A DNA stretch of 64,000 bases, from contig WSYJ01000036.1 of the NCBI GenBank assembly GCA_020186115.1, positions 682,001 through 746,000 of the forward strand, read 5' to 3'. The DNA comes from Histomonas meleagridis (lineage: Eukaryota > Parabasalia > Tritrichomonadida > Dientamoebidae). Positions 1-64,000 of the stretch are shown piece by piece. The translations under genes and the position numbers were made by a program. Under the pieces are notes generated by a model. That model ran no database searches, was not told the DNA's origin, and saw nothing but the letters and a program-made list of their open reading frames with translations. How positions within the stretch are numbered: the stretch's first letter is position 1; the number at the start of each line of letters is the position of its first letter.

Positions 1-41
1 GAACAGAATACGCCAGCCCAAAAAATTCTAAAAATCAAAAA

Positions 42-3000
42 ATGAATGATGATCGGAATTCAACTCAGGAGGTAAGAACAGAAAACACAGAAGAAAATCA
101 AAACATGGATTTATGGGCAACGATTTCAGTCGGGACAATTAATCCACAATATCCTGGGCAAAAGAATAATGAAATACGAACAACAAGATATAGGTGGTAT
201 TCTTTTGTACCGATGTCACTTCTTGAGCAATATCGTAATTTCACAAATATCTTTTTTTTAATTGTTTTAGTAATTACTTTTCTTCCTTATACTCCTGTTA
301 GTCCTCTTTTCCAATTAGTTCCAATGCTTGTAGTTTTAGCGGTATCCATGATAAAAGCAGGTGTTGAAGATTTAATGAAACATCAAGAAGATAACGCACG
401 AAATAATACTCCTGTAACAGTATTTCGAGATCAAAAATGGCAACAAATTCGATCCAAAGAAGTACAAGTTGGAGACATAATCAAAATAACTAATGATTCT
501 ATGGTTCCTTCAGATATTCTTTTTATTAGCTCATCCAATGAATCTCATATTTGTTATTATAGTGAATCTGAACTTAATGGAGAAACAACTATTAAAGTAA
601 TGTTGCCACATCCATTTTTAGAAGGTTGTGATGATAAATTAACACAGCTCATCCAAAACCAATATCAAATCGAAGTTAAAGCACCAGACCGAGACCTTAC
701 GAGCTATGACTGTCGCATCAAGTGTAACGATAACTTTTGGCCAATTTCAATACATAACGTTCTCCTTCGCGGCATGTGTACACATTACACCAATGAAATC
801 ATTGGTATCGTAATACGGACAGGGCATGACACGAAAATCATGCAAAATGTTCAACATCCACCATCAAAACTTACGAAATTTGATCATAACCTGAATCGCA
901 TTTTAATTTTAATATTTTCACTTATGGTAATTTTATGTTTTTTATGTACATTTTTAGGAGTTAAGTTTGATAAAGGCGGCTCATTTAAATTTATTGATAA
1001 TTTATATCCTGGATATGGAAATTCATTTTTACAATATTTTGTTCAATATTTTATATTATTTTCATATATGTTTCCAATTTCTATGACTGTTACAATAGAA
1101 ATCATTCGAACTTATAATAAAGTTTTAATATCATATGATCCATTATTAAGAGACAAAGAATACGGAAAAGGATTTTCTAATAATTCAAATGTTATATGTC
1201 AATTAGGTTTAATTGATTATATATTAAGTGATAAAACTGGAACACTTACTGAGAACAAAATGAAATTAGAGAAATTAGCAATAGGAAACATTAAATTCGA
1301 TGCAAATAAATTTATTGAACAAGTTTCACTTGATAAAAACTTATTTGAGACATCATTACCAATGTTATTATCATTTGCATTATGTAATAATGTAATTGTT
1401 CATAATAATAATGATGACGGGACTATAAAATATGATTCTGATTCACCTGATGAAGCAGCGTTTGTATCATTTGCAGCTAAATGTGGCGTAAAGTTAATAT
1501 TTCGTAGTCAAACATCAATTGAAGTTGAAATTCTTAACGAAAGAAAAGAATATAAAATTTTAGCAATGTTAAAATTTACTTCTGAACGTAAAAGGATGTC
1601 AATTCTTTTACAACATGAAAATGAGCCCGTAATATTATATACGAAAGGTGCAGATACTGTTCTAAGTCAAATGATTAGTAATTATGCCGAAAATGATATT
1701 TCGAATGAATTTGCAAATTTAGGTTTACGGACATTAATGTTTTGTACACGTAAAATTGAGAATGAAGAACTTGATGAATTCATTGACGCATTTCATTTTG
1801 CTGAATCATCATTAATTAATCGAGAAGAACAAATCGAAAATTGTATAACACAAATCGAAAAGAATATGAAATATATCGGAATTACTGGAATTGAAGATTG
1901 TTTACAAGATAAAGTGCCTGAAACAATACAATGGTTAAAAGACGCCGGACTTAAAATCTTTGTAATCACTGGCGATAAATTAGAAACAGCTGTTGCAATC
2001 GGTAAAACGTCGAAAATAATTTCAACTAATTCCAATATTATCATTATAAATTCATCCGAAATTTCGACAATTAAACGAATCCTTGAAGAAAATCATGAAA
2101 ATTTAGGAAACTTTTCAAACGTTTCATTAATAATTCAATCAAATAGTTTCGAAGTGATAATGAATAATAATTATTTCGACGAGTTTTGGTCATATGTATC
2201 TGAATGTGATTCGATAATATTTGCACGTGTTTCACCTTATATCAAAGGTAAAATTGCCGAATTAATATGTGAAACAGGAGTTTCTACATTAGCTATAGGA
2301 GATGGAGCTAATGATATCGGAATGTTACAAAAGGCAAACATAGGAGTAGGCGTAAGAGGTAATGAAGGTTCACAAGCTACAACTTCATCCGATTTTGTTA
2401 TCTCACGTTTCAAACATTTACCACGTATATTAACTATTTATGGACATTGGACTTATCGAAGGTTTGGAATTGTATCTGTTTTAATGATATACAAAAACAT
2501 TGTTTTCATATCGGGCCAAATTTGGTTCGCTTTTAATACACTTTGGTCACCGACTGCACTTTATAATGATTTTTTAATGAGTATGTTTAACTTATTGTTC
2601 ACCGTTTTACCACCTTTTATCTTCGGATTTTGGGAACAAGATTTACCTCAAGATGTGATGTTTAAATACCCGCAATTGTATAAATGTGAGTTTAACCCAA
2701 TGAAAATGATTAATGTAATTGGTTACGTGATTTTGGGTTATTATCATAGTTTATGTTGTTATTTCGGCGTGAAATTTTTGATGCCAAATTTCTCTTTGAT
2801 AGAATTCGGTACTATTTCTTATTTGGCAACTGTGTATGTTGTGGTGTTTCAGGTTATGATTTGGTTACATATGCATAATGTGATGACAACGATTTTCTTT
2901 GCAATTAATATAGTGTTGGCACCTATAATTATTGTGATTTATGCTTATGGGTTTGATCCCAATTTATGGTTAGGTATAGAAGGTGCTTGGACAAAAATAA

Positions 3001-3155
3001 ATATATGGATTGGTTGGATAATGGTTTTGTTCGTCGCATTGTTCCCCGCTTATTTGTTGACGTATTTAAAGGCGTTCTTTAGACCTTCAAATGCTAGATT
3101 ACATATGGAAAAAATTGTTCATGACCCAATTGGAATGGAATCATCCGAAGAGTGA
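42..3155 (+). CDS. P4-type ATPase (phospholipid flippase)
   Basis: A 1037-residue protein of P4-ATPase size. P4-ATPases flip phospholipids to the cytosolic leaflet of plasma, Golgi and endosomal membranes. The phosphorylation motif DKTGTLTENK is visible with Asp near residue 397, and the hinge motif GDGANDIGM near 753-761. Two N-terminal hydrophobic segments lie near residues 65-105, a pair near 285-345, and about six after residue 820, the usual P4 layout. The N-terminal YRWYSFVPMSLLEQYRNFTNIFF stretch region (residues ~50-72) is the typical flippase entry. The actuator loop reads NGETTIK instead of the usual DGETNLK; the key Glu is kept. An in-frame Met at nucleotide 105 is an alternative start. 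A CDC50 partner is expected for the family but is not seen here. Confidence 0.93.
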   Translation: MNDDRNSTQEVRTENTEENQNMDLWATISVGTINPQYPGQKNNEIRTTRYRWYSFVPMSLLEQYRNFTNIFFLIVLVITFLPYTPVSPLFQLVPMLVVLAVSMIKAGVEDLMKHQEDNARNNTPVTVFRDQKWQQIRSKEVQVGDIIKITNDSMVPSDILFISSSNESHICYYSESELNGETTIKVMLPHPFLEGCDDKLTQLIQNQYQIEVKAPDRDLTSYDCRIKCNDNFWPISIHNVLLRGMCTHYTNEIIGIVIRTGHDTKIMQNVQHPPSKLTKFDHNLNRILILIFSLMVILCFLCTFLGVKFDKGGSFKFIDNLYPGYGNSFLQYFVQYFILFSYMFPISMTVTIEIIRTYNKVLISYDPLLRDKEYGKGFSNNSNVICQLGLIDYILSDKTGTLTENKMKLEKLAIGNIKFDANKFIEQVSLDKNLFETSLPMLLSFALCNNVIVHNNNDDGTIKYDSDSPDEAAFVSFAAKCGVKLIFRSQTSIEVEILNERKEYKILAMLKFTSERKRMSILLQHENEPVILYTKGADTVLSQMISNYAENDISNEFANLGLRTLMFCTRKIENEELDEFIDAFHFAESSLINREEQIENCITQIEKNMKYIGITGIEDCLQDKVPETIQWLKDAGLKIFVITGDKLETAVAIGKTSKIISTNSNIIIINSSEISTIKRILEENHENLGNFSNVSLIIQSNSFEVIMNNNYFDEFWSYVSECDSIIFARVSPYIKGKIAELICETGVSTLAIGDGANDIGMLQKANIGVGVRGNEGSQATTSSDFVISRFKHLPRILTIYGHWTYRRFGIVSVLMIYKNIVFISGQIWFAFNTLWSPTALYNDFLMSMFNLLFTVLPPFIFGFWEQDLPQDVMFKYPQLYKCEFNPMKMINVIGYVILGYYHSLCCYFGVKFLMPNFSLIEFGTISYLATVYVVVFQVMIWLHMHNVMTTIFFAINIVLAPIIIVIYAYGFDPNLWLGIEGAWTKINIWIGWIMVLFVALFPAYLLTYLKAFFRPSNARLHMEKIVHDPIGMESSEE

Positions 3156-3350
3156 TTGTTAAATAAAAATAGAATATTCGATTTTTAATTAATGTTATAT
3201 TTTCTTTTTATAATAATTTACATATAATTATATTTGTCATTGATATTCATATTTCATAACAACGAAAAAGTACCGTAATAAAACAAGATAAAGTATTAAT
3301 GATGAAAAAGAGAACTATGATGATTTTGTTGTTAGAAAAAATCCTTATGA

Positions 3351-3452
3351 TTAGTTATAAGAATAATATCTCTATTAGCTATAATTATTATTCTTGTTCT
3401 TATTGTAATTTTTGTGACTTTTGCTATAATTACACGAAAAAATCCACGATGA
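3351..3452 (+). pseudogene. Relic of a C-terminal membrane anchor
   Basis: A 33-codon open stretch flanked by stops encodes a run of Ile, Val, Leu and Phe followed by TRKNPR and a stop, like the last membrane span and basic tail of a type I surface protein. No upstream ectodomain remains. The same piece is mirrored in the right arm near 23376-23478, and two more degenerate versions lie at 23800-23940. Interpretation as a surface-protein remnant is inference. Confidence 0.35.
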
Positions 3453-3672
3453 AAATGAAGCACAAGAAATAAATAATTATGATGAGAAAAGACTTTGCAT
3501 AATTGGGAAGACATAAATGCAAATGTTTTAAAGAGAAAATGTTTACTGCAAATATTTGAATTTTTGTTTAATAAATAAAAACAATATTAAATTAATTGGT
3601 TTGCAATTTAGAAATACAAATTATTCACGTCAATCTATTGCCGCTCAGATTATTGTTTACTTGAATAAACAG

Positions 3673-4266
3673 TTATTTCTTCTTTCTTTTGATGCTTTCG
3701 AAGTATGATTCAATGATAAAATCTCTGATTTCTTGCATCTGTGTAGTGACAATTGAAAACGAACGAGCTGATATAGCTTCACTCTTCTGCATCGCTGCTT
3801 CAATATCAAGATGATTCGGTGGTATCTGATTTGGCAGTTTCTCGTCTGACCGAAGACCAGCAAGAACACATGGAGACTGAGGACAAGCTAATTTAATATA
3901 CGGAACAAATCTATCAATAGTAGAGTTTAAGGAGTTAATATCGTTAGCTGCATAACAGATCATTACTAAAGATTTTGCCCAATACTGTAATTCAGTAATT
4001 GGTCTTGAACACAGACGAGGATCATATGTGTCCCAGAATCCAACGCAAAGACGATTGTTGTTTATCGAGTGTTGCCATATAGAGCCATAGCCATCAACAA
4101 TGGTTTCAACATTACTATACGGTATTGTTTGTTTGATGTTTCCTGCTAGATTTAATATGCTAGTTTTTCCTATTCCTTTTTTGCCTATAACAAGCAAGTT
4201 ACAATGTTCTATTTTGTTATTCATTTGGGAAAAGTGACATATACTCAAATTTTCTATCGTTTCCAT
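3673..4266 (-). CDS. Rho/Rac-like small GTPase, left copy
   Basis: A 197-residue GTPase-fold protein. P-loop GKKGIGKTS is at residues 28-36; a switch-II-like WDTYDP at 78-83 stands where WDTAGQ is normal; GLRSDEK at 137-143 sits where Rho proteins have the G4 motif (xKxD). The catalytic Gln of DTAGQ is therefore missing, as in several GTPase-deficient Rho relatives, so hydrolysis may be weak. The tail is RKKK with no CaaX cysteine, so it is not prenylated in the standard way. The right-arm copy (22560-23153) differs by one residue (Gly59 here, Ser there). It sits at the outer end of the inverted arm. Confidence 0.75.
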   Translation of the reverse strand: METIENLSICHFSQMNNKIEHCNLLVIGKKGIGKTSILNLAGNIKQTIPYSNVETIVDGYGSIWQHSINNNRLCVGFWDTYDPRLCSRPITELQYWAKSLVMICYAANDINSLNSTIDRFVPYIKLACPQSPCVLAGLRSDEKLPNQIPPNHLDIEAAMQKSEAISARSFSIVTTQMQEIRDFIIESYFESIKRKKK

Positions 4267-4435
4267 TTTTTCTTGAAAGAACGATCACTCGGTATAAATA
4301 AAGTTATGAAAACCAAATATTGAATAATTTACATTATGATAGTGAAATGATTGAATGATGTTCACCAAGCATAATTTCTCTAAGCAATCATTATTTATAA
4401 TGTTAGAAGAACAAAAGGTTTAAAGTGTAACTAAT

Positions 4436-4795
4436 ATGGAAGAAGCAATCCGTTATCATCTTGTAAAGGGATTCAAGAATTGGAATGATGGATATAATAG
4501 GTGGTTATAGTGGTGTAATGCGCATTACAATGTCTATGGTCACCGCTTATTATTGCAACAATATAAATATATGATGTGCCAACTTTTCCAACATTACATC
4601 ATGGAACTTGGAGCATTTGATAATATGATTATTAAAGATGATTGGACAGCTATTTGCTACAGTGTTAAAGTCAATAATCTTGATACGAAGGAAGAAATAT
4701 TGCAACACACTATGAAATTTGTTGACTTTAAACAGAATCCAAATCCCATAGGTGTGCGCGTTGTTGAAGGTTGGGCTCTTTCAGCTAAACATTAA
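4436..4795 (+). pseudogene. NTF2/SnoaL-like small protein with in-frame TAG, left copy
   Basis: A 120-codon frame starts MEEAIRYHLVKGF and ends EGWALSAKH, interrupted by TAG at 4508-4510 (codon 25). The downstream part alone gives an 80-residue frame from 4553. The aromatic-rich pattern (WNDGYNRWL, YNVYGHR, LGAFDNM, DDWTAICYSV, VVEGWAL) fits the NTF2-like/SnoaL-like fold common in bacteria, so an old transfer from bacteria is possible but untested. The right arm (22031-22390) carries the same TAG, so the stop predates or was copied with the duplication. Either a short C-terminal product, readthrough, or a dead gene. Confidence 0.55.
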
Positions 4796-5056
4796 ATAAA
4801 ACACTTTAAATCAAAGATGATTTTATTTTTATTATATTATTATAATATTTGTAACAATTTATTCAAATCTTAAATGATTTTCATGGATAAATAAAGATAA
4901 ACTACAATGAAGAAAAGTTTTTTTTTTTATTATTATTCATTTTGTTGTTAAAATCCAAATATTAACGAATAATGTCAATAAACATTAAAATAAATTAATA
5001 TTATTATTTATTATATATTTCGAACAGTTTTATTCTATTTTATCACATAAATATCG

Positions 5057-6085
5057 TTAATCTTTAATTTCATCTCGAATTGGATCAAAGAATGGATGCT
5101 GCAACGCTTCTGATGCTGTAATCCGTTCTTCATGATCAATCGTTAATAATCGCTTTAGTAATGAGACTGCGTCTTGATCCATTTTATGTTGTTTGATCGA
5201 ATTAATCGCTTTCTGCCAGCCCGGGCCGCGATTCGGCGGCAATGACGCTGAAACTGTTTGCGGCATGTTGAGGCCGTACTTGTCGACATATTGCAACAGC
5301 GATGTCGTGCCGCAAAGTGTCGCAACTTGAATGATCATTTCATCAATGTTCAAAAAAAAAAAAAATGGATATTTAATAAGCATTTCGGCTAAGACACACC
5401 CAACGCCCCAGACGTCAATACCATAATCATAATATTGATAATTAAGTAATAATTCAGGCGCTTTATATCGTAACGTAGAAACTCGAACTGTATATGCATG
5501 CCCTGGAAAATATAAATCTGCAAGACCCCAATCAATTAATTCTAATTGTTGATGATCACTCGAAATTAATAAATTACCTGGTTTGACATCACGATGCATA
5601 ATGCCTTTTTGTGCACATGAATCTAATGAAATAAGTAAACGATATATTAAAATTCGAATTTCTTCAAGTTTAAGTTTAGGATACAAAGAGCGTGGATTTT
5701 CACTTTTAACATAATCAGTAATAAGAGAAATAGTAGATGTTAATGGATCTCGAACAACTGATATTAAATGAACACAATTAGGAAGTGTAGAAACTTGTTT
5801 GAGTAACCAAATTTCGCGTTGAATTTTAACAAAAGGTACATTTTTAAGTGTTTTAATAGCACATAATCGTCCTCCATCATATCGACCTACAAATACTAAT
5901 GAATATTTACCACTACCTATGGGTCCAATAACTTCAAAACGTTCAATGTTATCATACTCAATTTGATAACTACCAAAAAAATCTTCATCTGGTGATTTGT
6001 CTGAATTCGCATTTTTATAAATTTTTGATGTCGAAATAATTCGATAAATTGGTGTTTGAAGTTTTGTTTGTCTTGTCTTGTTCAT
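5057..6085 (-). CDS. Casein kinase 2 alpha-like protein kinase, left copy
   Basis: A 342-residue Ser/Thr kinase. Glycine loop at 54-60, catalytic Lys78 (AIK), HRDVKPGN from 164, and DWG at 185-187 in place of DFG, the hallmark of CK2 alpha, then APE at 209-211. The start is MNKTRQTK, matching the right copy; a longer frame from 6319 only reads through the intergenic DNA and is not conserved in the right arm. At residues 241-246 this copy reads FFFFLN whereas the right copy reads FFEGRN, like known CK2: the bases GAAGGGCG are replaced by eight Ts without changing length. Upstream, GGGGTGCCCC lies at 6108-6117. Acts with a CK2 beta subunit in the family; none is seen here. Confidence 0.88.
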   Translation of the reverse strand: MNKTRQTKLQTPIYRIISTSKIYKNANSDKSPDEDFFGSYQIEYDNIERFEVIGPIGSGKYSLVFVGRYDGGRLCAIKTLKNVPFVKIQREIWLLKQVSTLPNCVHLISVVRDPLTSTISLITDYVKSENPRSLYPKLKLEEIRILIYRLLISLDSCAQKGIMHRDVKPGNLLISSDHQQLELIDWGLADLYFPGHAYTVRVSTLRYKAPELLLNYQYYDYGIDVWGVGCVLAEMLIKYPFFFFLNIDEMIIQVATLCGTTSLLQYVDKYGLNMPQTVSASLPPNRGPGWQKAINSIKQHKMDQDAVSLLKRLLTIDHEERITASEALQHPFFDPIRDEIKD

Positions 6086-6315
6086 TGAAGGAGACGTTAA
6101 AGTACACGGGGTGCCCCAAAAACCGAAAACTTGAAATTTAAAAAAAAAAATTAAAAAATATTTTATTACGAAAGGTTGAGAATCATTGGTATCATAAATA
6201 TTTATTAAAACTGCTTTATTATCGATATGAATTAAAATCAGGAACAAATCCTTTTCAACAATTCGCATTGTGATTGCGAGCATGCTTTGAATCTTAAAAG
6301 GGATTAACAAAGTTT
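6086..6315 (-). other. Spacer with small unconserved frame
   Basis: Between the kinase and the glutamate-rich gene lies a frame beginning MKTLLIPFKIQS whose ATG overlaps the upstream stop as ATGA. It reads into the kinase in this arm but stops after 74 codons in the other (20507-20731). Length runs of A and T differ between arms. It may be the eroded tail of the glutamate-rich gene; no family is recognised. Confidence 0.3.
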
Positions 6316-6756
6316 TCATCTTTTGCTTTTTGGGAAATTTTGAAGTGATACTTTCACAGTAGTTGTCTTTGGTTTGACAACTGTTGGTCTTGATCTTAAC
6401 ATTTTTGTTTGCGCTTTGCGTTGTGTTGTCATTTGATTTCGTTCGTTTCCTTCGTGTTTTTGCTTTGGTGAATATTTGGTTTGTTGATTTTCTTCTTCTT
6501 CTGTCTCTTCTTCAATTTCTTCTTCTTCCTCTTCTTCTGACTCTTCTTCTGAATATTCTTCTGCTTCAAAAGCATTAAAACTTTCTGCTTCTTCAAGTTC
6601 ATTTGCTGATATTGGCACATCATCATCTGGTTGACCAATTTGTAATTCAACATATTTCTTAATTTCTTTAACAAGTTCATTCCTTGGATAACGTTCTAAA
6701 ATAATATTACATAAAATTATCGCTTTAGAATAATCCTTTTCTTCTAATGTTTTCAT
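6316..6756 (-). CDS. Glutamate-rich small protein (ERICH2-like), left copy
   Basis: A 146-residue protein. Residues 1-40 (MKTLEEKDYSKAIILC..., ILERYPRN) look like a single TPR-like helical hairpin; 50-90 is almost pure Glu; 90-146 is basic (KQKHEGNERNQ, TTQRKAQTK). This hairpin plus acidic block resembles glutamate-rich protein 2 of animals and other ciliated eukaryotes, a weak match by eye only. The right copy (20070-20510) differs in FNAFEAEE versus YNAFGSEE and in the last residue (Arg versus Ile). Confidence 0.6.
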   Translation of the reverse strand: MKTLEEKDYSKAIILCNIILERYPRNELVKEIKKYVELQIGQPDDDVPISANELEEAESFNAFEAEEYSEEESEEEEEEEIEEETEEEENQQTKYSPKQKHEGNERNQMTTQRKAQTKMLRSRPTVVKPKTTTVKVSLQNFPKSKR

Positions 6757-7023
6757 TAACTATGATTAGAATAAAATAATACGATTTGAAGTGCTTGTGG
6801 TGATTCTTTTGAACTTCCATTCATTGAACATTTTTTGACTGTTGTGTGAAATTTTGTTAAACGATACAATCAAAATTAAACGGTTTCAATATTTATCATC
6901 ATTATTATTATTTTAATATTTCTAATTTCGTTGATATTTTTCATGAATGTTTTATATAATATTTATTGAAAAATATATTAATAAAGAGTAAATAAATTTT
7001 CTTTTATTTCAAAAATGTTGTTT

Positions 7024-7725
7024 TCATTCTTCTGTTGGACATATTGAATCATATATATGACATGAAACTTCTCCATTACTTATTTTTGATATTTGATAAT
7101 TAAATTCATCAAATTCCACTGGAGATATAGAAATATGAACAATTACATTTTCTGGATTATATTCTTGATGAAGAACATTCCCCATATTATAGCACACATT
7201 AATAATTTTACCTAACCATTTATTCGGTATAACAATTATACACTCTATTTGATGTTCAGAAAGACGAATGATTGTTGTTAACTTTGGAAGAAGTGATCGA
7301 ACAATTCTTTCTGCACTTTTATCAATATCATATTTTGCTTTTATCTCTTGAAGTGCACTTTCAATACGAGATACAGGATGTGGCTTTTTCGTTGTTGGCT
7401 CAATAAAGTTTTGATGAATAAAATTAATAACTTGAAGTTTTTTTGTTTCAATCTTATCTTTTTTTTCTTGTGCTGTTAATCCATATTTTCCTGTCTTCAT
7501 TATTAATTCTAATAATTCTCTCCCATTAATACCAATCTTCTCTAGATCTGTTTTACTTACAATATTGCCCTTTGATGCACTTGTATAAATCTTACCATCA
7601 ATAATTGCATCTTCAAGTGAACATAATCCTTCACGATATTTAGATACCATTCCTGGGATAGCAATTATTTCAACTTTAACACCATTCTTTTGGAAATGAA
7701 CAATTTGATATTGTGTGTGTTGCAT
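7024..7725 (-). CDS. SBDS: SBDS/Sdo1 ribosome maturation protein, left copy
   Basis: A 233-residue protein matching the SBDS family along its length: N-terminal FYSH-like domain (VHFQKNGVKVEIIAIPG, ASKGNIVSKTDLEKIG), central helical domain with PTTKKPHPVSRIESAL (human NPETKRPYT...IERAM), and C-terminal ferredoxin-like domain. SBDS works with the EFL1 GTPase to remove eIF6 from 60S subunits. This copy differs from the right one (19102-19803) at about seven residues, among them PVEF here versus PGKF there; the PG form is closer to human SBDS, so this copy appears to be the more changed. Confidence 0.9.
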   Translation of the reverse strand: MQHTQYQIVHFQKNGVKVEIIAIPGMVSKYREGLCSLEDAIIDGKIYTSASKGNIVSKTDLEKIGINGRELLELIMKTGKYGLTAQEKKDKIETKKLQVINFIHQNFIEPTTKKPHPVSRIESALQEIKAKYDIDKSAERIVRSLLPKLTTIIRLSEHQIECIIVIPNKWLGKIINVCYNMGNVLHQEYNPENVIVHISISPVEFDEFNYQISKISNGEVSCHIYDSICPTEE

Positions 7726-8357
7726 TAATAGTAATTTAAATTTAAATTTAGATTTAGTTCTTATTTAAATTCTGTTTTTATATATACTTTTATATAATTT
7801 ATCCATCTTTTTTTACGATTTAGCTATAATCTTTTTTGAATTCATGTTTTATCACTTTTGACGTATTTTTAAATATTAAATATTATATTTGATATTGTTC
7901 TTGTTAGTTGATAAAATGTTTCTCAAATAAAAAAAAAATTATAATAAACTAAGATTTATTTCTATCTTATAAAAATTGTATAATGCAATCAACAATATGC
8001 AATTATATCCAATAAATATTGTAAAAAAGTTTAAAGAAACAATTTGCTTTTTTATAGTTATAAATTTTTTTTAATTTATCCATAATATAATAATTTGAAG
8101 CAATTGTTTTTATATATAATTTTTGATATCAACATGAAACATAATCAGGCGAAATGAAAGTGTTGGATCAATCATCCTTTGTATTTTGAATGTTTGATGA
8201 AACAAGAAAAATAGATAAATCTGTTGGCGAATTACAGTTTTTGCAGAAATTCACAAAATCAGTTAATGAAATCTTAAGATCAAATTGCAATTTGATTTTT
8301 TTTTCTGTAAAAAGTTATATTTAAAAAAAAATAATTAAATTTATATCATAATTTTTA
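7726..8357. other. AT-rich spacer across inner end of left arm
   Basis: No complete gene. At 8190-8297 a frame starting MFDETRKIDKSVG is cut at the arm boundary; in the right arm the same start continues to an 89-residue frame (18383-18652). The inner breakpoint therefore falls inside this reading frame. Confidence 0.6.
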
Positions 8358-9941
8358 TTATAAATCTGAGCTTTTATCACAATTTGCATATTCTCTAACA
8401 TCACAATCTTCATCATTTTTCAACTTTTCGATGATATCTGTGAATGTTCTTGGCAAATATTTTGCGATCACAAGTCTTACATTTGAAACTTTATCATTTA
8501 AACACTTATTAATTATTTCTAATCCTTTTTCATTAAATAATTTTGCCTTTATAATTAACATTATTGCTGTCTGTCTTAATTCATATTCATCACTTGAAGC
8601 AATTTCTTTAATTATTGGACATATTTTATTTTCCATAAAATCGTTACCAAATTTTTCTATAATTTCTGGTACACATTTTATCATTTCTTTTCTTACAGCT
8701 ATAGAATCATCAGTTATTAATTTTTTAATTAAATCTGTGATGAGTTCTTCATCATTTAAACTGCACAAAATATGTGGTATACTTCTTTTTTCTCTCCATT
8801 CACATTCATTTTTCATTATTTCTTTGATAATATCTTCGCCTGAAATGTGTTTATTATTTATTGATTCGATTGCTGCTGATTTAACTAATTCCGATTGATC
8901 AGCAATTAATTTAATCATAACATTAGTGATATATTGCTCTTCAAGAACATGTGAAAACTTAAAAAGACAATTCGCTAATGATGTTCGACAATGTTGACAT
9001 TTATCATCACAAAGTAAATCAATAATTTTCATTAATGAATCTTTATCAATGTCTTTGAACTTAGAAAAATATTGGATTTGTTCTGCTGCAATTATTCGTA
9101 TCTCATCTTCTTTTTCATTCGCTAAAACAGATGAAATAATCGATAAGAAATCAGCTATCGGCGGATTTTCAAGTTCAAAATAAATATTAATCGAAGATAC
9201 ACAATAAAATCGTATCATCCAATTGGGACTTTCAAGTAATTCTTTGAATATGTGTAATGACTTATCAAATGTTTTCATTCGACATGAATAAGATGCTATG
9301 AATTTGGGAATTCGGAATATAACTGAATCATATGAACTATTTTTGAGTTCAATAACTTTGTTAACAACAACCTGTAGACATTCATCATTAAGTAAATTAA
9401 TGTTTTCTTGACAAACTTTCATAAACTCTAAGTATATTTGAAGGTCAGAATCTGTTGGAAGGAGATTCAGAGATTGCATTATTAAATTATTAAAGCTACC
9501 TGGTAAAATATAATGACTAAATCTGTTAAGAAGCCCAAAGCCGTATAAATGATTGACATACCATTCATCTTCAAAAAGTGTTGTAATGTAATCAGTGATT
9601 AATTGTACACTATTCGATTGTGTTTTTGTTTTGATAATCGATTGAATACAGTTAACGAATGAGTTCTGTACGGCTTTGGAATTTACTTCTGCAAAATTTT
9701 TTAATTTGTGGAGCAAATGAATAATTAGTGTATCAGAATATTTCGTAAAATCAATTTTCGAAATTGAATTTAACATGCAATCAATAACTTTCTCTGAGCA
9801 CCCGCATGTTTCAGCTAAGTATGGGAGAAATTCAAATACTGTCCGATTTGATCCAATGATTTCTGCGACTTCCGGGATTCTTGATATTGCATTTAATTGT
9901 ATATTTATGTCTGGACTTCTAATATTAATGATGTGTTGCAT
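8358..9941 (-). CDS. HEAT-repeat protein, PP2A scaffold (A subunit)-like
   Basis: A 527-residue all-helical protein of tandem HEAT repeats, with recurring patterns such as EIRIIAAEQI, LVKSAAIESI, AVRKEMIKCVPEI and NVRLVIAKYLP. Spacing of about 38 residues and total length agree with the 65 kDa PP2A scaffold subunit, which has 15 HEAT repeats, but divergence is high and another HEAT protein is possible. A PP2A-family catalytic subunit lies at 50114-51025. It is the first unique gene inside the left arm, with its 3' end about 60 bases from the arm boundary. Confidence 0.7.
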   Translation of the reverse strand: MQHIINIRSPDINIQLNAISRIPEVAEIIGSNRTVFEFLPYLAETCGCSEKVIDCMLNSISKIDFTKYSDTLIIHLLHKLKNFAEVNSKAVQNSFVNCIQSIIKTKTQSNSVQLITDYITTLFEDEWYVNHLYGFGLLNRFSHYILPGSFNNLIMQSLNLLPTDSDLQIYLEFMKVCQENINLLNDECLQVVVNKVIELKNSSYDSVIFRIPKFIASYSCRMKTFDKSLHIFKELLESPNWMIRFYCVSSINIYFELENPPIADFLSIISSVLANEKEDEIRIIAAEQIQYFSKFKDIDKDSLMKIIDLLCDDKCQHCRTSLANCLFKFSHVLEEQYITNVMIKLIADQSELVKSAAIESINNKHISGEDIIKEIMKNECEWREKRSIPHILCSLNDEELITDLIKKLITDDSIAVRKEMIKCVPEIIEKFGNDFMENKICPIIKEIASSDEYELRQTAIMLIIKAKLFNEKGLEIINKCLNDKVSNVRLVIAKYLPRTFTDIIEKLKNDEDCDVREYANCDKSSDL

Positions 9942-10056
9942 GTTTTATCTTGTTTGGATTTCAAATCGATCAGTTCCAATTCAATTCAAATAACGTACAC
10001 AAAAAAGTTCCAGAATTCAAGTTCCAAATCAACAAAAATTACTAAAATATTTTTAT

Positions 10057-10530
<474 letters not shown>

Positions 10531-10947
10531 ATGGCTCGTACAAAACAAACAGCTCGTAAATCTACTGGTGGTAAGACTCCACGTAAGTCACTCGGTGCTA
10601 AGGCAGCTCGTAAGTCAACACCAGTTGTTGATTCACAAGGTGCTAAGAAGCAACATCGTTTCAGACCAGGTACAGTTGCTCTTCGTGAAATTCGTAAATA
10701 TCAAAAGAGCACAGATCTTTTAATTCGTAAGCTTCCATTCCAGCGTCTTGTTCGTGAAATCGCATCTGGTTTCCGTGGTGATCTTCGTTTCCAATCATCA
10801 GCAATTGCAGCTCTTCAAGAAGCATCAGAAGCTTATCTTGTCGGTCTCTTTGAAGATACAAACCTTTGTGCAATTCATGCAAACCGTGTTACAATTATGG
10901 AACGTGATGTTCAACTTGCACAACGTATTCGTGGTGAACGTAACTAA
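10531..10947 (+). CDS. Histone H3 (with two extra residues after K27)
   Basis: A 138-residue histone H3 starting [20 protein letters not shown]. Lys4, Lys9, Ser10 and Lys14 are kept. Between AARKS (Lys27) and [10 protein letters not shown], the sequence TPVVDSQGA replaces the usual APATGGV and is two residues longer, so the Lys27-Lys36 spacing differs from standard H3. The globular core ([27 protein letters not shown]) is canonical. Start chosen at MARTKQ; the longer frame from 10459 is promoter. Confidence 0.97.
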
Positions 10948-11146
10948 ACTATATTTTAATCATACAAATCATCTATTTCATATTTATTAGCTTCCGTTTC
11001 AATTAATTTTTGAATTTTTGTATTGAAATTATATTCGATCTGATTTGAAATAATTCATTATAACGAATTAAAAATTTGATTCTACGCATAGTATAAATTG
11101 CTACCCAAAATAAGAATACATTTTTTGATTTAGTCAGTCAAAAACA

Positions 11147-12418
11147 TTACATTGTGCAAATGTCGTCACTATTATCATCATATAGGATATCTTTTACACC
11201 ATTATTATTTTCCTTTGTAATCTCCAAAATATGTGTGTAACACTTCGGGCACACTTGTACAAGTTCTGAACCTCTTCCAGGAATTGGGATTTTATTATTG
11301 AAGCAATTTTTGCAAATGCAATCTCCACAATATCTACAATGATGTCTTCTATTGATAAAACTAAACTTCGCTTTACACAACATGCAATATGGCGCTTGAT
11401 CATCAGGGATCCAAACAGGAGCAAATCCTTTAAGTTCCAATTCTTTCTTATCTAAATTACTTTGCTCTAATAACTTATCAAAAGCTTCTAAAATTAAGGT
11501 CTTGGACTTTGGCGTTGGAAGATTCATTCTAAAGCTTTTATTCTTTTGTCGAAGTTCAACTGCATTCTTGAAAATTTCTCCTTCTTCAACAGGTGATATC
11601 ATATATTCACCTGTATGATAGATTTTATTAACCTTTAATGAGTTTGGAAGCATTCCTTGTTCAGCAACAACCAAAACGTCATCAAAGATGACGATATGGC
11701 GGTTATTTGTCCATCGTCTGGAAAATTTGAGCGCATCGTCATTAAAAAGTAATCGTCGACGGAGCTTGAAAACATCGAAGTCTGTGAAACGCGATTGGAG
11801 ATCACTCATCTTAACTGCTTCTTCAAATACTTCAACAGCTTCATCGACTTTAGAGATTTCTTCACAAACTTTATCTAATGCTTTCTTTAAAAGAATATAA
11901 TCTTGACTATCTTCTGGTGTGGTTTTGATAAGTTCTTGAAGTAAAAGACGGTAACGTGGTGGCCTTTGAACAGGAGTGATTAGGAAACCTGAAATGGTAT
12001 CGCCAAGTTGAGATTCTGCTTTTGTAAGCATATCATTAAACGCTTTGTTAGTTTCCCTTTCTTGTATAATTTGTGGACCAAGAAGATTATAATCACGAAT
12101 GAAATCGAAGTAGATGATAATAAGTTTTGGGAAACGTTCAAAACATTTTCCTATTGATTTGTTAGGATCGTTCGATTGCATATAAAAATTTAATTGTTCA
12201 GTAAGCGTATCACTAATCATTTGTATTTGAGTGATTTTTTCGAAGAATTTAGGAATATCGGGATTAATGTTGAGTTTTCCTTCTTGTGCCAATTTGTTCA
12301 GAGGAATTGAAACAAGTTGATTCATCATTTGTAAGCCCATGTTATAGACATGTTCAGTCTTGAAAATTTCATTAATTACATTCTCTCTTTGTACTCTTTT
12401 GGGGTCTTTCTCGGACAT
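11147..12418 (-). CDS. RhoGEF (DH-PH) protein with C-terminal FYVE zinc finger
   Basis: A 423-residue protein. Residues ~8-200 form a Dbl-homology domain (RENVINEIFKTEHVYNMGL opening, VQRPPRYRLLLQELIK signature), ~225-330 a PH-like domain, and 336-397 a FYVE finger with WIPD, RRHHCRYCG and eight Cys/His ligands. This is the FGD-type order: a Rho-family exchange factor brought to PI3P-positive endosomes. It may act on Rho-like GTPases such as those in the flanking arms; that link is only contextual. Convergent with H3. Confidence 0.9.
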   Translation of the reverse strand: MSEKDPKRVQRENVINEIFKTEHVYNMGLQMMNQLVSIPLNKLAQEGKLNINPDIPKFFEKITQIQMISDTLTEQLNFYMQSNDPNKSIGKCFERFPKLIIIYFDFIRDYNLLGPQIIQERETNKAFNDMLTKAESQLGDTISGFLITPVQRPPRYRLLLQELIKTTPEDSQDYILLKKALDKVCEEISKVDEAVEVFEEAVKMSDLQSRFTDFDVFKLRRRLLFNDDALKFSRRWTNNRHIVIFDDVLVVAEQGMLPNSLKVNKIYHTGEYMISPVEEGEIFKNAVELRQKNKSFRMNLPTPKSKTLILEAFDKLLEQSNLDKKELELKGFAPVWIPDDQAPYCMLCKAKFSFINRRHHCRYCGDCICKNCFNNKIPIPGRGSELVQVCPKCYTHILEITKENNNGVKDILYDDNSDDICTM

Positions 12419-13818
12419 TTAAAACGAATTGGCTTTTGATTAATTTACCAAAAATCAATTGAAAATTTGAACACCGGTATTGAGGTAAATTTTCAACGTT
12501 TTACTTAAATAAACTATTGAAAACTTCGGGAAGATATCGGAAAAATAATAGTTTTCGTGAGACATGTCTCTTTGAAATCTCCGTTTGAGATCAAATTTGT
12601 AAGAAATAAACGACACACTATCTATGCAAAATTTATTTCATTAGTCATATTGGTCTAATTAAGGGTAGATCGCTCCGAACAGGACTTATAAGATTTTTTT
12701 CTGGAAGTTTTAAATAATAAAACAGTTTTAAATTTTTCATCACATAGTTTTTTATAAAAAAAATGTTCAATCAATTAAATCGTTTAAGAGTTCAAAGGGG
12801 AAGAAAAATTATACACATGCAAAATTTACATTTAATATGGAAAAAACTGGGCACACTTACTGTTAAAATATTTTCATGGTAATTTTGCATATATCAAATC
12901 CTAAACCCCAAAACACTATCAAACGTATTTAATCCCTTAACTCCATTGACCTTATATTTTATTTAAATCAATATTTTTATGTAGTTAACAAAATATATGA
13001 GTTTTATCTAGTAAATTATGGAAGATTAATGATATCCGTTGCTTTATTGGGTGATTTTATATCCCAAAAACATTTTTATGATCTAATTAACCTGATACTA
13101 CAATATTTTTGGTTTCGTTGAACCGAAGACCACTTGTTACAACTCCAGCATGCTGGTGTCCAATAAGACTACCGACGCTTGTGCCTGCTTTAACTATTTT
13201 TATATCCCTGAGTGCATTCCATAATATAAATCAGAAGAATAGCTGCATCATGTGATTGTTCTTTGATAACTAAAACATTTTTGACTGAGTTCCATATCCA
13301 TGAATTAAGTATCCCAACTTGTGGTAGCCAATAACGTGGTTGCCTTTTGCAAAATGAAAGATCAGAAACTGTGTCCTCAGTTAAATTATCATAACTTTTG
13401 CACACACATCAGCTGTGAACTGAAAGAGAATTTTTAACAGACCATGTGAAAATATTCATCAATATTTGAATCAGATCGGTTGGTGGCGGTTGCCTTAACT
13501 TTTGTCACTTTTTATTTAATTATGCAGAGCGAAAGAGAATTTTGATTAAGTTTTTATTAAAAATCAATCAAAAATATTTGTTTAACCTATCTTGATTATA
13601 TCAAAAACTGTGCATGGAACAGAAAAAAATTTTAGTAATTACTTCAAATTATTGTATTATGGAAGGTTTTGAAAAAGTGTTTCTGTAAGAAGACCATTTT
13701 GGGGCGTATCGTTTCTATTATTTACCACTATATCATAATAATTAAAAACATTTAATAATGATGAATTTATCATTTTTATTTGACAATTTTTACAAAAAAG
13801 TGCATAAAAAGTGTCAGA
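12419..13818. other. 1.4 kb intergenic region with decayed coding fragment
   Basis: No intact gene. On the minus strand, 13405 down to ~13094 holds discontinuous frames reading LPQVGILNSWIWNSVKNVL, then FILWNALRDIKIV and SLIGHQHAGVVTSGLRF, ending VVSG and a stop. Joining them needs at least one frameshift. It looks like a pseudogene fragment but I do not recognise the family. The rest is AT-rich with no features. A possible initiator region precedes the Vps18-like start. Confidence 0.4.
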
Positions 13819-16242
13819 ATGGAGAAGCAATTCGGATTCCTGAACACACATTTTCAAGTTCAGGGAGAATGCAAATCAATCAGAGCCATGACAAAGCATA
13901 TGAATGAACTTTATGTTGCAGTTGAATCACTTCGATATTACCAATTTAAATTTGATAATTCAACTTTGAAAATGGTTGGAGGAAAGTGTCTCACAAGTCA
14001 AGGTGCCGAAATTTATGACATGAAATCAGTTGGTGATCAATTATTGATATTACTACGTAAAGGAGTTGATAAGCCAGGAAATCTCATTTCAGTTTCAACA
14101 GCAGACTCAGCAAATTCCAGCCAGAACATCAACTCTTCAGTCAGCTTTTTCGAAGTTAGTATGTTTTCAAACAATAACTCATATATTGCAATATTTACAT
14201 CTACAAATTCTTTAATTGTTCAAAGTTATAGGGATAAAGCGTGGGTTCAAGTGTATTCATGTGCACTTGAAACTCCATGTATTAGTGCATGCTTATCTTA
14301 TCCAAACTTAATTGCAATGTCACTCAAAGAGAATATTACTTTAATAATTAACAGCACAATGGAAAAAATCCCATGCAGAAACGACCAGAGCTGTAGCGTT
14401 GTTGCTGTGAGCACGAATTCATTCTTAATGTATTCTAATCAAACCACAAAAGTAGTAAATTCAAAACTTCAAACTTCATATTCACCTGTCAAGTTTGACC
14501 AACCACAAGTAGCACATACGGGGTATGGTTCTTTACTTGCGTCAGCTTCTTCATCAGGTGTTACTATTTATAAATGTCAGTCAGGTGGAAATCAAATTTT
14601 CCCATTATCTGATTTACCTAATGCCAGTCACTTCTGCACCTTTAATGATCTTACTCTTGTATCTAGTGATAATCATATTTATATAATCCAAGATATATCC
14701 GAAGTATATGATCATATTCTCGCAGGTGAGTTTGAAAAACTTAATGAAATGAACCCGCCACCATCCGTTGAAGTTCTCGCAGCAGCTTTCGAACAGCTAT
14801 GGCAAAAGCGCCACAATATCGAAGCTTTGGCTCTCCTTAAGTACAAACCGTTTCATGTGGCGGTTTTTGATGTTTTAAATCTTTTCAAATTCATCAAATG
14901 CAACACACAAAAATCGCAATATTTGTCATTTGCGGAAGCCACGGATGACCTTAATCTTACCAAGCCACTTGTAGAAGGTTTATTAACCATTCGATCAAGT
15001 CGACCAAATGAATTAGTACATCGTGCAATTGACACTGCGATATTTGAAATCTATTCCATCCAAGAAGACATCAAAAGCCTATCCTCCTTTATTGAGAAGA
15101 AACCATTATTATCTGATGATATTGTCAAATTTTTCAATGACAGTATATCACCCACATATGCGATGTACTTAGGGTATATCCATAAATACCAAGACGCCAT
15201 TGATGTTTTCAAGAAGATTCCAAACATGGATCAATTTGTTCTTGAAGAGATTGCACGATTACTTGTCTCCGGCTCATCACATTGGGACTTCTTTGAGACC
15301 AACATCAAATGGTTTATGGAGATATCACCTATTTATGCGTGTAATGTGTTAACGAACGAGTCCATCCATCCCAACAAATCGTTACCATTTTGCATCGAAA
15401 ACTTTCGCCAATATTATCCACGTGTATTATATGGCCTCTTAAGCCACAAAGACCTCTTAAACTCATCCACATACATCAACGAATACGCGAACATGATCTG
15501 CCAATTGTTGTCCAGCATCTTCCAGCCGAACTTCTCACGGGACAAAGTTTCATTCTGCACGTGTATCATCAACAATCCGAATGCCTCATTACAAGAGATC
15601 GAATCCGAGCTTGGCTCATATCTCACAAATGTCTTACGAAGGTTTAAAGACAGCATAAACACAGAACAATTATCTACGTACGCGAATCAAATCAACGACG
15701 TCAACATTAAAGTCGAAATATATCGCGCGGCTGGTAAAGTCGAAGAAGCGTTGACATTAATCTGGGAGCAAGGCAACGAGCCGGACCTCAACAAGTGCGT
15801 GCAGTTCTGCAAGGAGAACAATGACTCGTCGAAGGGATTCGAAATATTGTTGAAGCTGATGGACAACAGATTGCCCTCCGACAAGAAGACGCCGTTGATA
15901 ATGAAGTTGTTAGCGGAGAACATGTGCGAAATAAACATATCGAACGCGTTCTCGTACATAGACGCGAACCAGCCAATAGACGAAGTCGTGCCGTTCTTGG
16001 AGAGCTCGTACAGAAGACTGGTGGCACTAAGAAGAGACGCGGAACTCGACGCAGCGTTCGCAGAGTCAAACGAGTTCGAAACGGGATACCAAAGAATGAG
16101 GCTCGAGGCCCAGGTAATGGAGCTGAGGTGCGAAACAGTATGCGCGGAGTGCGGGCAGGCGCTCGGCTTCCAGTACGCGCAGAGGGCACCAAACGGCCTC
16201 GTGTACCACCACAAGTGCTCTGCGAAGAGTAGGGAAAAGTGA
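13819..16242 (+). CDS. Vps18/Pep3-like vacuolar sorting subunit
   Basis: An 807-residue protein with an N-terminal beta-propeller-like half, a helical clathrin-repeat half, and a C-terminal zinc-binding segment (CETVCAECGQALGF, then YHHKC) near residues 765-800, where Vps18 has its RING. This is the architecture of Vps18, a shared core of the HOPS and CORVET endosomal tethers. Start taken at MEKQFGFLN, just after TGTCAGA. Base composition changes strongly along the gene: 27% GC at 13921-13980, 55% at 15961-16020 and 72% at 16141-16200. Confidence 0.8.
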   Translation: MEKQFGFLNTHFQVQGECKSIRAMTKHMNELYVAVESLRYYQFKFDNSTLKMVGGKCLTSQGAEIYDMKSVGDQLLILLRKGVDKPGNLISVSTADSANSSQNINSSVSFFEVSMFSNNNSYIAIFTSTNSLIVQSYRDKAWVQVYSCALETPCISACLSYPNLIAMSLKENITLIINSTMEKIPCRNDQSCSVVAVSTNSFLMYSNQTTKVVNSKLQTSYSPVKFDQPQVAHTGYGSLLASASSSGVTIYKCQSGGNQIFPLSDLPNASHFCTFNDLTLVSSDNHIYIIQDISEVYDHILAGEFEKLNEMNPPPSVEVLAAAFEQLWQKRHNIEALALLKYKPFHVAVFDVLNLFKFIKCNTQKSQYLSFAEATDDLNLTKPLVEGLLTIRSSRPNELVHRAIDTAIFEIYSIQEDIKSLSSFIEKKPLLSDDIVKFFNDSISPTYAMYLGYIHKYQDAIDVFKKIPNMDQFVLEEIARLLVSGSSHWDFFETNIKWFMEISPIYACNVLTNESIHPNKSLPFCIENFRQYYPRVLYGLLSHKDLLNSSTYINEYANMICQLLSSIFQPNFSRDKVSFCTCIINNPNASLQEIESELGSYLTNVLRRFKDSINTEQLSTYANQINDVNIKVEIYRAAGKVEEALTLIWEQGNEPDLNKCVQFCKENNDSSKGFEILLKLMDNRLPSDKKTPLIMKLLAENMCEINISNAFSYIDANQPIDEVVPFLESSYRRLVALRRDAELDAAFAESNEFETGYQRMRLEAQVMELRCETVCAECGQALGFQYAQRAPNGLVYHHKCSAKSREK

Positions 16243-16918
16243 GTAAAAAGTGATTTGTGAAATGGGGCGCCCCACGTTCAAAAAGTTTTGCGATTAAATT
16301 TGATTCAAAGTTTGTAACGTTTTGATACATTCCACGAGAGAACACATTCACATTCACATTGGCAGCAAGGACTATGGCGCGGACGGCCGTTTTATTGGTA
16401 TTGACATGAACACATTTCAATAAGTAATTCGCGCATCATATTGCAATGGGGAAATGCATGTCTGCTTTTCAATATGAGAGTTTAAGTCGTTAGCTGCCAG
16501 CGATCGAGGGCATGGATTTGATGTTTGGTATATATTTTTTATCGAGATATTTCTGGAGTATTCCAATTTTTTTTTTTTGAATTAACAATATAATAAACTA
16601 CTCAATTACGCAAAAAAAGAGCAATATCAACCAATCAATTTTTTGTTCAAGTGAGTTGAATAAGTGAACTGAGTAAAATAGACGTTTAAGGGTTCCAAAA
16701 TTTTCAGAGAACGTTTAATATAGCCGTCATTTTCGCTTCAATCTAAAAAACCGCCCATATAATAACCGCTGAAACAAATGCTGATTCAATTATTTATTTC
16801 TATCGCTTTAACTGTTTTAAAGTTCTCAATTTTTTTGAGCCAGTTGTTTTCAAATAAACATATCAAATTTGAGCGTGTATATCGGTTTGTTTCAAATCAA
16901 AGTTTTATTTTGGCGCCA
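16243..16918 (+). other. Intergenic region before Myb gene
   Basis: No gene seen. A perfect 10-base palindrome GGGGCGCCCC lies at 16264-16273, 22 bases after the Vps18-like stop. TTTTGGCGCC at 16908-16917 directly precedes the Myb ATG and resembles the TTTGGCG elements of the histone promoter. Open frames across the GC-rich end of the upstream gene are shadows. Confidence 0.5.
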
Positions 16919-17620
16919 ATGTCGAATCAAGCAAACCCACTCCTCGAGAAAGCTTTTATGGCTATTGTAACAAATACTAACGACGCAGATAAAATTAGAT
17001 CCGAAGTTTATAATGTAATAACAAATTATGTAACTCAATCCATCACACCAGAAGATGCAAACGCACGTCTTGAAGTACTTACTGGAACACCTTTTGCAGT
17101 TCAAAAAATTAATGAGGTTCTCCAACAATATCAATTACCTGAAACAGTTCAACAATCAATTTTTAAAGCAACTCAATTTCCAGGTTTTAGAAAAAGATCA
17201 AGTCCTTGGACAGAAGAAGAAGACGAAAGGTTAAGAGCTGCTATACAGGTACATGGTTCTGATAATTGGACTATAGTTGCAACATTTGTTGGAGGAGGAA
17301 GAACTAAATCACAATGTAGCCAAAGGTGGAGGCGAGTGCTTGATCCAAAAATCAACAAAGGCAATTGGACGAAAGAAGAAGAAGAAAAATTAATTGAAGC
17401 AGTCAAATCATTTGGAAATAAAGCGTGGACACGCATATCTTCAGAGCTAGGAAACAGAAGCGATGTTCAATGTCGCTTTAGGTATAACTTTCTACAGAAA
17501 AAAGCGTTACAGAATCAAACTGAAATTAGGCCAATCGCTACTCTTCAAGCAGAAGATCAGCCATTTTCAAATACTCAAGAAGAAAGTATTGAACAAAATC
17601 TTCAAGAAAATAAAGAATAA
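16919..17620 (+). CDS. Two-repeat (R2R3-type) Myb DNA-binding protein
   Basis: A 233-residue protein with two Myb repeats, at about residues 91-142 (SPWTEEEDERL...QRWRRVL) and 146-193 (GNWTKEEEEKLIEAVKSFG...CRFRYNF), each with three spaced aromatic residues. The N-terminal 85 residues are helical and of unknown role; the tail is Gln/Glu-rich. In trichomonads, R2R3 Mybs bind promoter elements related to AACGATA. Start chosen at MSNQANPLL because TTTTGGCGCC abuts it; a frame from 16778 adds an implausible hydrophobic lead. Confidence 0.9.
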   Translation: MSNQANPLLEKAFMAIVTNTNDADKIRSEVYNVITNYVTQSITPEDANARLEVLTGTPFAVQKINEVLQQYQLPETVQQSIFKATQFPGFRKRSSPWTEEEDERLRAAIQVHGSDNWTIVATFVGGGRTKSQCSQRWRRVLDPKINKGNWTKEEEEKLIEAVKSFGNKAWTRISSELGNRSDVQCRFRYNFLQKKALQNQTEIRPIATLQAEDQPFSNTQEESIEQNLQENKE

Positions 17621-17686
17621 ACAATTTGATATGGTGAAAAAAAGAAAGAAAAAATATTTTGTATAAATTTTTGTTTTTTAGTTTTT

Positions 17687-17750
17687 ATTGTATCGTTTAA
17701 CAAAATTTCACTAAACAGTCAAAAATGTTCAATGATGGAGTTCAAAAGGA
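17687..17750 (+). repeat. Third partial copy of an arm segment
   Basis: About 64 bases (TATCGTTTAACAAAATTTCA ... AAAAATGTTCAATGA) match 19957-20021 of the right arm in direct orientation, and the mirrored stretch near 6795-6860 of the left arm, with small indels. It lies just after the Myb gene, outside the arms. Confidence 0.8.
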
Positions 17751-17992
17751 TTTATATTGATGATGTCAACATTTTCAGTAATAAATTTCAAAGGAATACA
17801 TAATTCATTTGTCCATTGTGTTCAGTTGATTCCCAACACAAAAATATAATCGAACAGTGTACAATTAAACGTTGATTACAACGCCTTTTGAATATGAATT
17901 GGTTTGTGCTTATTCGTATTTATACATGTCTATGCATAAGCAAAATTAAAATGAGAATTATAGAATAATTTCTCCAAGAAGAAGAACTTTAA

Positions 17993-18345
17993 ATGTTTCT
18001 TCAAAAATTATTTAAAATATCGAGAAGAAGTTATAAAGTTAAAAAATATCATCTGAGTTTTTATTTGGTACCGTCAGGCGTCTTACCAATAAATATAACA
18101 CACACAAGTGCAGTATTTAGTGATGTTTGGGCTGAATTAGGCGAATTTTCTGTTGTAACTTATGGAAGTTTTACAGAAGCCCAATCATTTACATGGGAAC
18201 TTGACGGGTATTCAGAATTAAGATATGGTAATCCACACAAAAACACAGCGATGATTCGAACGGTGATACATTAGCAAGTGCATCATTATATGAACGACAA
18301 CTTCTTACGAATGCTATTTACTATTTATATCAATTAAACCATTTG
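17993..18345 (+). pseudogene. Fragment of DUF5057-like surface protein
   Basis: The frame contains THTSAVFSDVWAELGEFS, VTYGSF and NTAMIRT. The protein at 45038-46756 has a matching series: YWSHTAKQNAAGDIWYSF, TTYGNTAMIQTGHS, then ERKVLANTIFYLKQ. After NTAMIRT one base is missing; in the next frame the match continues as DTLASASLYERQLLTNAIYY. Neither start, stalk nor membrane anchor is present, so this is a decayed fragment. It abuts the inner end of the right arm. Confidence 0.65.
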
Positions 18346-18382
18346 CGAAAGATTTTGATGACGATAAATATTTTCATCATAT

Positions 18383-18652
18383 TTAATATTTAATATAAAA
18401 ATATTCACATTTTCTTTCGTTATACATAGACATTAAAATAAAAATGATGATTTTGATACAAAAAACTGTTTGACACTGCAAAACATCGTTTTTACACCAA
18501 ATGAGAACTCTTCGTATAGCGCTTTTACAAACATAAATGAACAAATCAAAATTGCAATTTGATCTTAAGATTTCATTAACTGATTTTGTGAATTTCTGCA
18601 AAAACTGTAATGCACCAACAGATTTGTTTATTTTTCTTGTTTCATCAAACAT
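18383..18652 (-). CDS. Hypothetical 89-residue frame spanning the inner arm boundary
   Basis: Starts MFDETRKINKSVGALQFLQ. The first ~36 residues lie in the arm and are repeated at 8190-8297 in the left arm, where the frame then diverges. The rest (IYVCKSAIRRVLIWCKND...) is unique. No family recognised. It may be a remnant of a longer protein broken by the rearrangement. Confidence 0.3.
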   Translation of the reverse strand: MFDETRKINKSVGALQFLQKFTKSVNEILRSNCNFDLFIYVCKSAIRRVLIWCKNDVLQCQTVFCIKIIIFILMSMYNERKCEYFYIKY

Positions 18653-19101
18653 TCAAAATACAAAGGATGATTGATCCAACACTTTCATTTCGCCTGATTA
18701 TGTTTCATGTTGATATCAAAAATTATATATAAAAACAATTGCTTCAAATTATTATATTATGGAATAAAAAAAAAAAAATCACTATAAAAAAGCAAATTGT
18801 TTCTGTAAACTTTTTTACGATATTTATTGGATATAATTGCATATTGTTGATTGCATTATACAATTTTTATAAGATAGAAATAAATCTTAGTTTATTATAA
18901 TTTTTTTTTTATTTGAGAAACATTTTATCAACTAACAAGAACAATATCAAATATAATATTTAATATTTAAAAATACATCAAAAGTGATAAAACATGAATT
19001 CAAAAAAGATTATAGCTAAATCGTAAAAAAAGATGGATAAATTATATAAAAGTATATATAAAAACTGAATTTAAATAAGAACTAAATCTAAATCTAAATT
19101 A

Positions 19102-19803
19102 ATGCAACACACACAATATCAAATTGTTCATTTCCAAAAGAATGGTGTTAAAGTTGAAATAATTGCTATCCCAGGAATGGTATCTAAATATCGTGAAGGA
19201 TTATGTTCACTTGAAGATGCAATTATTGATGATAAGATTTATACAAGTGCATCAAAGGGCAATATTGTAAGTAAAACAGATCTAGAGAAGATTGGTATTA
19301 ATGGGAGAGAATTATTAGAATTAATAATGAAGACAGGAAAATATGGATTAACAGCACAAGAAAAAAAAGATATGATTGAAACAAAAAAACTTCAAGTTAT
19401 TAATTTTATTCATCAAAACTTTATTGAGCCAACAACGAAAAAGCCACATCCTGTATCTCGTATTGAAAGTGCACTTCAAGAGATAAAAGCACAATATGAT
19501 ATTGATAAAAGTGCAGAAAGAATTGTTCGATCACTTCTTCCAAAGTTAACAACAATCATTCGTCTTTCTGAACATCAAATAGAGTGTATAATTGTTATAC
19601 CGAATAAATGGTTAGGTAAAATTATTAATATGTGTTATAATATGGCGAATGTTCTTCATCAAGAATATAATCCAGAAAATGTAATTGTTCATATTTCTAT
19701 ATCTCCAGGGAAATTTGATGAATTTAATTATCAAATATCAAAAATAAGTAATGGAGAAGTTTCATGTCATATATATGATTCAATATGTCCAACAGAAGAA
19801 TGA
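19102..19803 (+). CDS. SBDS: SBDS/Sdo1 ribosome maturation protein, right copy
   Basis: 233 residues, same three-domain SBDS layout as 7024-7725: FYSH-like N-terminus, central three-helix domain containing TTKKPHPVSRIESALQEI, and C-terminal ferredoxin-like domain. It has PGKFDEF near the C-terminus, closer to family consensus than the PVEF of the left copy, plus Asp44, Met-for-Lys in KKDMIE, and Met/Ala in NMCYNMANV. Both copies are full length and lack breaks, so both could be expressed. Confidence 0.9.
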   Translation: MQHTQYQIVHFQKNGVKVEIIAIPGMVSKYREGLCSLEDAIIDDKIYTSASKGNIVSKTDLEKIGINGRELLELIMKTGKYGLTAQEKKDMIETKKLQVINFIHQNFIEPTTKKPHPVSRIESALQEIKAQYDIDKSAERIVRSLLPKLTTIIRLSEHQIECIIVIPNKWLGKIINMCYNMANVLHQEYNPENVIVHISISPGKFDEFNYQISKISNGEVSCHIYDSICPTEE

Positions 19804-20069
19804 AAACAACATTTTTGAAATAAAAAAAAATTTATTTACTCTTTACCAATATATTTTTCAATAAATATTATATAAAACATTCATGAAAAATATCAACGAA
19901 ATTAGAAATATTAAAATAATAATAATGATGATAAATATTGAAACCGTTTAATTTTGATTGTATCGTTTAACAAAATTTCACACAACAGTCAAAAATGTTC
20001 AATGAATGGAAGTTCAAAAGAATCACCACAAGCACTTCAAATCGTATTATTTTATTCTAATCATAGTTA

Positions 20070-20510
20070 ATGAAAACATTAGAAGAAAAGGATTATTCTA
20101 AAGCGATAATTTTATGTAATATTATTTTAGAACGTTATCCAAGGAATGAACTTGTTAAAGAAATTAAGAAATATGTTGAATTACAAATTGGTCAACCAGA
20201 TGATGATGTGCCAATATCAGCAAATGAACTTGAAGAAGCAGAAAGTTATAATGCTTTTGGATCAGAAGAATATTCAGAAGAAGAGTCAGAAGAAGAGGAA
20301 GAAGAAGAAATTGAAGAAGAGACAGAAGAAGAAGAAAATCAACAAACCAAATATTCACCAAAGCAAAAACACGAAGGAAACGAACGAAATCAAATGACAA
20401 CACAACGCAAAGCGCAAACAAAAATGTTAAGATCAAGACCAACAGTTGTCAAACCAAAGACAACGACTGTGAAAGTATCACTTCAAAATTTTCCAAAAAG
20501 CAAAATATGA
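20070..20510 (+). CDS. Glutamate-rich small protein (ERICH2-like), right copy
   Basis: 146 residues: TPR-like hairpin at 1-40, a Glu-dense block at ~54-90, and a basic tail, as in the left copy. The stop overlaps the ATG of the small downstream frame (ATATGA). Two poorly conserved sites in the acidic block differ from the left copy. Function unknown; similarity to glutamate-rich protein 2 is a by-eye suggestion. Confidence 0.6.
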   Translation: MKTLEEKDYSKAIILCNIILERYPRNELVKEIKKYVELQIGQPDDDVPISANELEEAESYNAFGSEEYSEEESEEEEEEEIEEETEEEENQQTKYSPKQKHEGNERNQMTTQRKAQTKMLRSRPTVVKPKTTTVKVSLQNFPKSKI

Positions 20511-20741
20511 AAACTTTGTTAATCCCTTTTAAGATTCAAAGCATGCTCGCAATCACAATGCGAATTGTTGAAAAGGATTTGTTCCTGATTTTAATTCATA
20601 TCGATAATAAAACAGTTTTAATAAATATTTATGATACCAATGATTCTCAACCTTTCGTAACAAAATATTTTTTAATTTTTTTTTTTTTAAATATCAAGTT
20701 TTCGGTTTTTGGGGCACCCCGTGTAGTTTAACGTCTCTTCA

Positions 20742-21770
20742 ATGAACAAGACAAGACAAACAAAACTTCAAACACCAATTTATCGAATTATTTCGACATC
20801 AAAAATTTATAAAAATGCGAATTCAGACAAATCACCAGATGAAGATTTTTTTGGTAGTTATCAAATTGAGTATGATAACATTGAACGTTTTGAAGTTATT
20901 GGACCCATAGGTAGTGGTAAATATTCATTAGTATTTGTAGGTCGATATGATGGAGGACGATTATGTGCTATTAAAACACTTAAAAATGTACCTTTTGTTA
21001 AAATTCAACGCGAAATTTGGTTACTCAAACAAGTTTCTACACTTCCTAATTGTGTTCATTTAATATCAGTTGTTCGAGATCCATTAACATCTACTATTTC
21101 TCTTATTACTGATTATGTTAAAAGTGAAAATCCACGCTCTTTGTATCCTAAACTTAAACTTGAAGAAATTCGAATTTTAATATATCGTTTACTTATTTCA
21201 TTAGATTCATGTGCACAAAAAGGCATTATGCATCGTGATGTCAAACCAGGTAATTTATTAATTTCGAGTGATCATCAACAATTAGAATTAATTGATTGGG
21301 GTCTTGCAGATTTATATTTTCCAGGGCATGCATATACAGTTCGAGTTTCTACGTTACGATATAAAGCGCCTGAATTATTACTTAATTATCAATATTATGA
21401 TTATGGTATTGACGTCTGGGGCGTTGGGTGTGTCTTAGCCGAAATGCTTATTAAATATCCATTTTTTGAAGGGCGGAACATTGATGAAATGATCATTCAA
21501 GTTGCGACACTTTGCGGCACGACATCGCTGTTGCAATATGTCGACAAGTACGGCCTCAACATGCCGCAAACAGTTTCAGCGTCATTGCCGCCGAATCGCG
21601 GCCCGGGCTGGCAGAAAGCGATTAATTCGATCAAACAACATAAAATGGATCAAGACGCAGTCTCATTACTAAAGCGATTATTAACGATTGATCATGAAGA
21701 ACGGATTACAGCATCAGAAGCGTTGCAGCATCCATTCTTTGATCCAATTCGAGATGAAATTAAAGATTAA
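20742..21770 (+). CDS. Casein kinase 2 alpha-like protein kinase, right copy
   Basis: 342 residues, identical to the left copy except at 241-246, where it reads FFEGRN. Lys78, HRD at 164-166, DWG at 185-187 and APE at 209-211 are all present, so the kinase should be active. An in-frame TAG just upstream in this arm shows that the extra N-terminal residues open in the left arm are not part of the protein. GGGGCACCCC sits at 20711-20720, 21 bases before the ATG. The last third has noticeably higher GC than the first. Confidence 0.9.
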   Translation: MNKTRQTKLQTPIYRIISTSKIYKNANSDKSPDEDFFGSYQIEYDNIERFEVIGPIGSGKYSLVFVGRYDGGRLCAIKTLKNVPFVKIQREIWLLKQVSTLPNCVHLISVVRDPLTSTISLITDYVKSENPRSLYPKLKLEEIRILIYRLLISLDSCAQKGIMHRDVKPGNLLISSDHQQLELIDWGLADLYFPGHAYTVRVSTLRYKAPELLLNYQYYDYGIDVWGVGCVLAEMLIKYPFFEGRNIDEMIIQVATLCGTTSLLQYVDKYGLNMPQTVSASLPPNRGPGWQKAINSIKQHKMDQDAVSLLKRLLTIDHEERITASEALQHPFFDPIRDEIKD

Positions 21771-22030
21771 CGATATTTATGTGATAAAATAGAATAAAAC
21801 TGTTCGAAATATATAATAAATAATAATATTAATTTATTTTAATGTTTATTGACATTATTCGTTAATATTTGGATTTTAACAACAAAATGAATAATAATAA
21901 AAAAAAAAACTTTTCTTCATTGTAGTTTATCTTTATTTATCCATGAAAATCATTTAAGATTTGAATAAATTGTTACAAATATTATAATAATATAATAAAA
22001 TAAAATCATCTTTGATTTAAAGTGTTTTAT

Positions 22031-22390
22031 TTAATGTTTAGCTGAAAGAGCCCAACCTTCAACAACGCGCACACCTATGGGATTTGGATTCTGTTTAAAG
22101 TCAACAAATTTCATAGTGTGTTGCAATATTTCTTCCTTCGTATCAAGATTATTGACTTTAACACTGTAGCAAATAGCTGTCCAATCATCTTTAATAATCA
22201 TATTATCAAATGCTCCAAGTTCCATGATGTAATGTTGGAAAAGTTGGCACATCATATATTTATATTGTTGCAATAATAAGCGGTGACCATAGACATTGTA
22301 ATGCGCATTACACCACTATAACCACCTATTATATCCATCATTCCAATTCTTGAATCCCTTTACAAGATGATAACGGATTGCTTCTTCCAT
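22031..22390 (-). pseudogene. NTF2/SnoaL-like small protein with in-frame TAG, right copy
   Basis: Same 120-codon frame as 4436-4795, interrupted by the same TAG (reverse strand, 22316-22318). The 80-residue frame after the stop is identical in sequence to the left arm, so there is no sign of faster decay after the stop. Converges with the kinase 3' end; about 260 AT-rich bases lie between. Confidence 0.55.
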
Positions 22391-22559
22391 ATTAGTTACA
22401 CTTTAAACCTTTTGTTCTTCTAACATTATAAATAATGATTGCTTAGAGAAATTATGCTTGGTGAACATCATTCAATCATTTCACTATCATAATGTAAATT
22501 ATTCAATATTTGGTTTTCATAACTTTATTTATACCGAGTGATCGAAAAAAAAAAAAAAA

Positions 22560-23153
22560 ATGGAAACGATAGAAAATTTGAGTATATGTCACTTTTCCCA
22601 AATGAATAACAAAATAGAACATTGTAACTTGCTTGTTATAGGCAAAAAAGGAATAGGAAAAACTAGCATATTAAATCTAGCAGGAAACATCAAACAAACA
22701 ATACCGTATAGTAATGTTGAAACCATTGTTGATAGCTATGGCTCTATATGGCAACACTCGATAAACAACAATCGTCTTTGCGTTGGATTCTGGGACACAT
22801 ATGATCCTCGTCTGTGTTCAAGACCAATTACTGAATTACAGTATTGGGCAAAATCTTTAGTAATGATCTGTTATGCAGCTAACGATATTAACTCCTTAAA
22901 CTCTACTATTGATAGATTTGTTCCGTATATTAAATTAGCTTGTCCTCAGTCTCCATGTGTTCTTGCTGGTCTTCGGTCAGACGAGAAACTGCCAAATCAG
23001 ATACCACCGAATCATCTTGATATTGAAGCAGCGATGCAGAAGAGTGAAGCTATATCAGCTCGTTCGTTTTCAATTGTCACTACACAGATGCAAGAAATCA
23101 GAGATTTTATCATTGAATCATACTTCGAAAGCATCAAAAGAAAGAAGAAATAA
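22560..23153 (+). CDS. Rho/Rac-like small GTPase, right copy
   Basis: 197 residues, identical to 3673-4266 apart from Ser59. P-loop GKKGIGKTS at 28-36, WDTYDP at 78-83 and GLRSDEK at 137-143; no CaaX. The ATG follows a run of 16 As that replaces TTCTTTCAAG plus six As of the left arm; if real, the leader of this copy is changed. Confidence 0.75.
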   Translation: METIENLSICHFSQMNNKIEHCNLLVIGKKGIGKTSILNLAGNIKQTIPYSNVETIVDSYGSIWQHSINNNRLCVGFWDTYDPRLCSRPITELQYWAKSLVMICYAANDINSLNSTIDRFVPYIKLACPQSPCVLAGLRSDEKLPNQIPPNHLDIEAAMQKSEAISARSFSIVTTQMQEIRDFIIESYFESIKRKKK

Positions 23154-23566
23154 CTGTTTATTCAAGTAAACAATAATCTGAGCGGCAATAGATTGACGTG
23201 AATAATTTGTATTTCTAAATTGCAAACCAATTAATTTAATATTGTTTTTATTTATTAAACAAAAATTCAAATATTTGCAGTAAACATTTTCTCTTTAAAA
23301 CATTTGCATTTATGTCTTCCCAATTATGCAAAGTCTTTTCTCATCATAATTATTTATTTCTTGTGCTTCATTTTCATCGTGGATTTTTTTCGTGTAATTA
23401 TAGCAAAAGTCACAAAAATTACAATAAGAACAAGAATAATAATTATAGCTAATAGAGATATTATTCTTATAACTAATCATAAGGATTTTTTCTAACAACA
23501 AAATCATCATAGTTCTCTTTTTCATCATTAATACTTTATCTTGTTTTATTACGGTCCTTTTTCTCT

Positions 23567-23760
23567 GCTTTCAATTATGAATCAATGATGAAATCTCTTA
23601 TTTCTTGTTTCTGGGATGTCAAAACAGAAAAAGAACTTACTGCAATAGCTTCACACTTTTACTGGGCAACTTGTATGTCATAAGGGTTTGATTTGGCAAT
23701 TTCTCATCTGCTTTGAGGTCAAAAAGCACACGGAAGGTTATATGACAATAATTGTTACAA
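23567..23760 (-). pseudogene. Decayed third copy of the Rho-like GTPase 3' end
   Basis: Read on the minus strand, stretches such as GCAGATGAGAAATTGCCAAA, GTGTGAAGCTATTGCAG and AGAAATAAGAGATTTCATCA align with the 3' third of the GTPase genes, with indels and stop codons. It abuts the outer end of the right arm, in the orientation of the left-arm gene. The 5' two thirds are lost. Confidence 0.75.
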
Positions 23761-24325
23761 GAGTTACAAATGTATCTTTAATATCCTTAGGCAACATACA
23801 ATTTTTATTTCTTCTGCCTCATGAACATTTTTGATTCCTTCATGTAATCATAGCAACAGCTATAATAAATGCCTTCATTTTCTATTTCCTCAAATTTTTT
23901 TTGATGAATTTATGTAATCATTACAACAAATATAATGTTTACTACAAGAACGAGCTTATTACTAATATAACATCAAAAAAATGAGATCTTCTTTAAAAGC
24001 CAACTGCTTTCTATGCTTAAGTGAAATAAAATAGAAATAAAGAAATGACAAAAAATCAAATTAAATAAAATTTATCAGAGAATCCAATATATACACTTTA
24101 ATTAAAAAACGAATAGTTTGGAATGTTATGACAAAATACCAATTCTTTTAATGAATTTTGAGAAAATTGATTAATACAATTGATATTTATGAGCACCATG
24201 CAAATTAATATTTGTTGAATTTACTGATCACAGGTAAAACTCTGGTATTTGATGAGACCTTTAAGGAATTTTTTCGGAAAAAGATAAATTTAATTTTGGG
24301 TGCTAATGTACGTTTATAAATATAA
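23761..24325. other. Intergenic region with degenerate repeats
   Basis: 23790-23960 holds two diverged copies of the arm-end segment (GTAATTATAGCAAAAG-like: ATGTAATCATAGCAACAGC and ATGTAATCATTACAACA), i.e. remnants of the membrane-anchor relic. The rest is AT-rich; I see no gene before the SKA1-like start. Confidence 0.4.
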
Positions 24326-24988
24326 ATGGAAACCTTTGCGCAGTTAAAAGAACTAGCTATCTACATTGATCAAGGCCTTAAGTTAATTTCTGAAATCTCT
24401 GAAACTAAGCGATGGGAAAAATGCCAAAGTGATGAAGAAAATTTTATGGACACATTAAATCAAAGCATTGATGAACATTTTCAAGAAATTTCAAAAATGA
24501 CATCAATAATAAATAGTCTCGATGGCTTAGGCGATATTGTTTCCAATACTCGATATGCCCTTGACGAATTGAAAAAATATGGAGTCTTATGCGGAATGCC
24601 TATTTCACTCGCTCCTAACAATGAAATAACATATCCTCGGAATTCGCAAGTAGAAAAACAAGTTACACCAATTTCATCTCCAATGCCAATTAAAAAATCA
24701 ACACCAATCCGGAATACAAAACCGAATGAACCCATGTTTCGTGAAATTACTGCTTCTGAATTTCAATCTCTTCCTTCCATTATACCACTTTTAATCAAGA
24801 TTGAGGAAATGAATAAACACTATCAAAAGATAATAGAAAATGGAATAATGAAAATATCATCAGATGATTTAGCAGAAACCGTCCCACTCACAAGCAGTCG
24901 ATTAAATGCATTTACTAGAGCACTAATTTCCCTAAATAGGATGAGCTCTTTTGAAGAAAATGGACAAACATTTTATCAACTTTTGTAA
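24326..24988 (+). CDS. SKA1-like kinetochore protein
   Basis: A 220-residue protein: N-terminal helical/coiled region (1-85), a Pro/Ser-rich linker (95-135), then a C-terminal domain opening FREITASEFQSLPSIIPLLIKI. Human SKA1 has the same order, and its microtubule-binding winged-helix domain opens PFITCNEFNGVPSYMKSRL. The end NGQTFYQLL fits the last strand. SKA complexes couple kinetochores to depolymerising microtubules. The match is by eye and the protein is shorter than human SKA1 (255), so treat as probable at best. Confidence 0.55.
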   Translation: METFAQLKELAIYIDQGLKLISEISETKRWEKCQSDEENFMDTLNQSIDEHFQEISKMTSIINSLDGLGDIVSNTRYALDELKKYGVLCGMPISLAPNNEITYPRNSQVEKQVTPISSPMPIKKSTPIRNTKPNEPMFREITASEFQSLPSIIPLLIKIEEMNKHYQKIIENGIMKISSDDLAETVPLTSSRLNAFTRALISLNRMSSFEENGQTFYQLL

Positions 24989-25545
24989 AATTTCTGTTAA
25001 ATTTTTATTCTGTTTCATTAAAAATAGAAATTTCCAAAAGAAACCTATAAATTTTGAACTCTTCTCATGTGTAATAGCAATTTTTTCATTCTTAAATTTA
25101 TTTTTTAAATTTTAAAAAAATAATTCATATGTATACAATTTCCAAATATATTATATAAACATTGGTTTGTTTTCTCTATTATGTGCCTTTACTCAGTATA
25201 AAGAAACAATCAAATTATCTTTCATAACAGTTATTACAATATTGTAATAAATTTAATGGAGACATATATCATCAAATAGAATATTTTCGCAAATTGTGTA
25301 ATTAAACTTTTTTTAATCACAACCTTCAATAATGGTTATTTTTTTATGGAAACCAGTGCACTAAAAAAACTAACATGAATCATGTTGCAAAATTTATTAA
25401 GAAAATTCTAAATAACTATTTGTTTAAACATTTAATAAATAAATTAATTTTAAAATGTTTCAAACATAATTATAATTATTTGCACAGTCGAATATATTTT
25501 AAGAACCAATTAAAATATAGGAAAATTTTTTTTGTGTTAATTTGT
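24989..25545. other. AT-rich intergenic region
   Basis: Nothing coding is supported; short frames here are low-complexity. Likely 3' flanks of two convergent genes. Confidence 0.5.
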
Positions 25546-25559
25546 TTATTCATTAAGAA

Positions 25560-26041
25560 TTGATTGAAGAAGAAAAACATAAAATGAACACCATAAAAAA
25601 TATATAAACATCAAAATTATTAAATTAATATCAACGACAGATTTATCGATATTTGGATTTGATAAAAGCAAATTAACAGCTTCTTTAGAACGATTTTGCA
25701 CAGCGAAATGTAAAGGAGTCCGAAAATTGATATTAAAACATTCAAAAAACGCAAGAAACTTGAAACAAAACAAATGAACATGAAAAATCATAAAAATAAC
25801 GTCGACCAAATTCACGTCAATTTCTTTCACTGATAACAAAACTTTAATAACATCGATTGCATTTGATTGAACAGCACGATGAAGCGCAGTTTGAAATGAA
25901 ATGAATTAATATTATAAATTATTATGAATAAACTAAATGAAATTTGGAAGAAACTCCATAAGCATTGATCTCAATTTTTGGATGCTTTAAAAGTATCTCT
26001 ACGACATCAGCATTTCCATTAATAGTCGCTCTAATCAACGG
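25560..26041 (-). repeat. Out-of-frame ankyrin modules downstream of 26080-27405
   Basis: Three modules: 25955-26041 (PLIRATINGNADVVEILL), 25801-25890 (TALHRAVQSNAIDVIKVLL) and ~25625-25719 (TPLHFAVQNRSKEAVNLLL). They are separated by roughly 64-81 nt of T-rich spacer placed at the same point of the repeat, after Asp-x-x. No module contains a stop in its own frame. Spacer sequences differ from those of the 40-43 kb array, although TTTTGGAGTTTTTTG in one resembles its TTTGGA element. Confidence 0.7.
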
Positions 26042-26079
26042 CGAAATAAAAATCATCAAAAAACTCCAAAAGAATAAAA

Positions 26080-27405
26080 TCATTCATATTCATCTTGCAT
26101 ATTAACATCAATATCTTTATGAGCAAGTAAAACATGAATAGCATCAAGAGCACAATAATCAATAGCACAATTAAGTGGAGCCCAAAAACGTAAAACTAAA
26201 CGCCGAAAACATATAAAAAACATCAAAACATTAATACAAAAACCATCTCTTAAATTAACGTCACAATTTTGTTCGATACAATACAAAATCATTTTGATAT
26301 GATTCGAAGCAGCAATTCCATGAAAAATTGAGCCGTTCTCTAAGTCGTTTGATTTAATGTCAGTTTTATTCGTCTCACAAAACAATTTAAATAAATCAAA
26401 ACGATGGAATTCGGCAGCAAGTCGAGTAACAAGATCATAATTCGATATTTCTTTAACTGACCTTTGAATTATGTTCATGTTTCCACCGAATAAAGCAAAA
26501 TGTATTAAGTTTCGTTTTCCATAATCTTGTGCTTTCATATCGCCGCCTAATGTAACCAAATAATTAAAACATTTCTCCGATCCATAAAATGCCGAAAAAT
26601 GGAACAGATTTGGTTTCCGACTTAAAAATAAAGAAAACTCAAATACAGTCGGAAGAATTCGATCATTTGGACTCAAGCTTGGAATTTTTTTGAGTTCTTC
26701 AACATCATCATTCTTTATAATATATGCAAGTGAATCTTTCAAATATAAATCATGTGACCATTCTTTATAAATTTCCCAATCATTTTCCATAAGCTTTGGA
26801 AATAGTTCTAAATAGTTATTATAGTTATCAGTTAAATCTCTTTTAGAAACACTTTCTTTTAAGTGATTAAAAATGTTATCAAAAACTTTCGGTGATTTCT
26901 TAAAAAGAAGTGGTGCAAACCAAATAAAGATTAAATATTGTTGTCGACATCCATTCTTCCAAAAAGGTAAGTTGGAAATAATTGGATGCTTTTCTAAAAA
27001 GTTATTTAAGACTTCAAAAAGTTCATCATCGGAATATAATCCATGATAATAAAGCGAATGGAGAAGAGCTATTTTCCATTTTTGTTCTAGAATTTTTTGT
27101 GGTAGATCAAGGAACTTTTCTTTTAGTTCTGATAACTTGTTTTCATCATTTGAACTATTACATAAACTAATAATTAATTTTGAAAGTGGATGTATTAAAT
27201 TTGGACGGTATAGTACAGCAAAATAGGCATTATTTGAAAGTGATAATATCCCATCAGAAGTATGAATTAAAGAAAGATTTAATATTGTATTTTTTGCTTC
27301 TTGAACTTTGTCTTCAGAAATAGACATCATAAGATCTTGAACAATTATGATTTCTTTTGCATGAACTATCGCGCTTGGAAGAAGCACATCTTCCAGTAAA
27401 ACCAT
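26080..27405 (-). CDS. Ankyrin-repeat protein, 5' open frame
   Basis: A 441-codon frame. Residues 1-225 are a helical N-terminal domain of unknown function that is common in trichomonad ankyrin proteins; ankyrin repeats follow (NLFHFSAFYGSEKCFNYLVTLG, NLIHFALFGG, SIFHGIAASNHIKMILYCIEQ). At CDVNLRD the repeat is interrupted by a hydrophobic stretch before APLNCAIDYCALDAI resumes. The frame stops soon after IDVNMQDEYE, but further ankyrin modules continue at 25625-26041 in other frames. Either the gene has short spacers that are removed, or its 3' end is decayed. Confidence 0.75.
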   Translation of the reverse strand: MVLLEDVLLPSAIVHAKEIIIVQDLMMSISEDKVQEAKNTILNLSLIHTSDGILSLSNNAYFAVLYRPNLIHPLSKLIISLCNSSNDENKLSELKEKFLDLPQKILEQKWKIALLHSLYYHGLYSDDELFEVLNNFLEKHPIISNLPFWKNGCRQQYLIFIWFAPLLFKKSPKVFDNIFNHLKESVSKRDLTDNYNNYLELFPKLMENDWEIYKEWSHDLYLKDSLAYIIKNDDVEELKKIPSLSPNDRILPTVFEFSLFLSRKPNLFHFSAFYGSEKCFNYLVTLGGDMKAQDYGKRNLIHFALFGGNMNIIQRSVKEISNYDLVTRLAAEFHRFDLFKLFCETNKTDIKSNDLENGSIFHGIAASNHIKMILYCIEQNCDVNLRDGFCINVLMFFICFRRLVLRFWAPLNCAIDYCALDAIHVLLAHKDIDVNMQDEYE

Positions 27406-27552
27406 TTTTTTATTTCACTTTTTCTTTTGTCCTTATTCGCGGTTTTGAATTCTTTATCGACCTTTTAGAAATTGTCGAATTTTTTTTATAAAAAAAGATT
27501 TGATAATCCTGTCTGTTTACAATATTTGCTTTAATTCATTCAATAAAAAGTA

Positions 27553-28092
27553 TTAAAAGTCAACACCAAAGCTTCCAATTTTTCCTAATATTACATTGAT
27601 ATTGAGATGAACAATACCAGAACTTTCTGATTTTAAACGGAATCTGTCATTTGGTGTATGAACAAGTTCTTGGCTTCTTAAGTGTGGAGATCCACCAATG
27701 AAATTAGCTGTTAAATCTTCTATAAAAGTTCCCACTGGACGCCATAAGTGAACTTTTATATCATGATTTCCGGGTGACATTGGCAATGAACAAAATCCGT
27801 AGCCACCAATAAATGAACGTCCAAGTGAATCATGTTCCCAAACTTCAAAAGATATTTTTGGCCAACCTTGAATTCCGGTGAATTCATAATATGTATCAAT
27901 TGGATGGCTCCAAATGCACCTACCAGATGAATCATTTGGACTATCTGTTTGGGTCTGTCCTCGATCAATTCCTTGAACTAATCTCCATTGTTGTCCGGCA
28001 ACAATCCACCATCTGCAAAAAGATCCATCCTTGAAACCTGTAGATCCGATGATTCTTCCAATAAAATATGCATTTGCTGTTTGTTGAAACAT
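27553..28092 (-). CDS. B9D2: B9 domain-containing protein 2
   Basis: A 179-residue protein matching B9D2 over its length: GRIIGSTGF, GRCIWSHPID, GIQGWPKISFEVWEHDSLGR, GGYGFCSLPMSPGNHDI, LWRPVG and GIVHLNINVILGKIGSFGVDF all have direct human counterparts. B9 proteins belong to the MKS module of the ciliary transition zone. The start is MFQQTANAYFIGRIIG; 13 extra residues upstream are unlikely. Divergent with the histone-fold gene, 83 bases between starts. Confidence 0.92.
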   Translation of the reverse strand: MFQQTANAYFIGRIIGSTGFKDGSFCRWWIVAGQQWRLVQGIDRGQTQTDSPNDSSGRCIWSHPIDTYYEFTGIQGWPKISFEVWEHDSLGRSFIGGYGFCSLPMSPGNHDIKVHLWRPVGTFIEDLTANFIGGSPHLRSQELVHTPNDRFRLKSESSGIVHLNINVILGKIGSFGVDF

Positions 28093-28175
28093 TTTCGAAT
28101 GGTATTTATTAACGTATAAACACCACACCAATTTTTCTATAGTTTATAAAAACGATAGATCAACGGCTGTCCAAA
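28093..28175. promoter_or_regulatory. Short bidirectional promoter, B9D2 / histone-fold gene
   Basis: Only 83 bases separate the divergent start codons. AACGATAG at 28151-28158 matches the AACGATA (M3/Myb-type) motif described for trichomonad promoters. Confidence 0.45.
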
Positions 28176-28574
28176 ATGGAAGAAACAGAGCTATGGAACC
28201 AATGGACAACTTTAATTAAAAAGAAAGGAGAGTTTCGTCAAGATACCTCTGACGCCCTTGCTTGCATTCTAAATCGTTTTTTTGAACAGATTGTTGGTGA
28301 TGCTATACAACTAAAGAACACAAATACTTTAACACCATCAGACATATTCAACGCACTTGAAAATAGGCATTTAAATATACTTCTAGCAAATGCAAAAAAA
28401 GACTACATAGACAATTTAAATAAAATCAAACATGAAAAAATTGTTGCTTTAAGAAATGCTGGATACGGTGCAACAAGCGACCATGTTTCCTTTGTTCGAA
28501 AAGTTCTTGCTTCACAACACTTAGAGTATCAACAGCCTGAAACATATGATTTTGATACAGATGATGATATATAA
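28176..28574 (+). CDS. Histone-fold protein, POLE3/Dpb4-like
   Basis: A 132-residue protein with one histone fold at about 20-90: DTSDALACILNRFFEQIVGDA, NTLTPSDIFNALE, then a long Lys-rich helix and an acidic tail (DFDTDDDI). The order and TLTPSDI...ALE loop resemble the small subunit of DNA polymerase epsilon and chromatin-accessibility complexes (POLE3/Dpb4); NF-YB is an alternative but its extra conserved residues are not seen. A partner histone-fold subunit is expected and not in view. Confidence 0.6.
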   Translation: MEETELWNQWTTLIKKKGEFRQDTSDALACILNRFFEQIVGDAIQLKNTNTLTPSDIFNALENRHLNILLANAKKDYIDNLNKIKHEKIVALRNAGYGATSDHVSFVRKVLASQHLEYQQPETYDFDTDDDI

Positions 28575-29889
28575 ATAAATAAAAACAAAGCGTCATGTAC
28601 GCTTAATATAATCGTTTTTTAAAGCTATTTTAAATGAAACCAAACATTTTTTTTTGGATTACTCCGTTTAACATTTCTCCTAGTTTGCACGTGAAAATTG
28701 ATCGGAAAATGATCGTTAAAAATTGATTTCTGTATTTTTACAAAGCGATACTTCTGAAATACAAATTAATAGAAAAAAATGATTGGGAATATTTTAGTCT
28801 GATAAAGCAAATTTTTGAATAATAAATTAAGAAATAATATTTTGCAATCACATAATAAAATTAACCCACAATATACAAAAATTCAGCAAATCGAAGTATA
28901 TCTGAAATCAATGAATCGAAGAATAATATTTTTAAGTTACAAAATAAAATCAAAACAATGAACTCGCAAAATACATATATGCAGCAACAAATTGAACAAA
29001 AGCGAAATGGAATTAAAATGAGTTAATAAAATAGTACTTTGCAATTACAAAATGAAATTAATTTGATATATACTTGAAATTTTTTCAATTGATTCAAATG
29101 AAAAAAGAAGAAATAAATGAAAATATACCTAATATCGTTACAATTTTTTCAGATTATATATAGAAAATGGAAAAACAAGAAGCATATTATATATATATAT
29201 ATATATATAATATTGATTCAACAAAATTTAACTAAAGCAAATATTTTAACAAGTAAACGATCAAAATATTTCATTCGTTAATCAAAATATTTTGCACATT
29301 ATAAAGCAAAAGAAGAAAACCAAAATCATTTAGCATATGCAGTTGCAGGTGGAAATCTAGAAATATTTCATTTATGTGAACAAAATCATTCATCATTAAA
29401 AGATGTAGATAAAACTGCAATTAAATTTCATCAAAATGATTTATTTAAATATCTTTATGAAAATAAAATTATTGATAAATCAATCCAAGCTGATAAAACA
29501 ATGCTTAATTATTTCCAAAAAATCTGTATTACTAGTGGTAATTACGAACTTTTATTATTTTTGGAAGGAGAAGGAATACAATATGATGATGGAAATATTT
29601 TATAAAAGACATAATAATAGGGAATTAATTCCTTATTAAATATCTTCATATAAATAATCAAAAAAATTCTGTTCCATGATTGTTATTTAAATGTTCAAAA
29701 TAATATGTTTAAACAGATTTATCCTTCCTTTGGATTTTCCAGAACTTGCCCTTATGAGTACACTCATTTAAATATGTTAATCGATTTTATTTCTTTAATT
29801 GAAATACTGCAAATGCAATTCATACATTAGAATTTAATAAAACTAAAATATTATTCAGTAAAAAGACATTTAATTATCAAATAGTTTTA
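28575..29889 (+). other. AT-rich region with degenerate tandem segments and TA microsatellite
   Basis: Three related ~34-base segments lie near 28833 (AATATTTTGCAATCACATAA), 28921 (AATATTTTTAAGTTACAAAA) and 29029 (AGTACTTTGCAATTACAAAA). A run of alternating TA is at about 29190-29210. An ankyrin-family fragment occupies 29282-29605. Otherwise no genes. Confidence 0.5.
29282..29605 (+). pseudogene. Fragment of trichomonad ankyrin (DUF3447-type) gene
   Basis: An open 107-codon fragment containing HLAYAVAGGNLEIFHLCEQN, KTAIKFHQNDLFKYLYENK and SGNYELLLFLEGEGI. These are the conserved blocks found at 37736-39152, 42851-44077 and 51390-52355. Start, N-terminal domain and terminal repeats are absent; a stop precedes it at 29279. 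Confidence 0.7.
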
Positions 29890-32292
29890 TTAAAATAAGT
29901 CAAGTAAATCATTACTTTTTGGCGCTGGAAGTTGCATTCCATTTGCAGGCGTTTCTCTAATAGTTCTTCCGGGCGTTGGCTTTACGTTCCTATGTTGTGC
30001 GTCGAACGCAAAGTCGTTGCTTCCGCTAAATCCGAATCCGTTTTGTGCGCTATTGAACATCAAATCCTGCGAACTCGTGTTCGAGCTACCAAACAACAGA
30101 TCGCCCTGCGAAGAGCTATTGCTGTATTGGAAGTCCTGGCTCTTCGCGCTCTTTTGCTGTGGGAATCCAAACGCGGCGTTGCTGCTGCTGTTGTTTGGTA
30201 CGAAGTCATTGAAGTTGTTTGCGCTTTGTTGCGAATTTACATTGCCGAACATTAAATTGCTGTTATTTCGTTGGCCAAAATCATTAAAATTGTTTTGTGG
30301 CTGGAAATTACTATTAAACATTGCGTCATTACTTCTTTGATTTATGTTATTTTTCGGTTGGAAATTCGCATTAAACGACGCATTACTATTACTATTAAAT
30401 GATGAATTATTATTACCATTAAACGACGCATTACTATTACTATTAAATGATATGTTATTATTACTATTATTAAACGGCATATTATTACTATTAAATGATA
30501 TGTTATTGCTATTTTGTGGTTGGAAGATGTTGCTGTTTTCAATCTGCTGCACGTTGTTGCTGCTTTTAGTTAAGTCTTCAATTCGGTTCTCCCTCTTTTT
30601 AGCCGGCATCGCGATCTCCGGCTTGTTGTACGCTCTATCCAATGCGTTCACTGCCTTAAACCTTTCGATCGTGTTAATCATCCAATTGCACATTCTCTTC
30701 TTCACGTAAGGCTCCGCGACATTTGCTGACACGATGCTTGCCGCGACTTGCATAGCTCTTGCCATAATATTCCTTTCGTTACCCTTTAAGTTTTCGATGA
30801 TTTCCATCATCATTTCAGTTGATTCTTTTGTTTGATTCTTTTTCCATGCGTAGAAAACTTTTGGAAATTGTTCAAGTAGAAACACGTCGCAATCAATTTG
30901 AGGCAAACACATCGCAATTGATGAAAGCAATGGATTTATATCCTGTGAATTCTTAATATCCGCAAGTAAGTCGACGATTTGTGGTAATAATTTTGTGTTT
31001 ATTATATTCTCCGGAAGTTTCTTTATGATTCCCGGAAGTTTCTTCATGCATTCATTACGTAATGTTAAATTATTCGATTGTAATGACCGAAATAGTATCG
31101 GATAGATACAATCTTTATGTAGCGATGGCTCTGTCTTCTCTAATAATAATGGCAATGACTGCACTAACGCTATTGTGACTTGTGGTGGATCTTCAACTGT
31201 TGTAAGGAATGAAAGTTTTTTAAAGATTTCGTTGGTGAACTCGGAAACAGTGAACTTCTCGGATACCGAAAATATTGTTCCCAAAAGAACTGGCGCAAAT
31301 CGAATGTCAGACTTGCATTCTGATATTAAAATTGGTAAAATTTTTACTTTGATTATCATGGGTGAAAAATCATGTATAATCTTGGAAAGGCCCTTGAAAA
31401 AGCCAAATTTGTCTTTAGCATCTTTGGTAATTATCATATCAAGATATCGTAAAACTTTCAATTGGGTGGATTGGAAGGCTTCTTGAGAGAGAAGAGTGGA
31501 AGCTGTGGGTCGGGAGGCTGGATTTTGTTGAAGACATTGGGAAATTAACCGATAAAATTCACCATTGATATCGCGCGGTAATGGATTTAATGTGATGGGA
31601 ACACATACATCATTGAGATTTCGAACTGGGCGTGGAAGTTTGGAGCTAAGAATTTCGTAAAAAAGACAACCAAATGAAAATATATCAGATTGTGGATAAC
31701 ATTCATGTGATTTAACTATCTCAGGAGCTACGTATTTAATGTCAGGATGGGAGGGGCTAATACGAAGAGTTGGAAATGGAAGATTTGTTGGACCAGAATC
31801 AGGAATGTATGAAACAGACCAATCAAATCCTAATAATTTGACTTCTAAACTTTCATTAAGAAATACGATAGAAGGCTTAAGACCCAAGTGAATCATTTTG
31901 GCATCATTATGTAAAAATGATAACCCTTTTAATATTTGATAACCGATGTAAGTAGAATCATATATTTCTAATTCACCAATAAATGCCCTTAGATAAGATG
32001 AAACAGGTTCTGATGAAAAAGCGAGATTTGTTGTTTGTTCTTGAACTTCTAGGATTTTAAGAATTTGGGGATGCCTGAGTTTCCTTGCTTTCTGGATACT
32101 ATTAAGAGTGTTTTGCAAATATTCTGCTTGGTCTGAGGGATCATAAATCAATTTTTCTAGTTCATCTTTATCAATTTGCCAAAGACAAACACGTTCATTA
32201 TTTCTTTTATGAACTGCTGAATGAACCTTCCAACAACCTGCTGTAAAAACATAATTAATGTTATCATAATTACTAGAAATTCCAGGTCCCAT
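29890..32292 (-). CDS. SCYL2-like pseudokinase (clathrin-coated vesicle protein)
   Basis: About 800 residues from MGPGISSNYDN. An N-terminal protein-kinase-like domain has lost catalytic motifs: HRD is HLG (HLGLKPSIVF), DFG is GFD (LLGFDWS), but the APE region remains (YVAPEIVKS). HEAT-like repeats follow (residues ~290-560), then an Asn/Ser/Phe-rich low-complexity tail with many SFNSNN units. The last residues DLLDLF resemble a clathrin-box-like motif. This is the layout of SCYL2/CVAK104, which works at clathrin-coated vesicles. GC rises at the 3' end of the gene. Confidence 0.8.
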   Translation of the reverse strand: MGPGISSNYDNINYVFTAGCWKVHSAVHKRNNERVCLWQIDKDELEKLIYDPSDQAEYLQNTLNSIQKARKLRHPQILKILEVQEQTTNLAFSSEPVSSYLRAFIGELEIYDSTYIGYQILKGLSFLHNDAKMIHLGLKPSIVFLNESLEVKLLGFDWSVSYIPDSGPTNLPFPTLRISPSHPDIKYVAPEIVKSHECYPQSDIFSFGCLFYEILSSKLPRPVRNLNDVCVPITLNPLPRDINGEFYRLISQCLQQNPASRPTASTLLSQEAFQSTQLKVLRYLDMIITKDAKDKFGFFKGLSKIIHDFSPMIIKVKILPILISECKSDIRFAPVLLGTIFSVSEKFTVSEFTNEIFKKLSFLTTVEDPPQVTIALVQSLPLLLEKTEPSLHKDCIYPILFRSLQSNNLTLRNECMKKLPGIIKKLPENIINTKLLPQIVDLLADIKNSQDINPLLSSIAMCLPQIDCDVFLLEQFPKVFYAWKKNQTKESTEMMMEIIENLKGNERNIMARAMQVAASIVSANVAEPYVKKRMCNWMINTIERFKAVNALDRAYNKPEIAMPAKKRENRIEDLTKSSNNVQQIENSNIFQPQNSNNISFNSNNMPFNNSNNNISFNSNSNASFNGNNNSSFNSNSNASFNANFQPKNNINQRSNDAMFNSNFQPQNNFNDFGQRNNSNLMFGNVNSQQSANNFNDFVPNNSSSNAAFGFPQQKSAKSQDFQYSNSSSQGDLLFGSSNTSSQDLMFNSAQNGFGFSGSNDFAFDAQHRNVKPTPGRTIRETPANGMQLPAPKSNDLLDLF

Positions 32293-32668
32293 CCGATTTA
32301 AATAAAAGAGAATTCGGCTAAATAACTTCTGAATCAAAAAAGAATCAAAATTAGTTTTTTATGAAGAAAGAAACACGATTTTTTACTAATTAAAGTATTA
32401 TTATTAAGAAGCCTTTTATGTCTACTTCGAGCAATCAAGAAATTTTATAAGCAGATTTTATTAAATTTAATGAAATATCTATATTTTAAATTATTTAACA
32501 ATCTTTTACCAACTAATCAATGTCAAATTTATATTTAAATGAGGTTTTTAAAGAATTATGAGAAATATCTTGAAACAAGCATGAAACTTTGTTGATATTT
32601 ATTGCATGGATATGTAAATTATTCAATAATTTTCAATCGAAAAAGCAGTTTGGCCATCCTTTTCTGTG

Positions 32669-33196
32669 ATGCTGAAGAATTACGAAGTTATTGCACGCCC
32701 ACTCCCAACTGAAGCAGTTCCAAACCCAGCTGCTATCCGCGTTCAAGTTTTTGCTCCTGATGAAGTTATTGCAAAGTCTAAATTCTGGGGTGTTGCACGC
32801 CGTATTGCTCGTCTTAAGAAAGCTCACGGTGAAATTCTTGCAGTTAAGCACGTTATTGAACCAGAACCAGAGCGTGTTAAGAACTATGGAATTTGGTTAA
32901 CATATCGTTCAACAAATTCAATCAACAACATTTACAAGGAATTTCGTGACACAACAACAGAAGGTGCTGTTCTTCGCCTTTACCAAGAAATGGCTGGAAC
33001 ACATAATGTTCAAGCTAAGAACATCTCTATTATCCGTGTTAGCGAAATAAAAGATGAGGATGTTGTTCACCATAACCTCCGCATGTTCCTTGCCAAGAAT
33101 GTTAAATTCCCAATCCTCAAGAGAGAAATTCGCCCTGCCCATGCTTCACAAAAGAAGATTCTTGCCAGCAAACGTCCAACAGTTTGCGGATTCTAA
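32669..33196 (+). CDS. 60S ribosomal protein eL20 (L18a)
   Basis: A 175-residue ribosomal protein. Signature blocks: LKNYEVIARPLPTE, FWGVARRIARLKKAHGEI, GIWLTYRSTNSINNIYKEFRD, AVLRLYQEMAGTHNV, and FPILKREIRPA near the C-terminus. The true start is ATGCTGAAG at 32669. TTTGGCC at 32649-32655 and CCATCCTT follow the pattern of a short TATA-less promoter. Confidence 0.97.
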   Translation: MLKNYEVIARPLPTEAVPNPAAIRVQVFAPDEVIAKSKFWGVARRIARLKKAHGEILAVKHVIEPEPERVKNYGIWLTYRSTNSINNIYKEFRDTTTEGAVLRLYQEMAGTHNVQAKNISIIRVSEIKDEDVVHHNLRMFLAKNVKFPILKREIRPAHASQKKILASKRPTVCGF

Positions 33197-33432
33197 AAAC
33201 CCGCATTAAAGACATCATTCTTTTTTTTCTTTTTTCTATTTCACTAATTTTTTTTTTTTTTTTTTGAATAATAATCTTTTAGATTAGTTCATTATAAATG
33301 AATTAAAGGCGTATAAGAAAATCCATTTAGTACTTACTTAAAAATGATGTTGTGATATTAAATAATATTATATTGATATTTTTTGGAGAAGAAAATAATA
33401 AATGAATTTTAACGTACTCCTTCAAATAGGAT

Positions 33433-33942
33433 ATGAATGTAAGAAAAGAAAATCTCAAAGCAATTATTTCTCTCCACCACCAATTTAAAAATCTTTCGTT
33501 TGATGATTCTTATAAACAAATTGAGATTTTGACAAATAATATTGTAGATTGTGTTCAAAGAGCTCAATACAGACTCTATTCAGCATTTTGCTTATATCAC
33601 TACCAACCAAAAGGATCCCCAATTCCTCGTCAAGTCCTTGAATTTCACAAAGATTTGTATGGAGATTTCGATGACTTTTCTTCAAAAGATTTCTTTTCAC
33701 GCTGGGTAAGGTTTAGATCACCGAGCTTTATAAAGGCACTGCATTATGCTTCAAAAGGAAATGAAAATCTTGAAATCATAATAAAAGTCATCAAATTATC
33801 AGAACCTACAACCAGAAATATTATTCCCATTCTTAAAGAAAATCCATCAAAAAAAGAACTCATTGATCAAATGAAGCTTCCTTTTTTATCAGAAGTGCCA
33901 AAAATCAATCCCAATTGGAACATAAAATATAAATTAATATAA
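33433..33942 (+). CDS. Hypothetical protein, 169 residues
   Basis: An intact, non-repetitive, mainly helical frame with balanced composition between two ribosomal protein genes. It includes RAQYRLYSAFCLYHYQPKG and FFSRWVRFRSPSFIKALHYA. No signal peptide, membrane span or family motif is recognised. Starts at ATGAATGTAAG, 236 bases after the eL20 stop, and converges with the P2 gene with 33 bases between stops. Confidence 0.6.
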   Translation: MNVRKENLKAIISLHHQFKNLSFDDSYKQIEILTNNIVDCVQRAQYRLYSAFCLYHYQPKGSPIPRQVLEFHKDLYGDFDDFSSKDFFSRWVRFRSPSFIKALHYASKGNENLEIIIKVIKLSEPTTRNIIPILKENPSKKELIDQMKLPFLSEVPKINPNWNIKYKLI

Positions 33943-33975
33943 TAAAAAGATTTGTTTTGAATAATCCATTTTAAT

Positions 33976-34287
33976 TTAATCGAAGAGATCATCAAAACCA
34001 CCTGCTAATTCAACAACTTCTTCTTCTTCCTTCTTTTCTTCTTCCTTGACTTCTGTTGTTGCAGCAGCGGCTGGAGCAGCTGCACCACCGCCAACAACGG
34101 CGAGTTTAGAAGAACCTTCTTTGATGAGTTCTTCAATGTTCTTTCCATTTAATTTTTCAAGAAGGGCATCAATTGCTTTAGCATCAACTTGAATACCAAC
34201 GCTTTCAAGGATTGCTGTGATCTTTTCTTTGGATGGTGTTGCATCGCCGCCAGCTTGTGCAAGAAGATATGCTGCAATGTACTTCAT
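33976..34287 (-). CDS. 60S acidic ribosomal protein P2
   Basis: A 103-residue stalk protein: MKYIAAYLLAQAGGDATPSK is the P2 start, an Ala/Gly hinge (VVGGGAAAPAAAA) follows, then a Glu/Lys stretch. The C-terminus reads GGFDDLFD rather than the GFGLFD of most eukaryotes. The stalk recruits translation GTPases. Divergent with the membrane protein; GGGGTGCACC lies at 34330-34339. Confidence 0.95.
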   Translation of the reverse strand: MKYIAAYLLAQAGGDATPSKEKITAILESVGIQVDAKAIDALLEKLNGKNIEELIKEGSSKLAVVGGGAAAPAAAATTEVKEEEKKEEEEVVELAGGFDDLFD

Positions 34288-34447
34288 GAAATACTAAGGT
34301 CGACCAAACCGCAAAAAACCGATTTTTATGGGGTGCACCTTATTGAATTTTCAAAATTTTCAAACTATTGACAAAGTTCACTCAATTCTGATTTTGAATT
34401 CAAAATTTTTGCCAAAGTTCATAAACCGTTGTTGCAAACTGCCATTT

Positions 34448-35488
34448 ATGAAGAGAGAACCTTTAGCCCAAAAAAAGGCAATAACAACAACGGACAGCTC
34501 AAGTAAAGAAATTAAAGGCAACCCAAAACGCAATGATGTAAATTGTTCCAAAATGCTTTTTTTTGGAAAAAACATTTTTGCACTATTTTTAAGATTTTAT
34601 AATTCAAGTTATATCAAATGGTGGAGGTCACACAAATTTTTCAGTGCAATTCAAATTTTTGTTACTTTGTTTACCATTTTATCACATATCATCACATATT
34701 CCATTTACAAATCAACACAATGTCAATATCCCAATTCTAATTACCCCAAAGTTTCTACGTTTGATATTCTTTATCATTATTCTGTTCCTATATTTTTATT
34801 TTCATGCATTTCAGCATTTTATGGATCTGGAAATGAAGTTTTTTGGTTCTGTTCTATTCCATTATTTCTTTTAATGCCAATATATAACACTTATTGTGTT
34901 ATGGGTAAGTTTAATGGATGCACAAGAATTTTTCGTTCTTCTCTGACATATGATGAATATGTTAATGAAGTTATGCAAATGACAATCGACAAACCAAAAT
35001 TTCGTTTTTCTGCATATGGACATTTTGCATCAACTTCTATTTATTATAATTGTTCTTATGAATCGCCAAACATTCAAATTACATCTGTCAATGATAAAAC
35101 AACATTTAGGGATGTTGATGAAGATATATTTATTTCGGATTTATCGATTTCAATAAATTGGTCAAATACACAAAAAGAATTCATTAATGTTTTAAATAAT
35201 GAATCATTAAAACAAATTCCTTTACGTCAATATGATATTAATTGGAATTTCATTAATGATGTAGAGATGGATCGATTCTTTCCGAATACTTTGATAATCA
35301 AAAAATATCCTTTTTATATTTCCAAAACATTCCAAATGATATTAACATTTTTATATAACAGATTGGCGTGTAAATATTTATACTACGCAATTCCAATTGT
35401 AAAACAAGTAATTGTAAAAGAAGATTTGAGGTTTGATATAACTGATGTTGATGTTGATAATGTAAAATGTTTTCAAAGTTGGAGATAA
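34448..35488 (+). CDS. Hypothetical multi-pass membrane protein
   Basis: About 346 residues. Three clear hydrophobic segments in the first half (SAIQIFVTLFTILSHIITYS; LYHYSVPIFLFSCISAFYG; FWFCSIPLFLLMPIYN) are followed by a ~150-residue soluble region with several Cys and a final weakly hydrophobic helix. No family recognised. Start is uncertain: Met at 34448 is preferred because the 34328 start would place the leader inside the P2 promoter. Confidence 0.65.
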   Translation: MKREPLAQKKAITTTDSSSKEIKGNPKRNDVNCSKMLFFGKNIFALFLRFYNSSYIKWWRSHKFFSAIQIFVTLFTILSHIITYSIYKSTQCQYPNSNYPKVSTFDILYHYSVPIFLFSCISAFYGSGNEVFWFCSIPLFLLMPIYNTYCVMGKFNGCTRIFRSSLTYDEYVNEVMQMTIDKPKFRFSAYGHFASTSIYYNCSYESPNIQITSVNDKTTFRDVDEDIFISDLSISINWSNTQKEFINVLNNESLKQIPLRQYDINWNFINDVEMDRFFPNTLIIKKYPFYISKTFQMILTFLYNRLACKYLYYAIPIVKQVIVKEDLRFDITDVDVDNVKCFQSWR

Positions 35489-36198
35489 TGAATAAATATT
35501 TTTTATAATTCTTGTAAGCGTTTTCGTATTCATGTTGAATGTAAAATTTTAGTTCACTCTAAAGATGTTGTAGAGAGAAATTAATTTTTTTTCCAACTAT
35601 GTGCACCAAAAATATCATTATGATCGCTAAGGAAAATCAATTTATTAACCTATATATTTATGCGGTATGATAAAGTGAATATGATTTTCATATCTTATCT
35701 CTCTATTACAATCAGAAATAAAATATATTATTTTTTATGAATTTACAGTTTTTATGACAAATTGATTCTTGCACCCGAATGATCAGATATTTTCTATACT
35801 ATAGATGGTTTGGTGATTAGAATGAACGATGGCTATAAAAAAGTTTCATTTGGCATTAGTGCCTGTGTGTTGATTTTGCAACCAAGCTCATGATAATTTG
35901 CTAGTTTTGACCTCCCCTGGCCTCTTTACAAAGGAGTATGAAACATTTTGATTTGCGAAAACCTTGATTTTTTCACCTAATTAATTATAATACTTTTATT
36001 ATTCTTTAAAAGCTATTTGAATAAAAATACTACTTTATGTAAAAAAAATAATATAAAAAACTATCAAATGATATAAAAATTTCTAAAATACACCCAGGTT
36101 AAATGGTTTTTTGAATTCAACTTAGTTTTAATCTTTTCGAAAAAATTATTCAAAAAGCGAAATTATATATTTTATAATATGTAATTAGATCATTTTTT
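35489..36198. other. AT-rich intergenic region
   Basis: About 0.7 kb with no supported gene, RNA or repeat. A slightly GC-richer patch lies at 35850-35945. Confidence 0.5.
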
Positions 36199-37431
36199 AT
36201 GTTTCTTCTTTTAATACCAGGAATCATTTGCAACGAAGAATCAAAACATAGGATAATAGTTTACAAAGACCCAAAACACAATATTCAATTTCCAAATCTA
36301 GAAAAAATAAAGTTGATATATGCTGCCAAATGTAATGATAAAGAAAATGAACGAAAATGCATAAAAACCGATTCAGCAATTGAAGGATTTGATAATATTG
36401 TTTCTTATTATAAATTAAGTGAAATAAAATATATGGATAAACATCTTTCTGGTGCTGAAACAGCACTTATATTGGTTTCTTCACCCAATACCCATTTTCC
36501 ATTCGATTTATCTAAAGTTACATGCAAAAAAATATGTATTACCAGCCCTACACTTACTGATTTATATATAAAAGGAATAGATGTATCAAATACAATTCCA
36601 GTTGTTGTCCTTAGAGGTTTTGTTCATTTTATTGAAAATTTTGCAGCAGATACTCTTTTTATTCATGAGATCAAAGAAGGAAGTGCGAAAGCTAATCGAG
36701 TTATTACTTCTCAAACAACATTTAGAAATATTGTAGCACTTCAAAAGCAAATATATTTTGATCAAATAAATGAAATAAGTATTCATGCAGAGTATATACA
36801 AGTAAAGTTTGGTCTTGGGTCTGATCATTGTATGATCAAATATAAAGATAAGATTGGTATAGTTGTAAATCCATATAAATATGAAACAATAAGTATTCCA
36901 ATGATTTTAAAAAAGAATTGTAAAGTCGATTCATCAATTGATATATTTATACAGGATTTTTATGATAGTTTTTTTTGGGGATTTTTGAAGCCTTCAGATA
37001 TGAAAGTAGTTATGCCAAATTACCTAGCAGAAATTCCACTTCCATCTCTTCAAATTAAACCTGATGATTCGAAATGGGATGATTCCCAACTTAGAGTGAA
37101 CATAGCAACAACCAAAAGATCAGAAAAATTTTTTGACGTGAGTAGTGTTCCAGAAAATATTTTGGGTATGGTAAAGCAAGATGATATATTTGAATTTTAT
37201 TCGGGAGAAATACCAGATGAACCAGATGACCCAGATGACCCAGAAGAAATAGAATTATATGACCCAGATGACTATCCTTCCCTAATGAATGGTGAGGAAA
37301 AGAAAAGTAACAAAAAAACCATAATAATTGTTGTTAGCATATTGACAGCTATTCTAGCTGTTGTAATCGCTGGGGTCATATATTTTATGTTTCGATCAAA
37401 ATCAAAAGATTTTTCAGGTAGATCGAGTTAA
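36199..37431 (+). CDS. Type I membrane surface protein, unknown
   Basis: A 410-residue protein: short N-terminal hydrophobic segment (MFLLLIPGIICN) likely acting as signal, an ectodomain of ~340 residues, an Asp/Pro-rich stalk (PDEPDDPDDPEE, then YDPDDYPS), one membrane span (TIIIVVSILTAILAVVIAG) and a short basic tail (FRSKSKDFSGRSS). This matches single-span surface proteins of trichomonads, but no specific family is recognised. Confidence 0.75.
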   Translation: MFLLLIPGIICNEESKHRIIVYKDPKHNIQFPNLEKIKLIYAAKCNDKENERKCIKTDSAIEGFDNIVSYYKLSEIKYMDKHLSGAETALILVSSPNTHFPFDLSKVTCKKICITSPTLTDLYIKGIDVSNTIPVVVLRGFVHFIENFAADTLFIHEIKEGSAKANRVITSQTTFRNIVALQKQIYFDQINEISIHAEYIQVKFGLGSDHCMIKYKDKIGIVVNPYKYETISIPMILKKNCKVDSSIDIFIQDFYDSFFWGFLKPSDMKVVMPNYLAEIPLPSLQIKPDDSKWDDSQLRVNIATTKRSEKFFDVSSVPENILGMVKQDDIFEFYSGEIPDEPDDPDDPEEIELYDPDDYPSLMNGEEKKSNKKTIIIVVSILTAILAVVIAGVIYFMFRSKSKDFSGRSS

Positions 37432-37735
37432 TTTTAATTTTTAAAATTTGAAATTGACTTTATTTTAATAACAAATTTTAATAATTGATTTTTTTGTGTG
37501 TCCAAAACTTTCGTTAGTTCTATATTTAGTTCATTAATTATATGATAATTCTAGGAAACAAAAAAAAAAATTGATGAGAATGCAAACACAAAGATTTCTT
37601 TTTTGAAATATTCATAGGGCGCATTATGTTGGGTACTCTTGGTTCATTTGATAGAGTCTCTTTTTTAAGAAATTTGAACAGGAAAACAGTTAAATGTATA
37701 AAGATAAATTTTGGATTAATCCCAAAAATAATGCA

Positions 37736-39152
37736 TTACAATAAATTTGGTAACGTTTTCATAATGTCGAATACATTCCTTTGGTAATTCATATGAAAGA
37801 TTATTAATTCATTTAGAAAAAAACATAAATTACAGCCAATATTAAAATTATCATCAGCAATATAAGTTTTCTTGTTTTGATTTGATGAAATTATATCAAT
37901 AAAAAATTCAGAATTCAAATTCATTATCATATAAAAATTTCCAAATATTATTTTGAAATAAGAAATTATTATAATAAATTTCAAATAAAACAAACAAATA
38001 TTTGAAGCATTAATATCAATTCCTTTTTGTTTTAAAACGTATTCAACAAGTTCAATATTTACTGATTCAGCTGAAAACACCAAAATATCATGCGGAATTG
38101 AATGATCTTTAAGAAAATATTCAACTAAAAAAATATTTCCAATAATTGCTGCTTCATTAATAATATCATCATTGATTTTCATTCCTTCTTTAAGTAAAAA
38201 TGAAAATATTTCATAATTATGATATAAAATACATTTAACACCTAATTCTTCCAAATTATTGATTTCTTTTAATTTATTATCATAAAAATATTTAAATATA
38301 TCATTTCGATGATATTTGATTGCTGTTTCATATGCACATTCAAATGATGCATGATTTTGTTCACATAAATGAATAATTTCTTCATTACCACATGCAACTG
38401 CATATTTACCTGTGTTTTCTACATTTGCACCATTCATAAGTAAATATTTGAAACATTTAATAGATCCAAAGAATGCTGAATAAGTAATTAATCCAATATC
38501 ATAAGTATTAATAAAAGAGCATCTTTCATGAAGTGATGATTCAATTGTTTGATTAAAATTAAAATCATTTTGTGATGATATTTCTTGAAGTTTTTCTATT
38601 TCATCATTTCGAATTATTTTTGCAATTTCATTTGGATTATGTCCTTCTCTAATTAATTGCAAATGTAATTCCCAATCATTCTTTGAAAGTTCTTCATAAT
38701 TTGATAAGGCTCTAACAAATTTATCATCCCTTAAATGGATTGTTAATTTATCTTTAGACATATAATGTACAAAATAAGCACTCTTGCTGTTTTTTACAAT
38801 GTTTGGTTCATGAAAATTATGCTCAATCATAACTTCAAGAAGATAAGATGATTCTGATTCATATGTATGTTTGATAAGAAATCGCCCAAATATATCAAAT
38901 ATATTGGATTTGATTTTATGACTTTCTTCAAATGTTCTTATTTCTTTTATAATATTCAAAAATAAATCCACATTATTATTTTTAATTACAAAGGAATAAT
39001 ATAATCATTAAATCATAAGATAATGGATGGATTTCATTAAATTTGTTGATTATTAAACCTAAAGATCTAGAGAAATTTTCTTCGCTCAAACCAAAAATTG
39101 CTTGATTTATTGATAAAAGTGTTTCCCAGTTGCAATGTTTCTTTCGTTTCAT
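37736..39152 (-). pseudogene. Ankyrin-repeat protein (DUF3447-type), frameshifted near its 5' end
   Basis: The continuous frame 37736-38971 (411 codons) holds the family core: NDWELHLQLIREGHNPNEIAKI, IRNDEIEKL, HLCEQNHASFECAYETAIKYH. The true start seems to be ATG at 39152 (MKRKKHCNWETLLSINQAI), but that frame stops near 38990. A one-base shift joins it to the downstream frame (KNNNVDLFLNIIKEI). After the last ankyrin half-repeat (KQKGIDINA) it reads into the same AT-rich spacer type as the 40-43 kb array, including TTTCAAAATAATATTTGG. Broken gene or sequencing indel. Confidence 0.65.
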
Positions 39153-39837
39153 GTGGAAAAATGAGTCATTTCAACTCATTACAAAAAGGTGCCAACCAAT
39201 TTTCTTTCTTATAGATTTTTTTGAAAATTCGAAATTATTTATATTGTTCCAAGTGTATTTCAATTAATAGCATATAAATAGATTTAAACAAATTTAGATT
39301 AAGATATAATGATTTTTTAAAATTTCTCCACTTCATTTGAATTTTGTCACTTTCCTTTAAATTTATCAAAGATATAGCACTTTTTAAAAGCAAAATAATG
39401 ATTATTTTAGGATATAAGGAATAACGAATCAATTCCTTGATATATAATATTCACAAACAATATAAAGAAAAGATTGAAAAGAATTTTACTTGGTACCTAA
39501 TTTTGTATGATGTCTTGAAGTAATTTTTCGTCCAACCATGTTAGTTAATCTTGATGTAGTTATAATGTAGGTACCTAATTTATGTTCGAAATTCCACGAG
39601 CAAAAGCTCTATCCATTATGTTGATTCCCATTCGTTGAATTTTTAATTGTTAAATGATTTTCTAATAGATCAAAAATATTGTTATCTTATATTTTGGGAT
39701 TTATATGTAAATTTACGTCAATTTCAATTGAAAAAACATGTATCTTTGCAATGTGTTGTTAAACATTTTGAATTAAAGTAGGATCTATTTAAATACAAAA
39801 TTTTTATATAAAGACATTTTCATATATATAAAATATA
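39153..39837. other. AT-rich intergenic region
   Basis: Separates the end of the 18-module ankyrin array from the next family member. No feature is supported; the 65-codon minus frame at 39235-39432 is low complexity. Confidence 0.5.
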
Positions 39838-42803
39838 TTATTTTTTACTTGTTTTTCGTTTATATTTTGCTAGTAATTTGACAATTTCTGTGTTTCCTTT
39901 TTTTGTTGCATGCATAAGAGCCGTTTCTTTTAATTTTAATAAATTCCAAAAATTATCTTAAAATTTTAAATATTTAATATGAAAATCATTTAAATCATTT
40001 TAACATCATTAATATTTATATCAATATTATCATTTTTTAATAGTAATTTAATGACTTTAACATGTTCATTTTCAATTGCTTTTATAAGAGCTGTTTTCAA
40101 ATATTTAAAGAAACTCCAAAAATAATTTGGAAATATAAAAAGATTCATATAAATATTATATAAGAAAAAGCATAAATTTTTGGCATTAATATCAATGCTT
40201 TTTTGTTTAAGTAATATTTGTACTATTTTGAAATGTCCATTAATAGATGCCCAAATAAGTGGAGTAAAATATATTGAAAATACTTTCCAAATTTTCTTTT
40301 AAATCACAAAATTGTTAATTGAAATATTAATTAATCCATTGAAACATCTTTTATATTAATATTAATCCTTTTTTGTTCAAGTAGTATCTGAACTATTTCG
40401 AAATAACCTTTTTCTGATGCCAATATAAGTGATGATTTATTTAATTAATTTAAATATGTAACATTTAATAATATCATTAAAATATTTTTTGAGATTCGTT
40501 ATTATTTAATATAATATCTTGTGAATTAATATCAATTCCTTTTTGTTCTAGAAGATTTTTTACTATTTCAATATATCCTTCTTCTGTTGCACATATTAGT
40601 GATGTTTTAATAATTTAATTTAATTTCCATATTATTTTATGTTATATCAAAACTATATTTGAAATATTTTACATTTTAATTAGACATTTTTCATATTAAT
40701 ATCGATTCCTTCTTGTTCAAGAAGTAATTTAACTATTTCTATATGACCTTTTCCAGATGCAAACATAAGTGCTGTTCTAAATAATTTAAATAATTTCCAA
40801 ATATTATTTTGAAATATAAAATAATTAAAATTAATGTTATATAAAATAAAGAAATATTTTTGGTATTAACAGCAATTCCTTTTTGTTTGAGAAGCATTAC
40901 GATTACATCTGTGTGGCCATTACAAGATGCGAGTGTTAATGCTGTTTCAAATATTTTGAGCATTTATTGAATCAAACTTTGAAATCCAAAATTATTCAAA
41001 TAAATATGAAAGGAAAAGAATAAGTATTAACAGTATTAATATCAATTCCTTTTTGTTCAAGAAGTAATTTAACTATTTCTATATGACCTTTTCCAGATGC
41101 AAACATAAGTGCTGTTTCAAATAATTTATATAATTTTCACATATTCTTTTAAAATATTATAATGATCAAAATTAAAACCAATAAAACATATAAATGTCTT
41201 TAGCATTAATATCAATTCCTTCTTGTTCAAGAAGTAATTTAACGATTTCTGTATGACCACTTGAGGATGCTAAAATAAGTGCCGTAAAAAAATTAAATAA
41301 TTTCCAAATATTATTTTGAAATAAAAAATTATTAAAATAAATTTTAAATAAAACAAATAAATACTTTTAGCATTAATATCAATTCCTTTTTGTTCAAGAA
41401 GTGATTTAACTATTTCTATATAACCTTTTCCAGATGCAAACATAAGTGCTGTCCAAAATAATTTATATAATTTCCAAATATTATTTTGAAATAAGAAATT
41501 ATTAAAATAAATTTCAAATAAAACAAATAAATACTTTTAGTATTAATATCAATTCCTTTTTGTTCAAGAAGTAATTTAACGATTTCTGTATAACCATTTT
41601 CAGATGCTCTAATAAGTGCTGTTTTAAATAATTTATATAATTTTCACATATTCTTTTAAAATATTATAATGATCAAAATTAAAACAAATAAAACATATAA
41701 ATGTCTTTAGTATTAATATCAATTCCTTTTTGTTCAAGAAGTAATTTAACTATTTCTGTATGACCTTTTTCAGATGCTTTCACAAGTGCCGTAAAAAAAT
41801 TAAATAATTTCCAAATATTATTTTGAAATAAAAAATTATTAAAATAAATTTTAAATAAAACAAATAAATGTCTTTAGCATTAATATCAATTCCTTTTTGT
41901 TCAAGAAGTAATTTAACTATTTCTGTATGACCTCTTTCAGATGCTTTCACAAGTGCCGTAAAAAAATTAAATAATTTCCAAATGTTATTTTGAATTTCCA
42001 AATTATAAAAATAAATTTTAATTAAAACAAATAAATGTCTTTAGCATTAATATCAATTCCTTTTTGTTCAAGAAGTAATTTAACTATTTCTATATAACCA
42101 TTTCCAGATGCAAACATAAGTGCTGTCCAAAATAATTTATATAATTTTCACATATTCTTTTAAAATATTAAATTATTAAAATAAATAACATATAAAACAA
42201 ATAAATACTTTTAGCATTAATATCAATTCCTTTTTGTTCAAGAAGTAATTTAACTATTTCTGTATGACCTTTTTCAGATGCTTTCACAAGTGCCGTAAAA
42301 AAATTAAATAATTTCCAAATATTATTTTGAAATAAAAAATTATTAAAATAAATTTTAAATAAAACAAATAAATGTCTTTAGCATTAATATCAATTCCTTT
42401 TTGTTCAAGAAGTGATTTAACTATTTCTATATAACCTTTTCCAGATGCAAACATAAGTGCTGTCCAAAATAATTTATATAATTTCCAAATATTATTTTAA
42501 AATATTAAATTATTAAAATAAATAACATATAAAACAAATAAATACTTTTAGCATTAATATCAATTCCTTTTTGTTCAAGAAGTAATTTAACGATTTCTGT
42601 ATAACCATTTTCAGATGCTCTAATAAGTGCTGTTTTAAATAATTATAATAATTTCCAAATATTATTTTGAATTTCCAAATTATTAAAACAAGCATTAAGT
42701 TTAAAAATTAAATATTTTTTGTATTAATATCAATCCCTTTTTGTTTAAGTAGTAATTTAACTAATTCATTTTTACCATTTTCTATTGCAAACATTAATGC
42801 TGT
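39838..42803 (-). repeat. Array of 18 ankyrin modules separated by AT-rich spacers (3' part of gene starting at 44077)
   Basis: Modules of exactly 87 nt (29 codons, T-A-L...NAK), upper ends at 42803, 42633, 42463, 42296, 42126, 41959, 41792, 41622, 41452, 41285, 41115, 40945, 40775, 40605, 40435, 40265, 40094, 39924. The last is terminal, ending LLAKYKRKTSKK and TAA at 39838. No module has an internal stop. Spacers (including the one before the first module) are 83 nt (12 times), 80 nt (5) or 84 nt (1), so nearly all leave remainder 2 and each module is out of frame with the previous one. Spacers share TTTCAAAATAATATTTGG and GGAAATTATTTAAATTATTT just before the next module. Period about 170 bp. 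Splicing with unconventional signals, or a decayed array, are both possible. Confidence 0.85.
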
Positions 42804-42850
42804 TCCAAAAAATTTAAAGAATTTTCAAATAATATTTTTATATAAATCAT

Positions 42851-44077
42851 TTACATAAACATTGAATGAAAGAAATATATAGTTTTCTGATTAATATCAA
42901 AAATATTTTCAGTAATTAAGTAATTAAAAAGTTCTTTATTATTATAAATGGATGAAATATCGTAAATATTTAATGGAAATGAATTTATTTTCAGGAAATA
43001 TTGTAGAATGAATATATTTCCTGTTTCCAATGAAGTAGTGATTAAAAATTTAATGATATTCATTCCATTTTTTATCAAAAATAGAAGAATTTCATAGTTA
43101 TGATATATAATGCAAAACCTTCCTAAGTCTTCCAAATTATTAATTTTTTCACTTTTGTTTTCATAAAGATAAAAAAATATATCATTTTTGTGAAATTTTA
43201 TTGATATTTCATATGAGCCTCTAAATGATGAATGATTTTGTTCACATAAATGAATGATTTCTTCATTTCCACCTGCAATTGCATATTTGCCTATATATTT
43301 TGTTTTAGCACCATTTATAAGTAAATATTTAAAACATTTAACTGATGAAAAAAATGCTGCATAATAAATCAATGAAACTTCTTCATTAATAAAAGAACAT
43401 CTTTCATAAAGTGATGGTTCGATTTTTTGATTAATGTTAAAATCACTTTGCGATGTTATTTCTTGAAGTTTTTCAATTTCATCATTTCGAATTATTTTTG
43501 CAATTTCATTTGGATTATGTCCTTCTTCAATGAATTGTTTATGAAGCTTAAAATCATTTTGTGAAAGTTTTTCATAATTATTTATAATTTCATTTTGAAA
43601 ATTGGATTTTGTTTGACATATTTCTTCTTTTGGAATGCATTGAAGAAAATATAATGAGTTTTTAATTACAGACATTTTTTCTTTAATTAACTTATTTTCA
43701 AGTAATTTATAAAGAATATAATAAGATTCTTGTGTTTCAGTACAAATTAGAAAATATTCAAAAATATTTATAATTTTATTTTTTGTTTCTTTATTTTCTT
43801 CTTTTTTGATTTGAAATTGTCTTAAAAATTCACAAATTATGTTAATATTATAATTTCCTGATATATAATATACATATATCATTTGACATATCAAAAGTTT
43901 AAATGAAAAAGGAAACTGATTATTTTCGAATACTAATATTGATTCAACTGTTTTTGAAATATTATTTTCATTCACTTCAAAAATAAGCTTTTCGATTTGC
44001 TGTAATACTTCTATAGTAACTTCCGTTTTATCAATTCCTTTGGTTTGAACTTTCTCGTGTGAAATATTTCCTCCCAA
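42851..44077 (-). CDS. Ankyrin-repeat protein (DUF3447-type), 5' open frame of modular gene
   Basis: A 408-codon frame starting MGGNISHEKVQTK. The N-terminal ~190 residues form the helical domain shared by this family; then QFIEEGHNPNEIAKI, IRNDEIEKLQEI, LIYYAAFFSSVKCFKYLLING and HLCEQNHSSF. The last in-frame ankyrin text is LFNYLITENIFDINQK (to 42884); the remaining ten codons run into an 80-nt spacer before module 1 at 42803. No frameshift is visible in this part, so the gene looks intact up to the array. The Gly2-Gly-Asn-Ile-Ser start also fits an N-myristoylation site. Confidence 0.8.
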   Translation of the reverse strand: MGGNISHEKVQTKGIDKTEVTIEVLQQIEKLIFEVNENNISKTVESILVFENNQFPFSFKLLICQMIYVYYISGNYNINIICEFLRQFQIKKEENKETKNKIINIFEYFLICTETQESYYILYKLLENKLIKEKMSVIKNSLYFLQCIPKEEICQTKSNFQNEIINNYEKLSQNDFKLHKQFIEEGHNPNEIAKIIRNDEIEKLQEITSQSDFNINQKIEPSLYERCSFINEEVSLIYYAAFFSSVKCFKYLLINGAKTKYIGKYAIAGGNEEIIHLCEQNHSSFRGSYEISIKFHKNDIFFYLYENKSEKINNLEDLGRFCIIYHNYEILLFLIKNGMNIIKFLITTSLETGNIFILQYFLKINSFPLNIYDISSIYNNKELFNYLITENIFDINQKTIYFFHSMFM

Positions 44078-45037
44078 TGTTAAAAATCCTAATAAACGGT
44101 TAGTAGAGAAAATTTGAGTTCATGTGAAATATGCTTCGTAAAACTCAGAAAATTATCTTCAAATCCCTTAACATGTTGAAACTGAAAATGACACAAAAAA
44201 GTTCTTTTGGTAACCAAATTTTCTTTATTTTTTTTTTATAAAGTCAAAAAATAAATTTTATTAAAAAAAGAACATTATCGCATATCGAAGAAGACTTAAT
44301 ATCCTTAACTAACACTAAAGCAGTAGTTCAAAGAAATTAAATTCCTCTTCAATTTTTCTCCTTTTCTGGAAGTATTGTGTTTACCCTTCTCAAGCTCGCT
44401 ATTTTTTTCTTGATAAATTTTTTTTGTAAAGTATTAAAATTTGATAACTCATTCAAATCTTGTGTATATGACCTCGAATAAAATTAAAAAAGTCGTTTTT
44501 TTATTAATAAAAAAATAAATCAGAATTTCAAATGAATAAGAGAGATTCAACTCAAATTTAGATATTGTTTCTAGAAATTGATTTTGAATAAAACTGATAA
44601 GAATATCTAGCATTAATATTAATTGTTCTGGGCCGATAAGCTAATAAATCGAAAACTTATATAAATTCTAAATATGAACCAATTGTCATATCATTAAAAA
44701 ATTCGAATCAATTTTGGGTTCTACAACCTATGAAAAACCATAAGATGAAAGAAATAAAGTACGATATGTTTTTTATGACTAAAAAATATTCTTATATTTA
44801 TCTAGAAAAATAGAATTTATATATATTTCGTTTACTTTACTGGATGCTTGCTTCCTGTTCGTTATAAAAATTTTATTTGTAAATTTAAATAAATTTTTAA
44901 CATATTCCTATCCAGCTTTTAAAAATTTTACAAATCCATTTTACAAATTAACAATCACTCAAATTTAATACTTAGCACACAACAAATAACAAAATTAAGA
45001 ATAAACACTAAATGTACTTTATTTTATAATCTATAGA
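44078..45037. other. AT-rich intergenic region
   Basis: Almost 1 kb without a supported gene. CTAACACTAAAGCAG near 44311 vaguely recalls the trichomonad intron 3' motif ACTAACACACAG but has no matching 5' site nearby. Confidence 0.45.
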
Positions 45038-46756
45038 TTACATCCATTGATCATCGTCTTCCTTTGCCATTTCTCCAATGGTTTTTAACATTTCATGTTG
45101 TTCTTGTTGCTTATGTATATCGGAGCCAAATGAGTCACTCAGTCTTTCGTTCATTCCCGAGTATGAATTATCTTTTTTACCTATTCTAAACAACCAAATT
45201 ATAACTCCAACAATAATCAAAACAATTGCTATTGATCCACATATTATACCGATGAGCACTCCTTTGTTATCCAAAACAGGTACATCATTCGTGTAATACA
45301 AAGACGGAAATACAATTGTGTAATAGCCTGAATAAAAGCTAATGATCGTCGTCATGCGAATGACCGAATACTCATAAAATATGAAGGTCGAACCTGACAA
45401 ATGCTGAGAGCGGAAGATTTGTGTAAGTGAACTTATGTCGGATGAATAGATAGTGAGAATGTATGAAAAACTGAGCGAAGCACCAAATTGAAATGATGAA
45501 GTGAATGAATTGGACTCCGTGAACGAGTTTGATTGAGAAAATGTATTCGAATCCGAAAATGTATTTGATTGTGAATAAGTGTTTGATCTGGAAAACGTAT
45601 TTGAATGTGAATACGTGTTCGACTGCGTATATGTATTTGATTGCGTATATGTATTTGATTGAGAAAATGTATTCGATTGTGAAAATGTATTCGTAGAGAA
45701 ATTAAGTCGAATGCTAATGGCTTTTCCTATGTTATCTGCTTTGTCAACAGGAGCAACATGAAGATATCTTTGATAAACAATATCTTCTGTAGTAAATTTA
45801 ATAGTATTATTATATGCTATGTTTACCATAGTTTCTACATCACATTTAGAATTTTCGTTAATTAGATATTTATAACATTTGATTCCCGTAGTAACATTAA
45901 CATCAGCTTCTGAATTATCAATTTCTTTGCCTTCACTATTATATGATGCAACTTTAAATGTGTATAACGTTCCAACATCATATGCTTCAATTATTGCTAA
46001 ATAATTAATTGGATCTATTGTTATATTGATAATTTCTGGATTTGCTTTGTCAATCGAATAGTGATGTTCTTCATACTCGTGTTCACTGGTCCTTTGCTTA
46101 AGATAAAATATAGTGTTAGCAAGGACTTTCCTTTCAAATTCTGTTGCGTTACATTCGCTGTGTCCTGTTTGGATCATTGCTGTGTTTCCATACGTCGTAA
46201 GATAAAAATTCTCTGTTTCAGATATTTGAGTGGTACTATCGGAAAACGAATACCAAATATCTCCAGCGGCATTTTGCTTCGCTGTATGAGACCAGTAAAT
46301 TTGTTGCTTCTGACTTGTATTAAGATCCCACGGGTAGTTTAAGATGAGACCTTGTTTGTGAACTTCAACTTCAGAAGACTTCGCACCTTCATAACTTCCT
46401 TCTTTTTGGTGGATACCAATTCCAAACAAATCTCTGATGGCGGTTAAGCCGATTGGCTTATCATCATTATCATCATCAAGGAATTCTAAAATGATTGAAT
46501 CGTGACCAGCAAGAAAGCCATATCCATTTTTGATATATTTTTCTACAATGCCTTTTGATTTTTCTGTTGATAGAGAAAAACCTCCGCTATAATCCCAAAA
46601 TCCGAAAACAACAACATCAAATTGATAAATAAAATTTTCTTCTGACGTTTCAAATTCATCAATTGAGTTTAATGTTACATCAATAATTTGCTCTTTCAAC
46701 TCGGGATCAATACCCAAGGGGTCCGAGTTAATTGATTCAATGAATCCACCTTCCAT
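45038..46756 (-). CDS. Surface membrane protein with Ser-Asn-Thr repeats, main frame (frameshifted)
   Basis: A 572-codon frame, C-terminal part of a larger protein. Residues ~30-215 resemble a DUF5057/ThuA-like domain (FDVVVFGFWDYSGGFSLS, GYGFLAGHDSII, YGNTAMIQTGHS). Beta-rich domains with several Cys follow. A stalk at ~365-425 is built of 6-residue units SNT[FY]SQ/TQ, about twelve in a row. One membrane span (GIICGSIAIVLIIVGVIIW) and a 50-residue acidic tail follow. The first Met here is internal: an upstream frame (46696-47106) supplies the signal peptide. A one-base change in the A5/T5 run at 46763-46767 would join them. Confidence 0.75.
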   Translation of the reverse strand: MEGGFIESINSDPLGIDPELKEQIIDVTLNSIDEFETSEENFIYQFDVVVFGFWDYSGGFSLSTEKSKGIVEKYIKNGYGFLAGHDSIILEFLDDDNDDKPIGLTAIRDLFGIGIHQKEGSYEGAKSSEVEVHKQGLILNYPWDLNTSQKQQIYWSHTAKQNAAGDIWYSFSDSTTQISETENFYLTTYGNTAMIQTGHSECNATEFERKVLANTIFYLKQRTSEHEYEEHHYSIDKANPEIINITIDPINYLAIIEAYDVGTLYTFKVASYNSEGKEIDNSEADVNVTTGIKCYKYLINENSKCDVETMVNIAYNNTIKFTTEDIVYQRYLHVAPVDKADNIGKAISIRLNFSTNTFSQSNTFSQSNTYTQSNTYTQSNTYSHSNTFSRSNTYSQSNTFSDSNTFSQSNSFTESNSFTSSFQFGASLSFSYILTIYSSDISSLTQIFRSQHLSGSTFIFYEYSVIRMTTIISFYSGYYTIVFPSLYYTNDVPVLDNKGVLIGIICGSIAIVLIIVGVIIWLFRIGKKDNSYSGMNERLSDSFGSDIHKQQEQHEMLKTIGEMAKEDDDQWM

Positions 46757-47106
46757 CCATACTTTTTAATGAAGCTGATTTTTGGATATATGTGTTGCAT
46801 TTGATCTTTATGAAATCTCATTGTAACATTATTAATTTTAACTGCTTCATCTAACTGCACATTCGCACCAAGTTTATTTTCTGATGGATAAATATTTAAA
46901 ACTTTTATGGCTGTCCCAATCTTGTGCGTGCTGAGTGGTTCCCACTGATTGTCTTTCGTTTTCAAAAATATTTTATAATGAACATCTTTTTCATTATCTT
47001 CCCAATTGAGATAAGCACCGCCTTTCCCATTTGCAAATGTGTCATTAGAATATGCGTATAGCTGTAATTCTTTGGAAAATGTAAGGAAAAAGCAGGAAAT
47101 AAACAT
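46696..47106 (-). CDS. N-terminal part of the frameshifted surface protein
   Basis: A 136-codon frame starting MFISCFFLTFSKELQLYAYS, a plausible signal peptide followed by a beta-rich domain (GAYLNWEDNEKDVHYKIFLK, KIGTAIKVLNIYPSENKLG). It overlaps the main frame by 61 bases in another phase; the text after FIKKYG is out-of-frame and not meaningful. Together with 45038-46756 it makes one protein of about 680 residues. Confidence 0.7.
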   Translation of the reverse strand: MFISCFFLTFSKELQLYAYSNDTFANGKGGAYLNWEDNEKDVHYKIFLKTKDNQWEPLSTHKIGTAIKVLNIYPSENKLGANVQLDEAVKINNVTMRFHKDQMQHIYPKISFIKKYGWKVDSLNQLTRTPWVLIPS

Positions 47107-47689
47107 TTTTTGTTTAAGTGAGGCTATCTAAAACTTTTTGATATGCTTACTGTTCAGCCCTCAAAACTGGAAGGACTTTTACATTTACAACCTATCAATT
47201 TTGTGAATATATCATTTTACATCATATTCAAACCTTGAACCGATGCCGTTAAAAAACCGAAATAAGAACTGCCAAGCAAGTTGAACCATTGGTAAAGCAA
47301 ATTTTTGAAAGGGATTTCTTGTTGACATGACAAAATGGTTCCTTCCCAAAATTTTTATCATTTAGTTGAAACCATCTCCTACACATAAGATAACGGCTTT
47401 TTACAGGAAAGGCATCCCATTATTGTTTTTTTGGCTCGATTTTTACTTCAACCAGTAGGAGGTAGTCACTTTTTGCTACTTCTGGTACCAAACCCCCTTG
47501 ATCTATCGGTATGGTTTTTGTAGCATCTGAATGCCCAAGGTAAAATACTTAAAATGGTAAGCACTATTTGGTTAAATCATTTGAGTCAAATGATTTACTA
47601 CAAAATAAAACGCATTGTATTTAAATCAGAATTTCTTGAAATGGAAGCATTTACAAAAAAGTGGCAGCATTGGCAACCGTTTAGTTTAT
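47107..47689. other. Intergenic region, possible decayed fragment
   Basis: Divergent promoter region. A somewhat GC-richer patch (47400-47540) reads IDQGGLVPEVAKSDYLLLVE on the minus strand between stops, possibly a coding relic; not recognised. Confidence 0.35.
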
Positions 47690-48799
47690 ATGAGCTTCGC
47701 TGATTCGACATCGCAGATTCCAATTCAGGAATTTCCTTGCTTTTTGGTTCAAAAAGTATCTCACAATGGAAGCTTGATTTTATTTACAGAGAACTTACTT
47801 TTTAGATATTCTGATGGAGAAGAATGTCCTGAGTCAAAAATACCATATTCTGAAATAACAGACATCAAGATTGAAGCGTATCTTGCAAACACAGTTCAAA
47901 ACCTTGAAATTCATACACAAAAGAAAACATTAGTTTTTTCAGCTCTCCAAGAAGCTCAACAAGTTAAGGAATACATCAACCTACTCAAAGACCAAAAAAC
48001 TCGCCAATCAACAACTTATGGATTTTCATTACTTGGTCAAAAAACAGTGAAATACGAGGAACTCCAAAATCCAAATCTTTTATGTTCATTCAAAATCCCA
48101 GCACCTTTTGAAAAGGTAATGCAATACATATGTACAAAAGAATCTTTTCAAAAACTATACGAAGGAACAGGTGATGAAGACGTTGTAATTAGTGATTGGA
48201 CACAATATCCGACACACGATGAAAGAACATTTACATACAAAAAACTTGTTTCTGTTCCTGTTATTGGGCAAAGCCTTATTCTTGTATCAGAAGTTCATAA
48301 ACTTTTTCATTTTGAAGATAGGGATATTATTTGTACATTTTCAGATTTAGGTGCTACACCTTATTCTGCTTACTTTGATCCTCTTGTACAAATGATTTAT
48401 ATCAATAATGGAGATTCTGTTGAATTCATTTTGTATTACGAGATTGTTTGGAGCGAATCTGTTTTTGTCAAGAGCATCATTGAAAGCAAAACGATTGCTG
48501 AGTTTAATGTTCTTTACAATTGCTGGTACAAACAAATTGTTAAGGATGTTTGCGGAAAAGACATTGAGCAGCTCAACGCCGATACAAAACCGTCAGATCA
48601 GGGCACCCCAGCGCCATCAAAGAATAAATTCCAAAAATACAGAAGATATTATAAGATAACAATCATAATTTTATCATTGATGGTAATTTTTGCGTTGTTA
48701 AGATACAATTGGCCAGAAGATGGATTGAAATGGAATGCAAAGAATATTTACAAAATTTTGGTTGGATTATGTTTTGTTTATGTGATGGTTTACTACTAA
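47690..48799 (+). CDS. GRAM and VASt-domain membrane protein (Lam/GRAMD1-like)
   Basis: About 369 residues from MSFADSTSQIP. A GRAM/PH-like domain at ~10-105 (HNGSLILFTENLLFRYSDG, YSEITDIKIEAYLANTVQN), then a START-like VASt domain at ~130-290 (CSFKIPAPFEKVMQYICTKES, EEVHKLFHFEDRD-like VSEVHKLFHFEDRDIICTF), then C-terminal membrane spans. This is the layout of GRAMD1/Lam proteins, which are ER-anchored and move sterol at contact sites with the plasma membrane. In place of one C-terminal anchor there are two short hydrophobic segments. A longer start at 47615 is possible but unsupported. Confidence 0.8.
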   Translation: MSFADSTSQIPIQEFPCFLVQKVSHNGSLILFTENLLFRYSDGEECPESKIPYSEITDIKIEAYLANTVQNLEIHTQKKTLVFSALQEAQQVKEYINLLKDQKTRQSTTYGFSLLGQKTVKYEELQNPNLLCSFKIPAPFEKVMQYICTKESFQKLYEGTGDEDVVISDWTQYPTHDERTFTYKKLVSVPVIGQSLILVSEVHKLFHFEDRDIICTFSDLGATPYSAYFDPLVQMIYINNGDSVEFILYYEIVWSESVFVKSIIESKTIAEFNVLYNCWYKQIVKDVCGKDIEQLNADTKPSDQGTPAPSKNKFQKYRRYYKITIIILSLMVIFALLRYNWPEDGLKWNAKNIYKILVGLCFVYVMVYY

Positions 48800-49046
48800 T
48801 GAAGAATATTTATTTGTCTAAATAAAAGATATACTGTGTGCATTCTTATAAAATATTTATAAATCATTTATTCTTAAATTATCCTCGGATTGATATATCA
48901 AATGTAATTTTTTTTAATGATAAAAATTTGTATATAATAGATTCATTAAAGTTTTATTTTGATTATTTCTTATTGTTAAATCCCAACTGCTAAAATAAAT
49001 TCAATTAAAAATAATAAAGTTATATCATACTCAACCAATTAGAAAA

Positions 49047-49119
49047 ACACCTATAGCATAATGGATAATGCGCCTCCCTTCTAAGGAGGAGACTCTGGGT
49101 TCGAGTCCCCGTAGGTGTG
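49047..49119 (+). tRNA. tRNA-Arg (anticodon TCT)
   Basis: 73 nt folding as a full cloverleaf: acceptor ACACCTA/TAGGTGT (7 pairs), D-arm GCAT/ATGC, anticodon stem CCTCC/GGAGG with loop CTTCTAA (anticodon TCT, reading AGA), variable loop AGACT, T-loop TTCGAGT, discriminator G. The T-stem CTGGG/CCCCG has one mismatch. The B box GGTTCGAGTCC is intact. No intron, no encoded CCA. Confidence 0.96.
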
Positions 49120-49134
49120 TTTTTTGTTTTTTTA
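49120..49134 (+). terminator. Pol III terminator of tRNA-Arg
   Basis: Six Ts directly after the discriminator base, then G and another run of Ts. Confidence 0.85.
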
Positions 49135-49213
49135 AATGTTTGGAGGTTAAACAAACAGATGCAATCCTTTATGCCAATTTAAAAAGTTAAAAATAGGGAA
49201 ATTACCTTTTTAG

Positions 49214-49657
49214 TTAAATTGCGTATTTAGCTGTCCATTCGCGGGCGGTCTTTTCGAATTCTTTTGGATCTTTTTGGTATTGAGCACCAATTGAAGCAAC
49301 AAGAGGTGTTTCCCAATTTGGTTCCTTAAGCAAGCAGTATATGAACTCGATAGCATGCTTTAATGTATAATTTGATTTCCATTCGCTCTTTAATTGATCA
49401 AGGCAAATTTTTCCTTCTTCGTTGATGTTAGGGTGATAGATCTTTGTTTCGAACTTAATTGAAGGTGGGGATGATGGGTATTGAGATGGGATTGTCATGA
49501 TTAAGAAGAAAATTCCATCTTCATATGGTGTTCCTTCAGGTGGACTAAGAGTAACTCTAAGTCTAGAAATGTCATCATCGATTGGGTCAATTGTAAATTT
49601 CAAGTCATCGTCTTCGCTATATTGAATGAGCTCGCGTTGAACAGCTATGTTCATCAA
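49214..49657 (-). CDS. Ubiquitin-conjugating enzyme E2 (UBE2D/UBE2N class)
   Basis: A 147-residue UBC fold. HPN at 75-77 precedes the catalytic Cys85 in GKICLDQLKSEW; the tail AREWTAKYA resembles UBE2D and UBE2N. Family-typical length. E2s transfer ubiquitin from E1 to substrate with an E3. Which linkage it makes cannot be told; an UEV partner would be needed for Ubc13-type chains. Start is either of the two adjacent Met codons. Confidence 0.95.
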   Translation of the reverse strand: MMNIAVQRELIQYSEDDDLKFTIDPIDDDISRLRVTLSPPEGTPYEDGIFFLIMTIPSQYPSSPPSIKFETKIYHPNINEEGKICLDQLKSEWKSNYTLKHAIEFIYCLLKEPNWETPLVASIGAQYQKDPKEFEKTAREWTAKYAI

Positions 49658-50113
49658 TAATTATAAATAGCCGACCAACTCAATTTTCGTGTCACTTTTA
49701 TTGTTTGGCAAAAACGTCACAAGTTTTGAATTAAATAAATTAATTTCTGAAACTTTTCAATAGAGAGATATCGGTGACTAATGGGCAAATATTGGATTTT
49801 TTCGAATATCTTTTCCTAAAAAGATCACACAACACAGCGTTCATAATACTACGAAAGGCGTTCAATATACTGATATCAAATTAAAATAATTTCCAAAAAA
49901 AAATTAGCAAATTAATATTTAATTTTTGGATATTTCAAGACCACACTTCTTAGGATAGCTATCAAAAAAAAATACTCTTTATATAAAAAGATCAAAACTA
50001 CTCAAATCAGGTAGAAAGAAGTAATTCTAGTTTTAAGATAAATAAACATCTGAAAATTTGAACGTTGTTATCACTATGCGAGAACGTTAAATCGTTGGAA
50101 AACAAATTTTAGG
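49658..50113. other. Intergenic region between divergent genes
   Basis: 456 bases, AT-rich, no gene. AGAACGTTAAATCG near 50080 may be part of the phosphatase promoter. Confidence 0.45.
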
Positions 50114-51025
50114 ATGGATCTTGATCATTTTATTTCAGATGTTCTTCAGCACAAAGAAATTGAAGAAGCCGATCTCACATGTGTCCTCCGCATGGCAGAA
50201 GAGATTTTATTTGAAGAAGGCACATTTTTAAATATTTCATTACCAATAACAATCTGTGGTGATATCCACGGTCAATTCTACGATTTGTTACGTCTATTTA
50301 AGATAGGAGGTGATCCATCAACTACCCGCTATTTATTTTTAGGAGATTATGTTGATCGCGGTTATTATTCTTTAGAAACATTTGCTCTCCTTATTTCCTA
50401 TAAAGTCAAATATCCTCATTCATTTTTCCTTCTCCGAGGTAACCACGAAAGTCGTGGCATCAATATTCTTTATGGATTTTATGATGAGATAATTCAACGA
50501 TATGGTCATACAGGCCTTTGGAAGCTTTGCAATGAAATATTTGATATGCTTCCAATGGCGGCTCTTATTGACAATTCTATTTATTGCGTCCATGGAGGAT
50601 TATCACCAGATATCAGATTAATTGACCAACTTGCGATGATTGACCGTCGCCATGACATTCCACCTTCTGGACCAATGTCGGATATTTGCTGGTCTGATCC
50701 TGAAGACATTTTGTATTGGGGCAGTAACATGCGTGGCGCGGGATGGCTATACGGCCGTAACCCAACGAATGAATTCATCCATAATAACAGGCTCACGCTC
50801 ATTGTAAGAGCTCATCAGCTGATGAATGAGGGTTACTCATATCACTTTGGAGGAAATTATTTGGTAACAGTATGGTCCGCTCCCAACTATATGTATAGAG
50901 CCGGAAATATAGCATCCATTCTAAAGATAAATGAAAAAAGAGAAAGAAAGTTCTTAACGTTCTCCGCGGTGCCTGCTAATGAAAGAAAAGTACCTCCAGA
51001 CAGAATTTCCTCGTACTTCCTTTAA
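50114..51025 (+). CDS. PP2A-family Ser/Thr phosphatase catalytic subunit
   Basis: A 303-residue PPP phosphatase. Metal-binding motifs GDIHGQF, GDYVDRGYYS and GNHESRGI, plus CVHGGLSP and RAHQLMNEGY, are all present. It ends DRISSYFL: the terminal YFL is diagnostic of the PP2A/PP4/PP6 group, whose last Leu is carboxymethylated. Which of the three is unresolved. The HEAT protein at 8358-9941 might be a scaffold for this class. Confidence 0.95.
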   Translation: MDLDHFISDVLQHKEIEEADLTCVLRMAEEILFEEGTFLNISLPITICGDIHGQFYDLLRLFKIGGDPSTTRYLFLGDYVDRGYYSLETFALLISYKVKYPHSFFLLRGNHESRGINILYGFYDEIIQRYGHTGLWKLCNEIFDMLPMAALIDNSIYCVHGGLSPDIRLIDQLAMIDRRHDIPPSGPMSDICWSDPEDILYWGSNMRGAGWLYGRNPTNEFIHNNRLTLIVRAHQLMNEGYSYHFGGNYLVTVWSAPNYMYRAGNIASILKINEKRERKFLTFSAVPANERKVPPDRISSYFL

Positions 51026-51389
51026 GTAATTCTTAGTGCTAAAATAATTTTTATGAAAGGATTTTATATATTTTATTTTTATGTTGAGGATAAAATGGCA
51101 GAAAGAGGATAACGTTCATCTGCACTTTTGCATAAATATTTCAAATACGTTGATTTGTTTTATATAAAAATATCTTAAGATATAGTAAACAAGAAAATAA
51201 CTTCAACACAGAAATGTATCAACATTTATAAGGTGTCAAAATATTATTAAATTTATATGTATAATTCAAACATATTAATAAAAAATGCAACTTAAAAATC
51301 ATGATTTGTTGTTGAATGAATTTGAATGACTTTTAAAACTAATAAAGTATACAAATATATATATATATATATATTGTTTTTTTTTCTTC
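51026..51389. other. AT-rich intergenic region with TA microsatellite
   Basis: A short alternating TA run lies at ~51356-51374, followed by T-rich sequence directly before the next start. No gene. Confidence 0.6.
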
Positions 51390-52355
51390 ATGGAAAACAA
51401 TCCCAATAAAACAAATGAATCATCATCAAGAAAATGGATACAGCAACTAGAGTCACTTGAAGAAATTGTTTTTAATTTAACTGAAGAAAATATTTATGAA
51501 TCAGTAGATCCGATAATAAATCTACTTAATGATGATGCATATCCATTTCCTAAATTAGCTTTAAGTCGAATTATATATTCAGCATTTCAATCAAAAATGA
51601 ATGATTATAACATTTATATTAATTTTCTGAAGCAAATAGAAACCAAAGAGAAAGAAAACAATAAAACTGATTATGAAATGCTCAACACGTTTACCAAATT
51701 CCTTCAACATTTAGATACACAAGAATCCTATTTTCTTCTTGATAGAATGATTAAAATAAATTTAATTCCAGCAAATTTTATTGATGATAAAATAACATTT
51801 TATTTCGCTAATTATATTTCAGATAAAAAAATGGAGAATTTAAAAAAGATTTTAGAGAGAGATTGGAAAATTTTATTTTCTACATATTTCATGAGTAATT
51901 ACGAAAATCTTTCTAAAAATGATTGGGAACTTCATAAGCAATTAGTTGAAGAAGGAATTAATCCAAATGAAATTGCGATAATAATTCGAAATGATAATGT
52001 CGAAAAGCTTCGAGAAATAACATCACAAACGAAGTTTATTTTTAATCAAATAATTGTCCCATCACTTTATGAAAAATGTTCATTTATTAACAAACCAAAT
52101 GTTTCATTAATTGATTATGCAGCATTTTTTGGCTCGATTAAATGTTTTAAATATCTGCTGTTAAATGGTTTTCTCTTAAAGCAAACAGCAAAATTTGCTG
52201 TTGCAGGTGGAAATCTAGAAATAATTCATATATGCGAACAAAATAAAGCATCATTTGAAGGCGCATATGAAGCAGCAATTGAGTTCATCGAAATGATATT
52301 TTTTATTATTTATATGAAAATAAAATTGCTGATTTTTCAAGGAAAAAACTTATAA
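51390..52355 (+). CDS. Ankyrin-repeat protein (DUF3447-type), 5' open frame, frameshifted
   Basis: A 321-codon frame starting MENNPNKTNESSS, with the family N-terminal helical domain, then QLVEEGINPNEIAII, IRNDNVEKLREI, LIDYAAFFGSIKCFKYLLLNG and HICEQNKASFEGAYEAAIEF. At about 52285 one T is missing relative to paralogues: the text becomes IEMIFFIIYMK while the shifted frame reads HRNDIFYYLYENKIADFS and stays open to ~52443 (EQEEINPNLKK). Ankyrin modules continue at 52508-54095. Probably a damaged gene or a base-call error. Confidence 0.7.
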   Translation: MENNPNKTNESSSRKWIQQLESLEEIVFNLTEENIYESVDPIINLLNDDAYPFPKLALSRIIYSAFQSKMNDYNIYINFLKQIETKEKENNKTDYEMLNTFTKFLQHLDTQESYFLLDRMIKINLIPANFIDDKITFYFANYISDKKMENLKKILERDWKILFSTYFMSNYENLSKNDWELHKQLVEEGINPNEIAIIIRNDNVEKLREITSQTKFIFNQIIVPSLYEKCSFINKPNVSLIDYAAFFGSIKCFKYLLLNGFLLKQTAKFAVAGGNLEIIHICEQNKASFEGAYEAAIEFIEMIFFIIYMKIKLLIFQGKNL

Positions 52356-52507
52356 ATTTTTTATTGTTTTCAAATATTGAATCAATTAATATGAAACTAC
52401 TGAACTTTTTTAATGAACAAGAAGAAATTAACCCTAATTTGAAAAAGATTTGTTTGTTTTATAAAATAATTATAAAAATAATTTGATGTTTTAAAAAAAT
52501 ATTTTGT

Positions 52508-54095
52508 ACACCACTTATAGAAGCAGTTAAAAATTATCATACAGAAATTGTTAAATTACTTCTTGAGCAAAAAGGAAATGATATTAATGCTTTAAATGTA
52601 TTTTTGTTATGCTTAATCTTTATCATAATAATTAGAAATTTTAATATAATTTTTGGGATTGATTTAAAATATTTCTAACAGCGCTTATTATTGCATCTAA
52701 AGAGGGTTATGCAGAAATAGTTCAATTACTTCTTGAATATAACGGCATTGATGTTAATGCCAAAGATGTTTGTTTATTACTTTACGTAATATTTGTTTTA
52801 ATAATTTCATATTTCAAAATAATATTTGGAAATTATTTAAATTATTTTGTACAGCACTTATGCATGCATCTTTTTATGGCCATGCGGAAACAGTTAAATT
52901 ACTTCTTGAAAAAGAAGGAATTGATGTTAATGCTAAAGGTATTTATTTGTTTTATTTGATATTTATTTTAATAATTTGAAGTATTAAAATAATACTTGAA
53001 AATTATTTTGAAAATTTTGGACAGCACTTATACATGCATCTTTTTATGGCCATGCAGAAGTAGTTAAATTACTTCTTGAACAAAAAGGAATTGAAATTAA
53101 TGCTAAAATTATTAATTTATTTTATTTAATATTTATTTTTATTATTTTATATTTCAAAATAATATTTGGAAATTATTTATATAATTCAAAACAGCACTTA
53201 TAATTGTTACAAAAAATGGTTATACAGAAATAGTTAAATTACTTCTTGAAAAAGACGGAATTGATGTTAATGCTAAAGACATTGATTTGTTTTATTAAAA
53301 ATTTATTTTTATTATTTTATATTTCAAAAATAATATTTGGAAATTATTTATATTTTTCAAAACAGCACTTATGTATGCAGCTAAAAATGTTCATATAGAA
53401 ATAGCTAAATTACTTCTTGAACATGAAGGAATTGATATTAATTCTAAAGAAAATTTTTATTTTAATTATTTAATATCTCAAAATAAGGTTTATTTTAATA
53501 ATATATGGTTTTAAACTAATTTTTTTAAATTATTTAAATTATTTCAAACAGCTCTTATGTTGGCAGTTGAAAAGAATAAAATAGAAATGGTCAAATTTCT
53601 CATAGAATAATATCGAATTTCAAAATAAAATTTGGAAATTATTTAAATTATTTAATGCAGCACTTTCGATAGCGATTACTGGGAATAGAACTGAATTGGT
53701 TAAATTACTTCTTGAACACGAAGGAATTGATGTTAATGCTAGAGGTTTTTATATGTTTTAAATGAAATTTATTTTTTTTCTCATTTTATATTTCAAAATA
53801 ATATTTGGAAATGATTAAAATTATTTGAAACAGGACTTATGAAAGCAGCAAAAAATAATAATACAGAAATCGTTAAATTACTTCTTGAAAAAGAAGAAAT
53901 TGATATTAATGCAAAAGATACTTATTTGTTTTATTTAAAATTTATTTCAATAATTTTTAATTTCGAAATAATATTTGGAAATAATTCAAATCATTTAAAA
54001 CAGCACTTCAAATTGCATCCAAAAATCATTATACTAATATTGTTAAATTAATAAAGGACAAAAAAACTAAAACATCTAAATGTCCAACTGCATAA
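52508..54095 (+). repeat. Array of 10 ankyrin modules separated by AT-rich spacers
   Basis: Modules start at 52508, 52678, 52851, 53021, 53191, 53362, 53548, 53657, 53830 and 54000. Eight are 87 nt and have no stop; the seventh is truncated by a TAA at 53608; the last is terminal (TALQIASKNHYTNIVKLI, then KDKKTKTSKCPTA and TAA at 54093-54095). Most spacers are 83 or 86 nt with TTTCAAAATAATATTTGG before the next module. Same design, Lys-rich end and spacer motif as the opposite-strand array at 39838-42803, but more diverged between modules and partly broken. Confidence 0.85.
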
Positions 54096-54788
54096 ATATT
54101 GGTAATTCACTGTGCAATTAAAAATGTAAAAAATTATAGCAGAAATCACAAAAAATCATTTTCATTTCTAAATGTGTTAAGAAAGAATATATTAACTGGG
54201 CGATCTTTTACATTATAAAAATAAACATTACTAGGAATAAAATTTATTCGTGTTTTATCTTGAAAATGTAAGTATCAATAATTATATTCTGAGTTTTTGA
54301 AAAGATATTAGAATCTTAACATACAAAAACTATAAATAATTGGATGTTGGAATAACACTAATTGATAGTGGTAACATTAACATAAATTTTTCAATTGGGC
54401 AAGTGTCTTATCTATTTTCAAGTAGGTTATTCATTCATAAGAATTACTCCATATCATGTAATGAACAACAATGAATTCGTGAAATTCTATCAATATATCA
54501 ATAGTTAAATGAGAGATAAATTTATATTTTTTTGTAACCATTCAATGTTTTCAAAAAATTACTATTTCAAACAATTTGATACATCTTACATATAGTGAAC
54601 ATTTTAGCAAACCATGAGAAGAAGATGAAAAAATGTGAGGTGACTTAACGTTCAATCATATAAAACATGTCACATGTCATGACATTGTGCCCAAACAAAA
54701 TTTATTGAAAAGTGGTAAAAGGCACCCTGAGCTTTCGCCGAAAAAAGAAATTTTTTTTCAACGTTTCACATCTCTCTTTTATTAGGTT
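54096..54788 (+). other. Intergenic region before the CCZ1-like gene
   Basis: No gene. GGCACCC lies at 54721-54727, and an initiator-like TTTCACATCT about 25-35 bases before the next ATG. Confidence 0.5.
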
Positions 54789-56123
54789 ATGAAAACGATT
54801 AAGTTTAATGGAGACCAAGAGTCCTTGTTTCGCATGTTCATGGTTTTCAATTGTATTCCTCCTAAAAAAGAAGGAGTGGACCCAACGGTATATTTTTATC
54901 ATTCAGTAAATGATTCGGATTCCAACCAAAAAATGATTCAAGCTGGGTTAATCATAACATTTATATCATTTTGTAATCGTTTCAAAAGTGATAAACCATG
55001 TGATTATATTCTTTCAGATAAGCAAGAAATATCAATTCTCGAGCTCTTTGGGCCAATTTGGATGGCTGTTGTAATTAAATATAATGGAAGGAATAATAGG
55101 GAGCTTTTATCAGCAATTCTTGATTATTGCAGGATGATGTTTTCGTATTATTTTGTTCCACTTCCAGATTCTCGTGAAGAAAATTTAAACCAAATGACAG
55201 CTGATCCAAAAATTTTAGTTGCAATTCCTCATGCCTTTGAATCCATTCTTGCTACAATAAATTGGAATCGAATAAGTTTAGATACATACATATTTAATTC
55301 TTACCAAAGACAACCAATGGATGGCGATCCATCTGAAATCCAAGATTTTTGTCAGAGGGTTCTTAATTTAAAGATTGAACAAAATGGAAAAGAATTAAAT
55401 GAGTTTGACAGTATCACAATTCTCTGTCAAAAAAAGGTCGTATACTCTTCCCTTGACCCAACGAGTGTCAGGGCTGTTGCTTTTGGGCTTCGAAGGAAGT
55501 TTACACATCTATTTCTTCATAATCCAAAAACTACATACCAATCCCTTACCTGGCTAATAGGCATGTATATCAACTCCGAGGGTCGTCATTCCTTCTTCCA
55601 ACAACCCATTTATTATGACAAGAAGCCACATTCGATTATTGCATTTAAATATCAAAAATACAAAATATTCATCACACAGCCGATGGACATCGAAGTCTCT
55701 GACAAGTATTTCCTTAGCATTCCTCGGAAATTAGCCCGAATCCAACAATATTTGAAAGAACGATATCCGCGATATATCGAGAACAATATTCCTATTCCGT
55801 TCGCAATTGCTAAAAATTCGCGAAAGGATCAAATTATGGTCTTAGATTCCTTTCAAATTGATGCGGTTTTGCGAGTTTTGGTTGATGCAAATTTTGTATT
55901 AGCACATCAGCATACTTTGCATTATGATGATAATTTTGCTGAAATAGCATTCCCTTCATCCAGCGGATTGTTCGTGAATAGCATAAATGATAACAATGAG
56001 GAAACAGAGCTAATTTTGATGATGAAAGTTTCGGCAAGAAACATCTCCGAGTACTTAAAGATATGCAAGCTGATAAAGAAACGGAAGGAGAACGTACAGG
56101 AAAAGCATTGCTCCTTATTGTAA
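54789..56123 (+). CDS. CCZ1-like longin protein with C-terminal CaaX box
   Basis: A 444-residue protein. The N-terminus (VYFYHSVNDSDSNQKMIQAG, LIITFISFCNRF, ELFGPIWMAVVI) follows the first longin domain of CCZ1, the partner of MON1 in the Rab7 guanine-nucleotide exchange complex; further mixed alpha/beta segments fit the second and third longin domains. The C-terminus is basic (KLIKKRKENVQEK) and ends HCSLL. CSLL is a good CaaX box; the final Leu favours geranylgeranylation. Such a lipid anchor is not usual for CCZ1. The assignment is by eye. Confidence 0.65.
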   Translation: MKTIKFNGDQESLFRMFMVFNCIPPKKEGVDPTVYFYHSVNDSDSNQKMIQAGLIITFISFCNRFKSDKPCDYILSDKQEISILELFGPIWMAVVIKYNGRNNRELLSAILDYCRMMFSYYFVPLPDSREENLNQMTADPKILVAIPHAFESILATINWNRISLDTYIFNSYQRQPMDGDPSEIQDFCQRVLNLKIEQNGKELNEFDSITILCQKKVVYSSLDPTSVRAVAFGLRRKFTHLFLHNPKTTYQSLTWLIGMYINSEGRHSFFQQPIYYDKKPHSIIAFKYQKYKIFITQPMDIEVSDKYFLSIPRKLARIQQYLKERYPRYIENNIPIPFAIAKNSRKDQIMVLDSFQIDAVLRVLVDANFVLAHQHTLHYDDNFAEIAFPSSSGLFVNSINDNNEETELILMMKVSARNISEYLKICKLIKKRKENVQEKHCSLL

Positions 56124-56474
56124 TTGTTTGTTTGAGTTTCGCAAATGTAAACAATAGTTTAATATTTTTTTTATTTGTTTTTTATTTCATAGAAAATTTA
56201 ATGATTAAAAATCTGTACATGTATTGAAAACATCAAATTTTTAAATGATCATTAAATATTGGACATTTTTTTTAAACCTTTTATTATTCATAAAGATAAA
56301 TGTCTAGTGATAAGAAGAAGGAGTTTCAATTATAATGTCGAATTAAGTATAATATCCAATCTAATGAATTTAATAAGCGATGAAAAAATTGCTATGTGAT
56401 ACATTAAATGGACATATAATAAAAATATGAAATAAGACAAAAAATTACTAAAAACAAACTTTTACAAACAATTT
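56124..56474. other. Convergent 3' spacer
   Basis: About 350 AT-rich bases between two convergent genes; nothing else seen. Confidence 0.5.
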
Positions 56475-57269
56475 CTAATGCGGTGAAGTTATAGTTTCGA
56501 AATGCCCGTCGGGATACACAAACTCAGAGCACGTTCCTAACCTCACCATTGGAACGCCATTCTCGTCGTACGGTATTTGATGACTCTTTTCTGTGATTTC
56601 CTTTGTTAAGAATCTCTTTTTAAACGTTCGATTGCTGCTGCTTGGATTTGATGTTGTTTGAGTCTGTGAAGATTCTGTCGTTTGGGTAAGATTAGGTAGC
56701 TCTGGCAGTGGTACTGTTTTGTTCAGGCCCACTCTAGATATTGAAAAGCCGCGTGGTGGCGTTTCGACAACAGAACGTGCAAATGGTGAATCTGATGATG
56801 TACTAAATGTTTCATTATGATCTTGGTATGATTCTGTATTGGAAAAAGATCTTTCTCCGCGTTTTGATAAATTCATTCGTCTTAAAGGAGCCGATGTAAA
56901 TTTTTGATCATTTGAATCAAATTGAGTATTTCCACTTTCTAACGAACGAGAATAATTATGGAATGTACGAGGTTGAAAACTAAGTGAAAAATTAGTATTG
57001 AGATGTCCATTTGATTTTTGAGCAGCTGCTCTTCTGAGATGTATTTTTAATGACTCTTCATATAATTTTTGTTGTCGTTTTTTCCTTTCGATTTCGTATA
57101 CTTGTTCACTATTTAAGTTATCTAAAGAAGATAAAAAATTCCGCTGCTCTAAAGATAAATTTGATTTTTGTTTTATAGGAATTCTACTACTTGTTTTATG
57201 ATTTTCTGTTTGTTCACTATATTGAGAATTACGTCCAGTAACAGGACTGCGTAACACAACACCCATCAT
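56475..57269 (-). CDS. Hypothetical disordered basic protein
   Basis: About 264 residues starting MMGVVLRSPVTGRN. Rich in Ser, Thr, Asn, Arg; a short helical Lys/Arg/Glu segment (VYEIERKKRQQKLYEESLK) near 55-75; many SP/TP sites; conserved-looking end (YDENGVPMVRLGTCSEFVYP). No family recognised. The 3' end of the gene is GC-richer than its start. Divergent with the giant gene, 113 bases between starts. Confidence 0.6.
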   Translation of the reverse strand: MMGVVLRSPVTGRNSQYSEQTENHKTSSRIPIKQKSNLSLEQRNFLSSLDNLNSEQVYEIERKKRQQKLYEESLKIHLRRAAAQKSNGHLNTNFSLSFQPRTFHNYSRSLESGNTQFDSNDQKFTSAPLRRMNLSKRGERSFSNTESYQDHNETFSTSSDSPFARSVVETPPRGFSISRVGLNKTVPLPELPNLTQTTESSQTQTTSNPSSSNRTFKKRFLTKEITEKSHQIPYDENGVPMVRLGTCSEFVYPDGHFETITSPH

Positions 57270-57382
57270 TTGAAAATTTATGTAAAACATTCAAAAAGAC
57301 TAACGGATTTTATAACGCGAACGAGGGCACCCCAGGTGCATAAAGCACAGAAAATCAACTTCTCCAACAAATAGGAGATTTT
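57270..57382. promoter_or_regulatory. Bidirectional promoter with GGGCACCCC element
   Basis: The 113 bases between divergent starts include GGGCACCCC (57325-57333) followed by AGGTGC, in strongly AT-rich context. Related G/C blocks precede the CK2 alpha copies, P2/membrane gene and CCZ1-like gene. Confidence 0.4.
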
Positions 57383-60300
57383 ATGGGAAATCTACATTCA
57401 TCCAGCACTAACGCTGTGCCGGAAGCTCATGTAACTGCTTGTGAATCATACTTTAAGCGTAAAAATTTGTCAGCATTATTCAGTTTATATGATAAAAAAT
57501 ATGTCCATTCAAATCGAGCAGATATTTTCGTTAATCCAGATCTTTTCGATCTAAATATCGAGCAGGTGCTTCTCAGTACATTTTATTCGAAAAATTGGGT
57601 ATCATCAACTCGAGAAAAATTTTTTGACATTATTGTTTCCCAAATCAATCCATTTTTAATCAGCACAAATCAATATTCATATAGGTTTGAGTTTATTGAA
57701 GAAATAGTGCAAAATCAAGTTCATTTAGAATTAAAAAGCATGGAAAATGAAAGAAAACAAAAAATTAAAGTCTTAACATTTAATGCATTACCACAGACAC
57801 AAGCACCATTTATTCTACAAACGATCTTTTCATTATTTTTCGAGTTAAAAGATCAAATCAATTTATTAACAATTGATGAAATCGACAATCTTTTAAATAA
57901 CTTATTAAGTATTACAGAGCTTCCAGAGTTTTCAACGTATACATCTAGTAATCCGCAACTAATGAATGATTTTTGTCAATTTTTAATCGAATTATCGAAA
58001 AATTCGAAACTTTCCAACAATTTAATAAAGTCGAAAATCATTAATTTCCTTATAATAATCTCTAATATCTATGGTGGCTTTTATAATCTTTTAGCATCAC
58101 TTTATATCTCTGTTATTGCTGAACCAACGTCAACATTTGAACAAAAATTTTCGAATAATTTTTTTCTACTAAATTTTCCATTTTCTAAACCTGATTATAT
58201 GAATATAATAAACAATGAATTTATTTTAAATATAAAAGATGAAATATATTCCATAACCACTGATATAAATTGGAATCTTTATTTATTAACAACGAATTTC
58301 ATTTATGTGATAAATAAAAAAGGAAAAATCATTAAAAAAGAAAACATAAAATCAAATAAAAATAATTTTATAACTATAAATAATTATAATAATCAAAATA
58401 TAATTTATATATTAAAAGAAAATTATTCCATTGATATTTATAATGATTTTAAATATGTGAAAACTATACAATTAAAAGAAATTAATGGAAAAATAATCGG
58501 AATTACTTATGATAATAAATATTTATTTGTTTTAATTGAAGATTTTTTATATGAATATGATTTATATGTAATTGATATCGATAACTTTTTAGTTGATACT
58601 AAAACACATATTAAAACTTCATATTTAATAAAATTTATTTTTGTTTTCGATTCTTCAATTTGTTTATATTCAGCTTCAAATGAACCAATTTTAACATTTA
58701 AATATGTTAATCAAAAAATTAAATCATTTAAATATAAGTTAAATAATATAATTAATGATAATAATAATGAAAATATTTATTTAATTACTTCATCAAATAA
58801 AATTTCATATTTGGTAACACAAAATAATGAAAATGTTATTGTAAAATCATTTCCAATTTTCGATAAAAATTTAATACCTTTTATAAAAGTTTCAAATACA
58901 ATAAAAGATATTAAAATTAATACATTTTTAGATTTTATTTTTGAGATTATTTCAACTAAAATTTATTCATTATATGAATGTACTAAATTCATATTTCAAC
59001 CATTAAATCATAATACAATACAATATTTTCGATATTTTTCTTATTCGCCGAAAGAAAACATTAAAATTTCAATTGAAATCGGATTAGAAATATTAAATTC
59101 CAAATTATATTCATTTGAAACTCGACAAAAAATTCTTTATTTCATATTACTTATATTAATAATTAATAACTTTTGTTTTATTCCACATTTTTCTAATATA
59201 ATAAATGAAATTGATGAAGAAGAATTTAATTTAATCAGAAAAGAACGAGAATTTATTGAGTTAATATTATCAAGTGATTTATTAACTTATTATATATTAA
59301 TCGAATCTTTTTATATTATAAAAATCTCTTTTCATTATTTATATTATCCTAATTTTAATGATTTTAATGTATTTATATTAAACAATTTCCAAAATAAATC
59401 GAAATTATTATCTTTAACATTTCCATTTTTAAATGATTCACCAATAATTTTTTATATATTTAATAAGAAAACATTAAATTTACTTAAAGATTATTTAACA
59501 CCACAAAATATATTTCATATAACTAAAAATGTAATAAAATATTTAACACCAGAATTAAATTTTATTAAACAAAATAACATTTTAATAAACGAAAAATATA
59601 TTTCTAAATATATTTCTACTTTAATGCGAACATTAATTAAGAATTTATGTTTTTTTGAAATATTCTCACGAAAGCAACAAGCACTTGCATTAATATTACG
59701 TATTTTATCACAAATTCTTATTATAAAGTCATCATCAATAATTTCAATAACATTTTCTAAATGTTGTTTAAAGTTTTATAAGAAATTCCAAAAAAATTAT
59801 ATTCCAACAAACTTTGATTTAAATATCGATAAAGAACAATCAACAATATATGAAGAAGATCAAACAACTGAAATAAAAACAGAACGATTTGAAACAACAC
59901 ATAATTATGAAGATAATAAAGACATTGAAATGAAAATTAATATGCCGAATGCAACAGAAATAATCATTGAGTTTGATCCTCGTTGTGCTACTGAACAAAA
60001 CACTGATTATTTACAAATATATGATCGAGCTGAAGGAGGTTCATTAGTAACAAAAAACCTTTCAGGGCCATCGAATTCACAAAATTGGCCAACGAAAATT
60101 ATAATACAATCTGATAGTTGTCGTCTTTTTTTTCATTCTGATGAGTCGAATAATGATTGGGGTATATTATGTATAATTTCGGCGAATATACTTAAACAAT
60201 CGAATAAATTTGAGCCTAATTATTTGTTATCGATGATAAACTTAATATGTTATTCGATAGGTAAATCATTAAAACAAAGTTTAATATCATTTCCGATGAC

Positions 60301-63300
60301 AAAACTTGAGAAAGAATTTAAAATTTTATTAGATTTAAAGATATTAAAAAACTTATCGAATAATTTAAAGAAGAAAATTATATATAAATATGAGAAAGAA
60401 TATTATTTACTTATTAATAATATTTCGAATATTAAGACAAATACTGTAATTAGATCTAAATCAGAATCGAAATTTATCAATGATATTAATACATTACAAA
60501 CAGTATCACAATTATTAGAGAATTATAATTTAAACACATTAATAAATGAATTAACTTCTAATGAATTAGATAACTTAAAACCTGCAAATTTATTGTTACA
60601 AATTCTTTATAAATCTCAACATTCTTCACGAATTAAACCTTTTCCTTTAAGTTTATTAGTCGAAAGATTTGTTTTAGCTTCATTTATATTACAATTAGAT
60701 TTGTTCCAAATAGTTTTAACAACGTTAAGAGAATATATACAATTTAATGCAAACTCGACTGGTATTGCTAAGCCTCCAATACCAATACAATTATTAAAAT
60801 TGGTTCCAATTTTATATAATATTCGAACTAATTTATTCTTCGCTTATCAAAAAAGTAAACAAATAAAAAGGAACTTAAATAACTTACGTGAAAATGATAT
60901 CGAATTTGCTAAAGAAATGTTATTAAAATCAAAGTTTTTATTATTAACAAAAAGTTTATTAAATGGTAAAGAATGTTATGATGAAAATAAATATAAAAAT
61001 GCATCGAATTCTTTGTTAACATTTATCATATCGAATATTAAATTAATCGAAATTAAGAATTTATTAAAGATTAAAGAAAAAAGAGCTAAAATTAGAATTA
61101 AAGCTATGAATATAATAAAAGAATTTTTAAGTTTAAATAATTTCACAACTTCAACAATATCATTTTTATCATCTTTAATCGATTCATTTCAAATATTTGA
61201 TGATAAATCATTAATATTAACTATTACAAATGATTTAATTGATAAATATAATGAGAATTATAATGAAATCGAAACAATTTTCATTAAGAAATTAACAAAT
61301 AATTCGACACCAAATTCTTTAAGACTTTTTTTATTAAGAATTTTATTATATCCTAAAAAGAATAAAAAAATAAATTTGGAAGATATAAAACTTTTGTTAA
61401 ATTTTGTTTCGACATTTAAGCCTAAAACTTTTGATGAAATTGCATTAACTGAAATCATTTGGTTATTAATTTCTAATTTAATAATAAAATATAAAAATGA
61501 AGAATTAAGTATAATATTAAATAATTTGTTATTTGAGAAAGAAAATGAAGAAAATGTTAAATCGAAAATTATATTATTAGAAACTTTATTTATACCGGAA
61601 AATTATTTTCATGATATTAATATACAACTTTATTATGATTTATTACCTAATTCTTCACCGAATTTTTTTGTTAATATTTTACATTTCATTTCTTTTTATT
61701 ATTATAAATTCGGTATAAATGTTGATAATAAAATTAATTTTTTTAATGAGAATTTAAATTGTTTTGAGTTATTTTCCAAGTTTTTGATTTATATAAGTTT
61801 AGCACAAATTTATGAGAAAATTCCAATTTTAAAATCTTATTTAGGAATAGAATCTCATCAATTAATATCTAATGAATTAATATCATTTTTTAGAATATTA
61901 ATTCATCCTAAAAGTAAATCTAAAGATATAATTAAAACATTTTTCAATCAAATTTTAAATGATATCATAAATACTAAAAATATTTTCGATGAAAAAGAAA
62001 AACTTTTACAATTTTTAGGATTTTTATTAATATTTGGTAATGGTTTACAAACTTTAATTCAAGGAAGTTATGGAATCATAACAAATGATGAAAATAAAAA
62101 CGATTTAATAAAAATAATTTCTTATTCAATATATTCCGAATATATTAATGGAATTATTATTAATAAAAATTTCGATTCTATAACAATTTCATCTAAATAC
62201 GTTTTACCTACATCACGAATTCAAATCAATCAAAAATATTTCGATTTTAATATTGAACATTTTGAATTCTTTCAAAGTTTTCATGAAAAATCAATTGATA
62301 TATTAAATACAAATAAAATATATCAAAATCATTCATTAATATTTTTAACTATTTCTTCATTTTATACTTTTATTCCATTATTATTACAAAATTCTGATTT
62401 AATTTCGAATTTCATATCATTAAAAAATATAGAAAAATGGTTAAAGTTTTCGATATTCGAAACTAATGAAACATTTTTATATAAAATATCTCAAATATCA
62501 TTAAAAATTCATGATTGTATATATCAATTATCTAATAAAAATAATTTAGTAATAAAAAGTAAAGAAAATTTTTTGACATATTCTGTTTTACCATTAAATT
62601 TAAGGAATTTTTCACCGTATAAAATGTTTTTATTATATGGTAATGGTAACATAAATAAATTTTGTGCTTATACTAATTCATCTGCTACTTTTATTAGTGA
62701 TAAAATAATTCCTTCCATGAAAACATTTTATTATGAAATCATTATAAAAGAAACAAAAAATACAAATTCTTTAGCATTAGGATTTTTATATTATCGAAAT
62801 TCGAATCAATTTTATGAACAAATTTCATATAATATAATTACAAATGAAATAATTTCATCAATTACAGGAAACATTGAACTTAATGAACCTAAACATAACA
62901 TTAATAAAAATGATATTTTAAGTGTTTTTTTAAATAAAGAAAGAATATATTTCTTTATAAACGGAATTAAAATAACAAAATCAATTCCAAATCCTAAAAT
63001 TAATAACTTGACTCCATTTATATCAATAAATTCGAATGATTTTCATTTCGAATATAATTTCGGTCAAAAAGAATTTAAACATATAAATGAAATAACTGAA
63101 ATTATAAATATTATTAATGATAAACAACAAATTCCTTATATAGCTAAAGCTATACCTTTTAATCCTAATGTTAAAGCTACAATTGGTTTACCACTTTATG
63201 TTTCACGAATTCATTTATCACCAAAAGATATATCACCAAATGAAACAATAAAATTAACAACTTCAATGAAACAAAAAATTGGAAAAATTGGAATTGTTAA

Positions 63301-64000
63301 AGAAATTAATGACAATTTAATAAAACTTAATTTTTATGATCCGAAAGTTGGTACAAATGAATTAATAATATTCGATGAACGTTTTTTGTCTAATATAATA
63401 ATTCGGAATTATATTTATACAACATTTGGAAGTTTACAAATTATTAATCAAAAACATTTATATGAAATTCCAACAAATAATTTCCAATCGAATTATTTAT
63501 CTATCATTTTAGAACTAAATAATTTAACAAAATTAATATCAATTCGAATGTCACGTTATATCATTTTATTAATTTTAAATTATTTGACAACGAAAACAAT
63601 AAATTTTCCATTTGATTCAGAAGAAATTGTTAAATTGTTATCGATTTTAATTATTGAATTATATGAATTTTATCCTAATTTTATAAAGAATAATGAAACT
63701 TTTAATAAAAATGAATATTTTATTGATAAATTTTATATGCAAAATATATTAAAATCTATTTTATTAACATTTTATCATTCAGAACAAAAATCAAATTTGT
63801 TGTTATTAATGTTTAATAATTCATTAAATACAATTTCATCAGATAAAGATTCATTTGATTATATAATAAAAAATTTATCGAATTCATTTAAATATATAAT
63901 AAATAAAACTTTTAATAAATTTTCTATTAATGAAATAATGAATGATCAAAACGTTATTGGGTTTATACCAATATTACAAACTTCGCCTTCATTTAATGTT
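57383..64000 (+). CDS. Giant SPRY-domain protein, N-terminal 2206 codons (runs off window)
   Basis: An open frame of at least 2206 codons with no stop. It begins MGNLHSSS, a fit to the N-myristoylation pattern (Gly2, Ser6). Mostly helical, very Asn/Ile/Lys-rich solenoid-like sequence. Around residues 850-935 is a CUB-like sandwich (EIIIEFDPRCATEQNTDYLQ, IYDRAEGG, WPTKIIIQSDSCRLFFHSD), of the type found next to solenoid regions in large ubiquitin-ligase-like and ZZEF1-like proteins. At ~1778-1900 is a SPRY domain (FYYEIIIKETKNTNSLALGF, FFINGIKI, PFISINSN). The C-terminus, which might hold a catalytic domain such as HECT or RING, is outside the window. Confidence 0.85.
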   Translation, partial: MGNLHSSSTNAVPEAHVTACESYFKRKNLSALFSLYDKKYVHSNRADIFVNPDLFDLNIEQVLLSTFYSKNWVSSTREKFFDIIVSQINPFLISTNQYSYRFEFIEEIVQNQVHLELKSMENERKQKIKVLTFNALPQTQAPFILQTIFSLFFELKDQINLLTIDEIDNLLNNLLSITELPEFSTYTSSNPQLMNDFCQFLIELSKNSKLSNNLIKSKIINFLIIISNIYGGFYNLLASLYISVIAEPTSTFEQKFSNNFFLLNFPFSKPDYMNIINNEFILNIKDEIYSITTDINWNLYLLTTNFIYVINKKGKIIKKENIKSNKNNFITINNYNNQNIIYILKENYSIDIYNDFKYVKTIQLKEINGKIIGITYDNKYLFVLIEDFLYEYDLYVIDIDNFLVDTKTHIKTSYLIKFIFVFDSSICLYSASNEPILTFKYVNQKIKSFKYKLNNIINDNNNENIYLITSSNKISYLVTQNNENVIVKSFPIFDKNLIPFIKVSNTIKDIKINTFLDFIFEIISTKIYSLYECTKFIFQPLNHNTIQYFRYFSYSPKENIKISIEIGLEILNSKLYSFETRQKILYFILLILIINNFCFIPHFSNIINEIDEEEFNLIRKEREFIELILSSDLLTYYILIESFYIIKISFHYLYYPNFNDFNVFILNNFQNKSKLLSLTFPFLNDSPIIFYIFNKKTLNLLKDYLTPQNIFHITKNVIKYLTPELNFIKQNNILINEKYISKYISTLMRTLIKNLCFFEIFSRKQQALALILRILSQILIIKSSSIISITFSKCCLKFYKKFQKNYIPTNFDLNIDKEQSTIYEEDQTTEIKTERFETTHNYEDNKDIEMKINMPNATEIIIEFDPRCATEQNTDYLQIYDRAEGGSLVTKNLSGPSNSQNWPTKIIIQSDSCRLFFHSDESNNDWGILCIISANILKQSNKFEPNYLLSMINLICYSIGKSLKQSLISFPMTKLEKEFKILLDLKILKNLSNNLKKKIIYKYEKEYYLLINNISNIKTNTVIRSKSESKFINDINTLQTVSQLLENYNLNTLINELTSNELDNLKPANLLLQILYKSQHSSRIKPFPLSLLVERFVLASFILQLDLFQIVLTTLREYIQFNANSTGIAKPPIPIQLLKLVPILYNIRTNLFFAYQKSKQIKRNLNNLRENDIEFAKEMLLKSKFLLLTKSLLNGKECYDENKYKNASNSLLTFIISNIKLIEIKNLLKIKEKRAKIRIKAMNIIKEFLSLNNFTTSTISFLSSLIDSFQIFDDKSLILTITNDLIDKYNENYNEIETIFIKKLTNNSTPNSLRLFLLRILLYPKKNKKINLEDIKLLLNFVSTFKPKTFDEIALTEIIWLLISNLIIKYKNEELSIILNNLLFEKENEENVKSKIILLETLFIPENYFHDINIQLYYDLLPNSSPNFFVNILHFISFYYYKFGINVDNKINFFNENLNCFELFSKFLIYISLAQIYEKIPILKSYLGIESHQLISNELISFFRILIHPKSKSKDIIKTFFNQILNDIINTKNIFDEKEKLLQFLGFLLIFGNGLQTLIQGSYGIITNDENKNDLIKIISYSIYSEYINGIIINKNFDSITISSKYVLPTSRIQINQKYFDFNIEHFEFFQSFHEKSIDILNTNKIYQNHSLIFLTISSFYTFIPLLLQNSDLISNFISLKNIEKWLKFSIFETNETFLYKISQISLKIHDCIYQLSNKNNLVIKSKENFLTYSVLPLNLRNFSPYKMFLLYGNGNINKFCAYTNSSATFISDKIIPSMKTFYYEIIIKETKNTNSLALGFLYYRNSNQFYEQISYNIITNEIISSITGNIELNEPKHNINKNDILSVFLNKERIYFFINGIKITKSIPNPKINNLTPFISINSNDFHFEYNFGQKEFKHINEITEIINIINDKQQIPYIAKAIPFNPNVKATIGLPLYVSRIHLSPKDISPNETIKLTTSMKQKIGKIGIVKEINDNLIKLNFYDPKVGTNELIIFDERFLSNIIIRNYIYTTFGSLQIINQKHLYEIPTNNFQSNYLSIILELNNLTKLISIRMSRYIILLILNYLTTKTINFPFDSEEIVKLLSILIIELYEFYPNFIKNNETFNKNEYFIDKFYMQNILKSILLTFYHSEQKSNLLLLMFNNSLNTISSDKDSFDYIIKNLSNSFKYIINKTFNKFSINEIMNDQNVIGFIPILQTSPSFNV

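What the first reader, a model, noticed from the sequence alone, without database searches (positions are those of the whole stretch)
39838..44077. Ankyrin gene apparently split by 18 regular, phase-breaking AT-rich spacers
After an intact 408-codon 5' frame, 18 ankyrin modules of exactly 87 nt follow. Every module is open in its own frame and each has ankyrin-consistent residues, yet the spacers (12 of 83, 5 of 80, 1 of 84 nt) put each module out of frame with the last. About 500 module codons without a stop in such AT-rich DNA is very unlikely if untranslated, unless the copies are all recent. The array ends in a proper terminal module with a Lys-rich tail and stop. If about 68-71 nt were removed after Asp-x-Tyr, each repeat would become exactly 33 residues, the canonical ankyrin length. 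This suggests many unconventional mini-introns in a lineage thought to be intron-poor. The spacers lack constant GT/AG ends, so the mechanism is open.
Basis: partly seen in the sequence, partly recalled or inferred. Interest (0 to 1): 0.88.

Follow-up and report, generated by a model that had tools for sequence, protein, structure and literature searches.

The report
Ankyrin genes chopped by AT-rich spacers
In a poultry parasite thought to have almost no introns, a large gene family carries its ankyrin repeats as many separate, well-kept pieces split by near-identical AT-rich spacers, which suggests that the cell removes the spacers in some way not yet known.

Summary
The window lies in Histomonas meleagridis: contig C120 is 3,384,422 bp, the published largest contig. 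An exact pattern spanning two neighbouring modules across 60-90 nt occurs 1,725 times (reversed control 0); the spacer-free spacing occurs 0 times. In the window and 20 loci, 280 of 284 near-complete modules are open; with partial matches about 11 of 340 are broken. Framework codons are constrained (ratio about 0.34) and surface codons diversified (that set leans towards intact modules). Near-complete modules stay intact far into arrays: 44 of 44 at places 11-20, 35 of 36 beyond. A clear capping module with its own stop ends 14 of 26 arrays (by eye). These look like working genes, not relics. Spacers lack GT..AG, the parabasalid intron motifs and an RNA fold, though canonical introns exist in this genome; 240 of 270 have lengths of 20n or 20n-3. 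Best reading: spacers are removed from RNA as non-canonical introns, up to about 45 per gene. I could examine no transcript, so removal is inferred. Main rival: a silent module library feeding recombination.

The parts
42851..44077 (-). N-terminal domain (408 codons, DUF3447) with the first, divergent repeat; frame ends inside the first spacer
42714..42806 (-). module 1 (31 codons) of 17; next starts at 42636, 42466, 42299, 42129, 41962, 41795, 41625, 41455, 41288, 41118, 40948, 40778, 40608, 40438, 40268, 40097
42637..42713 (-). typical 77-nt AT-rich spacer (between modules 1 and 2); 16 such spacers lie between modules 1 and 17
40005..42806 (-). array of 17 ankyrin modules and their spacers
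39838..39927 (-). terminal capping module with Lys-rich tail and TAA stop (39838-39840)
51390..52355 (+). second N-domain frame in the window; translation suggests that it is cut short by a frameshift
52505..53919 (+). second spaced array (9 modules found, the one at 53545 with stops); its cap module follows at about 54000-54100

Best explanation
These are working multi-exon genes. Each encodes an N-terminal DUF3447 domain, a run of ankyrin modules (3 to about 45 per array in the loci read) and, in many, a capping module. The AT-rich spacer after each module is removed before translation, most likely from RNA, as a non-canonical intron of roughly 68-71 nt in the main class and 48-54 nt in the short one, giving a continuous solenoid of 33-34-residue repeats with diversified surface residues. 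Arrays grew by tandem duplication of one exon-plus-spacer unit. Shown: the anatomy, the genome-wide recurrence, coding selection on modules, the absence of known intron signals. Inferred: removal itself, its ends (probably after the Ile/Val codon that follows Asp, and one or two codons before the variable codon that precedes Thr-Ala-Leu), and that it happens in RNA. The machinery is unknown: an altered spliceosome or another system.
For: 1,725 exact two-module hits with a spacer, 0 without. 280 of 284 near-complete modules open. Framework codons 254 nonsynonymous changes against 973 expected, 97 synonymous against 126; surface codons 147 against 125 plus 108 codons with several changes. Intact modules deep in arrays. 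Caps at 14 of 26 array ends. Module integrity does not depend on spacer length or phase: 24 of 39 in-phase spacers hold a stop, and spacer lengths off the main steps occur in 21 of 270 against 2 frameshifts in 284 modules, p 1.8e-5. No stop in the codon after Asp nor in the codon before the variable one (0 of 270 each), stops in the codons beyond (15 and 8 of 270). P0004 of another organism has a spacer-free joint of the fitting form.
Against: No RNA or peptide evidence. No consensus splice sites and no fold that would bring the ends together, though canonical introns exist here. Stops in the spacer frame of the next module are rarer than expected (19.5 against 98.8; other frames 22 against 48.8 and 31 against 47.8), which plain introns do not predict; still 77 of 231 frame-shifting spacers have one. 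At up to 8 differences the spacer frame of the preceding module gave a nonsynonymous/synonymous ratio of 0.50. The published annotation, trained on a transcriptome, has at most one intron per gene (PMC8529796, passages). A 20-nt spacer would leave an intron of only about 11-14 nt.
Confidence: 0.5

Rival explanations
1. Silent library. The arrays store module cassettes; recombination copies modules into genes elsewhere and selection acts there. The local gene yields only the N-domain and one repeat and ends in the first spacer.
For: Surface codons change by several bases at once between otherwise near-identical units (108 codons), as exchange between modules would give. Nine of the 11 best relatives of the N-domain end at or soon after the first repeat.
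Against: No recipient with contiguous modules of this kind and the exact flanks used (divergent recipients not tested). Array copies carry their own head, and 14 of 26 a clear cap. Only about 11 of 340 modules are broken, whereas silent archives such as trypanosome VSG genes are mostly broken (recalled).
Confidence: 0.22
2. Decayed tandem array or satellite: a former gene piece amplified without function.
For: Spacers and modules are alike across loci; the window's own head has TTG at its start; the second array in the window has a broken head and a broken module.
Against: Constraint on framework codons, diversified surface codons and intact modules far into arrays.
Confidence: 0.1
3. Recoding: the ribosome shifts frame in, or hops over, each spacer.
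For: Frame-shifting step of 170 nt; deficit of stops in one spacer frame.
Against: 24 of 39 in-phase spacers contain a stop in the frame that would need no shift. A hop needs matching take-off and landing codons (recalled); here the codon after Asp is mostly Ile and the codon before the variable one is Phe in 238 of 270.
Confidence: 0.07
4. Removal at the DNA level in some stage, like programmed DNA elimination.
For: Would explain the lack of RNA signals.
Against: No spacer-free copy with the exact flanks in the assembly. Recombination at the TTATTT shared by both spacer ends would leave 8 nt and the wrong frame (my reading of the sequences). No such process is known to me in parabasalids (recalled).
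Confidence: 0.04

Closest known systems
Spliceosomal introns of Trichomonas vaginalis and T. stableri (PMC12316389, passages seen)
   Same: Short introns in a parabasalid; a few lie in ankyrin genes; lengths 23-25 and 56-196 nt
   Different: Those have GT/AG, an extended 5' motif and a fused ACTAACACACAG-type end, 63 in all in T. vaginalis and, the paper says, no multiple introns per transcript; the spacers here lack the motifs and recur many times per gene
Nonconventional introns of euglenids and diplonemids (PMC6221363, PMC4770533, PMC12621601; start of abstract in the search listings)
   Same: Variable, non-canonical borders and, for euglenids, an unknown mechanism of removal
   Different: Euglenid ones form a stable fold that joins their ends; the spacers here do not
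Numerous non-GT/AG introns of the tunicate Fritillaria and intronic elements of Amoebophrya (PMC13326754, PMC7789003; start of abstract in the search listing)
   Same: Large sets of introns that escape the GT/AG rule, a precedent for an altered spliceosome
   Different: Recalled as spread over many genes; here the spacers that I saw sit at one place of one repeat family
Tandem exon-intron duplication in repeat-protein genes (recalled)
   Same: One exon per repeat with all spacers at the same place
   Different: Known cases use ordinary introns
DUF3447-ankyrin proteins of Tritrichomonas and Trichomonas (P0150-P0152)
   Same: Related N-domain (31-40% identity over 34-47% of the query) followed by ankyrin repeats
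   Different: Their repeats are contiguous, without spacers

Membership tests
Parabasalid spliceosomal introns | GT at the start and AG at the end | tested here: not met
   GT within the first 10 nt and AG within the last 10 nt in 5 of 270 spacers
Parabasalid spliceosomal introns | GTATGT-type 5' motif and CTAAC...CACAG-type fused branch and 3' motif | tested here: not met
   GTATGT in 1, CTAAC in 0, CACAG or CATAG in 1 of 270; such introns do occur elsewhere in this genome, 16 hits against 0 in control
Introns in general | Absent from the mature transcript | not testable with these tools
   no RNA data on hand
Introns in general | Flanking coding sequence is selected while the spacer is not read as protein | tested here: met
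   with the stop deficit in one spacer frame and the 0.50 ratio at the closest pairs as results against
Euglenid nonconventional introns | Stable fold that brings the ends together | tested here: not met
   mean z 0.15 for 60 spacers and -0.15 for 40 with 15-nt flanks; no pairing among the top linked sites
Programmed translational bypassing | Matching take-off and landing codons | tested here: not met
   Ile 213 of 270 after Asp, Phe 238 of 270 before the variable codon; the defining feature itself is recalled
Silent cassette archive | Donors separate from an expressed recipient of the same kind | tested here: inconclusive
   no contiguous recipient with the exact flanks; divergent recipients not tested
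Ankyrin repeat proteins | Modules match the ankyrin profile | tested here: met
   Pfam Ank_2 finds pairs of spaced modules, several with stops between them; residues

The most novel reading that the evidence does not exclude
Histomonas and near relatives run a separate or radically altered intron-removal system, with its own signals ([AG]TT after Asp at the 5' end, ATTT at the 3' end, TTTGG about 20 nt upstream of it, a 20-nt ladder of lengths), that clears thousands of spacers from one ankyrin gene family, up to about 45 per transcript, beside a normal but sparse spliceosomal set.
Probability: 0.3. Interest if true: 0.95.

Novelty: new variant of a known kind. Interest (0 to 1): 0.8.

Why it matters
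Parabasalids count as intron-poor, and the published Histomonas annotation has at most one intron per gene. Thousands of uniform spacers without known splice signals inside selected coding sequence would be a new kind of gene-expression step in a deep eukaryote branch. It would also mean that about a hundred or more genes of a large, diversifying repeat family are at present seen only as truncated heads. One long-read cDNA experiment could decide it.

Tried and rejected
RNA hairpin in the spacer: seen by eye, rejected by shuffles and by site-linkage analysis. GT in the spacer with the ACAG of the next module as splice sites: gives the wrong phase and would delete the diversified codon; rejected by reasoning. 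Frameshift and hop models: see rivals. Candidate introns inside the N-domain (L054-L056): all three stretches are open in one frame, so in-frame insertions. Viral contigs: no relative found. Relatives with a close N-domain and long contiguous repeats: none among the 4 hits, which are more distant. A first canonical-intron pattern gave 0 hits; a second gave 58 against 17 in control, a third 16 against 0. I first noted that the genome was not Histomonas, because a P-type ATPase matched Histomonas at 46%; the contig length corrected this. Length conservation of spacers as proof of constraint: weak, because indels are rare overall. A ten-base periodicity was considered and not supported (lag 10 z -1.0); lag 20 stood out (z 9.2; also lag 13 z 3.4; 33 spacers, lags 4-23). 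The zero stops come from units found in stop-free pieces and so lean towards intact modules; searches are the fair counts. Of the 56 partial matches I judged 7 broken by eye.

Full report
WHAT IS THERE. On the minus strand a 408-codon frame (42851-44077; DUF3447) ends inside the first of 18 AT-rich spacers. Seventeen 31-codon ankyrin modules follow (40005-42806), then a capping module with a Lys-rich tail and TAA (39838-39927). Steps are 170, 167 and once 171 nt.

WHERE. The genome held for the window has 43,276,120 bases in 121 contigs, and its contig C120 is 3,384,422 bp. That is the largest contig of the virulent-strain assembly of Histomonas meleagridis, 43.4 Mb in 187 contigs and 28.7% GC (PMC8529796, passages). 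That paper reports at most one intron per gene; the words ankyrin and splic- do not occur in its main text; its gene models were made with AUGUSTUS trained on a transcriptome.

GENOME-WIDE. A 331-base piece gives 164 matches at more than 35 places besides the window (40 of 1,476 candidates scored). The exact pattern GGAATTGATATTAAT-N60-90-ACAGCACTTAT occurs 1,725 times with 0 for the reversed control; with N9-33, the spacing that a normal ankyrin array would have, it occurs 0 times. This is a lower bound, exact flanks only. The N-domain gives 103 matches from 102 scored of 2,277 candidates. In the window and L029-L050, 225 of 313 spacings below 400 nt are exactly 170. Ordinary contiguous ankyrin arrays of other subfamilies also exist in this genome (L051-L053).

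SELECTION. A DNA-level profile search of the window and L031-L050 gives 340 matches. Of 284 near-complete ones 280 are open, 2 have a stop and 2 a frameshift. Of the 56 partial ones I judge 7 broken; the rest are first repeats, caps or divergent open modules. Between nearest units (138 pairs, up to 30 differences) framework codons show 254 nonsynonymous changes against 973 expected from the spacer mutation pattern, and 97 synonymous against 126, a ratio of about 0.34. The five surface codons show 147 against 125 nonsynonymous, plus 108 codons with several changes. The surface codons (the residue before Thr-Ala-Leu and two pairs after it) are those that vary in ankyrin binding surfaces (recalled). 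The three spacer frames give nonsynonymous/synonymous ratios of 1.07, 1.01 and 0.88 at up to 30 differences; at up to 8 differences the frame of the preceding module gave 0.50 (computed). Near-complete modules are intact in 128 of 129 at places 1-5, 68 of 70 at 6-10, 44 of 44 at 11-20 and 35 of 36 beyond (27 arrays).

ENDS. Fourteen of 26 arrays show, by eye, a clear terminal module in which the usual EQKGIDINAKD gives way to a short, mostly polar tail and a stop in the module's own frame (L031, L032, L033+, L034, L038, L039, L040, L043, L045, L046, L048, L049 and both arrays of the window). In the other 12 I found none or could not tell. Nine loci have a frame of at least 300 codons joined to the first repeat; seven of them have ATG within the first 11 codons.

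SPACERS. Of 270, 240 have lengths 57, 60, 77 or 80 (20n or 20n-3), 9 have 74, and 21 other lengths. Outliers of 20, 37, 40 and 97 nt fit the ladder; 16 and 93 nt do not. TTT triplets recur at lag 20 (z 9.2). G+C is 9%. Among the slowest-changing sites are the TT after Asp, TTT at three places 20 nt apart, and the final ATTT. Stops are absent from the codon after Asp and from the codon before the variable one (0 of 270 each) but present in the next ones (15 and 8 of 270), so at most about Ile and Phe plus one split or added codon are coding. P0004, from another organism, has a spacer-free joint reading N-V-M-F-E-S-A-L, which fits a removal between Ile/Val and the residue before Phe. This is inference.

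NOT A KNOWN INTRON. Canonical parabasalid introns exist in this genome (16 sites against 0 in control). Spacers lack their signals, have no fold and no linked pairing sites. Rfam gave one weak match for window 39500-44200, inside the N-domain on the other strand and below its cut-off.

OTHER SPECIES. Of the 11 best N-domain relatives (38-48% identical; ten are metagenome proteins on contigs of 1.4-2.4 kb, P0010 is a Histomonas paralogue), nine end at or within about 31 residues of the end of the first repeat; P0002 ends before it; P0004 has one more repeat and then ends. P0003 runs on as IYVFYSVLVSIIFYFKKTFGVYSNCFIRHL, which lines up by eye without gaps with the H. meleagridis spacer read in the same frame. 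The break thus seems to be shared with another organism, but I saw no DNA of those contigs, and contig ends could cut some of these proteins.

AGAINST. No RNA or protein evidence. Stops in the spacer frame of the following module are rarer than expected (19.5 against 98.8), more so than in the other frames (22 against 48.8 and 31 against 47.8), yet 77 of 231 frame-shifting spacers contain one. Local nucleotide constraint may explain this; I cannot show it. The window's own gene has no ATG at its start (first in-frame Met at about codon 66), and the second array in the window has a broken head, so single copies may be relics.

LITERATURE. Ten searches. Nothing in the listings shown dealt with multi-intron ankyrin genes or unusual splicing in Histomonas; some listings were capped, and subscription papers and preprints are not in the library. 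Papers seen as passages: PMC8529796, PMC12316389, PMC6679479, PMC10063853 (one passage naming an ankyrin-domain protein). All others named here were seen only in search listings with the start of the abstract.

Noticed in passing
44075-44077 (-): The N-domain frame opens with TTG where paralogues open with ATG; the first in-frame Met is at about codon 66. This copy may use another start or be a relic.
   Followed up: partly
37736-38971 (-): A second DUF3447 frame: its first repeat runs in frame through a spacer-like stretch and I found no further modules after it in the scan.
   Followed up: partly
51390-54110 (+): A third copy: N-domain apparently cut by a frameshift, then a spaced array with one module carrying stops and a cap.
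   Followed up: partly
P0020 (Tritrichomonas foetus TRFO_38791): This protein ends in ...SDKDLYVLFFI, much like a repeat running into a spacer; T. foetus may hold similar spacers.
   Followed up: no
G000:C9:2517-24247, C53:618886-620503, C55:913585-915243, C84:1707642-1717696: The motif ACTAACACATAG recurs about every 826 bases in clusters, perhaps a tandem repeat or gene family with an intron-like end.
   Followed up: no
L042 (-) and L044 (+): Two loci on contig C1 carry near-identical flanking stretches with degenerate modules, apparently a duplicated segment.
   Followed up: no
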